Source: an uncultured Gammaproteobacteria bacterium (GTDB taxonomy: Bacteria; Pseudomonadota; Gammaproteobacteria; UBA6429; Thiohalophilaceae). From it: a stretch of DNA of 64,000 nucleotides. Under the pieces are notes generated by a model that worked only from the letters and a program-made list of their open reading frames with translations, was not told the DNA's origin and made no database searches. Position 1 is the stretch's first letter; each line of letters opens with the position of its first letter. A program made the translations under genes and the position numbers. Positions 1 to 64,000 of this stretch are shown piece after piece. Location of the stretch: assembly GCA_913064945.1 (NCBI GenBank), contig CAJYAN010000011.1, positions 62,001 through 126,000 on the forward strand. Reading direction: 5' to 3'.

Positions 1-1
1 T

Positions 2-955
2 GATATCGCCAGTGGTGAAGGTGATTTAACCCGCCGCCTTGATGAAAAAGGTGAACGTGAAGTCAGCGAACTGGCCGCCGCCTTTAATCGCTTTGTTAAT
101 AAAATACAGGATATGGTCCGCCAGGTAGGAACCTCCACTGACTACTTAATCACTTCACTACAACACCTGACGCAATTGAGCGTCGACACCAAGTTGAATG
201 TCAACCAGCAGGAAACGCAGATCGACCAGGTCGCCACCGCCATGAACGAAATGACCTCGACAGTCCAGGAAGTTGCGCATAACGCGAGCGAGGCATCCAA
301 CTCGGCACAGTCAGCGGACAAGGAAGCAGGAAACGGACAGGATGTTGTCAGCGAAGTTATCCAGGCCATCAATGAACTGGCAAATGAGGTAGGCCACACC
401 TCGGCCACGATCAATACGCTAAATAAGGATACTGAAGAAATAGGGGGTGTCCTTGATGTCATCAAGGGGATTGCTGAACAGACCAATTTGCTGGCGCTAA
501 ATGCCGCTATAGAGGCGGCGCGCGCCGGTGAACAGGGCCGCGGTTTTGCCGTCGTCGCCGATGAAGTACGCACCCTGGCCAGCAAGACGCAGGAATCGAC
601 GCAGGTCATCCAGGGTATGATAGAACGCCTGCAGTCGGGTGCCAAAGACGCGGTGCAGGCAATGGAAAAGGGCCAGCAAAAAACCACCGCCACCGTCGAC
701 AAGGCGGAACTGGCCGGTCAGGCACTCTCGGCCATCACGCAGGCGGTATCCAATATCGCCATGCAAAACACCCAGATTGCAACCGCCGCCGAAGAACAGT
801 CCGCCGTGGCAGAGGATATCAACAAGAACGTGGTCGGCATCAGCAATCTGGCCATCCAGAGTGCACAGGATGCTGAAAACGCCGCCGCCTCTAGTCAGGA
901 GCTGGAACGGATTGCCAGCGATTTACAGAAAATGGTGAGTGTCTTTAAAGTGTAG
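2..955 (+). CDS. Methyl-accepting chemotaxis protein, C-terminal part (5' end outside window)
   Basis: The reading frame is open from base 2, so the gene enters from the left edge and only its last ~317 codons are here. The first ~40 residues look like the end of a HAMP linker ([21 protein letters not shown]). The rest is a cytoplasmic MCP signalling domain, a long heptad-repeat coiled coil with the near-invariant hairpin tip around [20 protein letters not shown] followed by [15 protein letters not shown]. This tip contacts CheA and CheW. The ligand-binding and membrane parts are missing, so the stimulus cannot be told. No NWETF-like methylation-enzyme tether is present at the C-terminus (ends MVSVFKV). 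The gene ends just before a strong hairpin terminator. Confidence 0.95.
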
Positions 956-1025
956 CGCCACAACCGCCGCGAAGCCGAGCGTCGACCGATAAATATCGTA
1001 CGGAACGCCGCCGGGAATCAGTAAT

Positions 1026-1055
1026 AAAAAAGGCATCTTCGCGGATGCCTTTTTT
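1026..1055. terminator. Bidirectional intrinsic terminator
   Basis: A perfect 12-bp stem (AAAAAAGGCATC / GATGCCTTTTTT) with loop TTCGCG lies between the chemoreceptor stop and the convergent DUF2007 gene. It carries a T run on one side and an A run on the other, so it can end transcription from both directions. Confidence 0.9.
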
Positions 1056-1077
1056 ATTGTCGAGGATAAGGGAGAAA

Positions 1078-1311
1078 TTACTCTGCAATGGGCGTCTCAG
1101 GCGTCGCCCGGTCATACTCCTCAATCAGCTTTTTCGCATGCCGGTACTGCTCATCCGCGACACTCACCGTAATCAAATCAATCACCGGCAATTCGCCAAA
1201 ACCACCTTGTAAATAGGCACCATCGACCTGTGCCGGGATACCAAAACTTTCCAGCATACCTTTGACAATATGGGCCTCGGTAATATCTTTGGCGGAAAAG
1301 ACACGCTGCAT
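1078..1311 (-). CDS. DUF2007-family small protein (putative signal-transducing protein)
   Basis: A 77-residue protein matching the DUF2007 pattern: an N-terminal (K)DITEAHIVKGMLESFGI helix, a short beta hairpin and a C-terminal helix ending in KKLIEEYDR. The fold is ferredoxin/ACT-like and its biochemical role is unknown. It begins 18 bp after the fur stop on the same strand, so it is probably the second gene of a fur operon. It ends 23 bp before the bidirectional terminator. The ATG at 1311 is the natural start, though its Shine-Dalgarno match is weak. Family assignment is by recognition only. Confidence 0.75.
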   Translation of the reverse strand: MQRVFSAKDITEAHIVKGMLESFGIPAQVDGAYLQGGFGELPVIDLITVSVADEQYRHAKKLIEEYDRATPETPIAE

Positions 1312-1329
1312 CGAGGACGATTTCTTAAA

Positions 1330-1746
1330 TTAAGATTTTTTCTGGCAGCTGCTACAGATGCCGTAAATATAGAGCGCATGGTCTGTCATGGCATAGCCCT
1401 TTTCATCGGCGATTTTGCGCTGACGGGATTCAATGGTCTCATCGACAAACTCATCCACTCGCCCGCATTTAACACAGAGAATATGGTCGTGGTGTTTACC
1501 GCTCTCAATTTCAAAGACGGAGTTACCCCCCTCAAAGTGGTGACGTGAGACCAGGCCCGCGGCTTCAAACTGTGTCAATACCCGATAGACGGTCGCCAGA
1601 CCGATATCTTCGCCCGCCTCCAGCAGGGCCTTGTAGACCTCCTCGGCACTCATGTGGCGCACCTTGCTGGTCTCCAGAAAACTGAGAATTTTCATCCGTG
1701 GTGCCGTGGCCTTTAAGCCAAGCTTTTTTAAGTCTTCACTCTCCAC
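1330..1746 (-). CDS. fur: Ferric uptake regulator Fur
   Basis: An iron-responsive repressor of 138 residues. The N-terminal winged helix contains LKATAPRMKILSFL and a recognition helix near DIGLATVYRVLTQFEAAGLV. The C-terminal metal-binding dimerisation domain has the HHDHILCVKCG motif and a second CSSC pair near the end, both typical of Fur. No ATG exists at the 5' end. AGGAG in the leader is 6-7 nt from GTG at 1746 and only 3 nt from an upstream TTG at 1749, so GTG was chosen. It is divergent from bamE, the classic gammaproteobacterial arrangement. No clear Fur box was identified in the short shared leader. Confidence 0.95.
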   Translation of the reverse strand: MESEDLKKLGLKATAPRMKILSFLETSKVRHMSAEEVYKALLEAGEDIGLATVYRVLTQFEAAGLVSRHHFEGGNSVFEIESGKHHDHILCVKCGRVDEFVDETIESRQRKIADEKGYAMTDHALYIYGICSSCQKKS

Positions 1747-1832
1747 CAATTTCTCCTGCTGTATCTACACGCGTGCCTGGGGTATGATTCGCTTCGTCCT
1801 GATTGCCGAGTATACCCAAAAAGAGTCACTAA

Positions 1833-2156
1833 ATGCGAAAGATTCTCATTCTTCTCTGCCTGTTCACGTTAACGAGTTGCTCGGTCTATAAGATCGATAT
1901 TCAGCAAGGTAATGCACTGGATAGTCAAAAAGTACAGCAACTGCGTCTGGGCATGACAAAACAGCAAGTCAGTTTTCTCCTGGGGAGTGCCATGCTCCAG
2001 GATGCCTTTCACAAAGATCGCTGGGATTATTTATATCGTCTCGAACATGATGGTAAAGAAATGAGCAAATCAACCCTGACGCTCTACTTCGAGGATGGCA
2101 AACTTACTCGTATCGACAACAGTCGCTATCAGGCCGACGTCGCGACAAAATACTAA
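1833..2156 (+). CDS. bamE: Outer membrane protein assembly factor BamE
   Basis: A small outer-membrane lipoprotein of the BAM complex (SmpA/OmlA family), 107 residues. A short signal peptide ends in the lipobox LTSC, with Cys16 as the lipidation site. The mature domain has the BamE signature: QKVQQLRLGMTKQQVSFLLGSA followed by DAFHKDRWDYLYRL and a final strand that includes LTLYFEDGKLTRID. It is divergent from fur and convergent with rnfH. Length and context fit the family. Confidence 0.94.
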   Translation: MRKILILLCLFTLTSCSVYKIDIQQGNALDSQKVQQLRLGMTKQQVSFLLGSAMLQDAFHKDRWDYLYRLEHDGKEMSKSTLTLYFEDGKLTRIDNSRYQADVATKY

Positions 2157-2168
2157 TCCCCGGAAACG

Positions 2169-2474
2169 CTAATCGTCTACCGGTGGTTGTTTTTTTTCTG
2201 CACGCTTGCGACGAGATGCCTTGGGATCGGCAATCAGGGGACGATAAATTTCGACCCGGTCTTTATCACGCAAGACCGTATCCGCCGCCGCAATTTTGCC
2301 AAAGACTCCCAGCTTTTGCTCCCCCAGTTTAATCTCAGGAAACTTATCCAGCACACCGGATTGCTCGATGGCCTGGACTAGCGTGGTACCTTCATCGACC
2401 TGCAAACGCTGGAGTATCTGTACATCAGGCCTGGCGTAGGCAACCTCGACCTTGATCTGCTTTGTATTAGCCAT
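2169..2474 (-). CDS. rnfH: RnfH/RatB family ubiquitin-like protein
   Basis: A 101-residue beta-grasp protein of the RnfH family, named after a gene of the rnf locus and also called RatB. The pattern VEVAYARPDVQ at the N-terminus and RVEIYRPLIADPK near residue 85 are family hallmarks, followed by a basic tail (RRKRAEKKQ). Its molecular role is not established. Its ATG overlaps the ratA stop by 8 bp, so the two are translationally coupled, as in many gammaproteobacteria. Confidence 0.88.
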   Translation of the reverse strand: MANTKQIKVEVAYARPDVQILQRLQVDEGTTLVQAIEQSGVLDKFPEIKLGEQKLGVFGKIAAADTVLRDKDRVEIYRPLIADPKASRRKRAEKKQPPVDD

Positions 2475-2898
2475 ATTTTTTCACCGCCTCCTGTGTAAAG
2501 GCATCCACCAGAGAATTAGCAATAGCACTAAATATCGGACCGACGGTTAGCCCCAAGAGTCGATTGGAAAACTCAAAGGAAAGATCCAGACTCACCTTAC
2601 AACCCTGATCCGCCAGTGCCTCAAAACGCCAGACACCTTCGAGTTTTTTAAAGGGGCCTTCCAGCAGGTTCATCTGAATTTTTTCTTTGCCCGTCAGCGT
2701 GTTTCGCGTTGCGAAGGTTTTGTGCAAGGCACCATGTGCAATTTCAAGACTTGCCTCAATGACATTTTCCTGCCTCGACAATACTTTGCTACTTCGGCAC
2801 CAGGGCAGGAAGCTGGCATAGGCATCAATATCATTCACCAGGTCAAACATTTGCTCGGCACTATATGGTACCAATGCACTCTTATGGATATCCGTCAT
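2467..2898 (-). CDS. ratA: RatA / COQ10-type START-domain protein
   Basis: A 143-residue SRPBCC (START-like) protein of the Coq10/RatA family. The start IHKSALVPYSAEQMFDLVNDI and the central DAYASFLPWCRSSKVL are typical. Homologues bind ubiquinone and support respiration; in E. coli the protein was also described as a toxin that blocks 70S assembly, a role that is disputed. Its ATG overlaps the stop of the upstream NSS transporter (ATGA), and its own stop overlaps rnfH, so the three genes form a tight leftward operon. Confidence 0.88.
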   Translation of the reverse strand: MTDIHKSALVPYSAEQMFDLVNDIDAYASFLPWCRSSKVLSRQENVIEASLEIAHGALHKTFATRNTLTGKEKIQMNLLEGPFKKLEGVWRFEALADQGCKVSLDLSFEFSNRLLGLTVGPIFSAIANSLVDAFTQEAVKKYG

Positions 2899-4352
2899 AC
2901 GTTACCTAATAAACCCACTGCACTCAAAAAAATGATTAACACGGCCAGAGGACTTACATATTTCAATATGCTCATCCACAAGGTGCACAAATCGCCATGG
3001 CGGACATTAATCTCGGCCCGCACCGACTCACGATGCATCACCCAGCCGACAAAAATCGCCATTAGCATGCCCCCCAGGGGGAGCATAATATTCGTCGTCG
3101 CAAAATCGACAACTTCGAAAAAGGTCTGTGAGAAAAATTTCTGTCTGAGTCCAATCGTATCCAGGTCGAGTCCGTGCATGAAAATCAGCAGGATATCGCG
3201 CAGTGTTGTCCCGGTTGCAGAAAAGATCGAGGCAATTCCCAGCAACCAGACAATAATCCCGATCCAGACGGTGGCCTTCACACGCGTCACTCGCCGCGAT
3301 TCAACCATCCAGGCAACCGTCGGCTCGACCAGGGCGATCGCCGAACTCCAGGCCGCCAGAAACAGTAGAATAAAAAACAGGCTCCCAAAAAAGACACCGC
3401 CTGCCATGCCGCCAAAGGCAATCGGCAGGGTCTGAAAAATCAGGCCAGGGCCGCTCGCCGGGTCAAGCTGATTGCTAAACACGATCGGAAAAATCGCCAG
3501 GCCCGCCAGCAAGGCGACCAGCGTATCCATCACCACGACGGCCAGGGTCGCATGTGAAATGGAGACCTCGCGTCCGAGATAGGCACCATAGGCCATGATG
3601 GCCCCCATGCCCAGACTCAAGGTAAAAAAAGAATGTCCCATCGCAACCAGGATAGGTTTGGCCGTCAGCTCACGCACGCCACTATCATTGACGACATAGA
3701 TTAATTTTTGAAAATCCGGACGAAATAGAAAGGTCACCGCCTCACTAAATCCCTTGCTCTGCATGCCGTACCCCACCAGAATTAGCAACAGGATAAAGAA
3801 CAAGGGCGTCACAATGCGTAGCGTCTTTTCCAATCCTTCGTGTACCCCCCGGGCGACGACGATCATGGTCACGACAATAAAGATTGTGTGCCAGGCCAGG
3901 AGGTTTTCCGGGCTGGAGACAAAGTCACTATAAATACTGCGAATCCCGCTGGAGGTCTGGTGGGTAAAGGCACCACTCGCGGCTCGAAAGATATAAGCCA
4001 TGACTTCGCCCGCAATAACGCTGTAATAAGACAAAATCAGAAGCCCGGCGATCATGCCCATCCAGCCAAGGTACTTCCAGTGCGAGCTTCGCCCCGCCTC
4101 GATGGCCAGGGTATACATGGTATTCGCAGGACTCTGTCGCCCCCGTCGACCCAGCATAATCTCCGCCATCATGATCGGCATGCCAATAAAGAAGAGGCAG
4201 ATCAGGTAGACCAGGATGAAGGCGCTTCCACCGTATTCACCCGTGAGATACGGAAATCGCCATATATTGCCCAGACCCACGGCGGCACCCACTGTCGCCA
4301 ACACAAACATAGCGCGACTCGACCAGGCACCGTGAATTGATGTCTTCAACAT
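2895..4352 (-). CDS. Sodium-dependent transporter, NSS (SNF) family
   Basis: A 485-residue integral membrane protein of the neurotransmitter:sodium symporter family, with about 11-12 membrane segments. The N-terminal stretch VGAAVGLGNIWRFPYLTGE is the diagnostic unwound TM1 that binds Na+ and substrate. GGSAFILVYLICLFFIGMPI forms TM2. Bacterial members usually carry amino acids, but the substrate cannot be read from the sequence. It is unusual to find it coupled by a 4-bp ATGA overlap to ratA. The AGCS sodium symporter lies just upstream on the same strand. Confidence 0.9.
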   Translation of the reverse strand: MLKTSIHGAWSSRAMFVLATVGAAVGLGNIWRFPYLTGEYGGSAFILVYLICLFFIGMPIMMAEIMLGRRGRQSPANTMYTLAIEAGRSSHWKYLGWMGMIAGLLILSYYSVIAGEVMAYIFRAASGAFTHQTSSGIRSIYSDFVSSPENLLAWHTIFIVVTMIVVARGVHEGLEKTLRIVTPLFFILLLILVGYGMQSKGFSEAVTFLFRPDFQKLIYVVNDSGVRELTAKPILVAMGHSFFTLSLGMGAIMAYGAYLGREVSISHATLAVVVMDTLVALLAGLAIFPIVFSNQLDPASGPGLIFQTLPIAFGGMAGGVFFGSLFFILLFLAAWSSAIALVEPTVAWMVESRRVTRVKATVWIGIIVWLLGIASIFSATGTTLRDILLIFMHGLDLDTIGLRQKFFSQTFFEVVDFATTNIMLPLGGMLMAIFVGWVMHRESVRAEINVRHGDLCTLWMSILKYVSPLAVLIIFLSAVGLLGNV

Positions 4353-4394
4353 GGCATCGTGCCTTGTCTCTGTTTCAGCATGAGCCTTCCACGA

Positions 4395-5969
4395 TCAGAT
4401 TTCTCGACCAACTTCTCTGTCCAGTTCACCGCTACGCAGCTTTGCCACATAAGTCTGAATCGCTTCGCGCACTTTGCCGTGTAATAAATAGAGGGCAAGA
4501 AAATTGGGAAAGGCCATCCCCAGAATCAACAAGTCGCTAAAATCCAGGATATTACTGGCGCTGGTGACCGAACCGATCACCACAAAAATGATAAACATAA
4601 CGCGATACGCCATCGCCGCACGCTCACCAAACATGTACGTCCAGCAACGCTCGCCATAGTATGACCAGGAGATCATCGTACTATAGGCAAACAGCACAAC
4701 CGAAATGGAGAGAATAATCGGAAACCAGGAAATCACCGTACCAAAGGCCACGGCGGTCAACGCGGCTCCCTGATTCGCCGCTACCATCTGGGCGGTATCC
4801 GGGCTGTTATAGACACCGGTAATCACGATCACCAGGGCCGTCATGGTGCAGATCACCACGGTATCAATAAACGGTTCCATCAGGGCCACGATGCCCTGGC
4901 GCACGGGATAGGCAACTTTGGCCGTCGCGTGGGCGATGGCGGCAGAACCAATACCCGCCTCACTGGAAAAGGCGGCGCGCTTAAAGCCCTGTACCAGCAC
5001 GCCGATCATGCCACCTACACCGGCCATGGGCGTAAAGGCTTCTTTAAAAATCGTGCCTATAGCGGCTGGGATATGTACCGCATTGGTCAGCAGGATCCAG
5101 ACACAGGCCGCTAAATAAATTCCCACCATGGTCGGCACGATCGCCTCAGCGGTATGTGCGATACGACGTATGCCACCGATAATGACCACGCCCACCAGGA
5201 GGGCCATCACCACACCGTAGATCCAGGGCTGTCCTACCAGGAGTGGGATTTGCTGTTTCACCGCGGACAGGGACTGGCTCACCTGAAAGGCATTCCCCGC
5301 GCCAAATGAACCACCTATGGTCAGCAAACAAAACAGTATCGCCAGTACCTTACCCGTTTTGGCCCAGCCTTTATCGGCGAAACCCCGCGATAGGTATTCC
5401 ATCGCCCCACCCATGATATGGCCATCGGGACGCACTTCGCGATACATCTGCGCCAGACTGGCCTCGGTAAATTTACTCGTCATGCCCAGCAGACCGGCAA
5501 TAATCATCCAGAACGTCGCCCCCGGACCACCAATGCTAATCGCAATCGCGACCCCGGCGATGTTCCCCAGCCCTACCGTGGCCGACAGCGCCGTGGTCAA
5601 TGCCTGGAAAGAAGTCACTTCCCCCTGCTCACCCGGGACCTGATACCGGCCACGGATAATATGATAGGCATGACGAAACATACGCAGGTTAATAAAATTC
5701 ATACGAATGGTTAAAAAGACCGCCCCCACCACCAGCCAGCCAACAATAAAGGGCATGCTGGCATGGGCAGGGTCAGAATTACCCGGCAGCCTCCATTGAA
5801 AGACATCAAAAAACAGTACGTTCGCCATGTAACCATTCACCACCCCAAACCAGTCATTCAGGGTCCGTCTGGCACCCGCCATCTCGTCGGCCATGACGGT
5901 CTGACTAAGGGTCAACAGGGCCATCACGGGCACCCACTTAATCAGCCACCTATAAATAGTGTTACGCAT
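4395..5969 (-). CDS. Sodium:alanine/glycine symporter, AGCS family
   Basis: A 524-residue amino-acid:cation symporter. Family motifs are present: SFQALTTALSATVGLGNIAG (TM3 region), GPGATFWMIIAG, and FSSEAGIGSAAIAHA in the second half. Translation can begin further upstream in frame, but ATG at 5969 has a GGGAGG Shine-Dalgarno 6-7 nt before it. From there the protein opens with a signal-like hydrophobic segment ending in AMADE-like residues (TVMADE). This family moves D/L-alanine or glycine with Na+. A promoter for it must lie in the ~150 bp shared with the divergent smpB. Confidence 0.92.
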   Translation of the reverse strand: MRNTIYRWLIKWVPVMALLTLSQTVMADEMAGARRTLNDWFGVVNGYMANVLFFDVFQWRLPGNSDPAHASMPFIVGWLVVGAVFLTIRMNFINLRMFRHAYHIIRGRYQVPGEQGEVTSFQALTTALSATVGLGNIAGVAIAISIGGPGATFWMIIAGLLGMTSKFTEASLAQMYREVRPDGHIMGGAMEYLSRGFADKGWAKTGKVLAILFCLLTIGGSFGAGNAFQVSQSLSAVKQQIPLLVGQPWIYGVVMALLVGVVIIGGIRRIAHTAEAIVPTMVGIYLAACVWILLTNAVHIPAAIGTIFKEAFTPMAGVGGMIGVLVQGFKRAAFSSEAGIGSAAIAHATAKVAYPVRQGIVALMEPFIDTVVICTMTALVIVITGVYNSPDTAQMVAANQGAALTAVAFGTVISWFPIILSISVVLFAYSTMISWSYYGERCWTYMFGERAAMAYRVMFIIFVVIGSVTSASNILDFSDLLILGMAFPNFLALYLLHGKVREAIQTYVAKLRSGELDREVGREI

Positions 5970-6116
5970 GCCTAGCCTCCCATAGTCGTACAACTGTACA
6001 TCATTTTTGGAATTGTTCTGCGGGCTATTATTCAGGATGCCGGCGTCATGCTCAACCCAGTACAGCCGGAAGCAACAGATATCATGCTTTGCCGACACAC
6101 CTGATATAATGACCGG

Positions 6117-6599
6117 ATGGCTAAAAAACCCAAATCCAAATCGACCTCCAGCACGATCGCCCTCAACAAGCGCTCACGGCACGAATATAGCCTGGAGGAT
6201 CGCTTCGAGACCGGCCTGGTACTGGAAGGCTGGGAGGTCAAATCGCTACGCGCCGGACAGGTCGTGCTGCAGGACAGCTATGTCTTCTTACGCGATGGTG
6301 AGGCGTGGCTGTATGCCTGTCAGATCACCCCGCTACAGACGGCCTCCACGCACATCCATCCCGACCCATTACGCAGTCGTAAGCTGTTGTTAAACAAGAA
6401 AGAACTCCATCGGCTGGTCGCCGCCGTCGAGCGCAAGGGCTACACCATTATCCCAACCGCCATGTACTGGAGTAAGGGCCGCGCCAAGCTCGAGATTGCC
6501 CTCGCCAAGGGAAAACAGCTCCACGACAAGCGCGCGACCGAAAAGAACCGCGACTGGTCCCGCGACAAACAGCGCATCCTGAAAAGCGCAAGGCGCTAA
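6117..6599 (+). CDS. smpB: SsrA-binding protein SmpB
   Basis: A 160-residue OB-fold protein that binds tmRNA and delivers it to stalled ribosomes. Conserved blocks are [32 protein letters not shown] and the C-terminal basic tail [17 protein letters not shown], which enters the empty mRNA channel. Its partner RNA, ssrA, begins 111 bp downstream on the same strand, an arrangement seen in many proteobacteria. Confidence 0.97.
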
Positions 6600-6668
6600 G
6601 TTCAATTATCCTAATCCCTAAAGGCCCGGACGGACCTAGGTGCTGATTACCAGAATGATAAAAAAACC

Positions 6669-6696
6669 TTGAACTTTTGAATAAAAGCCCTATCTT
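6669..6696 (+). promoter_or_regulatory. Candidate sigma70 promoter of ssrA
   Basis: TTGAAC (6669-6674) and TATCTT (6691-6696) are separated by 16 bp and lie just ahead of the mature tmRNA 5' end. The distance to that end is a little long for a start point, which fits a precursor trimmed by RNase P. Position and element match are the only evidence. Confidence 0.5.
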
Positions 6697-6710
6697 AGTA
6701 GCTACATCAA

Positions 6711-7070
6711 GGGGGCGACCAGGCTTCGACGTGGGTTACAAAACCTGAGGTGCATGCCGAGATGCAGAATCTCGTAAATCAGCTGCAAAAAAATATAGTT
6801 GCCAACGACGACAACTACGCACTAGCTGCTTAAACACCAGCTTTAGTGCCTTCGGCCTGATATGTGCTTGTGCGTTCAGATCACCGGAGTCATCCCACAC
6901 AAGATCGCGCTGAAATACGTCCGGGATGGATGCGCTAAAACCTAACGGAATCGCTGCTAGTGTTCCCTGCCTGTTGGGCAGCTAACAGTTAAACTTAAGA
7001 ACAGGATAAGCATGTAGAGCCAACGGCAGAGGATTTGCGGACGCGGGTTCGATTCCCGCCGCCTCCACCA
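6711..7070 (+). ncRNA. ssrA: Transfer-messenger RNA (tmRNA)
   Basis: A 360-nt one-piece tmRNA. The 5' end GGGGGCG pairs with CGCCTCC at the 3' end to make the tRNA-like acceptor stem, with encoded CCA at 7068-7070 and a T-arm GGGTTCGATTCCC. The D-like segment CCAGGCTTCGACG is standard. The tag frame runs 6801-6833 and reads ANDDNYALAA then TAA, with GCC as resume codon after ATAGTT. One residue (Asp for Glu) differs from the E. coli tag. It rescues stalled ribosomes with SmpB and marks the product for ClpXP. Confidence 0.97.
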
Positions 7071-7077
7071 AATAAAC

Positions 7078-7105
7078 AAGGGTTGCCAATAGGCAGCCCT
7101 TTTTT
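7078..7105 (+). terminator. Intrinsic terminator of ssrA
   Basis: The stem AAGGGTTGCC / GGCAGCCCTT (one G-U pair) with loop AATA is followed by a run of T, starting 8 nt after the tmRNA CCA end. Confidence 0.9.
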
Positions 7106-7165
7106 ATTTGTGTTTGCGGTGTGGATGAGAGCCCGCGTTCTGCGGGTTGCCGTAGCGAAGCGTAG

Positions 7166-7367
7166 GTACACATAATGAACCCGAAGGGTTCTATGTGTAA
7201 GATTTCCGCCATACACTTAATGAAGCTCCAACGGAGATTCTAAGTGTGCCCGAATCATTGTAAATGGTTGAGGTGCACATAATGAACCCGTAGGGTTCTA
7301 TGTGTAAGATTCCCGCCACGCACTTAATAAAGCTCCAACAAAGATTCTAAGTGTGCCCGAACTACTG
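7166..7367. repeat. Two-copy 107-bp-period tandem repeat with paired hairpins
   Basis: Copy 1 (7166-7260) and copy 2 (7273-7367) are nearly identical over 95 bp and 107 bp apart. Each contains two inverted repeats: CACATA..GAACCC / GGGTTC.TATGTG, and CACTTA ... TAAGTG around an AGCTCC core. A third remnant (TAGGGTTCTATG) is at 7377-7388. No gene fits the 363 bp between tmRNA and the next gene. The hairpins could be transcript-stability elements or the trace of a small repetitive element. Confidence 0.8.
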
Positions 7368-7433
7368 AAGATGCCTAGGGTTCTATGACCGATTCCTGAC
7401 ATCTCAACTAACAATAAAAAAGGCAATCCAAAC

Positions 7434-8606
7434 ATGGGTGAACAGATGCAACGCATGAAAATACTTGCCGCAGGTATTTTCAGCCTGATCCTTGGATTAG
7501 GCATCGCCCGTTTTTCCTATACGCCACTACTGCCCCTGATGCAGCAACAGGCTGGCCTGGGTGTGGCCGAAGCTGGTTGGTTGGCCGCGATCAATTACAT
7601 TGGTTATCTGTCGGGTGCAGTGATTGCATCCCTGATCGGCAACATGGTGCTAAAAGACCGACTCTACCGCATCGGCATGATCTTAGCCGTAGTCAGTACG
7701 TTCATGATGGGCATAACCGATAACTTAACCCTCTGGGCAGTTTCACGTTTCATCGCCGGACTGAGCAGCGCGGCCAGCATCTTGCTGGGCAGCGGACTGA
7801 TACTCAACTGGCTCATTCGACATAATCACCGTAGCGAACTCGGTATTCATTTCTCGGGTATCGGCCTTGGCATTGCCGGATGTTCCGTCGCCGTAGAACT
7901 GATGCATCAGAATATGGACTGGCAGCAACAGTGGCTAATGTTTGGCGTGCTGGGCAGCCTGCTGCTGATACCGGCTCTGGCCTGGCTACCGGCACCGGAC
8001 AACAGCGGCACAACCCGCAGCGGACAGGCTATGCATGACCAGCCACCCAGCAAACTCTTCCTGCGGTTATTTGCCGCCGCTTATTTCTGCGCCGGTTTTG
8101 GTTATGTCGTAACGGCCACCTTTATCGTCGCCATTGTCGATCACTCACCGGGACTCTCCGGCAAAGGCACACTGGTCTTCCTGGTCATCGGACTCGCGGC
8201 AGCACCAGCCTGCATGGTGTGGGATTTAATTGCACGACGTATTGGTGAACTGAACGCACTGATCATCGCCGCGATATTACAGATCGTTGGGATTCTGCTG
8301 CCCGTTCTGGGCAGTGGCCTGGTGGGAGAAATGATTGGCGCAGCACTCTTCGGTGGCACCTTCATCGGCATGGTCAGCCTGGTCCTGACCATGGCAGGTC
8401 GCTACTACCCGACACGCCCTGCCAAAATGATGGGCATCATGACGGTGTCCTACGGTATCGCACAGATCATCGGCCCGGCGATTACGGGTTGGTTGGGGAG
8501 TAAGCAGGCAAGTTATTCCGCGGGGCTGTACCTGGCGGCTGGTATCATGGTGGTGGGGACAGTACTGCTACTAGTCCTGAAAGAAGTACAGAGGCATGGG
8601 AAATAG
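7434..8606 (+). CDS. MFS transporter, YbfB/YjiJ-like
   Basis: A 390-residue major facilitator superfamily protein with 12 predicted membrane segments. The opening ILGLGIARFSYTPLLPLMQQ is typical of the YbfB/YjiJ family, for which no substrate is established. Three in-frame ATGs (7434, 7446, 7455) are close together; AAGG about 10 nt before the first favours 7434. It stands alone, between the tandem repeat and the cassette-like region. A hairpin (AGGCA-AACC-TGCCT, 8624-8637) lies just after its stop. Confidence 0.85.
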   Translation: MGEQMQRMKILAAGIFSLILGLGIARFSYTPLLPLMQQQAGLGVAEAGWLAAINYIGYLSGAVIASLIGNMVLKDRLYRIGMILAVVSTFMMGITDNLTLWAVSRFIAGLSSAASILLGSGLILNWLIRHNHRSELGIHFSGIGLGIAGCSVAVELMHQNMDWQQQWLMFGVLGSLLLIPALAWLPAPDNSGTTRSGQAMHDQPPSKLFLRLFAAAYFCAGFGYVVTATFIVAIVDHSPGLSGKGTLVFLVIGLAAAPACMVWDLIARRIGELNALIIAAILQIVGILLPVLGSGLVGEMIGAALFGGTFIGMVSLVLTMAGRYYPTRPAKMMGIMTVSYGIAQIIGPAITGWLGSKQASYSAGLYLAAGIMVVGTVLLLVLKEVQRHGK

Positions 8607-8616
8607 CGTATAAATC

Positions 8617-8664
8617 GTTGACAGGCAAACCTGCCTTGAGCGCAATAGACTTGTCAAGTTAGAG
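8617..8664 (-). repeat. Degenerate attC-like site / inverted repeat
   Basis: On the minus strand this starts CTCTAACTTGACA and ends TGTCAACG, with outer arms TTGACA/TGTCAA and an inner hairpin AGGCA-GGTT-TGCCT. The stop codon of the 75-aa gene lies inside its left arm, as in integron cassettes. The right core does not match GTTRRRY, so it could equally be a terminator-like hairpin of the MFS gene. Confidence 0.25.
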
Positions 8665-8881
8665 ACTTCTGCATCGTTGATGATGTTTTTATTCTACAAA
8701 CATTCTTAAGGTTACTACCGACAACCCAGCGTCTAGCGTTATTATTCAACGCCATCGAGCTTAGATCAGGATTGCACTCTGAATAGGGTGCAGTCGCCAC
8801 CAATGAATCAGCATCGCGCACGGTAATACTCACGGTTTTAGAAAAAAGACCAGACACCGTGGCGTAGCCAATAATTTTCAT
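8654..8881 (-). CDS. Hypothetical 75-aa protein, possible cassette gene
   Basis: I do not recognise this protein. It begins MKIIGYATVSGLFSKTVSIT, has no membrane segment, and has a plausible N-terminal half with hydrophobic alternation (strand-like) and two Cys. Its ATG lies 14 bp after GTTAGAC on the same strand, the spacing seen at cassette starts, and its stop falls in an attC-like repeat. Without these context signals it would be only a weak open frame. Confidence 0.35.
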   Translation of the reverse strand: MKIIGYATVSGLFSKTVSITVRDADSLVATAPYSECNPDLSSMALNNNARRWVVGSNLKNVCRIKTSSTMQKSLT

Positions 8882-8894
8882 GGCTAGCTCTGAT

Positions 8895-8963
8895 GTCTAA
8901 CAATTAACTTCAGTGCAGTAATTTGGGGTAACACATGAACTCCAGCAGCATCGTTTGTTAACA
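8895..8963 (-). repeat. Candidate integron attC site
   Basis: Read on the minus strand, the 69-bp element opens with TGTTAACAA and ends with TTGTTAGAC. The terminal GTTAGAC fits the core-site consensus GTTRRRY, and the ends are partly complementary (TAACAA / TTGTTA). The GNAT stop codon TAA lies in the left arm, and a new leftward gene starts 14 bp beyond the core. The inner L boxes pair poorly by eye, and the left end departs from RYYYAAC, so this is a candidate only. Confidence 0.4.
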
Positions 8964-9374
8964 ATAATTCTCATCTCTTTTAAACATAAACCTATCTGGG
9001 TTATCTAAGCTAGAAAAACCAAACTTTTTATAAAACCCGTGAGCATCTGCTGTACCAAGAAACCACAACCTTACCTGTAAATCGGGGGACTCAACTATAT
9101 GTTTGACCAACATGGTGCCTAAACCATTCCCTTGATGTTCGTCAAAGACAAAGAGGTCCATTAAATAAACAAATACAACATGGTCGGTGATGACCCGCGC
9201 AAAACCTAACATGTTATCGTTTGAATCATATATACCAAAACAAATAGAATTTTCTATTGATTTTTTAACTCTCTCTATACTACGGCCTTTAGCCCAGTAT
9301 GATTTATAGTGCAAGTAATCGTAGATTGCATCTACATTTAGCTTTGACTTGTCTTTTGATATTGTATATTTCAT
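8958..9374 (-). CDS. GNAT-family N-acetyltransferase
   Basis: A 138-residue acetyl-CoA-dependent acyltransferase. The core has strands around FGIYDSNDNMLGFARVITD and VVFVYLMDLFVFDEHQGNGL, followed by the CoA pyrophosphate loop QGNGLGTMLV and a C-terminal FYKKFGF, all standard for GNAT. The acceptor is unknown. An upstream in-frame ATG exists, but its extra 45 residues cover a structured repeat and look non-coding, so ATG at 9374 was chosen. Its bases are AT-richer than neighbouring housekeeping genes. Small GNAT genes are common integron cassettes, and attC-like repeats flank it. Confidence 0.85.
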   Translation of the reverse strand: MKYTISKDKSKLNVDAIYDYLHYKSYWAKGRSIERVKKSIENSICFGIYDSNDNMLGFARVITDHVVFVYLMDLFVFDEHQGNGLGTMLVKHIVESPDLQVRLWFLGTADAHGFYKKFGFSSLDNPDRFMFKRDENYC

Positions 9375-9404
9375 ATCATTATTTATTCTACGAATGCTAA
9401 AGCG

Positions 9405-9460
9405 CTTCAACGCAAACGAAGCGTGGCGAAATTTGCGTCCGCACGAGCCAAAGGTTAACG
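9405..9460 (-). repeat. Weak attC-like inverted repeat between cassette-type genes
   Basis: On the minus strand the 56 bp begin CGTTAACC and end GTTGAAG, containing the inverted arms ACGCAAA / TTTGCGT and CGCTTC / GAAGCG. It lies between the SRPBCC stop and GNAT start. The right core GTTGAAG misses the final pyrimidine of GTTRRRY. Confidence 0.25.
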
Positions 9461-9480
9461 GCCATTGTCTCCACGCGACA

Positions 9481-9888
9481 TCACCGGCTTGCCTCAATAT
9501 GGCGGGCAAAATTGTTCAGAATCGCCAGCCAACCGTCGCGCTGCTGATCGATAGAATGAGTTGATTCACTATCGAAGCTTATGCTGACCCTAACGCCTTC
9601 CGGACTATCAACAAATCCGACCTGCGCTGCGCGATCATCAAAGGAATGCTCGATCAACTTGTGCTTCACAATATTCGTATAAGTTCCGGAAAAATCAAAC
9701 CCCATGCTGCCATCTTTGGCCTCCATTCGTGAGGAGAAAGCACCACCCACGCGTAGATCAACCTCGGCAGAGGTAGTGTGCCAGTCATCGGACGCAGCAT
9801 TCCATTGTTTAATTTCTTCGGCTGTCGTATAGGCTCGCCACACTTCTTCAATAGGGGCATAGACAATGGTCTCAACGGTGATTTTCAT
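9481..9888 (-). CDS. SRPBCC-domain protein, AHSA1 family
   Basis: A 135-residue START-like domain protein of the AHSA1 (activator of Hsp90 ATPase homologue) family. Hallmarks are VETIVYAPIEEVWRAYTTAEEIKQW at the start (helix after strand 1), DLRVGGAFSSRMEAKDGS in the middle and the C-terminal helix DGWLAILNNFARHIE. Such domains bind hydrophobic ligands, but the specific role is not known. It is encoded in the same direction as the GNAT and 75-aa genes, and SRPBCC genes of this size occur often in integron cassettes. Confidence 0.85.
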   Translation of the reverse strand: MKITVETIVYAPIEEVWRAYTTAEEIKQWNAASDDWHTTSAEVDLRVGGAFSSRMEAKDGSMGFDFSGTYTNIVKHKLIEHSFDDRAAQVGFVDSPEGVRVSISFDSESTHSIDQQRDGWLAILNNFARHIEASR

Positions 9889-10491
9889 GGTGCATCTCTA
9901 TTTTGATTGCAGATAACTTTAAAACGATCTGTACGCCGCCACCATACTAATGGCGAAGTACTACAACATTGACGGTATACAGCAGAGTATATTGTTAGGT
10001 ATTTATTTCATTTTTCGCCAAACAGGTAAATATCATAGTTGACAGAAAACCAGCACAGAAAAACCAAATAAATGCTTTTAAATAAAAAACCCGGAAACCC
10101 AGAAACCCAGAAACCTGATGATGAAAACGCAGATCAACACACCTCAAGCACACCATGGTCGGGCTGGACAAATTTTATTGAAAAAACGGCAACAATCAGG
10201 CTTGCGGTTTTTGACTTGGCTCTATTTTTTCGTTGCTTCATTCTTTATTTTTTACACCTGATTGTTAATTTTACGAATCCTACCCTGTCTGAATAATTCG
10301 CATTAAAATTCACTAATGTAATTAGGTACTGCCGTGTTCTCATCAAACTCAACATAGACCCTATCGCATGATGTTGCAAAGCAAATCAAGAGACCCCCAT
10401 GGTGCAGACCAGATCACCCCGTTGATTTTATTTTTTTAAAAAACCTGTATCATCGTTCTCCCCATAATCACCACTGAAACTGGAGTCAATC
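9889..10491. other. 603-bp AT-rich intergenic region
   Basis: No convincing gene. GTTAGGT at 9994-10000 (ACCTAAC on the minus strand) matches integron core consensus but has no clear partner. TATAC/GTATA arms are nearby at 9976-9991. A 74-codon rightward frame (10072-10296) has no Shine-Dalgarno and a repetitive N-terminus (KPGNPETQKP), so it is not called. A promoter for the HAD gene probably lies in the last 100 bp. Confidence 0.5.
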
Positions 10492-11205
10492 ATGCCCGAA
10501 CAATCACTACGCGATATTAAGGCCTGCGTCTTCGATGCCTACGGTACGCTGTTTGATCTCCGCTCGGCGGTGGAGGCGCAACGCCCTCGTCTGGGTGAAC
10601 ATGCCGATGCGGTCGCGGCCACCTGGCGCACGAAGCAACTGGAATACACCTGGCTGCGTAGTCTGATGGGTCGCCATGCCGATTTCTGGACGGTCACGGA
10701 AAATTCGCTCGACTTTGCCCTGGAGAGTAACGGCATTGATCTTGCCGAGGCGACGCAATCCGGCCTGCGTGAAGCGCTGATGCAGGCGTATTTGCAACTC
10801 TCTGCCTACGCTGAAGTGCCTGCGACATTGGCGACCTTGCGCCAGGGGGGATTTCACCTCGCCATCCTGTCGAACGGTTCACCCGCCATGCTCGACCCCG
10901 TCGTACAAAATGCCGATCTGAGCGATCAGTTCGAGGTGGTGCTGTCGGTCGAGTCGGTCAAGACCTTCAAGCCCGAGCCCTGCGTTTACCAACTGGCCGT
11001 GGATACGCTGAACCTGCGCCGCGAGCAGATCCTGTTCCTGTCATCGAATGCCTGGGACGTGGCAGGCGCGGCCAGCTTTGGTTTTCGGGTTGTGTGGATC
11101 AATCGTTTTGCTCAACCCCGCGAGCGCCTGCCCGGTCAGCCCGATGCACAGCTTACTGATCTGATAGGGCTACCAACATTACTGATGGAGGCCAGCCGCC
11201 CCTAA
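10492..11205 (+). CDS. Haloacid dehalogenase type II (HAD superfamily)
   Basis: A 237-residue hydrolase of the L-2-haloacid dehalogenase type. The nucleophile motif is VFDAYGTLFDL (residues ~13-23; Asp15 nucleophile). Motif II is the LSNGSP segment, the catalytic Lys is in VKTFKPEPCVYQLA, and motif IV is SSNAWDVAGAASFGF. The N-SNxWD version matches true dehalogenases, which make D-2-hydroxyacids from L-2-haloacids. GGAG lies 6-7 nt before the ATG. It is 700 bp upstream of the ABC operon and probably a separate unit. Confidence 0.9.
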   Translation: MPEQSLRDIKACVFDAYGTLFDLRSAVEAQRPRLGEHADAVAATWRTKQLEYTWLRSLMGRHADFWTVTENSLDFALESNGIDLAEATQSGLREALMQAYLQLSAYAEVPATLATLRQGGFHLAILSNGSPAMLDPVVQNADLSDQFEVVLSVESVKTFKPEPCVYQLAVDTLNLRREQILFLSSNAWDVAGAASFGFRVVWINRFAQPRERLPGQPDAQLTDLIGLPTLLMEASRP

Positions 11206-11910
11206 TCGCAGCGACAGGCACTGCCTTCGTCCCCCCTTGACACTATTAATAACCGCACAAGACATATTATTATTATCGCAATGTGTCCTGACAACCCAGC
11301 GGAGACTCGTCAAGGCAGGCGTTTCGTTGCCTCCGCCACTGTCACCGGTGACGAAATCACTCGCCGTGCATCCCCCTTCACTACGCTGGTCTAAATCAAT
11401 TGTCAGCCATCATTGTCCCGCACCCTGTCGCAAGACCGCCTGGATGATAATCAGAGGACATTAGCTCTGGATTTTTTGCCGCGGTCTGTTTATTCTTCGT
11501 GTTCGCTAAATAACGCATAATTATGATGTCAGTTAATAGAGGCAGATGTTAAGAGACAGTGCTTTTTTGAGGGACTGTCTTGTCCTTTTGTGCAGGCGAA
11601 TTTCAGCGTAAATGGGGCAACAACCAAGTTAAATTCATCGCCATACGGTGCAGATCACGACGGTCGATCATCGTCGTCGTTAAGCGTTCGCCGTTATGGT
11701 CGAACGAACAGTGTCATCACAACACCGGTTTCAAGCGGTATCGGTGTTCCCTAAAAGACCAAGGAAGACAGGTCGTTTCGTACAACCAGGCAGACCATAC
11801 GGCTGCGGTTAAGAGACGGTGGCGAGTGATGTGCCCTCGAAGTGGTCGACACAAAGAGGGGCGAAGTGTAAGGCCAAAAGGCCCATCAACTAATAATGAG
11901 GAGTCAATCC
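11206..11910. other. 705-bp region upstream of the ABC operon
   Basis: No open frame here looks like a real protein. It holds inverted repeats: AGACAGT / ACTGTCT (11554-11580) and CGTTCG / CGAACG around 11685-11706. TTGACA at 11237-11242 could be a -35 element, with an AT-rich stretch after it. It may be a long untranslated leader or control region for the operon that follows. Confidence 0.4.
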
Positions 11911-13269
11911 ATGAATAATGATGATGATCAGAAAAACCCAAAAAACGGCATAGACCGTCGTGACTTTTTAAAACTTAGCGCTGGCGTTGCCGGCGGTATG
12001 ATGCTCTCCGGCGGAGTCAGCCAACTCGCTCAGGCAGCAGATTACCCGGCGATTGGCAACTATCCGGTAGGGATTAAGGGTAGTAGCGTCTTCATGGGCA
12101 TTGCGGTACCCCGCACCGGTCCTTATTCCGCACAGGGCGAGGACGAAATCAAGGGTTATCTGCTCGCCATTGATCATATTAATAAAGGTTCATCGTTAGC
12201 CCGCGCCTACTCACCCAACTCACACAAGGGTGTCATGGGCAAGAAAATTGAATATGGCATTGCCGATAACCAGACCAAGCCCAATGTCGCTGTACAGGCT
12301 ATTTCCAAGTTTATTAGCGAGCATAAGGCCATGATGATTACCGGGAGCGTCAGCTCCGCCGTAGCGATTGCTGCCGGTAAACTCTGTGATCGTGAACGTA
12401 CTATCTATCTGCCCGCAATTAGTGGCTCCAACGCGACTACCGGCAAAGACTGTCAGCGTTATAGCTTTCGCGCCTGTCACTTCGCCTATACCTCGGCCAA
12501 GGCCCTGGCACCTGTTATCAAGAACGCCCTCGGTGCCGGTAAGAAAGTAGCCTATCTGACCCCCGACTATACCTATGGTCACTCGGTCTACAACTCCATG
12601 AAACAGTTCACCGAGGCGCAGGGCTGGAGCACGGTCAACAATCAGCTGCCACCGCTGGGGACTTCTGACTTCAGTACTTACCTGTTGAATATTGCCAACA
12701 GTGGTGCCGACGTGCTGGTCAACATCTGTTTTGGTCGTGACGCCGTTATCTCAACCAAGCAGGCCAAACAGTTTGGTCTGCTCGACAAGATGACCCTGGT
12801 CATGCCTTACATGGCTCCCTTCTTTGAAGAAGAAGTTGGCGCCGATCTGTTACAAGGTGTTTACGGTACGACCGAGTTCTGGTGGACCCTGGCGGAAAAG
12901 AATCCTATGGCGAAGGAATTTGTCGCTGACTTTGAAAAGAAAAACGGCCGCAAACCGGGCTGGTCAGCACATATCGCTTTTCTACAGACCATGCTGTGGG
13001 CTCGTGCCGTTGAAAGTGCACACACCTTCCATCCACCAACCGTTGTTGCGGAATACGAGAAGGGTAACAAGATCACGACTGATATCGGTGATGTCTCATG
13101 GCGTGCGGCGGATCACCAGCTGGAACGCCCGGTGTTCGTCATTCGTGGTAAGAAACCCTCTGCTATGCGTAACAAGGCAGACTTCTATGATGTCGTAGAG
13201 GCCGTACCGGGTGCCGATGTCATGCCGCCGATTGAGCTATTCGGCTGCAAACTTGGTTCTGCCACCTAA
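11911..13269 (+). CDS. ABC transporter substrate-binding protein, Tat-exported
   Basis: A 452-residue periplasmic binding protein of the Leu/Ile/Val-type family (Peripla_BP_6). The N-terminus has a twin-arginine signal: DRRDFLKLSAG, then a hydrophobic Gly-rich stretch and a likely cleavage after AQA. The mature part opens with the typical VFMGIAVPRTGPYSAQGEDE. The start at 11911 was preferred over an ATG five codons earlier because GAGGAGT sits directly before it. It would capture the substrate for the LivH/LivM-G/LivF components downstream. Tat export suggests folding before export; the ligand is unknown. Confidence 0.92.
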   Translation: MNNDDDQKNPKNGIDRRDFLKLSAGVAGGMMLSGGVSQLAQAADYPAIGNYPVGIKGSSVFMGIAVPRTGPYSAQGEDEIKGYLLAIDHINKGSSLARAYSPNSHKGVMGKKIEYGIADNQTKPNVAVQAISKFISEHKAMMITGSVSSAVAIAAGKLCDRERTIYLPAISGSNATTGKDCQRYSFRACHFAYTSAKALAPVIKNALGAGKKVAYLTPDYTYGHSVYNSMKQFTEAQGWSTVNNQLPPLGTSDFSTYLLNIANSGADVLVNICFGRDAVISTKQAKQFGLLDKMTLVMPYMAPFFEEEVGADLLQGVYGTTEFWWTLAEKNPMAKEFVADFEKKNGRKPGWSAHIAFLQTMLWARAVESAHTFHPPTVVAEYEKGNKITTDIGDVSWRAADHQLERPVFVIRGKKPSAMRNKADFYDVVEAVPGADVMPPIELFGCKLGSAT

Positions 13270-13290
13270 ACCTTAAGGGGAAATCTGAGT

Positions 13291-14166
13291 ATGCCCAGTT
13301 TGCCGTTATTTTTATCGCAATTGTTTAATGGTCTGGCCACCGGCCTGCTGCTATCACTGATCAGCGCCGGTTTGACCATCATTTACGGCACGCTGGGCGT
13401 GCTCAACCTCGCCCATGGCGCCCTCTTTATGGTCGGCGCCTATGCGGGCTTCATGGCACTGCAATGGACCGGCTCTTTCGTGATCGCCATTTTCGGCGGC
13501 ATGATCGGTTCCCTGCTGGTTGGCCTGGTGATGGAACGCGTCATTGTTCGTTTTTATTATCAGCGGCCACCGGAAGATCAGATCCTGGTGACCTTTGGCA
13601 TCGGGATTGTCATTACCGAACTGGTCCGCCTGAGTTTTGGTGGTATTTCCAAGCCTGTACCGATCCCCTCCTGGGGCGAAGGTATCACGCGTATGGGCTT
13701 CCTGTTTTATCCCAACTATCGCATTGAAATGATGGTGTTTGTCGCCATCGCGCTGCTGGCGCTGTACCTACTGCTCTACCGCACTCGACTTGGCATGATC
13801 GTCCGTGCCGGTATTGAGGACAGCCTGATGGTGAATATGCTGGGAATTAATGTCTACCGTATTTTTCTGCTGGTGTTCGGTATTGGCGCGATGACGGCGG
13901 GCTTCGCCGGCATTGTGACCTCACCGATCCTGGCGGTGACACCGGATATGGGAGAGGTCTTTCTCGTCCAGTCCTTTGTCGTTATCGTCATCGGCGGCGT
14001 TGGCTCGTTTCCAGGTGCGATCATCGGCGGCATCATCGCCGGCGAGATTGTCAGTCTGACGTCGATGTTTAGTCCGGCCTACTCACAGGTCATGTTGTTC
14101 GCCGTCATGGCGGTATTGTTAGCTGTACGTCCTCAGGGACTTTTCGGAATTGAGGGCCGCGAATGA
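13291..14166 (+). CDS. livH: Branched-chain amino acid-type ABC permease LivH
   Basis: A 291-residue inner-membrane permease with about 8 segments. Typical family sequence includes GLTIIYGTLGVLNLAHGALFMVGAY near residue 27 and the cytoplasmic coupling helix region ARAGIEDSLMVNMLGINVYR-like (residues ~171-190). It pairs with the LivM half of the next gene to form the channel. The stop overlaps the next start (ATGA), so translation is coupled. The name reflects family, not proven substrate. Confidence 0.92.
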   Translation: MPSLPLFLSQLFNGLATGLLLSLISAGLTIIYGTLGVLNLAHGALFMVGAYAGFMALQWTGSFVIAIFGGMIGSLLVGLVMERVIVRFYYQRPPEDQILVTFGIGIVITELVRLSFGGISKPVPIPSWGEGITRMGFLFYPNYRIEMMVFVAIALLALYLLLYRTRLGMIVRAGIEDSLMVNMLGINVYRIFLLVFGIGAMTAGFAGIVTSPILAVTPDMGEVFLVQSFVVIVIGGVGSFPGAIIGGIIAGEIVSLTSMFSPAYSQVMLFAVMAVLLAVRPQGLFGIEGRE

Positions 14167-16085
14167 TGTTACAAAGACTCTCCCGTTACAGTGGCGGGCG
14201 GCCCTGGGTGGCCGAACTCATTACACTGATAGTGTTACTGCTTTGTCCCGTCGTACTGCCGCTTGTGGGTATTTCTGCTGATATTGCCAGCCGAATTCTG
14301 ATCTGGGGTCTATTTGGTCTTGGCTTTGATATTCTGTTTGGCTATACCGGCCTGCTGTCCTTTGGCCAGGCGGCCTTTTTTGGTACCGGGGGGTTTGTCT
14401 CGGCCTTCCTGCTGACACAGACCGGCATCCATGGCGTCTTCCTGGCGTTGATGATCGGTATGCTGGTCGCGATGGCGGCCGGTGTCGTGGTCGGATTTTT
14501 TACCTTACGTCGCAGTGGTATCTACTTTGCCATGATCACCCTGGCCTTTGCCGAGATGTTTCACTTTCTGGAACTGTCACCACTATCGGCCTGGACAGGT
14601 GGTGAAAACGGTCTGACCGGTGTACCAATGCCAATTGTCGGTTTCGACAGCTGGCACTTTCAGATCAGTTCCGGCTGGACACTCTATGGTTATATCGCGG
14701 CCTTCTTTCTTGTTGGTTATATCGTTGCCCATCGCATTGTACTGTCGCCGTTCGGCCAGGTACTGACGGCATTACGTGACAACACGCCAAGGGCATTGGC
14801 CACGGGGCACTCGGTTCGCAAGTACAAGCTGACCGCCTTTGTCATCGCCGCCGGTTATGCCGGTGTGGCTGGTGGCCTGCTGGGCGTTCTGCAATCCTAT
14901 ATGCCACCCGATGCGGTTGCCTTTCACACCTCCGGTCAGCTGGTAATGCAAAGTATTATTGGTGGTGCCGGTACCTTATTCGGTCCACTGGTCGGTGCAG
15001 CACTGTGGCTGGGTATGCAGGACTTTCTGCAGGACATCCCCTTCATCGCCGAGGCCTGGATGTTAATTCTGGGTATTGTGTTTGTCATCCTGATTACCGC
15101 TTTTCGCCAGGGGATCCTCGGTGCGGTCAAACAACTGGTGATGAAAACGGAACCTGCCACCGCACCCCATGCAACAGAGCTATCCGCCGAGATATCCCGT
15201 CGCACGCACATTAAGGGTGTACCGGATGAACACCCCAATCAGGACAATATCCCGGATCATTTCTTTCGTACCGATACACCGACGACGAAACCTGATTTAC
15301 TTATAGTGCCGAAGAGCAGTACCTCTGAAGGCATCGCCCTCGCCTGCCGTAACCTGACTAAACACTATGGTGGAATCTATGCCAATGAAGGCATCACACT
15401 GTCGATTCCCGAAGGACAGCTACGTGGCATCATCGGACCGAATGGTGCCGGCAAGAGTACCTTCTTTAAAATGCTGGCGGGTGAGGTTGTCCCAACTGAA
15501 GGTCAGATCTTCCTGCACGGTGCCGATATTACCGGACTGGGCGTCACCGCTGTTTCCCAGCTTGGCATGAGTAAGAGTTACCAGATTAACGAACTCTTCT
15601 CCAAATTAACCGTTGAACAAAACCTGGCCATCCCGGTGCTGGCCCGACTGCGTGGTGAGTTTCGAACCGACATGCTCAAGTCTCTCAATCAGGTCCCCGG
15701 CCTGCGACAGCAGATCGAAGCCACGCTGGATCTGGTCAACCTGGACCAGCGCGCCGATATACCGGTTACCGAGCTGGCCTACGGTGAAAAACGTCGCCTT
15801 GAGATTGGCCTGGCACTGGCCAGCGCACCGAATGTACTTTTACTTGATGAACCACTCGCCGGTATGAGCCCGCGTGAACGCGCCGACACTGTGCAACTGC
15901 TGAAACGTATCCGCGCTGGCCGCACCCTGATCGTGGTCGAGCACGATATGGATGCCATGTTTGAATTGGCCGAATACATCAGTGTGCTGCAGGAAGGTCG
16001 TCTGCTGGCGGAAGGCACGCCCGAGGAAATCAAAAATGACAAGCGTGTCCAGGACGCTTACCTGGGAGGCATAGAAGAGGCATGA
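14163..16085 (+). CDS. Fused ABC permease-ATPase (LivM-LivG)
   Basis: A 640-residue protein joining two subunits that are usually separate. Residues 1-~325 are a LivM permease (GLGFDILFGYTGLLSFGQAA near 50; coupling region LRDNTPRALATGHSVRKYKL). A ~70-residue polar linker follows. Residues ~395-640 are a LivG ATPase with Walker A GPNGAGKST (~425), signature LAYGEKRRLEIGLAL, Walker B VLLLDEP (~560) and the H-loop VEHDMD. The frame is continuous without a stop, so it is a true fusion here. It overlaps livH and livF by 4 bp each. Confidence 0.93.
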   Translation: MMLQRLSRYSGGRPWVAELITLIVLLLCPVVLPLVGISADIASRILIWGLFGLGFDILFGYTGLLSFGQAAFFGTGGFVSAFLLTQTGIHGVFLALMIGMLVAMAAGVVVGFFTLRRSGIYFAMITLAFAEMFHFLELSPLSAWTGGENGLTGVPMPIVGFDSWHFQISSGWTLYGYIAAFFLVGYIVAHRIVLSPFGQVLTALRDNTPRALATGHSVRKYKLTAFVIAAGYAGVAGGLLGVLQSYMPPDAVAFHTSGQLVMQSIIGGAGTLFGPLVGAALWLGMQDFLQDIPFIAEAWMLILGIVFVILITAFRQGILGAVKQLVMKTEPATAPHATELSAEISRRTHIKGVPDEHPNQDNIPDHFFRTDTPTTKPDLLIVPKSSTSEGIALACRNLTKHYGGIYANEGITLSIPEGQLRGIIGPNGAGKSTFFKMLAGEVVPTEGQIFLHGADITGLGVTAVSQLGMSKSYQINELFSKLTVEQNLAIPVLARLRGEFRTDMLKSLNQVPGLRQQIEATLDLVNLDQRADIPVTELAYGEKRRLEIGLALASAPNVLLLDEPLAGMSPRERADTVQLLKRIRAGRTLIVVEHDMDAMFELAEYISVLQEGRLLAEGTPEEIKNDKRVQDAYLGGIEEA

Positions 16086-16780
16086 GTCTGCTTGAAATTG
16101 AAAACATAAACAGCTATTACGGTGATTCGCATGTGCTCTTCGATCTGTCCATGCAGATCAATGAACATGAAGTCGTCGCCCTGCTGGGACGCAACGGTGC
16201 CGGTAAGAGCACCACATTAAAGTCGTTAATGGGCGCGGTCAAGCCGCAGAATGGTGTCATCCGATACGATGGCAAGGACATTTGCGGTCTGCCACCCTAT
16301 GAAATTGCCCAGCTCGGTATTCAGCTGGTGCCGGAGGAACGGCGCATTTTCGGCAGCCTCAATGTCGAAGAAAATCTACAACTGGCGGCGTTAAGCGAAC
16401 CACGCGCCTGGTCATTAGAAAAAATATACGAGTACTTCCCTCGCCTGCTCGAACGCCGTCGTAGCCGGGGTACGGACCTCTCCGGCGGTGAGCAGCAAAT
16501 GCTGGCCATCGCCCGGGCACTGATCCGTGACGCACGCCTAATACTCCTGGACGAACCGTTTGAAGGCCTGGCACCGATCATCGTCCAGGACTTGCTCCGC
16601 GTGGCGCGTCAGCTCGCCGATGAGGGTCGTACCATTGTCATCGTCGAACAGAATGTCGCCGCCGCGCTGTCCATCGCGCAACGGGTCTACATCATTAATA
16701 ACGGCCACCTGGTTTATGAGGGCACGCCTGCAGAGCTACACGCGCAGCCGGAGATCATGCACGAATACCTGGGTGTGTAA
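16082..16780 (+). CDS. livF: Branched-chain amino acid-type ABC ATPase LivF
   Basis: A 232-residue ATPase, the second motor subunit of the transporter. Walker A is [15 protein letters not shown] (~36), the signature is [16 protein letters not shown], Walker B is [13 protein letters not shown] and the H-loop is in VEQNV. It pairs with the LivG half of the preceding fusion. Its ATG overlaps that gene's stop, and mmsA begins 5 bp after its end. Confidence 0.95.
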
Positions 16781-16785
16781 AACGC

Positions 16786-18282
16786 ATGCAGCCAACAATA
16801 CAACACTTTATAAACGGTAAACGTGTCACGGGGAAAAGTGAACGCCACGCATCTGTTTTCAATCCAGCGACGGGTGAGGTTAGCGCCGAAGTTGCGCTTG
16901 CCAGTGTTGATGATACCAGAGCCGCTATTGCAGCCGCCCACACTGCTTATCCCGGCTGGGCGGGCACGACCCCGCTACGTCGTGCCCGTGTGCTGTTTCG
17001 CTTTCGCGACCTGATTGAACAACATCGCCGCGAATTAGCGTCACTCATTACGCGGGAACATGGCAAGTTACTCAGCGATGCTGAAGGTGAAGTCACCCGT
17101 GGTCTTGAAGTCGTCGAATTCGCCTGTGGCATTCCGCACCTGCTCAAGGGTGAGCACTCGGAAAACGTCGGTACCGGCGTCGATAGCTGGTCGCTACGCC
17201 AACCGATGGGGGTCTGTGCCGGCATTACACCGTTTAACTTTCCCGCCATGGTGCCCATGTGGATGTTTCCCATTGCCCTGGCCTGTGGCAATAGCTTTGT
17301 ACTAAAACCATCGGAACGTGCACCTTCATGCCCGTTGCGACTGGCCGAACTGCTACAGGAAGCGGGCCTGCCCGATGGTGTGTTTAACGTCCTTAATGGC
17401 GACAAGCAGGCCGTTGATGTCCTGCTTACCGACCCGGATGTCGCCGCCGTCAGCTTTGTCGGTTCCACCCCCATTGCAGAATATATTTATCAAACCGCCT
17501 CGGCCCACGGCAAGCGTGTGCAGGCATTAGGTGGTGCCAAAAACCACATGGTGGTCATGCCGGACGCTGACCTGGATCAGGTCAGCAATGCCCTGATGGG
17601 GGCGGCCTTTGGTTCTGCGGGCGAGCGCTGCATGGCCATTTCCGTTGCCGTGGCCGTCGGTGATGTCGCTGACCGACTGGCCGAACAGCTAACACCACTG
17701 GTGCGCGCACTCAAGGTTGGTCCCGGGACTAGCCCCGAGGCCGAGATGGGCCCGGTCATCACGGCCGAACATCAGGCACGAATCCGTGGCTATATTGAAA
17801 CCGGGTTGACTGAAGGCGCCAGCCTGCTTGTCGATGGCCGCGAGATCGACGTACCGGGCCATGACAAGGGTTTCTTTGTTGGTGGTAGCCTGTTCGATCA
17901 TGTCACACCGGAGATGCGTATCTATCGGGAAGAGATCTTTGGCCCCGTGCTAATCATTGTGCGTGTCCCGGACTTGAATACCGCGTTACGTTTTATCAAT
18001 GAACACGAGTATGGCAATGGCACCGCGATTTTTACTCGCGACGGCGCTGCTGCACGCACTTTTAGTCATGCCGTACAGGTAGGAATGGTCGGCATCAACG
18101 TGCCCATTCCCGTACCGATGGCCTACCACAGCTTTGGTGGCTGGAAACGATCACTCTTCGGCAACCTGAATATGCATGGCCCTGATGGTGTGCGTTTTTA
18201 TACCCGGCTCAAGACCGTCACCGCCCGCTGGCCTGATGAGCGCACCGAGCGAACGGAGTTTGTCATGCCCACAATGAAGTAA
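16786..18282 (+). CDS. mmsA: CoA-acylating methylmalonate-semialdehyde dehydrogenase-like
   Basis: A 498-residue aldehyde dehydrogenase. It fits the MmsA branch: it begins with [12 protein letters not shown], carries the catalytic Cys in [11 protein letters not shown], and has the oxyanion/NAD region [19 protein letters not shown]. Characterised members oxidise methylmalonate or malonate semialdehyde to propionyl- or acetyl-CoA in valine, beta-alanine or inositol breakdown. Being 5 bp after livF, it almost certainly belongs to the transporter operon. That suggests the imported compound is degraded through a short semialdehyde. Confidence 0.88.
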
Positions 18283-18663
18283 GCACGCCCGTTGTTGCTA
18301 CTGCAATCTGGTTCGGCTATGCAGTGAGTTAATCAAGTTTCGGTCGGCGGAAAATTCTTCGCATCAACATTCAGCCTCAACAGTATTCTCCCTTATCAGC
18401 AAAGCTTACTAAGAACTCGATGAGTATGTTTTATCGTCGAAGGGTCGTAAATATTAACCTACAAAATAACTCTGATACTCATGTGCCAATGCCTAATATT
18501 CAGCATGGCAGATATGTTTGTATTAGTAGTATTATGATGCAGTGTGCACTATCCAAGACCTAACGACTCAACAAGCAGGAAGCCGTGATCAGGTTTAAAT
18601 GCGGGTGGCCTATGCGTAAGAAATATTCTCAATGCCCCCTCGGTAAGGATTAAGGAACATTCC
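18283..18663. other. 381-bp intergenic region
   Basis: AT-rich spacer between mmsA and the LOG-family gene. I see no credible gene, RNA or strong terminator in it; a promoter for the downstream gene is expected near 18500-18650 but no good -35/-10 pair stands out. Confidence 0.4.
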
Positions 18664-19632
18664 ATGAAGAAGCCACAAACTACTGAAGAAAAACCCACAG
18701 ATATTCCTACGCCTGCGCACCTGCAGCGGCGCGAACCTCTACCCTGGCAGCACCCAAAATCCTCGACGGAAGACCCCGATGCACCACGCCGAATCAAGGC
18801 CATTATGGAAAGTCCCAGCTATAAACAGGCGGATCAGGATGTTGGCTTTCTTAATCTGAATGATACCCGCGGCCTCCGCCTGCAACTCGATTACCAAAAA
18901 GCGGAACTCCTGCTTGAACGACATGCTATCCATCATACGATTGTCGTCTTTGGCAGTACCCGTATTCATGAGCCACGCGTAGCGCAGGAAAAGGTTGACA
19001 GCTTGCGTACACAACTGGAATGTGCGCCAGACGATGCTGACCTACAACGTCGCCTGAAGGTGGCCGAGCGTATCCTGGCCAAGAGCCATTTCTACAAGAT
19101 TGCACAAAAGTTTGCCCATCTTGTCAGTACTGCCGGTACGACATCTGGTCACGGTCAACTGGTCATCATGACCGGTGGTGGGCCGGGAATAATGGAGGCA
19201 GCGAACCGTGGTGCCTATGATGCCGGTCGTAAAACCATTGGTCTGAACATCAACCTGCCACACGAACAATATCCCAATCCTTATATCACGCCGGAGCTCA
19301 GTTTCAGTTTTCATTACTTTGCCCTGCGCAAACTGCATTTTCTTCTGCGTACTAAAGCACTGGTAGCCTTCCCCGGTGGCTTTGGTACCTTTGACGAGTT
19401 GTTTGAGACCCTGACCTTGATACAGACTCGTAAAATTAAACCGGTACCCGTGGTGCTAATTGGACGAACCTATTGGCGACAGGCCTTTAATATTGACTTT
19501 CTGGTGGAAGAGGGCGTGATTGATGAAGAGGACCGCGAGCTGTTCTGGTATGCAGAAACGGCCGAAGAGGCCTGGGATGGTATCTTACGCTGGTACGAGC
19601 GCTGTGATACGCCCTTGTTGAGCAGCGAATGA
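18664..19632 (+). CDS. LOG family (TIGR00730-like) Rossmann-fold protein
   Basis: A 322-residue protein of the LOG family (once mislabelled lysine decarboxylase). The motifs are FGSTRIHEPRV, MTGGGPGIMEAANRGA and the active-site FPGGFGTFDELFETLTLIQT (PGGxGTxxE). Characterised relatives are nucleoside-5'-monophosphate phosphoribohydrolases that cleave AMP or cytokinin nucleotides. The N-terminus has ~100 extra residues, many polar, beyond the minimal ~180-residue domain. AAGGA precedes the ATG. It is followed 63 bp later by the beta-CASP hydrolase, probably in one operon. Confidence 0.85.
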   Translation: MKKPQTTEEKPTDIPTPAHLQRREPLPWQHPKSSTEDPDAPRRIKAIMESPSYKQADQDVGFLNLNDTRGLRLQLDYQKAELLLERHAIHHTIVVFGSTRIHEPRVAQEKVDSLRTQLECAPDDADLQRRLKVAERILAKSHFYKIAQKFAHLVSTAGTTSGHGQLVIMTGGGPGIMEAANRGAYDAGRKTIGLNINLPHEQYPNPYITPELSFSFHYFALRKLHFLLRTKALVAFPGGFGTFDELFETLTLIQTRKIKPVPVVLIGRTYWRQAFNIDFLVEEGVIDEEDRELFWYAETAEEAWDGILRWYERCDTPLLSSE

Positions 19633-19695
19633 TACGGCTGTATAAATCGTACATAAGTCGATACAGTTAAAAAATATTGCATGAAGGAGTCAAAT

Positions 19696-21084
19696 ATGAA
19701 ACTGTCATTTCATGGTGCCGATCGTGAGGTCACCGGCTCCTGCCATCTGCTGGAATGTGCTGGCAAGCGTGTTTTGATCGACTGCGGTTTCTATCAGGGG
19801 GGACGCGAACTGGATGAAGATAATGCGGAAGACTTTGGCTTTGACCCTGCCAGTATCGACTATCTGTTATTGACTCACGCCCATCTTGACCATTGTGGTC
19901 GCATTCCCTTGCTAAGCAAACGCGGTTTCAAAGGAGAGATTATCACTACGGCAGCCACGCGTGAACTGGCGCGTTTGGTCATGCTGGATTCCGCACACTT
20001 ACAGGAGGAAGAGGCGCGTTACCAGTCTCGTAAAAGGGTTCGCCGTGGCCAGACCAAAAAGACCACACCGCTCTATTCCATACTCGACACCCTGAATAGT
20101 ACCGAGCGTTTTGGCCGTAGCGCCGAATATAGCCAGGCGCTGGAACTTGCGTCCGGCCTGCGCGCCACCTTTATGGACGCTGGCCATATCCTCGGTTCAG
20201 CCAGCATTCTGCTCGAAGTCGAAGAACAGGGACAACAACGTACGATCTTCTTTTCCGGTGATCTGGGTAATGCCGATCGACCACTGCTACGCGCCCCGCT
20301 GACTCCAACGAAAACTGATATTGTGGTCATGGAGACTACCTATGGAGATCGCATACACAAGCCGCTCGCGCCATCCATTGAAGAGTTCTATCAGGCGATT
20401 GAAGCTACATTCAGGCGTGGTGGGAATGTCATTATTCCAACTTTTGCCCTGGAGCGCGCGCAGGAGTTGCTTTTCTATTTGCGTGAAGGTAAGACACAGG
20501 GTCGAATTCCCGCGTCAACACAGGTTTTTCTTGATTCTCCGATGGCTATTTCCGCGACAGAAATTTTCGGCCGACATCCCGATTGCTATGACGCCGACAT
20601 TGCCGAACTGTTTCAGGATGGCCATGACCCTTTCGAGTTCAAGGGTCTACACTTCACACGTGAAACTGCAGAATCCATCGCACTGAACAATGTTAGAAGC
20701 GGCGCTGTGATTTTGGCCGGCTCAGGCATGTGTACCGGGGGGCGAATACGGCATCACTTACGACACAATCTCTGGCGTGATGATTCGAGCATCGTCTTCG
20801 TCGGCTTCGCCGCCCGTGGCACACTGGCACGACAAATCATTGATGGTGCCAAGAAGGTGCGAATCTACGGCGAAGAAATTCCTGTACGCGCACACATTCA
20901 CACCATCAATGGTTTCTCTGCCCATGCCGATCAGGCCGAACTACTTGGCTGGCATCAGAAGTTAGGCACGCCAAAACGAACCTTCCTGGTCCATGGCGAA
21001 GAAGAGGTAATGTTGGCATTTTCAAAAAAACTTACAGGTACCCAGATTGAAATGCCTACGCGCGGTCAAAGTTTCAAGATCTAA
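19696..21084 (+). CDS. MBL-fold beta-CASP hydrolase (RNA-processing exonuclease-like)
   Basis: A 462-residue metallo-beta-lactamase with an inserted beta-CASP domain and RMMBL tail. Zinc motifs: THAHLDHCGR (HxHxDH), DAGHILGSAS, SGDLGN, and later SGMCTGGR, FAARGTLARQI and INGFSAHADQ. This is the YSH1/CPSF73-like set used on RNA, rather than a small-molecule hydrolase. AAGGAG 5-6 nt before ATG 19696 decides against an ATG five codons earlier. Bacterial members are mostly uncharacterised. Confidence 0.9.
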   Translation: MKLSFHGADREVTGSCHLLECAGKRVLIDCGFYQGGRELDEDNAEDFGFDPASIDYLLLTHAHLDHCGRIPLLSKRGFKGEIITTAATRELARLVMLDSAHLQEEEARYQSRKRVRRGQTKKTTPLYSILDTLNSTERFGRSAEYSQALELASGLRATFMDAGHILGSASILLEVEEQGQQRTIFFSGDLGNADRPLLRAPLTPTKTDIVVMETTYGDRIHKPLAPSIEEFYQAIEATFRRGGNVIIPTFALERAQELLFYLREGKTQGRIPASTQVFLDSPMAISATEIFGRHPDCYDADIAELFQDGHDPFEFKGLHFTRETAESIALNNVRSGAVILAGSGMCTGGRIRHHLRHNLWRDDSSIVFVGFAARGTLARQIIDGAKKVRIYGEEIPVRAHIHTINGFSAHADQAELLGWHQKLGTPKRTFLVHGEEEVMLAFSKKLTGTQIEMPTRGQSFKI

Positions 21085-21289
21085 TACAACCATGGAGATT
21101 TCCAGAGTCTTGATGGCTGTCAATACTGCACGACTGTCACCATTTGATATCAAGAACCGTGTTCATCACAGTCAAAACGATAGACATCAAGGCCACTATG
21201 AGGATTTCACAGTGTTCTGATATCGTGAAATAAAATACATGTGAAAACCAATTGGCAATTACTTAGACAACCCTAACTAGAGCTAGTTG

Positions 21290-21690
21290 ATGAATTGACT
21301 GAGAGATTAACATGAACATTATTTTCGATTAGGCCTGTTGTAATACGCCTTTGCAATCTCAACAAAGATTCTAATGATTTCACAATAGCCAATTGATTTT
21401 CAGCTAACAAATCAAATCAATTCGTTTGGTAACTTCAAAGACATCATTAAAACCACAATTTTCATTCGTACCTTTTAAGGTGTGACCTGTGGGTTTATAC
21501 TGTCTAAATCTTTATCCGCATAGGAGGCAATAATATCACCGATCATATCAGGGAGACGTTCGGCAAACTGAACAATGATATTCCGTATTTCAAAGTCAAT
21601 AGCGGCTGTAAAATCCCCTGACGCTATTTGAAATTTGTTGTTTTCAACTATCTCATATTTTCTCTTTAACGATCGCCATTGATGACGCTA
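21290..21690 (-). pseudogene. Frameshifted HPt (histidine phosphotransfer) domain relic
   Basis: Joining three minus-strand frames rebuilds one HPt domain. Frame 1 (21687-21475) reads ...IVQFAERLPDMIGDIIASYA. Frame 2 (about 21489-21404) gives HTLKGTNENCGFNDV, containing the phospho-acceptor His of the HTLKG motif. Frame 3 (from about 21405 down) gives AENQLAIVKSLESLLRLQRR. Each change of frame removes the reading, and there is no start codon at the head. It is the decayed end of a hybrid kinase or a lone HPt protein. The rest of the 655-bp gap (21085-21289, 21691-21739) shows no gene. Confidence 0.7.
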
Positions 21691-21739
21691 ACAACCAGGC
21701 GAATCGTAGTCGCCATTTTCAACTTACTAATAATTCGGG

Positions 21740-22609
21740 CTATGTTTCCTCCATGATCGTTTTTTGAAATGCCGCTTCTATCAATCGAAACATTGTCCCG
21801 GGGCAGGTATTGACTTTGCGTCCATCAATTTCCGCGATCGGTATCAACTCTACCCCTGTACCGGTCAGGAAACATTCATCCGAGGTATAGAGATCATAGG
21901 GTGTTAGCCGCGACTCAATTACCTCGATGCCATGATCCCTGGCGAGACAAATGACCAGGTGACGCGTTATACCTGCCAGTGCACCGCTACTAACTTCAGG
22001 TGTCAACAACATATCATTTTTAACCAGAAAGACATTATCGGCTGAACCCTCGGTGATATTTCCACTGGCGTTCAACATAATGGCCTCATCCATACCAGCG
22101 GCATTGGCCTGCATCTTGGCTAAAACATTATTTAAATAGTTCAGACTTTTCACTCTCGGATCCAGGACATCAACCGGAATCCGCCTTACCCCCGATAGCA
22201 TCACCCTGATTCCCTGCTGGCGTTTATCTGCCGCAAGTAGGCTTAACGGTGAGGCAATTAAGATCACCGTCGGCTCCTGGCATGTCACGGGGTCTATCCC
22301 CAGACTTCCAACACCCCGGGTAACGATGAGCCTGATATAGCCTTGCTGCTGTCTGCTTTCCAAAATGAGTTCATTAATCGCCCTGCCTAATGCCGCTTCG
22401 CTGTAGCGAAGATTGATGTTCAGAACCATCGCGGAATCCCGTAAGCGCTGCAGGTGCTCAGACAAACGAAAGGCCTTTTGATTGTAATATCGAATCCCCT
22501 CAAAGACGCCATCACCATATAACAGGCCATGGTCAAACACGGAGACTACCGCATCTTCAGGGGCTACCATTTTGCCATTTATCCAACAGACCGTTTTTTC
22601 ATTTTGCAT
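21740..22609 (-). CDS. Class IV PLP aminotransferase (BCAT/D-amino acid aminotransferase-like)
   Basis: A 289-residue fold-type IV aminotransferase. FDHGLLYGDGVFEGIRYY (~26-42), the PLP Lys154 in DPRVKSLNYLNN, and GNITEGSADNVFLV and GALAGITRHLV match IlvE/Dat proteins. Branched-chain, D-alanine and aminodeoxychorismate-lyase members share these motifs, so specificity is open. Its ATG overlaps the upstream PhzF-like gene by 11 bp. With the divergent MocR regulator this suggests a role in a small amino acid pathway, not necessarily bulk Ile/Leu/Val synthesis. Confidence 0.88.
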   Translation of the reverse strand: MQNEKTVCWINGKMVAPEDAVVSVFDHGLLYGDGVFEGIRYYNQKAFRLSEHLQRLRDSAMVLNINLRYSEAALGRAINELILESRQQQGYIRLIVTRGVGSLGIDPVTCQEPTVILIASPLSLLAADKRQQGIRVMLSGVRRIPVDVLDPRVKSLNYLNNVLAKMQANAAGMDEAIMLNASGNITEGSADNVFLVKNDMLLTPEVSSGALAGITRHLVICLARDHGIEVIESRLTPYDLYTSDECFLTGTGVELIPIAEIDGRKVNTCPGTMFRLIEAAFQKTIMEET

Positions 22610-23393
22610 ATAAGGTTCCTTTTATTATGGTACGGGCCATGCCACAGATCATGACACGGTCATGTTGCAGGTGCAGATGAAGTACCCCGCCACGGGCTGA
22701 TAATTGTCTTGCCATCAATTTCTGTTTCGCCAGTTTATGCGACCAGTATGGTGTAAGTACGCAATGTGCGGAACCGGTCACTGAGTCTTCGTTAATTCCA
22801 ATACGGGGGGCAAAAAAACGGCTAACAAAATCGGTATCCGGGCTCTCTGAGCGGGCAGTTACCATAATGCCACGAGCCACAATCGTCCGAAGCGCATGAA
22901 AATCCGGTTGCAGTTGCTGTACGGCCTGTTCACTTTGCAGCACGACGAGATAGTCCGACTGACACCTCAGGGTTTCGATTGGCTTGGCACCGAGTGCCAA
23001 ATTCAATGTATCTTGAGGAGTACACAGGGTCGGTGTTTCGGCTGGAAAATTCATCTGAATTTCATCATCGACCCGTTGCGTCGTTATTATTCCGCTGTTG
23101 GTGGTAAACCGGATAGGTTCTCGGGCAGCCACCTGACCGTCTTCCCACAGGACATGGGCCGCCGCCAGCGTTGCATGACCGCAGAGATTGACCTCTATCT
23201 GTGGCGTGAACCAGCGCAGTGCGTAACCGCCCTGGCGGACGTGGACAAAAGCGGTCTCAGCAAGATTGATCTCGGCGGCCACAGACTGCATCCATGCCGC
23301 CGGCATTTCCTCCGCCAGCAGACAGACCGCGGCTGGATTGCCGCGAAACGGTCGGCTCGCAAAGGCATCAACCTGGTAATAAGGTATTGGCAT
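22599..23393 (-). CDS. PhzF-family isomerase/epimerase-like protein
   Basis: A 264-residue protein of two matching halves, the diaminopimelate-epimerase-like fold of PhzF. Motifs are YQVDAFASRPFRGNPAAV at the start, the catalytic Glu in NLAETAFV, CGHATLAAAHVL, and in the second half NEDSVTGSAHCVL. PhzF isomerises a dihydroanthranilate in phenazine synthesis, but most homologues, including this one without other phz genes, act on unknown substrates. It is the first gene of a leftward pair, starting opposite the MocR gene. Confidence 0.88.
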   Translation of the reverse strand: MPIPYYQVDAFASRPFRGNPAAVCLLAEEMPAAWMQSVAAEINLAETAFVHVRQGGYALRWFTPQIEVNLCGHATLAAAHVLWEDGQVAAREPIRFTTNSGIITTQRVDDEIQMNFPAETPTLCTPQDTLNLALGAKPIETLRCQSDYLVVLQSEQAVQQLQPDFHALRTIVARGIMVTARSESPDTDFVSRFFAPRIGINEDSVTGSAHCVLTPYWSHKLAKQKLMARQLSARGGVLHLHLQHDRVMICGMARTIIKGTLYAK

Positions 23394-23443
23394 GACACAC
23401 TCCCTGGCTTGACGATGTCCAGTTTACGCCCCATACTCAAAAT

Positions 23444-23530
23444 CAGTACAGATGTAGAATTAATAATTTGAACCAGCACAATTTAATATTTATATATTCT
23501 GTACTGCATTTTTTGCCAGGTACTGTACTG
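23444..23530. promoter_or_regulatory. Three CTGTACTG boxes in the mocR-phzF divergent region
   Basis: CTGTACTG occurs at 23499-23506 and again at 23523-23530, a direct repeat 24 bp apart. The reverse complement CAGTACAG is at 23444-23451. MocR-type regulators usually bind direct repeats in the shared promoter, so these are the likely operators of the divergent regulator. Confidence 0.6.
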
Positions 23531-23555
23531 CCTGTCACAGTGGAAGGAGTTATGA

Positions 23556-24977
23556 GTGGCCACACTATACGAACAGGTTGCACGGGAAATCACGCAACAG
23601 ATTCAACAAGGCTTATACAAGTCCGGTGACCGCCTCCCCGGTGTGCGCCAGCTGAGCCGCCATTTCAAAGTTAGTGTCTCCACCATCGTTCAGGCACACC
23701 AACTTCTCGAAGACCACGGCACGATTGAGGCCAAGCCCCGCTCCGGTTTTTATATCACGACAACCTTTCTCGAACGGCCTAAAGTACCTACAATCTCCTC
23801 ACCATCTTCGAAGCCGCAACTCGTGACCGGCCAGGCCCTGGTACTGAATCTTGTCAAGGCCACCAGTCGAGCCAATATTTTGCAATTAGGGACGGCCGTT
23901 CCACACCATAATTTTCTACCGGTCAAAGGCATGCAGCGCTCCTTCAGTAAAATCCTGCGGGAAAAAAGCGAGCAGTGTGCCGGTTACGCGTTCCCCCCCG
24001 GTAACGCGGATCTGCGTCAACAAATTAGTCGGCGTATGTTACTGGCGGGACATCCCTGTTCACCCGATGACATCGTTATCACCAATGGCTGCCAGGAATC
24101 GCTGACCCTGGCACTACGCGCCATTGCCAAACCCGGCGACATCATTGCGATTGAATCGCCGGCTTTCTATGGTCTGCTGCAGGTCATTGATGCGCTTGGC
24201 ATGAAGGCACTGGAAATCCCCACCGATCCGGAACATGGTATTAGCCTCTCTGCTTTACAATTAGCGCTGGAACAGTGGCCGATTAAGGCGGTCGCGCTAG
24301 TGCCTAATTTCAGTAATCCACTTGGCTATTGCATGTCGGACGAGCGGAAAAAATTGCTGGTCGAAATGGCCAATAAGTATCAGACCACGCTGATTGAAGA
24401 TGATATCTATGGTGAGTTGAGTTTTGATCAATCAAGGCCCTGTTCGCTAAAACACTACGACACAACGGATAGCGTCATATCCTGTTCTTCTTTTTCTAAA
24501 TCCCTGCTGCCCGGCTTGCGCATTGGCTGGATTATTCCCGGCAGATTCTTTAACCAGATTGAATATCAAAAATATGTCACTAACCTGGCTTCGCCGACCT
24601 TATCGCAGTTAGCCGTCGCCGATTTTCTTGAGCATGGCGGTTATGATCGCTACTTACGTCATGTGCGTGAAGAATATAAAAATCAGGTTAACCGGGTCAT
24701 TCAGTCGATTGGTAAATATTTTCCAGGTGGGACGAAGGTCACCCAACCGAAAGGCGGTTTTGTCATCTGGGTCGAGTTACCTAACAATATTGATGCCATG
24801 CAGCTACATGCGTTGGCCCTGGCAGAAGAGATAAGTATCGCCCCAGGCCCCATGTTTTCCGCAACCCAGAAATATAAAAACTTTATTCGTCTTAGTTGCG
24901 CCCAGCCCTGGAACCATCAACTGGAACAGGGTTTGATTCACCTCGGACGTTTGGCCTATTCACTGCAAAGCAACTAG
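23556..24977 (+). CDS. MocR-type regulator (GntR winged helix + class I aminotransferase domain)
   Basis: A 473-residue PLP-binding transcription factor. Residues 1-~70 form a GntR wHTH (YEQVAREITQQIQQGLYKSG, LSRHFKVSVSTIVQAHQLLE). Residues ~110-470 form an aminotransferase I fold with the PLP Lys in SSFSKSLLPGLRIGW. The start is GTG at 23556: AAGGAG lies 8-9 nt before it and the nearby ATG (23551) is out of frame. Divergent position against the class IV aminotransferase/PhzF pair suggests it controls them in response to an amino compound or PLP. Confidence 0.9.
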   Translation: MATLYEQVAREITQQIQQGLYKSGDRLPGVRQLSRHFKVSVSTIVQAHQLLEDHGTIEAKPRSGFYITTTFLERPKVPTISSPSSKPQLVTGQALVLNLVKATSRANILQLGTAVPHHNFLPVKGMQRSFSKILREKSEQCAGYAFPPGNADLRQQISRRMLLAGHPCSPDDIVITNGCQESLTLALRAIAKPGDIIAIESPAFYGLLQVIDALGMKALEIPTDPEHGISLSALQLALEQWPIKAVALVPNFSNPLGYCMSDERKKLLVEMANKYQTTLIEDDIYGELSFDQSRPCSLKHYDTTDSVISCSSFSKSLLPGLRIGWIIPGRFFNQIEYQKYVTNLASPTLSQLAVADFLEHGGYDRYLRHVREEYKNQVNRVIQSIGKYFPGGTKVTQPKGGFVIWVELPNNIDAMQLHALALAEEISIAPGPMFSATQKYKNFIRLSCAQPWNHQLEQGLIHLGRLAYSLQSN

Positions 24978-25151
24978 TCCGATAGCGGGATACGTACGCA
25001 CTCAATGGTGCATCGGCTTCAAACCGGGTTAACACCGATACCGGTACACATATTTAAAATTAATCCGCCTGTTTTGAGATCCTTGCAGTGGTTAGCCAGT
25101 CTTTCGGGTAAAATCCTGATACCAGATCAATCACTTAAGAGCGAAGTCTAC

Positions 25152-26351
25152 GTGTCCTATCCACAACCACCTCCGCGCGGTCTCACTATCATCGTTGCCC
25201 TGATGTCCATGATCGGTCCTTTTACGATTGATAGTTACCTGCCCTCTTTCCCGGCCATTGAGGCAGATTACGGTATTAGCCGTGCACTCCTGTCGCAGAG
25301 TCTGGGCTTCTACCTCGTGGCGTTTGCACTCTCCACGCTGGTATTAGGTCCATTGGCGGATCGACTGGGAAGGCGCAGGGTGATATTCGGCTCGCTGTTA
25401 TTTTATATTGCCGCCTCCATCGGCTGCGCCCTTGCTGACAACTACAGCATGTTTTTATTTTTCCGTCTACTACAGGGAGCCGCGGCCGGTGGCAATCTGG
25501 TATCGGGGCGCGCCATGATCCGTGATGTCTATCAGCCTCAGGATGCACAACGCGCAATGTCACGGGTGATGATGATGTTCGCTGTCGCCCCCGCCATCGC
25601 TCCGGTGATTGGTGGCTGGCTTCACAATGCCTTTGGCTGGCACAGCGTGTTCTACTTTCTTTCTGTTTATGGCGTACTGGTTTTTGTCCTGGTGCTATGG
25701 CGTGTCCCGGAGACTCTCGCCCCTGCGCTTCGACAATCCTTTCACCCGCTCAATGTGGCACGGGTGTATAGCAGAACCCTGGTGCATCGACGCTTTTTAT
25801 CGTTGATTTTTATGGTGGCCTGTTACTTCGGTGGCATGTTCCTGTACATCGCCGGGGCGCCGACATTGATTTTTGATTTTCTTAAGCTCGATAGCACGGA
25901 CTTTGCGGTAATGTTTATTCCAATGGTGGCGGGGTTGATCTTTGGCTCCTGGCTGTCGGGTCGACTGGCCCACCGCTGGACCATGGATCGTTCGGTCAGA
26001 CTCGCCCTGAAACTGATGTTCCTGGGTGCCGTATTGAATGTAGCGCAGACACTATGGCTGCCCCCCATGATCATGACGAGCATCGCCCCGTTGCTGCTAT
26101 ATACCTGCGGCATCGGTATTGCCCTGCCCGCCGTGATGGTGATGGCACTGGACTGTTTTCCTCACCATCGTGGCACGGCCTCGGCATTACAGGGCTCCGT
26201 GCAAATGATGACCAATGCCGTAATCGCCAGCCTTGCCGTGCCCCTGCTCAATCACTTACCCAGTCATATGGCACTGGGTCAGCTACTCCTTTTGGGCATT
26301 GCCATCCTACTCTGGTGGCGTATTCCATCCGCCTCACCATCGACGCTTTAG
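25152..26351 (+). CDS. Bcr/CflA-type MFS multidrug exporter
   Basis: A 399-residue 12-segment exporter. Features of the Bcr/CflA family are IDSYLPSFPAIEADYGIS at TM1, GPLADRLGRRRVIFGSL (motif A) and RLLQGAAAGGNLVSGRAMIRD (motif C region). An ATG at 25005 would add 49 residues without membrane character, so the GTG at 25152, after a purine-rich stretch, is preferred; this start is uncertain. It follows the MocR gene in the same direction and may be regulated with it. Its end overlaps the convergent arsJ end by 4 bp. Confidence 0.85.
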   Translation: MSYPQPPPRGLTIIVALMSMIGPFTIDSYLPSFPAIEADYGISRALLSQSLGFYLVAFALSTLVLGPLADRLGRRRVIFGSLLFYIAASIGCALADNYSMFLFFRLLQGAAAGGNLVSGRAMIRDVYQPQDAQRAMSRVMMMFAVAPAIAPVIGGWLHNAFGWHSVFYFLSVYGVLVFVLVLWRVPETLAPALRQSFHPLNVARVYSRTLVHRRFLSLIFMVACYFGGMFLYIAGAPTLIFDFLKLDSTDFAVMFIPMVAGLIFGSWLSGRLAHRWTMDRSVRLALKLMFLGAVLNVAQTLWLPPMIMTSIAPLLLYTCGIGIALPAVMVMALDCFPHHRGTASALQGSVQMMTNAVIASLAVPLLNHLPSHMALGQLLLLGIAILLWWRIPSASPSTL

Positions 26352-27559
26352 CTGATTAGCGGCCTTTGATTATCTGGCAGGCGTATCGAAATCAGCGTAG
26401 CAATCAGGATAAATGCCGTCGACCACCAGAGACAGCCGCTCAGGCCATGCACCTGATAGACCCAGCCGGATAAGACCGTACCGGTTAATCTGCCCGCGGC
26501 ATTGGCCATATAATAAAAACCGACATTCATGGCGGCCTTATCTTCATCCGACCAGGCCACCACAAGATAAGAGTGCACGGCAGAATTAATGGCAAACAAT
26601 ATACCAAACAGGGTCAAACCGGCAATAACAACCATATTCGCTGGCAGGTCATGCGTTAAAGCAAGCGCCATCAGCAGTGGCGATAAGATCAGGACGGCAC
26701 CCCAGAGCAGCGCAGTATGTCCATCAGGTCCGCGACCCTGATGACTATGTCGCAGCAATCCTGGCGCTATGGTCTGTACAATGCCATAGCCGATAACCCA
26801 CAAGGCTAGAAAACTTCCAACCTGCGTAAAGCTCCAGCCTAAAACCGAATAAAGAAACAGCGGTAGCCCCACCACGAACCACACATCGCGAGCAGCAAAT
26901 AAAAACAGACGTGCCGCGGATAGACGATTAATAGCAACCGAGGTCGAAAAAATCTGACGAAATTTCGGTTTCTGTTTTGACTTGCCAATCTCTGACGGCA
27001 ACAACCAAAAGGTCAGTACCAGCACAAGGAAAAGCAACGTCGCCAGTACCAGCAAGGACGACTGAAAACCGAACCATTCCAGTAACACCGCCCCGACAAA
27101 AAAACCGCCACCTTTTAAGGCATTTTTGGAACCTGTCAGAATGGCGACCCACTTGAAGAGCTGCGAGTCGGCCTGCTGCGGTAGAAAAGATTTGATGCTG
27201 GCCTTGGCCGACATTTTATTCAGGTCTTTGGCAATACCAGACAGGGCCTGTACCAGCATCACATAGGTGATACTTAGCCACGATGCCGGTACTGCCAGCA
27301 TCACCAGTGCAATGACCTGTAATCCCATACCAATATGCATGGTACGATTGAGACCGATACGCGCGCCTATCCAGCCACCCACCAGATTGGTCACAACGCC
27401 AAAAAATTCATAGAACAGGAACAACATGGCCACCTGCAGCGGTGAATACCCCTGTAAGTAGAAATACAACAACACCAGCATACGAATGGCGCCATCGGTC
27501 AGGGTAAAGGCCCAGTAACCACTGGTCACGACCAGATAATGACGCAAGCCAGGCGGCAT
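26348..27559 (-). CDS. arsJ: Organoarsenical efflux MFS transporter ArsJ
   Basis: A 403-residue MFS permease recognised as ArsJ from its N-terminus (LVVTSGYWAFTLTDGAIRML) and from the GAPDH and ArsR genes that precede it. ArsJ expels 1-arseno-3-phosphoglycerate, which hydrolyses outside the cell and so removes arsenate. Its ATG immediately follows the GAPDH-like stop (TAA-ATG), showing tight coupling. Confidence 0.92.
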   Translation of the reverse strand: MPPGLRHYLVVTSGYWAFTLTDGAIRMLVLLYFYLQGYSPLQVAMLFLFYEFFGVVTNLVGGWIGARIGLNRTMHIGMGLQVIALVMLAVPASWLSITYVMLVQALSGIAKDLNKMSAKASIKSFLPQQADSQLFKWVAILTGSKNALKGGGFFVGAVLLEWFGFQSSLLVLATLLFLVLVLTFWLLPSEIGKSKQKPKFRQIFSTSVAINRLSAARLFLFAARDVWFVVGLPLFLYSVLGWSFTQVGSFLALWVIGYGIVQTIAPGLLRHSHQGRGPDGHTALLWGAVLILSPLLMALALTHDLPANMVVIAGLTLFGILFAINSAVHSYLVVAWSDEDKAAMNVGFYYMANAAGRLTGTVLSGWVYQVHGLSGCLWWSTAFILIATLISIRLPDNQRPLIS

Positions 27560-28567
27560 TTACATTTTGCCAGTCATGTAGGCCGCCAGTTCCATCATGC
27601 GATTAACATAACCCCATTCATTGTCATACCAGGCCAGTACCTTCACCTGAGTTTCATCAATCACCATGGTAGAGGGCGCATCGATAATGGAAGAACGCGG
27701 GTCATCTTTGTAATCAATCGACACCAGCGGGCGCTGTTCATAACCGAGAATGTTTTTTAACGTTCCTTCTGCCGCCTGCTTGAAGAGTCTATTCACTTCT
27801 TCAATCGTGGTGGGGCGTTCCGCCTCAAAGACAAAGTCGGTTAGCGAGGCATTTAATAATGGAACTCGCACCGCCAGGCCATTTAGCTTTCCCTCTAGTT
27901 CCGGAAAAATTTTGGTAATCGCCTTAGCAGAACCTGTGGTGGTGGGGATCAGGGATTGACTACAGGCACGTGCACGACGCAGGTCACGATGGCCATTATC
28001 AATAATTGTTTGGGTGTTAGTGATGTCATGGATGGTTGTCATGCTACCGTGACGTATACCAATACCTGCCTGCATCACTTTCACCACGGGTGCCAGGCAA
28101 TTTGTGGTACATGAAGCAGCGGTCACAATTCGATGCAGCGCCGGGTCATATTGTTCATGATTAATGCCGAAAACAATATTGATCGCCGGCTCTGCCACCG
28201 GCGCTGAGACCAGCACCTTTTTGATACCCTGCTGAAAATAAGGTGCCAGTAATTCCGCCGTTTTGAACCTGCCGGTGCAATCAATAACGAGATCGACCTG
28301 CAGTGCCTGCCAGTCAATATCCTGAATCCTGGCATGACGGGAGAATGATACTGGCTTACCATCGACATATATTCGATCAGCTTCAACATTTATCTTGTGT
28401 GGCCAGCGTCCATGCACGGAGTCAAATTCAAGCAAATGCGCCATACAGGCGACATCACCTTTTATCTCATTGATATGCACAATGTCATATGCCGTATTTT
28501 CCCAACCCGCACGAAAGCCAAGTCGCCCCATGCGGCCAAAGCCATTGATCGCAACACGAAGTGTCAT
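27560..28567 (-). CDS. ArsJ-associated glyceraldehyde-3-phosphate dehydrogenase
   Basis: A 335-residue GAPDH. The NAD-binding start is [18 protein letters not shown], with the catalytic Cys153 in [10 protein letters not shown] and the C-terminal [12 protein letters not shown]. In ars operons this copy uses arsenate in place of phosphate to make 1-arseno-3-phosphoglycerate for ArsJ. ATG 28567 starts right at the Rossmann fold; a longer in-frame extension to 28693 would overlap arsR and is not supported. It lies 37 bp after the arsR stop. Confidence 0.93.
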
Positions 28568-28604
28568 ATTAAGATTCCAAATATTATTGAGAAGAACAGG
28601 ATCG

Positions 28605-28958
28605 TCAGGCGCAGCAGGCTGCCTCTGGACGATTGGGCATCGCCAGGAGACGACGTTGATCAGCGGCAAACGGCTCGACTGACTTAATCCCATTCACCGT
28701 GGTCTGAATCACTGCCGCCGCCCAGGCAGGCAGAGTTGCCTGCAGGCGATAGTAGACCCACTGGCCTTCACGCCGGTCAAGAAATAGCCCTGACTTGCGG
28801 AGCTGTGCCAGGTGTCGCGAGACCATGGGTTGCGATAATTCCAGCGCATACATCAATTCACAGACACAGAGTTCCTCAGCCTGCACCACCAGGACCAGAC
28901 AACGCAGGCGAATGGGGTTGGCAATGGTGGCAAAAAAATCATTGGCAGAGATATTCAT
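28605..28958 (-). CDS. arsR: Arsenic-responsive repressor ArsR
   Basis: A 117-residue SmtB/ArsR winged-helix repressor. [11 protein letters not shown] leads into [26 protein letters not shown], where the CVC pair in the metal-binding helix is the As(III) site of E. coli-type ArsR. A CC pair close to the C-terminus could add ligands. ATG 28958 is chosen over an upstream TTG because a perfect palindromic operator lies immediately ahead of it. It controls the GAPDH and arsJ genes downstream. Confidence 0.92.
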
Positions 28959-28965
28959 GGCGTTA

Positions 28966-28985
28966 ATATATGATAATTCATATAT
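28966..28985. promoter_or_regulatory. Palindromic ArsR operator
   Basis: A perfect 8+8 bp inverted repeat, ATATATGA-TAAT-TCATATAT, ends 8 bp upstream of the arsR start. Position and symmetry match known ArsR operators. Confidence 0.75.
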
Positions 28986-29115
28986 ATGATCAAGCAAATA
29001 TATTGTGACTCTGCAGCGATAATTCTCTGCAAAAATGCAGGGATTAAGTCAAGAGTACTTGCATGTAAATTAGATTACACTTATATATATTCAAAAGTTC
29101 CTGGGGATAACGGTG

Positions 29116-29307
29116 ATGAACAATAATCGGCGAGGTGAGTCAGGCACTGTGCCTAACCGGCACGAACGCTTTAAGGTCATGAGCAATGGCTGGTATTTTG
29201 CTGTCCGTGATGGCAAGTTTGAGGGACCGTATGCCAATGTCCTGGAAGCCAAGAAGGCCCTTAATTTGTATCTGCGGCGTATGGGCATTATCCGCCAGGC
29301 CTCTTGA
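29116..29307 (+). CDS. DUF6316-like small protein
   Basis: A 63-residue protein. The central NGWYFAVRDGKFEGPYANVLEA stretch, followed by a helix with basic residues (LNLYLRRMG), resembles the small DUF6316 family of gammaproteobacteria; function unknown. ATG 29116 follows a GGGGATAACGG leader. It converges on the SPOR-domain gene with only 6 bp between stops. Confidence 0.65.
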   Translation: MNNNRRGESGTVPNRHERFKVMSNGWYFAVRDGKFEGPYANVLEAKKALNLYLRRMGIIRQAS

Positions 29308-29313
29308 CCCTGC

Positions 29314-29937
29314 CTACGGCGAGGTGATTTTCTGAATGCTATCTAATCGTCTTACCCAGGGCGACCATTTACGTAAATCTTTAGGCAGACCGGCGATGGC
29401 CTCGTTTGCATCGCTCACACTTTTATAGGAACCATACACCAGGGCATACCAGTATTCACCCTGACGTTTGCTCTTGTAGTAGCCCGCCTTGCCTTCCAGC
29501 GCATTATCAGAAAAATATTTTTCGATCAGCTCCTGACTCCGACTACTCGCCAATTGCAAGGTATAGTTTTTACCCTCCTGAGTCTTCACCCAAATTTGCG
29601 GGTCCGTTACAGCAATCGCTTCTAAGCCATCCTCAACCGTCGCCGGTTGGACCGCGTCATCCAGGACTTTATTATAGGCATCCACAAGATTTGACTGTGC
29701 CGCTGTACGCAACAGGCGCCGGGATTTTTCATCGTTACTGTCAACGCCGATACCATTATGATAGAGGTACGCAAGGTTATATTGGGCCACGGCATCACCC
29801 TGACCGGCTGCATACATCCAGAACTGTTCTGCCAGTGTATAGTTGGCCGCCTTGAACGCGACAAGTGCACGGCTCATATTATCATCTGCGTAGACAAGCA
29901 TCGGTAACCATAAAAAAATGACGAGCAGGTATTTCAT
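29314..29937 (-). CDS. Secreted Sel1-repeat / SPOR-domain protein
   Basis: A 207-residue exported protein. The signal peptide is MKYLLVIFLWLPMLVYADD. Residues ~25-90 contain Sel1/TPR-like repeats (AEQFWMYAAGQGDAVAQYNL, LYHNGIGVDSND). Residues ~120-200 form a SPOR-like peptidoglycan-binding domain (YTLQLASSRSQELIEKYF ... YWYALVYGSYKSVSDANEAI). It therefore probably binds septal or denuded peptidoglycan. ATG 29937 overlaps the upstream DUF1249 stop (ATGA), which fixes the start. Confidence 0.85.
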   Translation of the reverse strand: MKYLLVIFLWLPMLVYADDNMSRALVAFKAANYTLAEQFWMYAAGQGDAVAQYNLAYLYHNGIGVDSNDEKSRRLLRTAAQSNLVDAYNKVLDDAVQPATVEDGLEAIAVTDPQIWVKTQEGKNYTLQLASSRSQELIEKYFSDNALEGKAGYYKSKRQGEYWYALVYGSYKSVSDANEAIAGLPKDLRKWSPWVRRLDSIQKITSP

Positions 29938-30377
29938 GAAAGGAAGGCTTCTTTGTTTTTTCGATGTCGGCGTCTGTTGATATATAAGAGCCAATCATAC
30001 AGGAGATGATTGATTTGACGCTTTTCATCGCGCTGGTACATTTTCGGGTTAGGCGTATCATATTTTGGTAAAAAACGGGCTCGTCCCTGATAACTCACGA
30101 CTTCAGCCAATTTGGCATCGGTATAGAGCCGAATTCGCATCTGTAGCGCCTGTCGCCAGCTTGGGCTACCCGCGTATTGTTCTGTTGCTTCAAGCAAAAG
30201 CGTGTATTTGTTTTTCTCACGTATCTGAAGGGTCAATCTGGATTGTTCGGATTCATGCTGCACAATAGATTCATTTCCAAGAATAAGGCCCGGAAACAAT
30301 GCACTCAGTGTGGCGAAATTATGCTCATATAGCCACATGGGATTATGTACTCGCTGCTGCTGGATGCTATGTGCCAT
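29934..30377 (-). CDS. DUF1249 (YqiB-like) protein
   Basis: A 147-residue protein like E. coli YqiB. Recognisable parts are MWLYEHNFATLSALFP near the start, LEATEQYAGSPSWRQALQMR in the middle, and ARFLPKYDTPNPKMYQRDEK. Function is unknown. In many gammaproteobacteria the family lies in the tolC-nudF-yqiB-cpdA region; here it is instead coupled to a SPOR-domain gene. Confidence 0.82.
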   Translation of the reverse strand: MAHSIQQQRVHNPMWLYEHNFATLSALFPGLILGNESIVQHESEQSRLTLQIREKNKYTLLLEATEQYAGSPSWRQALQMRIRLYTDAKLAEVVSYQGRARFLPKYDTPNPKMYQRDEKRQINHLLYDWLLYINRRRHRKNKEAFLS

Positions 30378-30678
30378 ACCCTCATATCCAATCGTGTCTA
30401 CATCCTACTATCGGCACTATTCTATTATTATTGAGGAGAATTACCAGTCCTGAGCACTATCAAAAAAATAACTTTGACTTACGAACGTTGTGGCGTGTAT
30501 TTAACCGGGTGTAGGGCAGGTAGCCGGCGTTTCGATTAACATGGGCGGAGCAATATTATGAGTTCGACATCGCAATGAAACAGCAAGACGCCAGCGGCCC
30601 CTGCTGCCCCCGCCATAGACGAGGTCGGGTCTCTCGCGTCAATTACTGACACAAACTCCAGTATTTCATCGCGCTGCA
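30378..30678. other. 301-bp intergenic region
   Basis: No gene, RNA or repeat is evident. The part near 30590-30640 is GC-rich with short complementary segments but no poly-T, so no terminator is called. Confidence 0.4.
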
Positions 30679-31332
30679 TTAATCAAACAGGCGGTCCAGT
30701 CTTTCAAGGTCATTGATGACACGCCATTTACCACCACCGGCCTCGACTTTTTTACGCCAATCGTCCAGACGGTCAAGATACTCGCGTGGATCAATGTTAT
30801 CGCTACGCAACTTGGTTACATTCAACGCAATAACATTGATACCATTAAGTTGCAATGGAATATCGCGCACATAACCTTTACGAAGTTCCTCTTTAAGGTC
30901 AGAGAAAATCATAATCGTTTTCTTACCGGTATTAGCTTCGTTCAGATATTCGATTGCCTGTAAAATCCCGCCGGTAATATCCGTATATGCGCTTGGCTTT
31001 GCCGCTTTGACAAACTTATCAATCGTATCGCGGAATTTTCGCTTTTGCTGATTTGTCATGCTAGGGCGTTCATCGAAGGTTTGCTTATCGATAATATTTT
31101 TTTCACTAAAACTCGCAGTATCCACCCTGGCCACGGCAAAGGTATCGCCGGGATTGAGTTTTGAAAGCGTAAAATTAATAATACGTTGTGCATGACCCAG
31201 TTCTTTTGTATAGGTGCCCGACGTATCTATTAACATATAGACGCCCTGATTGTATGGACCTTTATTATCAGCACAACTCGTCACACTGAGTATTGCGACG
31301 AATAACATCGCCTTCAAAAACTGGTTTAACAT
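30679..31332 (-). CDS. VWA-domain lipoprotein
   Basis: A 217-residue lipoprotein: a short signal peptide ends in SVTSC (lipobox), then a von Willebrand A domain. The MIDAS motif is VYMLIDTSGTYTKEL (DxSGT, with Thr where Ser is usual), a Thr/Asp loop follows at SAYTDITGGI, and MIFSDLKEE is the third metal-loop region. The lipoprotein would face the periplasm. It is 18 bp downstream of the 479-aa membrane protein gene, so the two probably work together. Function unknown. Confidence 0.8.
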   Translation of the reverse strand: MLNQFLKAMLFVAILSVTSCADNKGPYNQGVYMLIDTSGTYTKELGHAQRIINFTLSKLNPGDTFAVARVDTASFSEKNIIDKQTFDERPSMTNQQKRKFRDTIDKFVKAAKPSAYTDITGGILQAIEYLNEANTGKKTIMIFSDLKEELRKGYVRDIPLQLNGINVIALNVTKLRSDNIDPREYLDRLDDWRKKVEAGGGKWRVINDLERLDRLFD

Positions 31333-31350
31333 GACGCTCCCCTTTAATTA

Positions 31351-32790
31351 TTAGATTGAGGCGGTAGACTGACTACGGCTTTCTTTGTCACCTTCGTCAA
31401 TCGCAGTCTTGCGTAACACAGCCTTTTCAATCCAGAGAGGGGCAAATATGATCAAATCATAGCTATTCACCAGGACACTGGCTGTATATCGCATAAAACT
31501 ACTCCCAAGGTGTAGGAGCCAGATCAAAACGCGTAGCACGCCAATCGTAATAAGTCCTAGCACAGTACGAAGCGAGTGAATAAACGTTTCTAATGGAATA
31601 GCGACAAACATCAACGCGAATGGCAAAACCAAGCCCATACCCATTTGAGCCGCTGTCGTGATCCATAAGTAGGAACTCTCGACCACCTCGGTATTGCCAT
31701 CGCCGCGTAGAATGGCCCTTGTCGCCGCGGCATCCTGCATAATCAATTCCCGCATAAAAGCCAGCCCGGCTTCGATACAGGCCAGAAAAAGCAGAATGGA
31801 AAAGAATGTCCAGGCCAGACGAATACGCACTTTATCATTCAGGGCACCAATGACCGGAAACAGTCGTGTGATACGCATGGCCTCCATTAAGAAGAGCCCC
31901 ATGGCCAGTTCGACCAGAATAATTACCAAGGCGGCAATACTATTTATTGGCACCCCCATAATTCGACTCGTGCCACCGACCATTTCCGCGAGAGGTCTGG
32001 CAATAAGGTTGAAATTGATCAGCGCTCCGCCTACGGCAATCGTGAGCACAAAAGCCGAGATAAAGAACTGCGTTAAAGATGATGAAGACAACATACGCAC
32101 CGAACGATCTGATGCCTTTACAATGCCTTCATATTCATCCATATGACGGTCAATGGTCTGTGAGCGTGTTAACAGGCTCTTGACACTCTTATCAACCTGA
32201 CCCAGTACCTGCGTAACCTTACGCCAATGTGGCATCATGTCCTTGAGATGCATGTGACGCTTGTGACTGGCCTTGCGATACTCCTCCGTCGCCTGAGTAT
32301 TGGCTTTAATCATTGAGTTATGAATATCTTCGAGAATATGTGCGACCATCGGGTCCTTGGTCTGGATCTTCGCAATGGCATCTACCGCCTTAACCCAGCC
32401 AGGGGGTTCAGGGGGGACTTCTGTACTTTCTTTATAGTCCGCGTCAATCTGAGTGATTTCCTCACTCAGGTGCCTTTGTAGCGAAGGATATTCTGCAAGG
32501 TCCTTGCGCACCGTGGCATCGATCCGCTCAAACTCACGTTCAATAATTCTTTCCGATGCCTCCATTCCCTGCGCCAACAGGACTTCTCGATTTCGTTGTA
32601 AAAGACGTTGCTCTGCCTTTTGTACCGAATGCGCCGAGACTCGAAAGGTATTCTGCAAGACACGGCAAAAAGCAACTATCGATTTGTGTGCCGGTGTACG
32701 TGCAAAATAGAGCGTTGCCAGGATGAGAAAAAACCAAATGAGGCTGGACAGGATCGGGTTTTGGACGATCATTAAATCATTGAACGTCAT
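31351..32790 (-). CDS. Unrecognised multi-pass membrane protein with coiled coil
   Basis: A 479-residue protein I cannot place in a named family. Residues ~10-30 form a membrane anchor. Residues ~50-240 are charged and helical, probably coiled coil (EREFERIDATVRKDLAEY; QVDKSVKSLLTRSQTIDRHM). Residues ~245-440 hold about five more membrane segments, and the C-terminus is polar and cytoplasmic or periplasmic. It precedes the VWA lipoprotein by 18 bp and follows fliA by 145 bp. It may transmit force or signal between the envelope and the lipoprotein, but nothing proves this. Confidence 0.7.
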   Translation of the reverse strand: MTFNDLMIVQNPILSSLIWFFLILATLYFARTPAHKSIVAFCRVLQNTFRVSAHSVQKAEQRLLQRNREVLLAQGMEASERIIEREFERIDATVRKDLAEYPSLQRHLSEEITQIDADYKESTEVPPEPPGWVKAVDAIAKIQTKDPMVAHILEDIHNSMIKANTQATEEYRKASHKRHMHLKDMMPHWRKVTQVLGQVDKSVKSLLTRSQTIDRHMDEYEGIVKASDRSVRMLSSSSLTQFFISAFVLTIAVGGALINFNLIARPLAEMVGGTSRIMGVPINSIAALVIILVELAMGLFLMEAMRITRLFPVIGALNDKVRIRLAWTFFSILLFLACIEAGLAFMRELIMQDAAATRAILRGDGNTEVVESSYLWITTAAQMGMGLVLPFALMFVAIPLETFIHSLRTVLGLITIGVLRVLIWLLHLGSSFMRYTASVLVNSYDLIIFAPLWIEKAVLRKTAIDEGDKESRSQSTASI

Positions 32791-32935
32791 GGCAAGCTCC
32801 TTATAGAAAATCGAACTTCATTGATATATCGACAGACGAACGCAACATATTAGCGATAAGCACTGCAAAAACCGCTAACTCAGTCACAGACTGCTGCTTC
32901 AACAAAGAAATTTAAAATTTTCTATTCCTGGCAGC

Positions 32936-33676
32936 TTATGGAGAAACATCACCAAGCAGGGCTTCTTCCAGTTTTGCCCGCATACGTAAGTGCGCCTGAC
33001 TCAATAACTGACTGATGCGCGACTCACTGACGCCAAGGACGACACCAATTTCTTTAAGATTCAGCGAATCATTATAGTATAAGCTTATTATTAAACGTTC
33101 ACGTTCCGGTAGACCGGCAATGGCTTCGACCAGCTGCCCCCGAAACTCTTCTTTTTCAATGCCATGCAACGGTGAAGGCGTGTTCGAACTGGAATCCGGA
33201 TTAAACGGATCATCATCCCGATCCAGTTCTGCGAAACTCAGCAGGCGACAAGTGTTGGCTTCGTGAAGTATTTTATGATATTCATCCAGACTAATATCCA
33301 TACGCCTGGCAACTTCTTCCGCCCGTGCATCGCGTCCCGTTTCATTTTCAACTTCATGCATCACCTGCATAAGTTCGCGCGCTCGGCGGTGTACGGATTT
33401 TGGCGCCCAATCATTGCGGCGTAATTCATCCAGCATCGAACCACGAATTCTGATCGTGGCATAGGTCTCAAAGGCTGCCCCTTGAGAGGCATCATAAAGT
33501 TGTGCCGCATCAAGCAAACCAATCATACCCGCCTGAATCAAATCATCGACCAGAACACTGGCGGGTAAGCGCGCCGATAAATGGTAAGCGATTCTATGCA
33601 CCAGTGTCGCATTACGCGTCACCAGCTCATCGGCGGTGATTTGTTCATCTGGATAAACCTTAATTTTTGTCATCAT
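32936..33676 (-). CDS. fliA: Flagellar sigma factor FliA (sigma28)
   Basis: A 246-residue sigma70-family factor with regions 2, 3 and 4. Key parts are LVDDLIQAGMIGLLDAAQLY and AFETYATIRIRGSMLDELR in region 2, NDWAPKSVHRRARE in region 3, and YYNDSLNLKEIGVVLGVSES in region 4. It transcribes late flagellar and chemotaxis genes, and sigma28-type promoters are seen before fliC and cheV in this window. Normally it follows flhF/flhG; here it is the last flagellar gene of the leftward run, 706 bp from fliK. Confidence 0.95.
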   Translation of the reverse strand: MMTKIKVYPDEQITADELVTRNATLVHRIAYHLSARLPASVLVDDLIQAGMIGLLDAAQLYDASQGAAFETYATIRIRGSMLDELRRNDWAPKSVHRRARELMQVMHEVENETGRDARAEEVARRMDISLDEYHKILHEANTCRLLSFAELDRDDDPFNPDSSSNTPSPLHGIEKEEFRGQLVEAIAGLPERERLIISLYYNDSLNLKEIGVVLGVSESRISQLLSQAHLRMRAKLEEALLGDVSP

Positions 33677-34381
33677 GCTATTCTCTGACTTTGCATCTCA
33701 AGTTTATCGATAAAGTGGCTTGCATTTCCTGCTGTCGCTTACGACTTCTCAACAGCAATGCATTTCCTGACATACCCCAGGCCACATACGCACAGCCTCG
33801 TTTTGTATAAATTTATCAGCGGCATTTTGCTCCTCGCCGATATGTCGTGACAGTGTCTGCAACCATAATCTGTTTGACAGCATAACTATCGTTACCTCGC
33901 CCGATTCAATCAGGCGGTCACTACCCTTGTCTATATTGATACACAGCCAGCATCTCGATCACACTCTGAGCCTGCCACACGATGCCTTATACCTTTTTAA
34001 GGGTGTCGACTACCTCGAGTAATATTGATATCTCTGTTCAAGATCCCCAGCATCGCCCATCCTTATAAACATGCACTTCGGATATTGTCCTTATCGTTTA
34101 CAAATGATGTGTGGCACGATGCCGGTATATCTTGAGCAATAACTATGCCAGTGAAGACTTCCGTTACGCGATCCGGGCGACCCTGTTCATCCGTTCTGTG
34201 ATGCGACACCTGTCGTTACCTGTCCCAATAGCGTTCTGTGTTTTGTACACCGCATCCGGTGCCCCTGATGCCGATTCCCAGCGTCTTCTTTAAGCCAAGC
34301 CCCATACACTACATCGGCTATTTTTTATTTAAGCTTTAAAGTCATGTGCGCGAAAACCTTAACCGTACTATGGGCAACTTG
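33677..34381. other. 705-bp region between fliK and fliA
   Basis: No credible gene. A 60-codon frame on the plus strand (34111-34293) has no ribosome site or known motif. TGGCACG at 34113-34119 lacks a -12 partner. The promoter of fliA should lie near 33700-33850 but is not clear. Confidence 0.4.
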
Positions 34382-35578
34382 CTACACATACATATCCACC
34401 AGCCCATCCGAAACAAGACGCTGAGTGGATCGACTTTCCCCTCCAGTAGCTGCCTCAATCGGTGCAGGCCCCCCGGCGGACCGGTTACTGGATTCTCTAC
34501 CACTATCACCATTCTGGTTTTGCTCCGCCAGTGACTGGTGCGAGACATTGACGTCACCCAACATCAAACCACTCTCGGCAAACATCTCTCGTAACCTCGG
34601 TATTGCCGCTTCGATGGATTCACGCACCGCGCCATTGGGACTACTAAAGTGGATCTGTGTGCCATGTTCATGGCTTATTTTTAATTTGACTTCGAGTGCG
34701 CCTAATTCCGGCGGATTTAGGCGGATCTCCGCCCCCTGGATATTCTGTTGAACCAGCCACTGCATGCGTTCACCCAAACCCTGTGCCCAGGCTGGACTCT
34801 GCGGATTACCGGCTAAGTGCAATTGTGGTGTCGTGTTAATTTGCCCTGTGGTTTGATGGCTTAGCGCCCCCAGAGCCGTCATCCCCTGTCCCGCCGAGCC
34901 AAGGTCCAGACCATTCGGCGCATTTGAATTATCTGCATTATTGGTCAGTAGAGAGGCCGGCAGAAACTCCGCAAATTTTTGCCCTGCATGGCCATCCAGC
35001 CCCGGCGTCGTGGCCGTAGCAGAAAACAAAAGACTTTGTGCCTTCATGTTAGTCAGTGGATTGTCGGCCAGTGTGTTCGGCATTTTGCCAGCGACAGTTA
35101 GCATCTCCGGCATCTCCGCCGTGGTCATGGGAGAAAACTGATTCATGGCACGAGACACCTGTGCCCGCATATTCGGGTCAATCTGCGCTGATAGAGAGTG
35201 ACCATCGGCCGAAAGCTGGTAAAGTTTCGGTCCACTGCCATCGGCATTATTGACCACCAGCATGCCGGACCAGGTTAAGCCCGGTGGTAACGGCAAGGCA
35301 TTGCCGTCAACGGTATCGATCTTACTCAAATCCAGCGGCAATTTTTTACCGTCAATCGTGGAGGCCGACAGGAATGGCATTAATAATGTGCCATCCTCAC
35401 CTTTGTGTGACGCGCTGTCCGCGTCACCACCCGGGCTACCGACCGGTTTAAGATGGGCATTGAGGACGTTGGCAAATGCTCTGGAAGAGTCACCATCGCT
35501 GGTATTAACCGGTAAAGAGGCGGGGTCACTGCCTGTTGCTGCCTTTGCAGGCACTACCATTGGAAGACTTGTAGACAT
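34382..35578 (-). CDS. fliK: Flagellar hook-length control protein FliK
   Basis: A 398-residue secreted ruler protein. The first ~280 residues are low-complexity, Ala/Ser/Asn/Pro-rich and weakly conserved. The C-terminal ~100 residues have the Flg_hook signature: LNPPELGALEVKLKIS and VRESIEAAIPRLREMFAESG, which tells FlhB to switch substrate. GGAG 12 nt upstream makes ATG 35578 a better start than the longer in-frame option at 35626. Confidence 0.9.
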   Translation of the reverse strand: MSTSLPMVVPAKAATGSDPASLPVNTSDGDSSRAFANVLNAHLKPVGSPGGDADSASHKGEDGTLLMPFLSASTIDGKKLPLDLSKIDTVDGNALPLPPGLTWSGMLVVNNADGSGPKLYQLSADGHSLSAQIDPNMRAQVSRAMNQFSPMTTAEMPEMLTVAGKMPNTLADNPLTNMKAQSLLFSATATTPGLDGHAGQKFAEFLPASLLTNNADNSNAPNGLDLGSAGQGMTALGALSHQTTGQINTTPQLHLAGNPQSPAWAQGLGERMQWLVQQNIQGAEIRLNPPELGALEVKLKISHEHGTQIHFSSPNGAVRESIEAAIPRLREMFAESGLMLGDVNVSHQSLAEQNQNGDSGRESSNRSAGGPAPIEAATGGESRSTQRLVSDGLVDMYV

Positions 35579-35670
35579 CGTCGCATATGCTCCAGATAAA
35601 CTTTCTGCAACAGAAAATGCAAACACTATGCCAATCCGAGTTATTGGATTTTAGCCTATGCCTGAATTGC

Positions 35671-36111
35671 TCAGGGGGGTTTAGGTCGCCGCACGATATG
35701 TTCGTCGGTATTACGTTGTTCCTGACGTCGCTCTACTTTCGCCTCCTGCTTTTTTATCCGCTTGACGGCCGATTCCAGCATCTCCGTGTGTTGATGTCGT
35801 TGCCGCCAGTCATCCCGGCGTGCATCACGTTGTTCCGCTGCCTGCGTAATCTGCAGTTTTTGTTGCTCAATGGCGTTATTGAGCTGATGTAGAAACGACT
35901 GATATGCCTGTAACTGCCGTCCATCCAGTCCTGACTGCCCATTGAGATGAAACTGCTGTGCATATTCGTCACGATAACTGATTAAGTCCTGTAGCCGCCG
36001 TTCCTGATCACTGAGCGTCGTCTGCGCCAGGCCTAATTGCTGCGCCGCCTCATCCTCACCGTGTCTGGCAAGTCGCTGAATAGGTTGAAAACGGCGTGAA
36101 CGTTTATTCAT
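35671..36111 (-). CDS. fliJ: Flagellar export chaperone/escort FliJ
   Basis: A 146-residue, almost wholly helical coiled-coil protein rich in Gln, Arg and Glu, as in FliJ. It fits the stalk of the FliI ATPase ring and moves export chaperones. Little motif conservation exists in this family, so the call rests on composition, length and its place 9 bp downstream of fliI and upstream of fliK. Confidence 0.88.
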   Translation of the reverse strand: MNKRSRRFQPIQRLARHGEDEAAQQLGLAQTTLSDQERRLQDLISYRDEYAQQFHLNGQSGLDGRQLQAYQSFLHQLNNAIEQQKLQITQAAEQRDARRDDWRQRHQHTEMLESAVKRIKKQEAKVERRQEQRNTDEHIVRRPKPP

Positions 36112-36120
36112 AGACTAACC

Positions 36121-37530
36121 TTAGTAAACAACGTCCTGCTGCACAACGGGAGGCGTCTCCATACTTTGTGGCTGTAGCAACGCCTCCAGTGTCTCCACGC
36201 TTTCCTGCCAGGAGGTCGCTTCATTCATATCCTGGCGTAAAAACTCATTCAGAATCGGTTGCATCATAATGGCTTCATCAATGCGACTGTCGGCTCCCCG
36301 CACATAGGCGCCAACATTGATTAAGTCCTGGTTATGGCGGTAAGTCGCATACAGTTGCTTGAACCGCTGCATAGACTGTCGTTGCTGGGGTTCGACAATT
36401 TCATTCATCACGCGACTGATCGAGGCCTCAACATCAATGGCAGGATAGTGCCCTGACTCGGCCAGGTCGCGCGATAGTACAATATGGCCATCCAGGATTG
36501 CGCGAGCCGCATCGGCAATCGGGTCCTGCTGATCATCGCCCTCGGTCAGGACCGTATAGAATGCCGTAATCGAACCACCATTGTCGCCATTACCGGCACG
36601 TTCGACCAGCTGCGGCATGCGCGCGAAGACGGAAGGCGGATATCCCTTGGTCGCGGGGGGTTCACCAATCGCCAGCGCAATTTCACGTTGCGCCTGGGCA
36701 AACCGGGTCAGAGAATCCATCAGCAATAAGACCTGCCGACCTTCATCACGAAAATATTCGGCAATGCTGGTCGCCAGATACGCGCCATGCATTCGCATCA
36801 CCGGGGTATGATCTGCAGGCACCGCCACCACCACCGAACGTGACATACCCTCTTCACCAAGTATATTGTCAATGAACTCTTTAACTTCTCGGCCACGCTC
36901 TCCAATCAGACCGACGACAATGACATCCGCCGTCGTGAATTTAGTCATCATCCCCAACAATACACTCTTGCCTACACCGCTACCGGCAAACAGACCCATG
37001 CGTTGACCACGACCGACACTAAAGAGTGAATTGATCGCCCTCACGCCAACATCAAGTGGTTCATTGATCGCACTACGCCGTAGAGGATTGATGGGCCGCC
37101 CGCTCAAAGGCACCTTGTCATGCACTTTTAGCGGCCCCTTGCTATCCAGCGGTCGACCCGCGCCGTCCAGCACGCGTCCGAGCAGGCCATCACCCACCAT
37201 CGCGGCATAGACACGATCTGTTGGGATGACACGCGCATTGGGGCGTACACCGCGCAGGTCACCGGTTGGCATCAGAAACAAGCGATCTTCGGCGAAGCCC
37301 ACTACTTCGGCCTCGACAGGTTCACCCTCGACGCTGTCCACCAGACAACGGGTGCCAATAGCGGCCTGGCAACCAACGGCCTCCAGGGTCAGACCTATCA
37401 TGCGTTTGAGTTTACCTTCAACAATCAGCGGGGGTACATCGTCCAGTCGGCGCTCGACAATTTTTAATTCCTCGCCCCAGCGACGACTATGTTGCTGGCG
37501 CAGACCCTGTTCAAACGGCTGGCTGGTCAT
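36121..37530 (-). CDS. fliI: Flagellar export ATPase FliI
   Basis: A 469-residue F1-beta-like ATPase that powers flagellar type III export. Walker A is GLFAGSGVGKSVLLGM, Walker B VLLLMDSLTRFAQA, with GERGREVKEF and the C-terminal RLKQL-like Gln-rich part (RQSMQRFKQLYATY). ATG 37530 has GGAG 9 nt before it; a GTG at 37545 is an alternative. It overlaps the end of fliH by 20 bp. Confidence 0.95.
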   Translation of the reverse strand: MTSQPFEQGLRQQHSRRWGEELKIVERRLDDVPPLIVEGKLKRMIGLTLEAVGCQAAIGTRCLVDSVEGEPVEAEVVGFAEDRLFLMPTGDLRGVRPNARVIPTDRVYAAMVGDGLLGRVLDGAGRPLDSKGPLKVHDKVPLSGRPINPLRRSAINEPLDVGVRAINSLFSVGRGQRMGLFAGSGVGKSVLLGMMTKFTTADVIVVGLIGERGREVKEFIDNILGEEGMSRSVVVAVPADHTPVMRMHGAYLATSIAEYFRDEGRQVLLLMDSLTRFAQAQREIALAIGEPPATKGYPPSVFARMPQLVERAGNGDNGGSITAFYTVLTEGDDQQDPIADAARAILDGHIVLSRDLAESGHYPAIDVEASISRVMNEIVEPQQRQSMQRFKQLYATYRHNQDLINVGAYVRGADSRIDEAIMMQPILNEFLRQDMNEATSWQESVETLEALLQPQSMETPPVVQQDVVY

Positions 37531-38137
37531 CTTCCCGTTCTCCACCCAGCAGATTAATAATAATCTGGTTTAAACGATTCTCAACCGTAGCATCAATTTT
37601 TGAATGCTCGGCCTCGATTCGACAACCACCACGCGTCAACATGGGTTCTTCAATAATCCGCCAGCGTGTCTCGCTATCATGATCAAGGGAAAATGCCGTA
37701 CGCACCAATTCGGCATCATCAGGATGTAAGTAGAGATTGACCTGTTGGCTGGCCACCGGGATCGCCGCGGCACATTCGCGCACTACGGCAATGACCTGCC
37801 CAGGGTCTGTATGTAACTCGCGGCGAATTAATTGCCGCGCGATAATCATGGAGAGATCGGTGATTTGTTTTACGACCTGTTCATCCAGTTCACTTAGCGG
37901 TTGTGCCAGCACGTTTAGAATAGCATCGAGACGACTGATCTGTTTATCGACCTGGGCCTTGCCGGTGGCCATGCCCGCCCGCTGTCCCTGTACAAAACCT
38001 TCATCATAGGCCTGCTGCTGAATACTCTCGATTTCTTCTGCGGTAGGTAGTCCGCGGCGTGGCCTGACCTCACCCACTTCAGGGAGCTCGAAAGACTGAT
38101 ACTCCGTTGTTGCGTCACGCTGTATGATCTTAGACAA
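37511..38137 (-). CDS. fliH: Flagellar assembly protein FliH
   Basis: A 208-residue stator-like partner and negative regulator of FliI. The GXXXG-type repeat segment YDEGFVQGQRAGMATGKAQ (~50) is typical, and the C-terminal half resembles the V-ATPase E/delta domain (YLHPDDAELVRTAF). There is no ATG at the 5' end. GGTGGAG lies 6 nt before TTG 38137, giving MSKIIQRD, which resembles FliH starts and overlaps the fliG stop by 8 bp. GTG at 38155 is the other option. Confidence 0.88.
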   Translation of the reverse strand: MSKIIQRDATTEYQSFELPEVGEVRPRRGLPTAEEIESIQQQAYDEGFVQGQRAGMATGKAQVDKQISRLDAILNVLAQPLSELDEQVVKQITDLSMIIARQLIRRELHTDPGQVIAVVRECAAAIPVASQQVNLYLHPDDAELVRTAFSLDHDSETRWRIIEEPMLTRGGCRIEAEHSKIDATVENRLNQIIINLLGGEREDDQPAV

Positions 38138-39149
38138 AATCGTCTCCACCACCACCTAAGGAAATTTCGCCGGAATCTGCCATGCGGCGTGCTACCGACA
38201 GGATTTCTTTTTGTGCGGCCTCGACTTCACTTACACGCACCGGACCCTTGGCCTCAAGGTCATCACGCAACATTTCACCGGCACGTTTGGACATATTTTT
38301 GAGAATCTTTTCTTTAACTTCCGCATCGGCACCCTTGAGGGCCACAATAAGATTTTCCGATGAGATTTCACGTAACAGCGCCTGGATACCACGGTCTTCC
38401 ACTTCGACCAGATTATCAAAGACAAACATAAGGTCCTGAATCCCCTGCCCCATATCCTCATCAGTCTCTTTAACCTTGTCCAGGATCTCGGATTCAATTG
38501 TCGTCTCAACAAAGTTAAGGATATTGGCCGCCGTCTTGAGTCCACCGACCAGCGAGGTCTTGAGTGAGTTGGCGCTACCCGAAAATTGTTTCTCCAGCAT
38601 TTCATCCAGTTCATTAATGGCATTGGGTTGAATACCATCCAGAGAGGCAATTCGCATCATAATATCGACGCGCATATTTACCGGCAAGGCGGTCAGAATT
38701 TCGGCGGCATGATCCGGATCAAGATAGGACAATACGATAGCAATAATTTGCGGGTGTTCCAGACGAATAATTTCTGCTACGGCGCGGGCATCCATCCACT
38801 TGAGCGCCTCCAGTCCCTTGGAATTACGACCAAACAGAATACGGTCAATAATATTATTGGCCTTGTCCTCTCCCAGAGCGCCAACCAGAACATTGCGCAG
38901 ATAGTCTTCACTACCAATACCGAGAGAGGTCTGCTCATCGACGACACTACAAAAATCATCGAGTACCAGATTAACCGTCTCCTTGCTCAAGGCCGTCATG
39001 CCCGCCATGGCCTCACCGACGGCCTGGACCTCTTTTGGAGACATGTGTTTGAGAATTTGTGCCGCATCCGCCTCACCAATGGTCATCAAGAGGACCGCAG
39101 CGCGCTCCACGCCATTGAGATCTTTCACTGCTTTTTTGTCGTCCGCCAC
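38130..39149 (-). CDS. fliG: Flagellar motor switch protein FliG
   Basis: A 339-residue switch protein linking FliF to FliM and to the stator. ERAAVLLMTIGEADAAQILKH forms the FliF-binding N domain, the middle domain has LEHPQIIAIVLSYLDPDHAA (EHPQ motif), and the C-terminal torque helix is in DDLEAKGPVRVSEVE with the charged residues that meet MotA (RMADSGEISL). Standard length. It lies 19 bp from fliF. Confidence 0.97.
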   Translation of the reverse strand: MADDKKAVKDLNGVERAAVLLMTIGEADAAQILKHMSPKEVQAVGEAMAGMTALSKETVNLVLDDFCSVVDEQTSLGIGSEDYLRNVLVGALGEDKANNIIDRILFGRNSKGLEALKWMDARAVAEIIRLEHPQIIAIVLSYLDPDHAAEILTALPVNMRVDIMMRIASLDGIQPNAINELDEMLEKQFSGSANSLKTSLVGGLKTAANILNFVETTIESEILDKVKETDEDMGQGIQDLMFVFDNLVEVEDRGIQALLREISSENLIVALKGADAEVKEKILKNMSKRAGEMLRDDLEAKGPVRVSEVEAAQKEILSVARRMADSGEISLGGGGDDFV

Positions 39150-39168
39150 GGCAAATTATTCCTGTAAA

Positions 39169-40770
39169 TTAACTCTCACCCGAGACCCAACCTTTGACAA
39201 CCTGTGCCACCATCTTGGGCTCCTGCACGGCCATGGCCTTGGTCTTTTCCAGGTTGGACTCATAGGCTATTTGCTGAAGAGAGGGTTTTTTCTCACCATT
39301 ATCATCCTCTGAAGCCTCCGTGTCAGCCTTGACCTGAACGACAGGGCGCGACGCCAGACTGCGCATGATCTTATAGGTAAATAACATTAGCAGGAAGCCG
39401 AATAATCCGCCAAGGACCTTCAGGCCGAGGTCTTGTACCCAGGGTTGCTTCCAGAGCGGTATCGCCGGCAGAGGGGCGATCAGGACAGGTGGCGTAAAAG
39501 CGGTGTTAATCACATTGACGGTATCCCCGCGTATGCTGTTAAACCCTACCGCATCTTTCACCAGCGTCGTAATACTTGCCAGCTCCTGCGGTGTATACGG
39601 AACACGCTGGACCTTACCATCCTTGCCTTTGGTAAGTTTGTCATCCACCACCACGGCAATGGACAGACGACGCAATTGTGTTGGACTTCGACGTGTGTGG
39701 CTAATCGTCCGATCCAGTTCAAAATTCTTGGTCGAGCGGACCGAGGTACGACGATTACCCTGTTGTTGTGTGGTTGTAGCAGTGTTCGTAGCCTGTTGCG
39801 GCGCGGTACCGGCGGCCGGTGGCTGGTTTGTCAGCGCACCTGGGACCCCTCCCGAGTCAGAGGCATTTGAACTTTCTTCGACTCGCTGTTCGCTACGCAC
39901 GGCGGGTAAGTCTGGATCGTATCGTTCCTGAGTTGTTTCCGTTTGAGAAAAATCTATTTCAGCGACCACCTGGGCACGAAAGTGGTCGTCCCCCAATATC
40001 GGACTCAAGATATTATCAATACGGTTGGCATAGGACTCTTCAACACGGCTGGTATGCTCAAATTGACTAGCAGTTAAAGCCATGCCTTTATTGTCACCAT
40101 CACTGGTAAGCAAACGGCCTTTCTGATCGACCAGTGTTACCTGTGAGGCTTCCATATTCGGTACACTAGAGGCAACCAGATGTACAATTGCCGCGACCTG
40201 CCCCTCCGTCAGGTTACGCCCTGAGGCCAGCTTGACCATGACGGAGGCGCTGGCTTTACGTTCATCACGGATAAACGCCGACTCCTTTGGCAAGGCGAGA
40301 TGAACACGTGCCGATTCAACGGCACCAATCGCCGAAATCGTTCTCGCCAGCTCGCCTTCCATTGCATGCTGGTAGCGTGCCGTCTGTAAAAAATTACTGG
40401 TGCCAAAGCCATTATCTTTATTCAACAGCTCAAAGCCGTCACCCGCCTGTCGTGGTAGACCCTGCTCGGCCAACGCCAGGCGCGCTTCATGAATTTTAGA
40501 AGACGCAACCATCAGGGCACCAGTTTCGGTATTGACGGTATATTTGATGCCCGCCGTGTTCAGCACCTGAACAACATCCTTGGCATCACGTGATGACATT
40601 TGCGAATATAACAAACTATAGGTCGGCGTCTTCATCCATAACGCGACTGTCACTCCGAGGGCAATGCTGACCGCCAGGCCGACTAACAGACCTAACTGAC
40701 GTGCCACCGGCAGGGTTATCATTCCCTGCCAGGGCGCCGTGATCGTTTCTGCCTTTACTAATTCCGCCAT
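39169..40770 (-). CDS. fliF: Flagellar MS-ring protein FliF
   Basis: A 533-residue inner-membrane ring protein. TM1 (LGLLVGLAVSIALGVTVAL) and a C-terminal TM (LGGLFGFLLMLFTYKIM) flank periplasmic YscJ-type ring domains (YSQMSSRDAKDVVQVLNTAG). A low-complexity loop with Gln/Thr repeats (TNTATTTQQQGNRRT) is normal for this family. The C-terminal tail binds FliG. It is 17 bp downstream of fliE. Confidence 0.97.
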   Translation of the reverse strand: MAELVKAETITAPWQGMITLPVARQLGLLVGLAVSIALGVTVALWMKTPTYSLLYSQMSSRDAKDVVQVLNTAGIKYTVNTETGALMVASSKIHEARLALAEQGLPRQAGDGFELLNKDNGFGTSNFLQTARYQHAMEGELARTISAIGAVESARVHLALPKESAFIRDERKASASVMVKLASGRNLTEGQVAAIVHLVASSVPNMEASQVTLVDQKGRLLTSDGDNKGMALTASQFEHTSRVEESYANRIDNILSPILGDDHFRAQVVAEIDFSQTETTQERYDPDLPAVRSEQRVEESSNASDSGGVPGALTNQPPAAGTAPQQATNTATTTQQQGNRRTSVRSTKNFELDRTISHTRRSPTQLRRLSIAVVVDDKLTKGKDGKVQRVPYTPQELASITTLVKDAVGFNSIRGDTVNVINTAFTPPVLIAPLPAIPLWKQPWVQDLGLKVLGGLFGFLLMLFTYKIMRSLASRPVVQVKADTEASEDDNGEKKPSLQQIAYESNLEKTKAMAVQEPKMVAQVVKGWVSGES

Positions 40771-40787
40771 GATACTTTACCTTAAAC

Positions 40788-41114
40788 CTAAATCTGCATG
40801 TTCATGATTTCCTGGTATGCATTAACCAGTTTATTGCGTACTTCCAGCATTGCCTGGAATGAGACGTTCGCTTTCTGTAGCGAAATCATCACTTCAGACA
40901 TTTGGACATTCGGGTCTCCCTTGGCAAAGGCCTCTGCCAGTTTGGAACTATCCTGTTGGGCAGTATTGACATTATTAATTGAACTCTTCAATAGTTGCGC
41001 AAAGTCCGGGCCGTTCGGTTCAGCGGCCGGTTGAATGGCATTGGCCTGCGCCTGTGCCGCCATAGCCCGCATCTGGACGAGTAATGTTTCCGGGTTGATT
41101 GTATTTGCACTCAT
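40788..41114 (-). CDS. fliE: Flagellar hook-basal body protein FliE
   Basis: A 108-residue rod adaptor joining the MS ring to the rod. [20 protein letters not shown] and the C-terminal helix [28 protein letters not shown] are typical. ATG 41114 is chosen; an in-frame GTG two codons upstream is less likely. It starts 37 bp after the fleR stop, with no sigma54 site in the gap, so it is probably read through from fleSR or from a site inside fleR. Confidence 0.94.
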
Positions 41115-41150
41115 TGTCACTACCTGATTTATTTGATGATTGGTCTCAGC

Positions 41151-42536
41151 TTACATTGCCTCGGCGATACCACCTGGGATGGGGATCCCGGCATCACGCA
41201 TCCGGGCCAGCTTGTAGCGAAGCGTCCGTTGACTAATTCCCAGACGGTCGGCGGTTGCCTTGCGACTACCACGCTCAGCCTGAATGGTATTAAGAATGAT
41301 GTCCCATTCTCGACGCTTAAGGTCATTATTCAGACTGGCGTCATCAACTTCCGCGTTAGCCGTAGCCTCGTTGACTATGGTGGTTGCTGCCCTTGACACT
41401 GATTTACCCGTTCCAGATTCAAAGTGAATATCCTCGACATCGATGACATCACCTGATTGTAGAATCAGGCTACGCTGGATGACATTGTCCAGTTCGCGGA
41501 CATTTCCTTCCCAGGCATGTGCCACCAACACAGCCCGTGCGGCAGCGGATAATTCCGGAATAGAGCGACCGGCTGACAGTGCCTGACGTTGTAACAGGGT
41601 TTCTGCCAGCGCCACAATGTCACCAGGGCGGTCACGCAAGGCTGTAATATTTAACGGAAAGACATTGAGGCGATAATAGAGGTCTTCGCGAAATTTATTT
41701 TCCGTGACGGCCTGTCGCAGATCACGATTGGATGTAGCAAGGACACGCACATCCAGCTCAATCATATTCGTCCCTCCCAGACGCTCAACCTCACGCTCCT
41801 GCAGGACTCGCAACAATTTCGCCTGTAGCCCGAGATCCATTTCGGTAATTTCATCGAGTAACAGCGTGCCTCCCTGCGCCTGCTCAAACTTGCCGGGACA
41901 GGCTTTATAGGCACCGGTATAGGCACCTTTTTCATAACCGAATAGCGTAGCCTCCAGCATATTTTCCGGTATTGCCGCACAGTTAATCGCAACAAAGGGG
42001 GCGTCGGCGCGCGATGACCGCTGGTGAATAAAACGTGCCAGGACTTCTTTCCCGACCCCGCTCTCTCCGGTAATCATGACCGTAGCATCACTCACCGCAA
42101 CACGCCTTGCCATCTGCATTAGCTCTTTCGAAGCGGGATCTTCTGCAACCATTTCACTATTCAGGCTAGACGGTTCACCGACATAGCGACTCACCATATT
42201 CACCAGGACTTCCGCCTCAAATGGCTTGACCAGATAATCCACGGCACCGTCACGCATCGCATCCACTGCCTGTTGAATACTGCCATAGGCCGTCATTAAC
42301 ATTACAGGTAAGTCAGTATGTTTTGTCTTAATGCGCTTTAACAGTTTCTGACCATCCATATTCGGCATATGAATGTCACTCACTACCAAATCAACGTTCT
42401 GATTTTCCAGGGCCTTTAATGCCTGTTCACCATCACTCTGAGCAATGACTTCATATCCCGCCAGCTGTAAGGTATCAACCAGGGCCTCGGCCAACTCGCT
42501 GTCGTCTTCGACAACCATAATTGTTGAAGTACTCAT
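41151..42536 (-). CDS. fleR: Sigma54-dependent response regulator FleR (FlrC)
   Basis: A 461-residue NtrC-type activator. The receiver domain has Asp54 in VVSDIHMPNMDG, the AAA+ domain has Walker A GESGVGKE and the sigma54-contact loop in the form GAYTGA (Tyr for the usual Phe), and the C-terminus has a Fis HTH (ATADRLGISQRTLRYKLARM). GGAAGAGG precedes ATG 42536. With FleS it switches on basal-body and hook genes. Confidence 0.94.
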   Translation of the reverse strand: MSTSTIMVVEDDSELAEALVDTLQLAGYEVIAQSDGEQALKALENQNVDLVVSDIHMPNMDGQKLLKRIKTKHTDLPVMLMTAYGSIQQAVDAMRDGAVDYLVKPFEAEVLVNMVSRYVGEPSSLNSEMVAEDPASKELMQMARRVAVSDATVMITGESGVGKEVLARFIHQRSSRADAPFVAINCAAIPENMLEATLFGYEKGAYTGAYKACPGKFEQAQGGTLLLDEITEMDLGLQAKLLRVLQEREVERLGGTNMIELDVRVLATSNRDLRQAVTENKFREDLYYRLNVFPLNITALRDRPGDIVALAETLLQRQALSAGRSIPELSAAARAVLVAHAWEGNVRELDNVIQRSLILQSGDVIDVEDIHFESGTGKSVSRAATTIVNEATANAEVDDASLNNDLKRREWDIILNTIQAERGSRKATADRLGISQRTLRYKLARMRDAGIPIPGGIAEAM

Positions 42537-42551
42537 AAACACCTCTTCCTG

Positions 42552-43790
42552 TTATGCACTCATTAATTTCTTGGGGGGAACAACTGAATGGAGTTTTTTG
42601 GTAACACGTTCTATCGCCGTATCCATCTGTCCGTTCTGCTCGAGGATCGGCAAATGCAATATAAAGCTACTCCCCTGACCCACCTCTGATTCGAGAGAAA
42701 TCTCACCTTCGTGTGCACGCACTACGGCAGCCACGACGGCCAGACCAAGGCCCGTGCCCTCCTGACGCGTGGTATAGAATGGATTAAAGATTTTCCGCTG
42801 TACCTCGGTATCGATACCCGGTCCGTTATCGATAATACGTAACTGTAGTGTACTCGCATCGGCATAACGCACATCGACACAAAGACTGCCGCCGCGACCC
42901 ATGGCCTGAATGGCATTCATTGAGAGATTAATCAGCGCACTGAGTAACATTTGCTGATTGCCGTTCAAACCAATATCACCGACATGATTGTCGACAACAA
43001 AATGGGTCTGGCTGCTTTTAATCTGCGATTCCAGAAAATGCTCCAGGTCATTGAGCAGATCCAGCATGGTAAATTTTTCCGCCCCGCTCAAACCACCTCG
43101 CGCATATAACAGCATGTCATTGACCACCTGTTCCAGGTGTCCCAGACGGGAACGAATTTTGGTCGCAAAACGATCCCGCTGTTCATCATTCAACTGCGGG
43201 CGTTTTAGGTTAGAGGCATAGAGCAGGGCGGAAGACAGCGGGGTGCGAATCTGATGCGCCAGTGAGGCCGCCATTTCACCCATGGCGGCCAGGCGCTGGT
43301 GTTGACTCAAGCGGTCCTGTAAGCGGCGCATTTCCGTGACATCGGTCAACAACAGTATTTGTCCCGGTTCACTCTCCAGCGGGCAGGTCGAGATACTAAC
43401 CCGACGACCATCTGTCAGTGAGACCTCATGGCCGTCATCGCTTCGCGGCGAAAAGGCACGGCGAATAACCTCCGACCAGGCAAGATTTTCGAGGGGTTCG
43501 CCAAGCAGGTCGGCGGCGGCGGGATTATGCTCCTGAATCACACCGGAGCTATCGAGGACAATAACACCGCCCGGCAGGGCATTGAGTAGCGCACTGAGGC
43601 GGCTGGCCAGGCGTTCTTTTTCCGTGAGCTCCTTGATACGCTCATCCCTGGCGGTACTCAATTCGGCATTGAGCAGCTCTACCCGTTCCTGCAAATCATG
43701 ATAGGAACCCACCAGCTGTTCGGACAACTGATTAAACGTTGTAAAGGCTTCTTGTAGGTGCTCTGGTGTACTGAGTGACGGATTAGCCAT
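42552..43790 (-). CDS. fleS: Sensor histidine kinase FleS (FlrB)
   Basis: A 412-residue cytoplasmic histidine kinase without membrane segments. An N-terminal coiled coil (residues ~15-65) is followed by a PAS domain (~65-150). The HisKA phosphoacceptor is His179 in SLAHQIRTPLSSAL. The HATPase part includes IDNGPGIDTEVQRKIFNPFY and GTGLGLAVV. It phosphorylates FleR. A sigma54 promoter lies ~70 bp ahead. Confidence 0.94.
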   Translation of the reverse strand: MANPSLSTPEHLQEAFTTFNQLSEQLVGSYHDLQERVELLNAELSTARDERIKELTEKERLASRLSALLNALPGGVIVLDSSGVIQEHNPAAADLLGEPLENLAWSEVIRRAFSPRSDDGHEVSLTDGRRVSISTCPLESEPGQILLLTDVTEMRRLQDRLSQHQRLAAMGEMAASLAHQIRTPLSSALLYASNLKRPQLNDEQRDRFATKIRSRLGHLEQVVNDMLLYARGGLSGAEKFTMLDLLNDLEHFLESQIKSSQTHFVVDNHVGDIGLNGNQQMLLSALINLSMNAIQAMGRGGSLCVDVRYADASTLQLRIIDNGPGIDTEVQRKIFNPFYTTRQEGTGLGLAVVAAVVRAHEGEISLESEVGQGSSFILHLPILEQNGQMDTAIERVTKKLHSVVPPKKLMSA

Positions 43791-43855
43791 ACTGCCTTAA
43801 ACCCCTAAGTTAATTTTGTCATCCCTGGTGATAGATGAATGACAGTTAACGTAGG

Positions 43856-43871
43856 AGCAAAAAGCGTGCCG
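43856..43871 (-). promoter_or_regulatory. Sigma54 promoter of fleSR
   Basis: On the minus strand CGGCACG-CTTT-TTGCT matches the -24/-12 consensus TGGCACG-N4-TTGCW except for the first base. It sits 66 bp ahead of fleS, fitting FleQ-activated expression. Confidence 0.85.
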
Positions 43872-43930
43872 GTTTTTGCGCGCCTATAAAATCAATGACT
43901 TATTTGCGCCAGACTTTCGAAAGGTCAAGT

Positions 43931-45358
43931 TTATGACGCTTGATCCTGCCGATGCAGGCCAAATTTCCGCATTTTCTCGACCAGAGTGGTACGTCGCATC
44001 TGCAGGCGCTTGGCCGCATGCGCCACAATACCATTGGCATCATCCAGCGCCTGTTTTATTAGCGTGTATTCCAGATTATTCAGGTGTTCTTTCAGGTCCA
44101 GGCCATCGGTCGGTAACTTGGCAACACCGACCGGTCCGGTCTGGCCGTTAGCTGTACCCATTTCATCCTCGAAGTTGGCTATGGGGATCTCCTCATAGTG
44201 CCCCGTACCACGGAATTTCTCAGGCAATTCGCGCACATCTACCAGCCCGTAGGGATACATGATGACCAGACGTTCAATCAGATTCGACAATTCACGGACA
44301 TTGCCAGGCCACGGGTACTGGCAAAGCGCCGCCGTTGCCATTGGGGTGAGGCGTACCGAACCCCGCTGTTCATGTTCCAGACGTGTGACAAGCTCATTGA
44401 TCAACAGTGGCAGGTCTTCAACTCGCTGGCGTAATGGCGGCATCTCGATGGGAAATACATTAAGCCGGTAATACAGGTCTTCCCGAAATCGACCCTCCTG
44501 AATCTCTTCTTCCAGGTCACGATGAGTTGCCGCAATAATGCGGACATTCGTCTTATTGCTCTTGTTACTACCGACGCGTTCAAAAATACGTTCCTGAATA
44601 ACGCGCAGTAACTTTACCTGCATATTCAGAGGCATATCACCAATTTCATCCAGAAACAGGGTGCCGCCTTCGGCAAGCTCAAAACGCCCCTGACGAGAAC
44701 TGATGGCACCAGTGAAGGCACCCTTCTCGTGGCCGAACAACTCACTCTCCAACAGGTCGGCTGGAATGGCCCCGCAATTGACCGGCACAAAGGGGTGGTT
44801 TCGACGTGAAGAATAATAATGCAGATTCCGGGCAACCACTTCCTTACCGGTACCCGACTCACCGAGGATCATGACATTGGCTTCCGAATCCGCCACCTGT
44901 TCAATTAATTTGCGGACGTTGCGTATGCCGCGACTATTACCCACCATGCTACGAAAAAGCATTTGCGACACTGACCCCGCTTTTTGCTGCGAGTCGTGGT
45001 AAACCTCACCAAGATGCAGGGCATGAGTCACCTGCCGGAATTTAAAAGGTTGCTCCACCAGTGTCAGAATCATGGCCGCCAATTCCGGGGAGAGTTCGCC
45101 TTTTTGTCGCTTTTTTGAGATCAGCAGGAATGGAACCTGTTCTCCCAGCACCGCCTGCAGTGCCTCCAGTTCCCGGATCATCTGCTCAGTATCGTCTGAC
45201 TCACCCAGGAGTACGGCAGCAATGCCCTGCTCTGGGGTGATTACATCACTCCATGCACCGTAGCCCAACGCCGCTTCCAACTCAATGTCAATGAATTCAA
45301 GGAGTTGCAGGAACTGTTGACGGCGCACCGCATCATCGTCAATCAATAGGACTGGCAT
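43931..45358 (-). CDS. fleQ: Flagellar master activator FleQ (FlrA)
   Basis: A 475-residue sigma54 enhancer-binding protein. The N-terminal FleQ domain starts MPVLLIDDDAVRRQQF, resembling a receiver but without its full acidic pocket. The AAA+ domain has GESGTGKEVVARNL, GAFTGA and FLDEIGDMP, and the C-terminal HTH reads AHAAKRLQMRRTTLVEKMRK. In Pseudomonas it also responds to c-di-GMP and FlhG (FleN). It is the top of the cascade here; its own promoter should be sigma70-type. Confidence 0.94.
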   Translation of the reverse strand: MPVLLIDDDAVRRQQFLQLLEFIDIELEAALGYGAWSDVITPEQGIAAVLLGESDDTEQMIRELEALQAVLGEQVPFLLISKKRQKGELSPELAAMILTLVEQPFKFRQVTHALHLGEVYHDSQQKAGSVSQMLFRSMVGNSRGIRNVRKLIEQVADSEANVMILGESGTGKEVVARNLHYYSSRRNHPFVPVNCGAIPADLLESELFGHEKGAFTGAISSRQGRFELAEGGTLFLDEIGDMPLNMQVKLLRVIQERIFERVGSNKSNKTNVRIIAATHRDLEEEIQEGRFREDLYYRLNVFPIEMPPLRQRVEDLPLLINELVTRLEHEQRGSVRLTPMATAALCQYPWPGNVRELSNLIERLVIMYPYGLVDVRELPEKFRGTGHYEEIPIANFEDEMGTANGQTGPVGVAKLPTDGLDLKEHLNNLEYTLIKQALDDANGIVAHAAKRLQMRRTTLVEKMRKFGLHRQDQAS

Positions 45359-45385
45359 AGTCTTACCTTTTGGTTATTTTTTATT

Positions 45386-45402
45386 CAGAAAATGGTTTTC
45401 TG
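45386..45402. promoter_or_regulatory. Perfect inverted repeat in the fleQ leader
   Basis: CAGAAAA-TGG-TTTTCTG, extended by near matches on both sides, lies 28 bp before the fleQ ATG. It could be an operator or an RNA hairpin. The rest of the 273-bp gap (45359-45631) holds TTGACT/TATAAT-like elements but no gene. Confidence 0.5.
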
Positions 45403-45631
45403 AGAATACAAAATTTGTCAAAAATTGTTATAGAAATAATAGGTTAAATCAGGTAGTTAAAAACTTTCTAATGAGATTAGACATTTATACCGTGAAAGTC
45501 AAAATATTGTCACGAATAAGCCAGTTGCCCCGAACGCGAACAGCCAGAATCGATGCAATGACAGTACGCTATAATTGGTCTCAACAGACCGGTAGGGAAG
45601 GAAGCAAAGGGTAAGGCGGCGGGTGACGAAT

Positions 45632-45958
45632 TTAAAATAACTTTGACGTGTTTTTATAGGCATTAATTGCCCCTGGCATGGGCGACTCTAGGTCCATCTT
45701 TTCAGCAAGCAGACGCTTGGCCGCCTCACCAAGGTGAATACTCTCCCGGTCCAATGAAACCACCTGGTGCAGGGTGTCCGCCAACGCCGGTAAAGCCGTC
45801 GTAATCTCAGGATGCTGGAATAAGTACTCCAGAGAGCGCTGTCGTTCGCTCTCCAGAGAGGCAAACTCCTGCCAGTCATTATTTTCTGCCAGCCGATGCA
45901 TATTTCGAGTCAGCCGCAATATCTCACTGGCGGTTTGCTCAACAGATAAAAATTTCAT
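45632..45958 (-). CDS. fliT: FliT-like flagellar chaperone
   Basis: A 108-residue, mostly helical protein in the place where FliT lies in fliD-fliS-fliT operons. FliT chaperones the cap protein FliD. Sequence conservation is low; features such as ASLESERQRSLEYLF fit the family, but the call rests mainly on position and size. It starts 27 bp after fliS. Confidence 0.75.
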   Translation of the reverse strand: MKFLSVEQTASEILRLTRNMHRLAENNDWQEFASLESERQRSLEYLFQHPEITTALPALADTLHQVVSLDRESIHLGEAAKRLLAEKMDLESPMPGAINAYKNTSKLF

Positions 45959-45984
45959 CTCAGTAGGACAATTTCAGTTGTTCA

Positions 45985-46398
45985 TCACTTTTGCGCGGCA
46001 TGCCGAATGTCGTCCGGAATTTCATCCCAGGCCCCTTTAATTGTGCGCAGCAGGGAAGCCACTTCATCCAGCAAATCCATATTATTTTCGACATTGGCTC
46101 TGGCCAGACGGCGCGTCATGTAGTCATATAAGTCGTCAAGATTTTGGGCGATTTCGCCCCCGGCCTCCAGATTCAGACTGGCACGCAAGCCGTCAATAAT
46201 CGATATTGCCCAACTGATATGGCCACCCTTTTGGGCGATCTCCTGTCGCTCCATATGTCCCTTGGCAATCGCAATTTTTTCCAGCGCACCGGCCATCAGC
46301 ATTTGTATCAGGCGATGTGGACTCGCTGCCTCTACGCTCGTGGCGACACCAACTCGATTATACTGTTGGACCGCACTATGTAATTTCGCCATGTTCAT
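45985..46398 (-). CDS. fliS: Flagellin chaperone FliS
   Basis: A 137-residue four-helix chaperone that binds unassembled flagellin. YNRVGVATSVEAASPHRLIQMLMAGAL and KGGHISWAISIIDGLRASLN are typical, as is LYDYMTRRLARANVENN. AGGAG lies before the ATG. It follows fliD by 52 bp. Confidence 0.95.
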   Translation of the reverse strand: MNMAKLHSAVQQYNRVGVATSVEAASPHRLIQMLMAGALEKIAIAKGHMERQEIAQKGGHISWAISIIDGLRASLNLEAGGEIAQNLDDLYDYMTRRLARANVENNMDLLDEVASLLRTIKGAWDEIPDDIRHAAQK

Positions 46399-46450
46399 TT
46401 TACAACTCCTCTGACAATAGGGCTGAAGTTTATTACGTTGTTACCATCAT

Positions 46451-48469
46451 TCATTTCTTGGCTGCACCGGGCAAATTGGCCAACTGACCCGCCAGATATT
46501 TGCCTGTTGATTTCATTTTTCCCACCATTTCATCGAGTGCGGTATATTGTTTTATATAACGCTGTTTCGATGTTGCGAGGCGGCGCTGCAGTTTTTCGCG
46601 TTGCGAATTGATATCCTCAATGCGCTTGTTGTAACCATCAAAGCGGGTATCCAGTATGCCCTTGCTTGACAGATAGCTATCAATCAACTTGTATAACTGC
46701 TCAGCCACACCGCGTGAAAAGACGACATCACCACGCGCGCCTTTGTTACCACCAAGCACATTGACTTCAATGCCGGCAGCATCACCATCACCTCTAACCT
46801 TCCAACCGGAGCCCTGTGCCTGTCGTCCACCCATACTGGCCTGGATATTTTTACCGGCCTCACCTTTACCATTGATCAAGCCCATGCTCAGCAACAGGAG
46901 AGGGGAAGCCGAAGTGACATCTACCCTTGAGTGGCTGCCAAAGCTATTTGATTCAAACACCAACTGGCCATTATCCTCTGCAACCGTCACCGCCAGCTTC
47001 TTCTGTACAAGATTAGCGTCCGCATTTAGCTGAAGTTGAATCTGATTTACCAATTCCTCTGCATTATTATACGAGCCATTTTTAAGGCGAAGTGGACCCG
47101 TCTTTGTACCATCGACAACCAGCTGAAATGAATTGTTTTTGTCATCAATCGTGATGGGAAACTTTATTGGCAGGGCCGCACGATAATATCCATGGGTCGG
47201 TTTTGCATTGACAACTAATGAATACCGCCCTGATTTGCTCTTATCGCTTGCACCGGTAAACTGGGTAAGCGGGTCCGAGGTGTTTCCATAACGAGAAAAC
47301 ATATGCAGGACTTCATCAAGTTTATCGTCAACGGCCTTTTGCAATTGGCCTTCATTGAGTGACAAATGCCCGTCACGGTCGGTATCGATACCAATACCGG
47401 ACAAAGAAGTATATTTCTCGTTGACGTTGGAAAAATCTGTCCCCAATAAACGCCTTATCTGACTTGCCACGCCTCGAATTGAGGCATCACCGGACAGAGG
47501 GCCTGCCTTGCCCGACTTGGGGTCATAGCTGGTCAGGTCATCAATGTTTTTTAATAGCGCATTGTAGGCCGTGACGAAGCCCTTGATCGATTCTGTTACC
47601 CCTGCCCGATCAAAGGCGGTTTCGACCTCAACCGGCTTGCCTTTGGTAAGTTGTTTTACATTGAGACTGACGCCATCGATCACCTGGCTAACATTGTTTG
47701 TCGGGCTCTCCACCTTTATACCATCAATGATCAGGTGTGCGTTTTGTGCCTCGGCAGTAACACTCAGATTATTACCTTTATTAAGTGTTCCTGCAGGATC
47801 ATAGGCGAGGCTCGATAGCCCGAAGACATCGGCATTTTTTCCATCATCATCGTCAACTTTGATGCGAATAGCACGATTCTCGCCCGTTAGCTTCGAGGTC
47901 AGCACCAGGCGATGTCCGACACCATCGTTTATAATCGAGGCCTGTACCCCAAAATCGGCCTTATTGATTAACCGCTGCACGCCTTTTAGATTGCTATTGT
48001 TTTGATCGACGGTAATGCGATGCGGCAACTGGCTGCCATCGGGCGTAAAGGCCTTCGTCTTCGGGTCGACGGAGCCAAATTGAAAGGTGAGTGTGCCAGT
48101 ACCGATGGATAACGTATCCGAGTCATACGCATCCGAGGCCAGGCGCTGTGCCTGTGCCAACTGTTTGACTTCGATATTGAATTTTCCTTGCTGGGCGCCA
48201 GGTTTGGCCGTCACTGCCAGGACATCGTCGTCACTGGAAGAGGCCTTAACGCTCTGCAAGGTATCGGCGTCACGCAGCTTGGTTGTGGAGCTTTGAAAAT
48301 CTGCCAGGGCGCTCTTGAAAGTCCCCAGGGATGAGAGTTGTGTCTGGATGACCGCCTCCTTGCGGTCCAGACGCATTTTTACCGGATCACCCTCTGCGGC
48401 AACAAGCTTCTTGACGAGCCCCTGCACGTCAATGCCATTGCTTATCCCCGCAGAAGTCGGGTCTATCAT
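46451..48469 (-). CDS. fliD: Flagellar filament cap protein FliD
   Basis: A 672-residue cap protein. The N-terminal D0 part is SAGISNGIDVQGLVKKLVAAEGDPV, the C-terminal one is FDGYNKRIEDINSQREKLQRRL, and between lie exposed variable domains. It is larger than the ~470 residues of enteric FliD, owing to insertions in the middle. It has its own sigma54-type promoter in the flaG-fliD gap. Confidence 0.93.
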   Translation of the reverse strand: MIDPTSAGISNGIDVQGLVKKLVAAEGDPVKMRLDRKEAVIQTQLSSLGTFKSALADFQSSTTKLRDADTLQSVKASSSDDDVLAVTAKPGAQQGKFNIEVKQLAQAQRLASDAYDSDTLSIGTGTLTFQFGSVDPKTKAFTPDGSQLPHRITVDQNNSNLKGVQRLINKADFGVQASIINDGVGHRLVLTSKLTGENRAIRIKVDDDDGKNADVFGLSSLAYDPAGTLNKGNNLSVTAEAQNAHLIIDGIKVESPTNNVSQVIDGVSLNVKQLTKGKPVEVETAFDRAGVTESIKGFVTAYNALLKNIDDLTSYDPKSGKAGPLSGDASIRGVASQIRRLLGTDFSNVNEKYTSLSGIGIDTDRDGHLSLNEGQLQKAVDDKLDEVLHMFSRYGNTSDPLTQFTGASDKSKSGRYSLVVNAKPTHGYYRAALPIKFPITIDDKNNSFQLVVDGTKTGPLRLKNGSYNNAEELVNQIQLQLNADANLVQKKLAVTVAEDNGQLVFESNSFGSHSRVDVTSASPLLLLSMGLINGKGEAGKNIQASMGGRQAQGSGWKVRGDGDAAGIEVNVLGGNKGARGDVVFSRGVAEQLYKLIDSYLSSKGILDTRFDGYNKRIEDINSQREKLQRRLATSKQRYIKQYTALDEMVGKMKSTGKYLAGQLANLPGAAKK

Positions 48470-48552
48470 TTCGCTACCTCGTCACCATTCGTTACTGACT
48501 ATACCGGTAGGACAGCAGCATACTCTGCCACCGGTGAACAATACTGGTGATA

Positions 48553-48568
48553 TGCAAATCCAGTACCA
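48553..48568 (-). promoter_or_regulatory. Candidate sigma54 promoter of fliD
   Basis: On the minus strand TGGTAC-N5-TTGCA lies 84 bp upstream of fliD, with correct GG-to-GC spacing. The -24 box differs from TGGCAC at one base. Confidence 0.65.
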
Positions 48569-48570
48569 AT

Positions 48571-48981
48571 CTAGGCCTTAATCTCCAGCAGCATACCCTT
48601 TTGGGCACTCTCCAGACTCTCCGCCAGACGGCGGGACAAGGCCAGTATTTCCTCAGACGGGATCTGGCGTATTACCGTATTACTATTCGCATCAATAACC
48701 TTGACAACAACGCGGCCAGTCACATCATCCACCTGAAAATCCAGGTTTCGACGCGAGCTCTGTACATAGTCTTTCAAATCGCTTACCACGCGATCGACCG
48801 CTTCCTTTGAAACCTTAACATGGTCGTTTGTGGCACTACGTACGGCAGCAAGCCGTTCATTGGCAACCGCTTGCCCCTGACTCCCGGCAACATTTGTTGC
48901 TGTTGCTGCTGTCGTAGGGCTACTACCCGCGTTACCTTGCGCGGCCAGCGAAGTCAGACTACTCATCATGTCTGTGGCCAT
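48571..48981 (-). CDS. flaG: FlaG family protein
   Basis: A 136-residue protein of the FlaG family (filament-length related). The N-terminal half is low-complexity Ala/Thr/Gly. The conserved C-terminal part has LDFQVDDVTGRVVVKVIDANSNTVIRQIPSEEIL. GAGGTGA precedes the ATG. It sits between fliC and fliD as in Vibrio and Pseudomonas. Confidence 0.9.
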   Translation of the reverse strand: MATDMMSSLTSLAAQGNAGSSPTTAATATNVAGSQGQAVANERLAAVRSATNDHVKVSKEAVDRVVSDLKDYVQSSRRNLDFQVDDVTGRVVVKVIDANSNTVIRQIPSEEILALSRRLAESLESAQKGMLLEIKA

Positions 48982-49005
48982 AACGTCACCTCATGCGGTG
49001 AATGG

Positions 49006-49032
49006 GACAGGCCTCCACGATAGAGACCTGTC
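49006..49032 (-). terminator. Stem-loop after fliC
   Basis: GACAGGTCTC / GAGGCCTGTC (one G-U pair) with a 7-nt loop, in the 64-bp gap between fliC and flaG. There is no T run after it, so it may stabilise the fliC mRNA or only reduce read-through into flaG. Confidence 0.5.
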
Positions 49033-49045
49033 ACCATTATATCGC

Positions 49046-50479
49046 TTATTTCAATAAGGTTAGAACGTTCTGCGGAGCCACATTGGCCTGGGCAAGCATG
49101 GCAACACCAGCTTGCTGCAGGATTTGTGCCCGCGTCAGATTGGCTGTCTCTTGCGAGAAGTCAGCGTCACGGACACGTGAACGTGCTGCACTGAGGTTTT
49201 CGGAGTTGGTGGTCAGATTCGAGATGGTCGAACCGAATCGACTCTGAACCGCACCAAACTTCGCCCGTTGGTTATTCACCGTGGCCAGCGCCGCATCAAC
49301 CGTTGCCAGAGCGACGTTGGCACCCTTCACTGAACTAATATCGATGTTCTGTACCGAGTTCAGGTTGGAGGCCTCCTGCGCATTTGTCAGTGTTGAGTTG
49401 GCCGTACCCGCCACACCAAAAGACTTGATGGAGTCAAAGGTGACCTGACCGGTGATAACAGCGGTATCGGCATTCGCATCGGCACTCAGAGTCGCCGTAC
49501 CGCCGACAACTACATTACCGGCATTCGCATTCGCCGTATCCATCAGGGTAATGTTATTACCCGTGCTGTTATTCAGGATCAGGCTCTTGCCGTCACCACT
49601 GACACGGGCAGTAACACCGGTTTTTGACGCGATGTCGTTAAATGCGGTAACCGCACCAGCCAGACCATCGTTACCTTCGGTACCGCTAAGGGTAAAGGAG
49701 ATATTGGTGGCTTGATCATTGTCCGACTTAACAGACAGTGCATAGGCCCCTGCCGCACTAAACTGAATGCCCGTTTCCGTCTCGGCAAAAGAGGTGACGC
49801 CAGTTTCACTACTCTTGGAGTTCACCAGGTTGGCGATATCTTTGGCACTGGCATTTGGGTCCACCTGCAGCTCACGGCTACCGAGATAACCGCTGACTTT
49901 CAGATTTTCACCCTGTGCTGTACGCGCCGCGCTAGCGGCAGACGTCGCTGCCCCGGACACACGGTAGTCGCCATACTGCGAAGTACGGAAGTTGCTGGTC
50001 GTGGTCTGAATCGTCTGGTTGGCATTGGCACCCACCTGGAAGATGGCGGTACCAAAGGTACCGTCCAGCAGCTTCTGACCATTGAACTCAGTGTTAGTTG
50101 AGATACGATCCAGCTCCGAGACCAGCTGACCTACTTCTGACTGCAACGCCTGGCGGTCAGAGGCACTGTTTGTGGCATTGGCGGACTGTACCGACAGTTC
50201 ACGTACACGCTGTAGAATGTTGCCCGCTTCCGCCAGCGCACCTTCAGCTGTCTGTGACAAAGAGATACCATCGTTGGCGTTACGGACGGCCTGATTCAAA
50301 CCACGAATCTGTGATGTGAATCGTTCAGAAATCGCGAGACCCGCGGCATCGTCCTTCGCGCTGTTAATACGCATACCGGACGATAAACGTTGCAATGAAG
50401 TCTGTAACGCTTCTTGCGAAGAGTTCAGATTACGCTGCGAGTTCAGCGACATAATGTTGGTATTGATTACTTGAGGCAT
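49046..50479 (-). CDS. fliC: Flagellin
   Basis: A 477-residue filament subunit. The N-terminal D0/D1 reads [19 protein letters not shown] and [20 protein letters not shown]; the C-terminal D1/D0 has [20 protein letters not shown] and ends [14 protein letters not shown]. The centre (~180-370) is variable, Ala/Thr/Asn-rich. TAGGAGTG precedes the ATG. The sigma28 promoter lies ~110 bp upstream. It is the only flagellin gene in the window. Confidence 0.97.
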
Positions 50480-50585
50480 TGTCGCACTCCTAAATTCGCC
50501 CTACGCGTGGTGACTGCGGGTAGGGATTCAACCTTAGCGGATATATTCGCGTCAAACTGGCAAATATTTACCGCTCCCAGAAACA

Positions 50586-50612
50586 TTTGCGTCCCGGAAA
50601 CGGCAAACTTTA
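50586..50612 (-). promoter_or_regulatory. Sigma28 promoter of fliC
   Basis: On the minus strand TAAAGTTT-N11-GACGCAAA. The -35 box is a perfect match to the FliA consensus TAAAGTTT; the -10 box matches GCCGATAA partly (5 of 8). It implies a long leader of about 100 nt. Confidence 0.75.
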
Positions 50613-50738
50613 GACACCGGCATGAAAAAGATTGCCGCCTTGGCTAAACCGGCATAATTTATAATGCATTGATTTTATTATATTTTTTTATTGTCTGGGA
50701 AATTGGACCGGAAAATAGGCCCGAGGGCTGGCCTGTAT

Positions 50739-50857
50739 GGTCCTAGGTCGGAGGTCTGAGGTCTGAGGTCTGAGGTCTGAGGTGCCAGGTGCCAGGTGCC
50801 AGGTGCCAGGTGCCAGGTGCCAGGACCTAGGACCTAGGACCTAGGACCTAGGACCTC
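50739..50857. repeat. Heptameric tandem repeat array, 17 units
   Basis: Seventeen consecutive 7-mers beginning GG, without gaps: GGTCCTA, GGTCGGA, 4 x GGTCTGA, 6 x GGTGCCA, 4 x GGACCTA, GGACCTC. It ends 11 bp before the flgL stop codon. The blocks show expansion of variant units in place, as in short tandemly repeated repetitive (STRR) DNA of some bacteria. CCTAGG-containing ends can pair with each other. Confidence 0.97.
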
Positions 50858-50868
50858 AATCCTATCTT

Positions 50869-52086
50869 TTAAAGATAATTGAAAAGCGAGATTCCCTGTA
50901 CCCGGGTAAATGCCTTTTGAGAGGCCTGGAGACCGGTGAGTTTGAGATTCAGGCGGCTGACCGCCTCCCCATAGTCCAGGTCCTGAACATTGGAGAGAAT
51001 TTCTTTGATCTGAACTTTATAGGCCGAGTTAATCTTTTCCTGGCTATCCATGGCATTCAACCTGGCACCCACGTTGGAGCGGATCTCCAGTATCCTGCCC
51101 AACCCCTGGTCCAGATTAGTAATCACCCGGTTCATCTCATTGTGCAGGCTGGCAAGCTCTGCCGGTGTACCTCGCCCCTTTCGCAGTGCCTGGGTAAAGT
51201 TATCCAGGGTCGTAAAGATATCCTGACTGTAACTGGGACGAACGACAAAAAAATCACCGGCTTCCGGATCACCTTTGACAAAGGTGTGAATCCCCTTGAA
51301 ATCAATGGCATCACCTTCAACATAGACTCTGGGCTTAACCACCTGCTCACCTTTGTCATTGATGACGCTATAGGTCATCGGTTGATTCGGGTCGAGGGAT
51401 TGCTTGCGATCAAAGACTATCGCGTATGTCTGCTTATCATAATTACCGGAGATGGTCCCTGGATCGATCACACCAGAACCCTTATTCCCCTTGTAGTCCA
51501 GCGTGACAAAACTACCATTGCCCTCGCGGATAGAACGAAAGACATCCGTACCCGAGTCATTGCTGGGGATGCGACGCTTAGGACCTATCTGGATAAAACG
51601 TTGCGTGTCATCTCCGTGATATTCAAACTTGCCATGTTCATTACGAACAAACGGCTTAAATCGACTTTTAGAACCCGCGAATAAAAACTCTCCTGAACTA
51701 TCCGTCGTGTTGGCAAGGCCGAGCAATTCCTTACCGAGCTGATCGATTTCTTCTGCAATAAAAGAACGGGTTTCATTTGTTTGCGAACCATTGTTTCCCT
51801 GAATCGCCAGTTCACGGGCACGTTGCAGGACATCAACGGCATTCGCCAGGACACCTTCTTCAACAGACAGATGAGAGCGTGCGCTATTAATGTTTGACTG
51901 TAATTGATCGGTGATATGCATGGTGTCATTCAAGTTGACAACTTTGGAAGCGCCAACAGGGTCATCCGAGGGCTTGAATATTTTTTTACCGGTGGCCACC
52001 TGTTGCTGCACGGCACTCAGTTTTGCCTGTTGTTCCAGCATCGAATTGATCGCCATGAGCTGAGTTTGATTAGAGGAGACGCGCAT
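50869..52086 (-). CDS. flgL: Flagellar hook-filament junction protein FlgL
   Basis: A 405-residue flagellin-like junction protein (HAP3). N-terminal MRVSSNQTQLMAINSMLEQQ and KIFKPSDDPVGASKVVNL are typical; the C-terminus ends LTGLQASQKAFTRVQGISLFNYL-like. The centre is a variable exposed domain. It follows flgK by 9 bp. Confidence 0.95.
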   Translation of the reverse strand: MRVSSNQTQLMAINSMLEQQAKLSAVQQQVATGKKIFKPSDDPVGASKVVNLNDTMHITDQLQSNINSARSHLSVEEGVLANAVDVLQRARELAIQGNNGSQTNETRSFIAEEIDQLGKELLGLANTTDSSGEFLFAGSKSRFKPFVRNEHGKFEYHGDDTQRFIQIGPKRRIPSNDSGTDVFRSIREGNGSFVTLDYKGNKGSGVIDPGTISGNYDKQTYAIVFDRKQSLDPNQPMTYSVINDKGEQVVKPRVYVEGDAIDFKGIHTFVKGDPEAGDFFVVRPSYSQDIFTTLDNFTQALRKGRGTPAELASLHNEMNRVITNLDQGLGRILEIRSNVGARLNAMDSQEKINSAYKVQIKEILSNVQDLDYGEAVSRLNLKLTGLQASQKAFTRVQGISLFNYL

Positions 52087-52095
52087 TTTTAATTT

Positions 52096-54225
52096 TTACC
52101 TGAAAGCCGCGATAAGGGCTTCAAACATTTTATTGGCCGACGCCATGGCCTGGGCATTGGCCTGATAAAGTTTCTGAAAACGAAGCATATTTGCTGCCTC
52201 CTCATCCATGTTGACACCTGAAATAGATTCACGACGCTCCGTTGCCTGGTCGAGCAGCAACTTCTGCGCCTTGCTATTGACTTCCAGTTCATGCGTTTTA
52301 CTGCCCACGCGGGAAACCAGTTGTGAATAGATCTGAGAGTAGTTTGAAGTACCATTCGCCAGTGTTGGTTTATCCTGCAGGCTGGCCAATTGCAGGATAT
52401 TTTTATTATCCCCCACACCATTTTTATTGAACTCGACCCGAAACATATCGCCCTTGTGCGGGTCACCGGCAATGCGTATCCGAAACTTAGAATTGACCCC
52501 ACCCAATGCGGGAAACAGGTCTACCCCCTGTTTTCCGTCATACGGTATCGACGTCTGCACCACCGGTGCGTCTTTTTCAGGATGGTCATCATGTTCACCT
52601 CGGTCATCCGCTTTTATGCCGTCAGTCGCGGAACTGTTCGCCGCCGCCCCTTCCTGCTTTATGGCGTTTTCGGATACCGCACGCTGTTCATCACCGGGTG
52701 CCTGGACAATCTTCGATGCCGGAATAGCCTTACCCGTATTATCCAGCACCTCAAAGTTGTGATCATCTAAAAAACGAATAACAAACGGTGGCTTTAGTTT
52801 TGCTTCCGATGCCAGAGAAAATCCCGGCATGCTGTGATCGAGTGAATCAGCCGGTAGAATCTCTGCCGTGCCAAGATTATTAACGGATGCCTCGGTCCGT
52901 AGAGGTGAGGCGGCCGCAATTTTAATGACGTCGTTGATGGCTACACCAAATTTTTGTGCACCGTCGCGTGTTGGACGAATCTCAAAGGTATCTCCATCCT
53001 GAATGTTGCTACCACGCAGTTTAGAGATTGAGAAACCTTCACTGGTAATGTCCTGTGGCAGTGACTTGTATCGGCCGACCACGGTATCGTCATTCATACG
53101 CAGTAACGTATAAATACCCTGACGATAAATAAGCTGGTAGTCACTCGTCGTCAGTTTGTCAGAATCAATGATTTTCGTTGTTAGCTCTGTATCACCTTTA
53201 TTCTTGACATTTGGTAACGCAACGGGCGCGGTCTTGTCGGCCTCTTTAAAAAAATCACCCCCCATTTCACTTTTCAGGTCCATCCCCAGACGATGCTGTT
53301 CATTGAATGTCTTCGAGACGCCAATGGCAATCAGACCCAGTTCATTCTGAGCCGTATCCAACACATCGTTACGAAATTGTAGTAGGCCACCAAGAGAACC
53401 TCCTTTGATGAAACGGGTAATCGTGGAGTCACCTCCAGAGCCTTTAAAGACAACATCTACCTGCGATGGATCATAACCACCACTACGCACTTCAATCTGG
53501 GAATAGTCATCTCCGACCACCAGTGTCTGGCCATTGCCAATGAAAACATTTAAGCGTCCGTCATCCTGTTCAGAAACTCGCACGGAGGCTTTTTCAGATA
53601 ACTGCTGTACCAAACGATCCCGCTGATCAAGCAGGTCATTGGGCGATGCCCCGCCGACTTCCTTGGCAATAATAATCGTGTGATTGATTTTGGCGATGGC
53701 CTTGGCCAGGTCATTGACCTCTACCGCCGTCTGGCGCATATCTTTAGTGACATTATTTCGCAGACTCTCGAATCGCCCGTTAATATAAGAAAAACGATCC
53801 GCTAATGAATTTGCCTGCGACAGCATCACCTGACGTGCCGAGGTAGAGGAAGGGTCATCAGACACACCATTAACCGCTGAAAAAAAGCTCTGTAGCGACG
53901 GCGACAACCCGGCTTCGGGGTCGGCCAGCATATTATCGACCTGGCTGGTATAGTCATGGTATGTCTTCAGCGCATTACTGCTGGCCGTGGTATCGCGCAT
54001 CTCATTAACCACAAAGCCATCATAGACCCGGCGAACATTGGCAACCTGTACCCCGGTGCCAATAGCACCGTTGCCAGCCATCTGCGGGTTACGTGCGACC
54101 AGGTCGACACGCTGCCGTGAATAACCCTCTGTCGTCGCATTGGCAATGTTATGCCCGGTCGTACTCAAGGCACGTTGTGCCGCCAGTGCCCCTGAGACAC
54201 CAATGTTGAGCATATCACCCGCCAT
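52096..54225 (-). CDS. flgK: Flagellar hook-associated protein FlgK
   Basis: A 709-residue junction protein (HAP1). The N-terminal rod-type motif is ALSTTGHNIANATTEGYSRQRV, and the C-terminal part has GVNMDEEAANMLRFQKLYQA. It is somewhat longer than enteric FlgK (~550), with a charged insertion (GIKADDRGEHDDHPEKDAP) around residue 560. GGAGGTG precedes the ATG. Confidence 0.95.
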   Translation of the reverse strand: MAGDMLNIGVSGALAAQRALSTTGHNIANATTEGYSRQRVDLVARNPQMAGNGAIGTGVQVANVRRVYDGFVVNEMRDTTASSNALKTYHDYTSQVDNMLADPEAGLSPSLQSFFSAVNGVSDDPSSTSARQVMLSQANSLADRFSYINGRFESLRNNVTKDMRQTAVEVNDLAKAIAKINHTIIIAKEVGGASPNDLLDQRDRLVQQLSEKASVRVSEQDDGRLNVFIGNGQTLVVGDDYSQIEVRSGGYDPSQVDVVFKGSGGDSTITRFIKGGSLGGLLQFRNDVLDTAQNELGLIAIGVSKTFNEQHRLGMDLKSEMGGDFFKEADKTAPVALPNVKNKGDTELTTKIIDSDKLTTSDYQLIYRQGIYTLLRMNDDTVVGRYKSLPQDITSEGFSISKLRGSNIQDGDTFEIRPTRDGAQKFGVAINDVIKIAAASPLRTEASVNNLGTAEILPADSLDHSMPGFSLASEAKLKPPFVIRFLDDHNFEVLDNTGKAIPASKIVQAPGDEQRAVSENAIKQEGAAANSSATDGIKADDRGEHDDHPEKDAPVVQTSIPYDGKQGVDLFPALGGVNSKFRIRIAGDPHKGDMFRVEFNKNGVGDNKNILQLASLQDKPTLANGTSNYSQIYSQLVSRVGSKTHELEVNSKAQKLLLDQATERRESISGVNMDEEAANMLRFQKLYQANAQAMASANKMFEALIAAFR

Positions 54226-54266
54226 GGCGCACCTCCGTGACCTTCATGCGGCTTGCATCCATGTAG

Positions 54267-55217
54267 TTAGGCGCGGATATCATGTTGCACCTGTTTTAGC
54301 TGTGAGCGAAAACTATCACGGTCGACAATATTCAGAATTTTGTCTGCATAACGTGGATCGGTCGCATAGCCGGCGGCATGAAGCTGTTTAACAAAGTCGC
54401 TGGAATTATCCGCGTCGAGTGCCGTTTGATAGCGCGCATGACTCTTCAGGAAGTGAACATAATCATTAAAACTATCGGCGAAGGAGTCATAGGCACGAAA
54501 ACGCGCTATCTCGCGCCGGGCACTGCCGCCGTCGTATTCCAGAGTGTTCACCGCAACACTGGGGCCATGCCAGCTCGCATCCGCCTTAATATTAAAAAGA
54601 TTATGACTGCTGTTTCCCTTGGTATCGTGATTGATTGCCTGTCCCCAACCTGTCTCCAACGCGGCCTGCGCGATGAGCACACCAGGGTCAACACCCAGTT
54701 CACTGGCGGCCTGCTGGGCATGTGGCCAGAGTTGCCGCACGAAGGCCTGTGGTGATGTAAATGACACTGGTGTAGATGGCGCCGCAGGTGCTGGGGGTGC
54801 TGCAAACGTTTGCCGCTGTAGTGGTTTGAGCGGCAAGTTATGCACAGTACCTGCTGCCGTGGGCAGTTTTTTCTGTGGCGCATCATCCACTGCTTTTGCA
54901 GCGTTGCTGGCCGGAACATAGGCACGCATTTGCCGCACCAGGGCCTCGGCCAGACCAATCCCCTTTTGTTCAGACATGTTCAGTGAGATTTGTTTATCAA
55001 ACATGTCCCGATATAACTTACTGTTATCATTATCAAAAAGTGGATTCCCAAAGCTCGCTTTACGCATACTTTTGAGCATCATTTGAATAAACACACCCTC
55101 GAATTGCCTGGCAACCTGTTGCAGCGCCTGCTGCGGGTTTTTCCTGGCGAGATGTTTCATCTCGGCAAATCCGGAGAACTGGGTATATATTCCTGCCGAT
55201 GTGGGTTGTGCTTGCAT
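54267..55217 (-). CDS. flgJ: Flagellar rod cap and muramidase FlgJ
   Basis: A 316-residue bifunctional protein. Residues ~25-100 form the rod-binding cap (FEGVFIQMMLKSMRKA). Residues ~160-315 form an N-acetylglucosaminidase with its catalytic Glu in QAALETGWGQAI and a conserved YDSFADSFNDYVHFL. A Pro/Ala linker joins them. It starts a new transcription unit: a terminator and a sigma54 site lie just upstream. Confidence 0.95.
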   Translation of the reverse strand: MQAQPTSAGIYTQFSGFAEMKHLARKNPQQALQQVARQFEGVFIQMMLKSMRKASFGNPLFDNDNSKLYRDMFDKQISLNMSEQKGIGLAEALVRQMRAYVPASNAAKAVDDAPQKKLPTAAGTVHNLPLKPLQRQTFAAPPAPAAPSTPVSFTSPQAFVRQLWPHAQQAASELGVDPGVLIAQAALETGWGQAINHDTKGNSSHNLFNIKADASWHGPSVAVNTLEYDGGSARREIARFRAYDSFADSFNDYVHFLKSHARYQTALDADNSSDFVKQLHAAGYATDPRYADKILNIVDRDSFRSQLKQVQHDIRA

Positions 55218-55253
55218 GCATTTTCTCAGTTTTCAATTACTTAACCAGATAAA

Positions 55254-55269
55254 TGCAAAAGGCTTGCCA
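55254..55269 (-). promoter_or_regulatory. Sigma54 promoter of flgJKL
   Basis: On the minus strand TGGCAAG-CCTT-TTGCA, matching TGGCACG-N4-TTGCW at all but one base. It lies 37 bp before flgJ and 6 bp from the terminator region that closes flgI. Confidence 0.85.
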
Positions 55270-55274
55270 AGGTC

Positions 55275-55304
55275 GAATTAAAAACGCCGGTAGAATACCG
55301 GCGT
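55275..55304 (-). terminator. Intrinsic terminator after flgI
   Basis: A perfect 9-bp GC-rich stem ACGCCGGTA / TACCGGCGT with a 3-nt loop, followed on the minus strand by TTTTAATT. It separates flgB-I from flgJKL. Confidence 0.9.
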
Positions 55305-55331
55305 AGTAACGCGTTAAGGATTGCGGCCTGC

Positions 55332-56453
55332 CTAGATGACGACCAGCTCCGCATGTAAGGCACCGGCTTCGCGGAGCGCTTCAAGGATTGCAACGAGATC
55401 ACCCGGCGCGGCACCCACCTGATTCACGGCACGCACAATTTCATCGAGTGACACACCGGGGTTAAAGACGAACATGCGTTTGTTCCCCTGACTGACATTG
55501 ATATCCGACTGCGGCACTACCACGGTTTGTCCCTTCGACAACGGTGCAGGTTGGCTGGCCTTGTTGGTCTCAGTGATCGTCACGGTAAGACTGCCATGCG
55601 CGACGGCGGCCGGTGTCACCCGGACATGCTCTCCGATCACCACCGTCCCGGTACGAGAATTGATGATCACGCGTGCAGGGGCATCACCTGGCTTCAGGGT
55701 CAGATTCTCCAACACCGAGATAAAGGCAACCCGCTGTGCGAGATCGCGCGGCGCATTTACATTCACCGAACCTGCATCAATCGAATACGCCGTACCCGCG
55801 CCAATGGTCTGATTAATTTTATCGGCCAGGCGATGAGACGTTGTAAAATCCGGGTTACGCAAATTTAAAACAACTTCATTCTTTTTTCCGAACGGGGTTT
55901 CGACAACCCGTTCGACCGAGGCACCATTGGGGATACGCCCAACGCTGGGAATATTCACGGTGAGTCGGGAACCATCTTTGCCCTCCGCACCAAAACCGCT
56001 AACGATCACATTACCCTGTGCGATCGCATACACCTGTCCATCGGCACCTCGCAAAGGTGACATCAACAGACTACCACCGCGAAGCCCCTTGGCATCACCA
56101 AGTGAGGAAACGGTGACATCAATCGTCTGTCCCGGCTTGGAAAAGGCAGGCAGGTCAGCATGAATGGCGACAGCGGCCACATTTTTCGACTCGACACTGA
56201 CGGTCGACGGTATGTTGACGCCCATGCGAGTCAGCATGCTACGCAAACTCTGTTTGGTAAAGCTGGACGAACTATCTCCGGTGCCATCTAACCCCACCAC
56301 CAGGCCATAACCAATTAACTGATTGCTGCGGACACCTGCCACTTTGGCAATATCCTTGATCCGCTCTGCATGTACCATCCCACTAAACAGACTTGCGACA
56401 AAGACCAGCAGACCTGCAAAGATCACAAAACGAAAATCTTTTTCCTGAAACAT
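55332..56453 (-). CDS. flgI: Flagellar P-ring protein FlgI
   Basis: A 373-residue periplasmic ring protein. A signal peptide ([18 protein letters not shown]) precedes the mature start [20 protein letters not shown], followed by [13 protein letters not shown] and [13 protein letters not shown]. Typical size. It follows flgH by 19 bp. Confidence 0.96.
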
Positions 56454-56472
56454 GCTTGCTCTCCCGCCTTGG

Positions 56473-57165
56473 CTAATATGGATAAGTCTTGCTTTGAAAG
56501 AAACGGCTCAATGGCCCCATGGTATTGGCCGCGGACAAAGCGCCCTGTCCCGCATAGGCGATCCGCACATTGGCGATGCGTCCGGATGAAACGGTATTGT
56601 CAGGACTAATGTCCTCCGGCCGGACAATACCGGAAAATCGCACAAACTCATCTGACTGATTCAAGACGATCAGTTTTTCACCACGCACCACCAGATTATG
56701 ATTGGCCAACACCTCGGCAACCGTCACGGTAATCTTGCCGGAAAAATTATTATGCTGACTACTGGCACCCTCACCGGCAAAATCCCGTCCGGCATCGATT
56801 TTATTTTTCAACACCTCTTTACCATCTTTGGTGACCTTGTCACCAGCCACCGTCGGAGGTGGCATGTCAACACTGTTTTTCTTTTTAGCCGAAGTACTGG
56901 AGCCAACAGAGGCCTTGGTCGTTTCTTCCAGGAGGATGGTCAGGATATCGCCGACTCGCTGCGGCCGAATGTCATCGAACAGACCAACCACCATGCCCTG
57001 CTGGTAAATGGCGCCATTGTGTAACGGTTTTATATCAACGACCTCCGGCTTGGCTGGTGCAAAGGCGGGGGTACTGCGGATATCCTTACGTTTAACACAG
57101 CCCATATTCAAGGACAGCATGATCAGCATCAGGGTGGTAAAAATAATTTTTGTCAGTTTTTGCAT
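56473..57165 (-). CDS. flgH: Flagellar L-ring lipoprotein FlgH
   Basis: A 230-residue outer-membrane lipoprotein. The signal peptide ends in the lipobox LNMGC. The conserved parts are [34 protein letters not shown] and [26 protein letters not shown] 57165 was chosen because it begins after the flgG stop and directly opens the signal peptide; a longer frame would overlap flgG. Confidence 0.95.
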
Positions 57166-57184
57166 GTTCTCTGCTGCCTTAGCG

Positions 57185-57970
57185 CTACATATTATTATTG
57201 ACAAACTGCAGCATATGGTCGGCTGTCGAGATCGCTTTTGAATTCATTTCATAGGCCCGTTGCGTTTCGATCATATTTACCAGTTCTTCCACCACATTAA
57301 CGTTCGAGCTTTCCAACGAGCCCTGTATCATGGTGCCAAGACTGTTCTGTCCGGCTGTCCCTACCTGTGGCGCTCCTGAGGCCGCCGTTTCCTTGTAGAG
57401 ATTTTCTCCAACAGGTTGCAGACCGGAAGGATTGACAAAGTCAGCCAGCTGAATCGTGCCAATCTGTGCCGGTGCCGGATTATTCGGCAGGTTTGCTGTC
57501 ACCGTACCATCACGGCCGATGGTGACACTGGTGGCATTCGCAGGAACGGTGATATTCGGTTGCACCGCATAACCCGACGAGGTAACAATTTGTCCATCAC
57601 TATTAACCTGAAAAACACCCGCACGTGTATAGCCCTGATCGCCGTTAGGCATGAGGACCTGGAAAAAGCCCCGTCCCTGGATTGCCACATCCAGAGGATT
57701 ATTGGTCTGTGATAAATTTCCCTGCGAGTGTAACTTTTGTGTCGCCACCATGCGGACCCCTGTTCCCAGGGTCAGACCGGAAGGTAATTGTGTATTCTGA
57801 CTGGTTTGGCCTCCCGGCTGTCGAACATTCTGGTAGAGCAGGTCTTCAAAAATGGCACGACCTTTTTTAAAGCCCGTCGTGTTGACATTCGCCAGATTAT
57901 TACTGACCACGGCTAAACGACTTTGTTGTGCATCCAGACCTGTCTTAGCAATCCATAACGCCTGATTCAT
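57185..57970 (-). CDS. flgG: Flagellar distal rod protein FlgG
   Basis: A 261-residue distal rod protein. N-terminal [20 protein letters not shown] and [20 protein letters not shown], plus the rod-specific C-terminus [24 protein letters not shown]. It has the usual FlgG length and follows flgF by 56 bp. Confidence 0.97.
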
Positions 57971-58026
57971 TGCGCTTTACTCCAGATAAAATTTACTAAC
58001 TCTCTGCACTACTAAAAAAGCAGAAA

Positions 58027-58767
58027 CTATGCCAGACGCACCAATTGCATGGTCTGGTCCGCATTACGTTCGGCGGTCTTCATCATCTTGACCTGCATTT
58101 CAAACTGTCGTGATAAATCGATCATCTTGGCCAGGGTATTGGCAACGTTGACGTTGCTCCCTTCAAGAGCACCGCTGACGAGTTTGACGGCGGCATCGGC
58201 GTTCGCCACGCCACCCTGGCGCAGTCGCATCAAGCCATCAGTGCCCTTGGTTAAATCTTTATTGGCAGGATTTACCAGTTTGATACGGGCAATAATCTGT
58301 GGTGTGCCTGTTTTGTCACCCAGGGGAACCACCGCCACAGTGCCGTCTTCACTGATATTAATTTTTGCCGCTGGTGGCAAGGTGATGGGGCCACCGTCAC
58401 CGATCACCGGCAACCCCTGCTGATTGGTCAGCAGACCGCTCGGCGCAACCTGCAGATTCCCGGCGCGGCTATAGGCCTCGGTACCATCATTGGCCTGAAC
58501 CGCAAACCAGCCTTTATCCGGGATAGCAATGTCAAGATCGTTACCCGTGGTATTAATTGGTCCTGGAGAAAAATCTGATGCCGGTTTTTCTGTCATGGCA
58601 AAGACCCGGCTAGGCGCCCCCGGCCCGAACATGGGCATGCTACGAAACTGTTCCAGGTCGGCGCGAAAACCAGTAGTGCTGACATTGGCCAGATTATTGG
58701 TATTGACCGCCTGCGCCAGCATGGTTTGCTTCGCGCCATTCATCGCCATGTACAGCATCCGATCCAT
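58027..58767 (-). CDS. flgF: Flagellar proximal rod protein FlgF
   Basis: A 246-residue rod protein. The start MDRMLYMAMNGAKQTMLAQA with NNLANVSTTGFRADLEQFRS is typical of FlgF, and the end has GSNVNVANTLAKMIDLSRQFEMQ. It lies between flgE and flgG in the standard order. Confidence 0.96.
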   Translation of the reverse strand: MDRMLYMAMNGAKQTMLAQAVNTNNLANVSTTGFRADLEQFRSMPMFGPGAPSRVFAMTEKPASDFSPGPINTTGNDLDIAIPDKGWFAVQANDGTEAYSRAGNLQVAPSGLLTNQQGLPVIGDGGPITLPPAAKINISEDGTVAVVPLGDKTGTPQIIARIKLVNPANKDLTKGTDGLMRLRQGGVANADAAVKLVSGALEGSNVNVANTLAKMIDLSRQFEMQVKMMKTAERNADQTMQLVRLA

Positions 58768-58788
58768 TATCGATTCGCTCCTGTCTGC

Positions 58789-60048
58789 CTATCGAACATT
58801 AATAATGGTTTGTGTCACGGTATCCGCAGTCTTGATGACCTGTGCATTGGCCTGGAAGTTTCGCTGTGCGGTAATCATGTTGACCAGCTGTCCGGTCAAG
58901 TCAACATTCGACCCCTCCAGTGCCCCCGCCTGTAAGACCCCCAGACTACCGGAACCCGGCGTTCCCACTAAAGGTGAGCCAGAGGCATAACTTTCCGCCC
59001 AGGCGGTATCACCCAACTGACGCAGACCCTGTGGATTCGAAAAATCCGCCATCGAGACCTGACCCAGAGTCCGCGTCTGACCGTTACTGTAGCGGGCGCG
59101 AATAATGCCAGTGTCGTCGATATCGATACCACTGAGACGACCGGAGGTGAATCCGTTCTGGGTCAGGGCGCTGACATTAAACTGACTGCCAAACTGCGTA
59201 CTCGGTGTCGCACCCAGTAAATTGATTGACAGCTTCAATGGGTCGGAGCCATTACCAACATCAAAGCCGGGGTACTTAATTTCGCCAGGCGGTACGGGCT
59301 GGCCATTAATCATGGATAGCGCACCCGAACCATCAAACTGCAGTGTGTCCCCCTGGAAGGGGGCCGCTTGTGCCCCTTTTATATTTTTACCATCCACAAA
59401 GGTATGCGCTTCCCAGGCATTGTTTTGAGGTGATTTGACAAAATACATGGTCGCCAGGTGAGAACCGCCCAGGGAGTCATACACAGTCAATGAAGTAGAG
59501 TGATTAAACGACGCGGCAATCGCCGGGTCAAAGGGCACCGTATTGGGTACCTTTTGTGAGCTATCCAGATTCAAGCCCACATCAAGGCGCGTGGTTGCCT
59601 TCGGCGTAATATTAGAGGTATCCAGACGCAACGGTCCAACGGATCCGGTGATGTTGCCTTCTGCATCGGCGTTATTGACAACGAGTCGTTTTGAGTTGCT
59701 GTTCACCATATAGCCTTCACGGTCAACCTGGAAAGAACCTGCGCGAGTGTATGAACGGGTGCCATTATTATCCAGCACAAAAAAACCTCGACCGTTAATG
59801 GCCATGTCGAGTTTGTTGTCTGTAAAACCAATGTTACCCTGGCTAAACTGCTGTGTTACTGCAGACAGACGCACACCGGCACCGATGGCCGTAGCAGCGG
59901 CACCGGCACCGGCATTGGCGTAGACATCGGCAAACTCGGCGCGAGATTGTTTAAAACCCGTGGTGCTTGCATTGGCAACGTTATTGCCGATAATCCGGAG
60001 TTCCTGAGACGCCGCATTAATACCGCTAAGTGCTGAACGAAATGACAT
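58789..60048 (-). CDS. flgE: Flagellar hook protein FlgE
   Basis: A 419-residue hook subunit. N-terminal MSFRSALSGINAASQELRII and NNVANASTTGFKQSRAEFAD, and C-terminal GSNVDLTGQLVNMITAQRNF. The size is close to the ~400 of enteric FlgE. A strong AGGAGG lies before the ATG. Confidence 0.97.
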   Translation of the reverse strand: MSFRSALSGINAASQELRIIGNNVANASTTGFKQSRAEFADVYANAGAGAAATAIGAGVRLSAVTQQFSQGNIGFTDNKLDMAINGRGFFVLDNNGTRSYTRAGSFQVDREGYMVNSNSKRLVVNNADAEGNITGSVGPLRLDTSNITPKATTRLDVGLNLDSSQKVPNTVPFDPAIAASFNHSTSLTVYDSLGGSHLATMYFVKSPQNNAWEAHTFVDGKNIKGAQAAPFQGDTLQFDGSGALSMINGQPVPPGEIKYPGFDVGNGSDPLKLSINLLGATPSTQFGSQFNVSALTQNGFTSGRLSGIDIDDTGIIRARYSNGQTRTLGQVSMADFSNPQGLRQLGDTAWAESYASGSPLVGTPGSGSLGVLQAGALEGSNVDLTGQLVNMITAQRNFQANAQVIKTADTVTQTIINVR

Positions 60049-60072
60049 GGTGATCCTCCTGTCTACTTACAG

Positions 60073-60789
60073 TTACATAATTTGTTTGATTTCGGCCAGG
60101 CTGGTTTTGCCTGCAGCGGCCAGGTTCAAGGTGACAGGTTCCCCGGGTTTACCCAGGGAAACGCTTTGCACCTTATCCGCGATAAATGTATTCACCGCCT
60201 GTGGCTTGCCATCGGCCTGCATTTGCGCCTGCACGGAATATTTACCGGCCTTGGCCTGCATCACTGTTCCATCGGGGGCCTTCTTATCCAGAACGCCGTC
60301 CCAGCTAAAATGCGTCACACCTTCTTTTTGACTGCCCAGGTCCAGTGTCTTCACCACTTCACCGCTGGCATCCATAATATTAACTTTGACATCTGTCGTG
60401 CTGTTGGGAACATCGACGGCACCCACCAGTGTGCTCCCCGCTGCCAGGGCCGTGGTTTTACCCGGCACCAGCACGGTGCGTCCTACCATGCTCGAAGCCT
60501 GTAACGCCTGGGATGACTGTAATGAAGTTGCCAGACTACCGAAGGAGTCCTTGAGATCCTTGAGACCTTTGACCGAACTGAATTGCGCCATTTGTGCCAG
60601 GAAGTCACCGTTGTCCATGGGCTTCATCGGGTCCTGGTGATTCATCTGCGCCAGCATCAACTGCATAAAGTCTTTCTGCCCGAGATGTTTTTCCTTCAAC
60701 CCTTCTTTCGGTTTGGCCAGACCAAGCTTATCCAGCGTTGCCTGCATTTGCTTCATTTGTACCGGGTCTTTTATGTTAATACCGTCCAT
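60073..60789 (-). CDS. flgD: Flagellar hook cap protein FlgD
   Basis: A 238-residue hook-capping protein. The N-terminal LGQKDFMQLMLAQMNHQDPM is the family signature, and residues ~110-230 form the FlgD Ig-like/tudor domain (HFSWDGVLDKKAPDGTVM). It follows flgC by 11 bp. Confidence 0.96.
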   Translation of the reverse strand: MDGINIKDPVQMKQMQATLDKLGLAKPKEGLKEKHLGQKDFMQLMLAQMNHQDPMKPMDNGDFLAQMAQFSSVKGLKDLKDSFGSLATSLQSSQALQASSMVGRTVLVPGKTTALAAGSTLVGAVDVPNSTTDVKVNIMDASGEVVKTLDLGSQKEGVTHFSWDGVLDKKAPDGTVMQAKAGKYSVQAQMQADGKPQAVNTFIADKVQSVSLGKPGEPVTLNLAAAGKTSLAEIKQIM

Positions 60790-60800
60790 TGTCTACTCCA

Positions 60801-61214
60801 TTATTGGCCGATCGCCAGTGTCCGCATCATCATTTGTTTGGCACTATTCATGATTTCCACGTTCGCCTGATAGGAACGGGATGCCGAGATCATGTCCGCC
60901 ATTTCATCAATCACATTCACGTTAGGCATAAAGACATATCCCTGTGCATTGGCCATCGGGTTGTCCGGGCTGTATTCCTGACGGGCGGGTGCCTGGCTCT
61001 CGACAATGCCCATGACACGCACACCCTCGGCCGCCGGGTCATCGGAAAATGCCTTTACCAACGGGGCAAACACCGGGTGACGCGCCTTATATAAATTATT
61101 CGTACTGCTACTCACGCTGTTGGCATTGGCCATATTACTCGACGTGGTATTGAGTCGAATGGTTTGTGCATTCAGGGCGGAGCCGGCAACATCAAATACA
61201 CTAAATAACGACAT
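60801..61214 (-). CDS. flgC: Flagellar proximal rod protein FlgC
   Basis: A 137-residue rod protein. N-terminal SLFSVFDVAGSALNAQTIRL, NTTSSNMANANSV, and C-terminal NVNVIDEMADMISASRSYQA fit FlgC. It starts 2 bp after the flgB stop. Confidence 0.97.
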   Translation of the reverse strand: MSLFSVFDVAGSALNAQTIRLNTTSSNMANANSVSSSTNNLYKARHPVFAPLVKAFSDDPAAEGVRVMGIVESQAPARQEYSPDNPMANAQGYVFMPNVNVIDEMADMISASRSYQANVEIMNSAKQMMMRTLAIGQ

Positions 61215-61216
61215 AA

Positions 61217-61621
61217 TTATTGTCCTCGGATGGCCATGTTCAGGGTTTTGAATTTGCCACTAATAAACTGCAGGCTCATTAAGTAGCGCATGGAATTTTC
61301 TGTGAAGGCGGCCATCTCGACGTGGGGTTCAACGGTATTGCCATCCAGAGAGGGCTGGAGCGGCTGGCGGTACATAACTTCATCGCCCCCCATGTCATCC
61401 ATCGAACGTAGGTGTCGTTTATTGGTGACCTCTAACTGTCCCGATTGACCAGGCACCATTTCCTGAACCTGTTGTAGTGCGGCGCGAAAGTCGATATCAC
61501 GTGCCTTATATCCGGGGGTATCCGCATTGGCGATATTCGCCGCGAGGAGCTGGGCACGACGTGACTGCATATATAGCGCGGGCTCGTGAATTCCTAAAAC
61601 CTGTTTAAAACTCAATGGCAT
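61217..61621 (-). CDS. flgB: Flagellar proximal rod protein FlgB
   Basis: A 134-residue rod protein, first gene of the flg operon. ALYMQSRRAQLLAANIANAD, TPGYKARDIDFRAAL and the C-terminal MRYLMSLQFISGKFKTLNMA are typical. A good sigma54 promoter lies 35 bp upstream. Confidence 0.96.
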   Translation of the reverse strand: MPLSFKQVLGIHEPALYMQSRRAQLLAANIANADTPGYKARDIDFRAALQQVQEMVPGQSGQLEVTNKRHLRSMDDMGGDEVMYRQPLQPSLDGNTVEPHVEMAAFTENSMRYLMSLQFISGKFKTLNMAIRGQ

Positions 61622-61655
61622 GTCATCTTTCCTTCAACTGTGTTGTCGAGGAAAT

Positions 61656-61671
61656 TGCAACAGCCGTGCCA
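61656..61671 (-). promoter_or_regulatory. Sigma54 promoter of flgB operon
   Basis: On the minus strand TGGCACG-GCTG-TTGCA, a perfect match to the -24/-12 consensus, 35 bp upstream of flgB. This would be activated by FleR or FleQ. Confidence 0.92.
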
Positions 61672-61705
61672 ATTTTGCTATTCGTTGATTTACAAGGAGT
61701 TAGGA

Positions 61706-61760
61706 GTAACTGTAGGGAGTTACCTGGCCGACTTGCGGCAATTTGCCGCCTGGGCGGCAA
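61706..61760. promoter_or_regulatory. Cluster of hairpins between cheR and flgB, two mutually exclusive
   Basis: GTAACT / AGTTAC (61706-61723) is followed by three GCGGCAA-type arms. GCGGCAA (61735-61741) can pair with TTGCCGC (61743-61749), or TTGCCGCC (61743-61750) with GGCGGCAA (61753-61760), but not both. It may end cheR transcription or act as an attenuator. No T run follows on the minus strand. Confidence 0.55.
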
Positions 61761-61811
61761 GATAGGGGGGAGTTCAACAGACTGAAAATACCACCGCCAC
61801 GCGCGGCTGTG

Positions 61812-62660
61812 TCAGGGCTTCCAGTCGCCATTAAGCCGGTAAACCACACCCTCCGGGTAACGTACCATTTCAAAGGCCTTGGTATAACCGGTGGGCGACT
61901 CAGAGCCACCCAGGATCAACACGCCGCCGGGATTCAGGCAGCGGGCCATACGTTCAAGAATGTCGGTTTTGAGCTCGGAGGAAAAATAGATCAATACATT
62001 GCGACAGAAAATAATGTCAAACTTTCCAAGCAGATTATAACTCTGCTGAAGATTCATTTCAGAAAATCGCACCATCGTCTTGAGTGTGGGTTTCACCTCC
62101 CAGCCGCTATCCAGCTTGCTAAAGTACTTTTCACGACGCTCCGGAGACAGGCCACGCATGATGCTCAGGTCATCGTATTTACCATCTTTGGCAATTTTTA
62201 ATACCGAGGGGGAGATATCCGTGCCGATAATCTCCAGACGCCCCGAGATCTGTCCTGGATTTTTGCTCTTGAACTCATCGAAGATCATGATGATGGAATA
62301 CGACTCCTGACCTGATGAAGCCGCCGCTGACCAAATACGCAAGGGATTAGGCTTACGCTTCGCCAGCTCCGGAAATAAATGGCCTTTTAAGATTTCAAAG
62401 GGGTAGGTGTCACGAAACCAGCTAGTTTCATTGGTGGTCATGGCATCAATAACACGTTCTCGTAGCGCCTTGTTGATATTCTTTTTGAGTGAATCAAGCA
62501 TCTCACCCAGGGTATTAAAAGAAAACTCTTTCGTCAGTCGATTAAGACGACTGGTCACCAGGTAGTGCTTGTTATCCCCCAATAGAATACCGCAGGACTT
62601 TTCCAGAAAATCGCGAAAGGTGTCGTACTGTTCTTTTGAAATAACTTGATCGTCGGCCAC
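61812..62660 (-). CDS. cheR: Chemotaxis methyltransferase CheR
   Basis: A 282-residue SAM-dependent methyltransferase that methylates Glu residues of chemoreceptors. The N-terminal helical domain (YDTFRDFLEKSCGILLGDN) precedes TTNETSWFRDTYPFEIL, the SAM site IWSAAASSGQESYSI and FDIIFCRNVLIYFS. It lies ~100 bp downstream of cheV and probably shares its promoter. No pentapeptide-binding insertion was judged. Confidence 0.95.
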   Translation of the reverse strand: MADDQVISKEQYDTFRDFLEKSCGILLGDNKHYLVTSRLNRLTKEFSFNTLGEMLDSLKKNINKALRERVIDAMTTNETSWFRDTYPFEILKGHLFPELAKRKPNPLRIWSAAASSGQESYSIIMIFDEFKSKNPGQISGRLEIIGTDISPSVLKIAKDGKYDDLSIMRGLSPERREKYFSKLDSGWEVKPTLKTMVRFSEMNLQQSYNLLGKFDIIFCRNVLIYFSSELKTDILERMARCLNPGGVLILGGSESPTGYTKAFEMVRYPEGVVYRLNGDWKP

Positions 62661-62759
62661 GATATTTTTCTTTATCTCAGTCTGTGGTCTGAAGTTTCAG
62701 CATACCCAGCGGGCAAGCCTGTGAATTAGGGAAATGAGGGCACCCGAAAACCCGATATA

Positions 62760-63683
62760 TCAAATCAGACCTTTGTCTTTGGCAAGGGCTGTCACTTCAT
62801 CAGCGAACTCTTCTGCTCGAAATTTAGGCACAAAACGATCGGCACCAACTTTTTTTACCATAGAATCGTTAAAACTGCCGCTGAGCGAGGTATGTAATAT
62901 CACCGGTAAAGCGCGTAGTCGCTCATCTTCCCTCACCAGTTTCGTCAGTGTATAACCATCCATTACCGGCATTTCCACATCAGAGATCATGATATCAAAA
63001 ACGTCGGTAATGGGCAGTCCGTCGGCTATCGCCTTCATTAACAGATCGTGTGCCTCTTTACCATTATTCGCCAGAGTGACTTCGACGCCCATTTGATCCA
63101 ATGTTCGCTTAATTTGTTTGCGTGCCACACTGGAATCATCCGCCACCAGTATTTTCAGGATTCTGGTCTCACTCAATTCGTCTCTACCCGCTTTGAGCTC
63201 GGTCACAACGCCCAACATATCGGCCAGAATTTTTTCAACATCAATAATCTCGACCAGTTCATCGTCGACACGCGTGACTGCCGTCATATAATTATCATTA
63301 CCCAGGCCTTTTGGAGGTGGACGTACCTCGTCCCAGTTAATATTGACAATTCGATTGACGCCATTTACCAGAAATCCCTGTGTTGAACGATTGTACTCGG
63401 AGATAATGACATAGCTCTCACGAGTATTCTGCACAGGAGGTTTCCCAATCGCCATGGCCAGGTCCAGCACCGGGATGGTCTTACCCCGCAGGTGTGCCAG
63501 CCCCTTCATGATGGGGTGGGCGTGAGGGATACCGGTCAGGCCCGGACAACTGATCACTTCCTGCACTTTAAAGACGTTGATGCCAAAGTGTTGTCTGCCG
63601 CCCAGATTAAAGAGCAATAACTCCAGCCGATTTTCACCCGCTAACCGAGTCCGCTGATCAACTTTATCCAAAACGCTTGCCAT
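62760..63683 (-). CDS. cheV: Chemotaxis coupling protein CheV
   Basis: A 307-residue fusion: residues ~15-160 CheW-like (LLLFNLGGRQHFGINVFKVQ), and ~175-305 a receiver with the phospho-Asp in IMISDVEMPVMDGYTL and Lys in RFVPKF. It links receptors to CheA and adapts signalling through its own phosphorylation. GGTGGAG precedes the ATG. A sigma28 promoter lies ~35 bp upstream. Confidence 0.95.
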   Translation of the reverse strand: MASVLDKVDQRTRLAGENRLELLLFNLGGRQHFGINVFKVQEVISCPGLTGIPHAHPIMKGLAHLRGKTIPVLDLAMAIGKPPVQNTRESYVIISEYNRSTQGFLVNGVNRIVNINWDEVRPPPKGLGNDNYMTAVTRVDDELVEIIDVEKILADMLGVVTELKAGRDELSETRILKILVADDSSVARKQIKRTLDQMGVEVTLANNGKEAHDLLMKAIADGLPITDVFDIMISDVEMPVMDGYTLTKLVREDERLRALPVILHTSLSGSFNDSMVKKVGADRFVPKFRAEEFADEVTALAKDKGLI

Positions 63684-63717
63684 AACGACTCCACCTGAAA
63701 ATTATTCGCTCAGTGCC

Positions 63718-63744
63718 TTATCGGCCACCGCGGGAATTAATTTA
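63718..63744 (-). promoter_or_regulatory. Sigma28 promoter of cheV
   Basis: On the minus strand TAAATTAA-N11-GCCGATAA: the -10 box matches FliA consensus perfectly and the -35 box at 4-5 positions. It is 35 bp upstream of cheV. Confidence 0.75.
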
Positions 63745-63756
63745 AGTGAACTTAAC

Positions 63757-63772
63757 TGGCACATTCATTGCT
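63757..63772 (+). promoter_or_regulatory. Divergent sigma54 promoter at the right edge
   Basis: TGGCAC-ATTCA-TTGCT on the plus strand matches the -24/-12 consensus. It points right, towards a gene beyond the window; flgA is a reasonable guess from other polar flagellar clusters. No gene is seen in 63773-64000. Confidence 0.8.
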
Positions 63773-63903
63773 TCACTACACAAAAGGCACCGGGAAATGT
63801 ATGTACTGAGTGATAGCACTGCAAAATCAGGCGGACTGATTATAGTGTCATTTTTTTATCGTGTTATTTTTCAGTTATTTATATGTTTATTTTTTGTTTT
63901 GGC

Positions 63904-63930
63904 TAAAGTCGTCAATATATTGACCGATAA
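63904..63930 (+). promoter_or_regulatory. Divergent sigma28 promoter at the right edge
   Basis: TAAAGTCG-N11-ACCGATAA on the plus strand, matching TAAAGTTT-N11-GCCGATAA at 6 of 8 and 7 of 8 positions. It lies in the same rightward gap as the sigma54 site, so the outside gene may be expressed at two stages. Confidence 0.7.
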
Positions 63931-64000
63931 CCATCCTATAAATATTTCAGGTAAAAATATCAAAACAAATGCAAATAATTGTTACATCAGGAATTAGCAG

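Follow-up and report, generated by a model that had tools for sequence, protein, structure and literature searches.

To our knowledge, heptamer repeats in the intergenic regions of bacteria have been on record for decades, and no explanation of them has gained acceptance. The gap between the flagellar genes flgL and fliC of an uncultured gammaproteobacterium holds such a repeat, which raised the question whether a heptamer array of this kind is a local accident of replication or one copy of an element, and what such an element could be for. The locus was analyzed within the window (the whole 64,000-nt stretch of DNA under study), within the genome of the window (G000), and among related genomes.

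The heptamer array in the flgL-fliC gap

The features of the locus are collected in Table 1. The sequence-only reading had described 17 consecutive heptamers, all starting with GG and arranged in homogeneous blocks, with end blocks (GGTCCTA and GGACCTA) inverted relative to each other; the units, the block counts and the inversion were all confirmed in the assembled sequence. A strong period-7 signal was detected at the array by TRF and autocorrelation, with no equal elsewhere in the window, and the array reached a lattice-scan score of 95.5, the highest score among ten Markov-shuffled versions of the window being 21.2. The genome-wide consensus GGNNCBA was matched exactly by 11 of the 17 units, the exceptions being GGTCGGA, GGTCTGA and GGACCTC.

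Table 1. Features of the flgL-fliC gap and its flanking genes, in window positions.
Feature	Position	Strand	Description
17-unit heptamer array	50739..50857	+	119 nt: GGTCCTA, GGTCGGA, 4x GGTCTGA, 6x GGTGCCA, 4x GGACCTA, GGACCTC
Plus arm, weak continuation in register	50718..50738	+	GGCCCGA GGGCTGG CCTGTAT; AAAATA directly 5'
Homogeneous block 4x GGTCTGA	50753..50780	+	Position 5 = T, off consensus
Homogeneous block 6x GGTGCCA	50781..50822	+	
Homogeneous block 4x GGACCTA	50823..50850	+	
Minus arm (fused convergent pair)	50828..50862	-	GGATTGA, 4x GGTCCTA; begins 6 nt (AAGATA) past the flgL stop
flgL	50869..52086	-	Flagellin_N + Flagellin_C (Pfam)
fliC	49046..50479	-	Flagellin_N + Flagellin_C (Pfam)

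Since both genes lie on the minus strand, the flgL-fliC transcript has the complementary sequence of the units in Table 1, and since GGACCTA is read as GGTCCTA on the minus strand, this block is part of both lattices. At the junction with flgL the minus strand reads TAA AAGATA GGATTGA GGTCCTA, and the AAAATA before position 50718 is a common type of array 5' edge in this genome; both edges of the array (50718 and 50862) obey the edge rule of the genome. The window array is best read as a convergent pair whose two facing arms adjoin, leaving no interior, and which was probably expanded by slippage; its GGTCTGA and GGTGCCA blocks multiplied locally, in place. GGTGCCA runs were found at three further sites in the genome (C3:213713, C4:272693 and C22:355). 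GGTCTGA runs of at least three units occurred at the window locus only.

The predicted capacity of the flgL-fliC transcript to form a hairpin proved real, with folding z values of -4.2 for the transcript strand and -6.7 for its complement, and UAUUUU follows the arm of the array in the transcript. A terminator scan of the flgL-fliC locus revealed no standard intrinsic terminator, that is, no short GC stem with a loop of 3-8 nt and a T-run, and in other convergent pairs the arms are 10-193 nt apart. No array was found downstream of flgL in any of 26 relatives with usable downstream sequence (only about 250 nt in two of them), which made a flagellar role of the array unlikely. Regulation of the flagellar genes by the array was rejected on this ground, and the array probably has no specific role in flagellin expression. 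Of the named genomes compared, a Chromatiales MAG (the genome of L200) gave the best flgL match, at 47% identity.

The absence of the array from the same gap in 26 relatives, together with the homogeneous blocks, would fit a plain microsatellite, in which a chance heptamer seed in the gap grew by slippage and block switching without being an element or having a function. The sequence-only reading had likewise proposed slippage with switching of the unit, and had regarded an array occurring once and absent in relatives as a local accident. Its location between flgL and fliC was indeed unique, but the class of element recurred in the genome and in the family.

Distribution of heptad arrays in the genome and its relatives

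The genome of the window was covered by genome pattern searches and by selected stretches. About 24 loci with at least four GGNNNNA units were found, nearly all of which fitted GGNNCBA, and three-unit GGNNCBA gave 94 matches compared with 2 for the reversed pattern. In the stretches, two-unit sites occurred at 54 per 100 kb of intergenic and 3 per 100 kb of coding sequence, a density inflated because most stretches were chosen for holding arrays; permuted, six-base and eight-base control patterns, counted in the same stretches, reached 0-7 per 100 kb. Some loci were homogeneous, including 14x GGTACTA at C19:8001, 9x GGGTCGA at C6:54933 and GGTGCCA/GGCGCCA at C3:213713. Many others changed the unit at every step, such as GGGCCTA GGTCCGA GGGACGA GGATCTA GGAACAA 3' of a tRNA gene. 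A lattice that is spread over the genome with differing successive units argues against a plain microsatellite.

Among 58 related genomes, four units of GKNNCKA were matched in 16, all belonging to the same family, with 1 to 248 matches each, while reversed-pattern controls gave zero in nearly all. In a class-wide draw, four GGNNCBA units were present in 12 of 232 genomes, and heterogeneous arrays were found there in two further families (G197 of f35 and G145 of f110). A pattern scan of named GTDB contigs returned arrays of this type, mostly intergenic, in many phyla among the matches listed; no distribution was drawn from it, because the scan favours homogeneous runs and was made with this very pattern. 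The heptad lattice is thus patchy within the family of the window and rare outside it. These results made it very probable that the window array belongs to a family of elements that are dispersed and lie mainly between genes.

A search of plasmid records gave no match, and a plasmid origin was rejected. Of known RNA families, RF01703 alone appeared, below threshold (15.4 bits against 150), and was not accepted. As a separate observation, several heptamer arrays lie within 2.4 kb in Shewanella inventionis (L180:4815-7171); four of them end in GGAACTC, and heterogeneous GGTTCTA/GATTCTA units are present.

Unit composition, anatomy and orientation of the arrays

The anatomy of the arrays was determined in stretches of G018 and G001, two species of another genus of the same family, and of the window genome, with heuristic gene calls supplying the gene positions for the array-edge statistics. 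The lattice consensus was G[G/T]NNC[G/T/C]A, with the composition G, G/T, N, N, C, G/T/C, A along the unit in the three genomes. A typical element has a 5' edge ending in C/T-A, followed by about four heptads G[G/T]NNC[G/T]A and then GGAAA. It can equally be read as CKAG recurring at 7-bp intervals, with the three intervening bases nearly free, so that four of seven positions are nearly fixed. Arrays of four units were the commonest in each genome, making up 90 of 136 in G001, 58 of 106 in G018 and 20 of 47 in the window genome.

The similarity between neighbouring units depended on the length of the array. In arrays of at least 8 units, 89, 75 and 78% of neighbours in the three genomes had identical NNN, which agreed with the slippage proposed by the sequence-only reading, as far as growth within blocks is concerned, and with a plain microsatellite. 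In arrays of 3-6 units, the values were 10, 20 and 11%, compared with 7, 12 and 10% for random units. Neighbours in short arrays were about as different as units of different arrays, which is unexpected for a tandem repeat, and these arrays are therefore not slippage-like. Units of a short array are thus set on a common lattice but are nearly independent of each other, and the mark of slippage is restricted to long arrays, whose homogeneous blocks would have arisen by replication slippage. The blocks in the window are accordingly the expansion of a genome-wide element and not a free-standing microsatellite.

Of 240 arrays, 180 had their 5' side closer to a gene than their 3' side (p = 4e-15; 22 of 34 in the window genome alone, not significant), and within 25 nt of a gene the 5' side was found in 107 arrays and the 3' side in 22. 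Gene ends exceeded gene starts near arrays (83 vs 37). The arrays thus start next to a gene edge and point into intergenic space. Neighbouring arrays within 250 nt were convergent in 69 cases and divergent in 17 (p = 1e-8), although many arrays were without a detected partner. Array density between divergent genes was 0.09, 0.79 and 0.44 per kb in the three genomes, compared with 0.77-3.2 elsewhere, and these promoter regions had the lowest density in all three. A perfect hairpin directly abutted the 5' side in 17-21% of the arrays of the sister genus, compared with 2-3% of random positions. In the window genome, 46-70% of arrays had at least 4 A in 8 nt at the 5' edge, against a background of 16%, so that a T-tract comes after the facing arm; the A-rich edge was weak in the sister genus.

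The sharp four-unit mode, the orientation and edge rules, the nearly absent similarity of neighbours in short arrays and the persistence of orthologous arrays between species all argue against a plain microsatellite. Other G018/G001 orthologs differed by exactly one unit, and whole-unit gaps between orthologs, such as that at L278, are what slippage would leave. On this evidence the microsatellite explanation is largely contradicted for the element family, and we regard it as unlikely overall.

In eight arrays that could be aligned without gaps between their G018 and G001 orthologs, substitutions fell on 18 of 108 sites at positions 2-4 and on 3 of 144 sites at positions 5, 6, 7 and 1, with 47 of 478 in the flanks, in a comparison of only eight arrays from stretches mostly fetched for holding arrays. 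The apparent constraint at positions 5, 6, 7 and 1 is suggestive and not settled, because the unselected ortholog set consisted of two arrays with five differences and gave no visible contrast between positions. Position 6 (CGAG versus CTAG/CCAG) was the only position whose type was shared within arrays and between facing arrays (Fisher p = 2e-6). No co-variation of positions 2-4 was found between facing arms, contrary to what a hairpin as the selected product would give. Base pairing between arms was therefore rejected as the selected property, the subtype at position 6 alone being shared. Single four-unit arrays folded weakly and no better than NNN-shuffled ones, and self-pairing of units within a strand, through tandem G.A in CGAG, gave no excess of stability over shuffles and was also rejected.

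Comparison with known intergenic repeats

The most detailed study of heptamers that we found (Rehm et al. 2015, PMC4692102) ties the G-rich repeats GGGAATC (heterogeneous GGGANTN) of Xanthomonas and GGGGA[T/C]T of Nostoc to G-quadruplexes, for which their four-unit preference is taken as support. Those repeats resemble the present arrays in the 7-nt unit with some heterogeneous units, the dispersed and mainly intergenic location, a 5' side near an ORF of either orientation with few copies between divergent ORFs, the convergent pairs and the preference for four units. If the present arrays were elements of the same kind, four G-tracts would fold and thereby influence transcription or the stability of the genome, and the shared layout and four-unit preference are in favour of this. 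The tracts themselves are too few: four GGG tracts were present in 0-5% of four-unit arrays and even four GG in 11-47%, position 2 was T in 15-31% of units, and the window array has GG only. G-quadruplexes cannot explain the four-unit rule in this lineage on such counts; the explanation was rejected and is, in our estimate, extremely improbable. The same layout and four-unit rule without G-triplets separate the layout from the G-quadruplex idea, and the layout points instead to the recognition of a spaced motif. The element was kept apart from the Xanthomonas and Nostoc repeats despite the like layout, because the consensus differs (GGGANTN and GGGGAYT there, GKNNCKA here); GGG tracts are as a rule missing here. 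Independence of neighbouring units, positional constraint and turnover of interiors, as reported for the present arrays, are not described for Xanthomonas or Nostoc in the part of PMC4692102 available to us.

MacGregor (2015, PMC4679880) described TAACTGA direct repeats in marine Beggiatoaceae, cyanobacteria and Bacteroidetes, which are likewise intergenic heptamers of gammaproteobacteria and others. They consist of one fixed and different unit, as the sequence-only reading had correctly stated, and most of them precede a start codon by a few nt (PMC4679880), unlike the predominance of gene ends here. REP/BIME sequences, which are GTAG-/CGTC-tagged palindromes, are similar in being 20-40 bp long, dispersed and present as dimers of opposite orientation; they are mostly found where the flanking ORFs are unidirectional or convergent, downstream of genes and sometimes inside them (PMC3733652). 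Each REP is a tagged stem-loop, whereas a single four-heptad arm is not, and no regular association of the heptad arrays with RAYT genes was apparent. The STRR heptamers of cyanobacteria, named in the sequence-only reading, are also heptamer tandem repeats.

Interior turnover and a possible boundary role

Seven convergent pairs of G018 and G001 had homologous outer flanks on both sides. The arms were present in all seven, while the interiors were alike in 2, reversed in 1 and unrelated in 4. In the reversed case (L275:1828-2072 in G018, L348:8167-8400 in G001) the interiors scored 131 in reverse and at most 23 for shuffles, and the arms and outer flanks kept their orientation; since this interior is made of dispersed repeats, independent insertions are an alternative to inversion. 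Insertion was also seen inside pheT, where four GGGACGA units are in frame in G018 (L294:2067-2094) and a longer in-frame composite of heptads, the GCCCTTCGGGC hairpin and the CACCCCTCCC repeat occupies the same site in G001 (L365:11482-11576), with no insert in three aligned relatives. The earlier statement that the array is not a coding repeat is thus true of the window locus but not of this sibling element, which is read in frame in two relatives. Rickettsia palindromic elements also insert in frame into protein genes; they differ in being palindromic and in lacking a heptad lattice.

As independent observations in the sister genus, further dispersed repeats, whose inverted arms are periodic (ACCACGAAGACACGAAG ... 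CTTCGTGTCTTCGTGGT), were found inside or beside heptad pairs at L258, L261, L270 and L352. At L316 (G001, segment positions 197-384), an 80-nt unit composed of the GCCCTTCGGGC hairpin, four heptads and an AT-rich tail is tandemly repeated at least three times.

The insertions in pheT, the convergent pairs with the same subtype at both ends, and the fate of the interiors in the 7 orthologous pairs (4 replaced, 1 reversed) would be consistent with arrays being the termini of a short element that moves or recombines, MITE- or cassette-like, where one recombinase acts on the inverted four-heptad ends and exchanges or inverts the intervening DNA. Inverted arms are indeed a feature of MITE ends, but the interiors of heptad pairs are not common to different copies and differ even between orthologous ones; they are in part other dispersed repeats able to insert on their own. 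Neither a target duplication nor a clean empty site was resolved, and no candidate recombinase was found. Y1-transposase genes were usually not near arrays: 4 of 16 such loci clearly had an array nearby and a fifth had one at the very edge (L323, L326 and L332 among the former, L333 at the edge), and mobility linked to RAYT was set aside on this basis. We consider the mobile-element explanation improbable. Beside these counts, four arrays about 170 nt apart were noted in the window genome next to a gene for a Y1-type transposase that is interrupted by an internal stop codon (C19:17394-17946; L108, L332).

Returning to the dispersed lattice element, the four-heptad lattice may be kept because something recognises CKAG at 7-bp spacing, most likely a putative sequence-specific protein. 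Copies could be inserted at new sites, where they would mark and bound transcription units, and the arms might form a large, imperfect hairpin that works at the ends of transcripts. Recent mobility would predict that copies resemble each other at the free positions, and no such resemblance was seen. In the window, the blocks would have grown by replication slippage on two fused facing arms. This combined reading, in which a family member with slippage-grown blocks carries a recognised CKAG lattice and has a role at the boundaries of transcription units, is the one that we mildly favour. A recognised boundary or hairpin element is our best guess for the function, and the functional part taken by itself, i.e., the boundary or recognition role, is rather doubtful. 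A wider generalization, to a class of intergenic boundary elements on a 7-bp lattice with a putative dedicated protein or recombinase, would have interiors exchanged or inverted while the arms stay, and Xanthomonas, Nostoc and the present lineage would use different heptad codes; we regard it as speculative and unlikely to hold.

Elsewhere in the window, a tmRNA with the tag ANDDNYALAA was located at 6711-7070, and a tandem pair of a 107-nt unit lies just downstream of it at 7164-7373.
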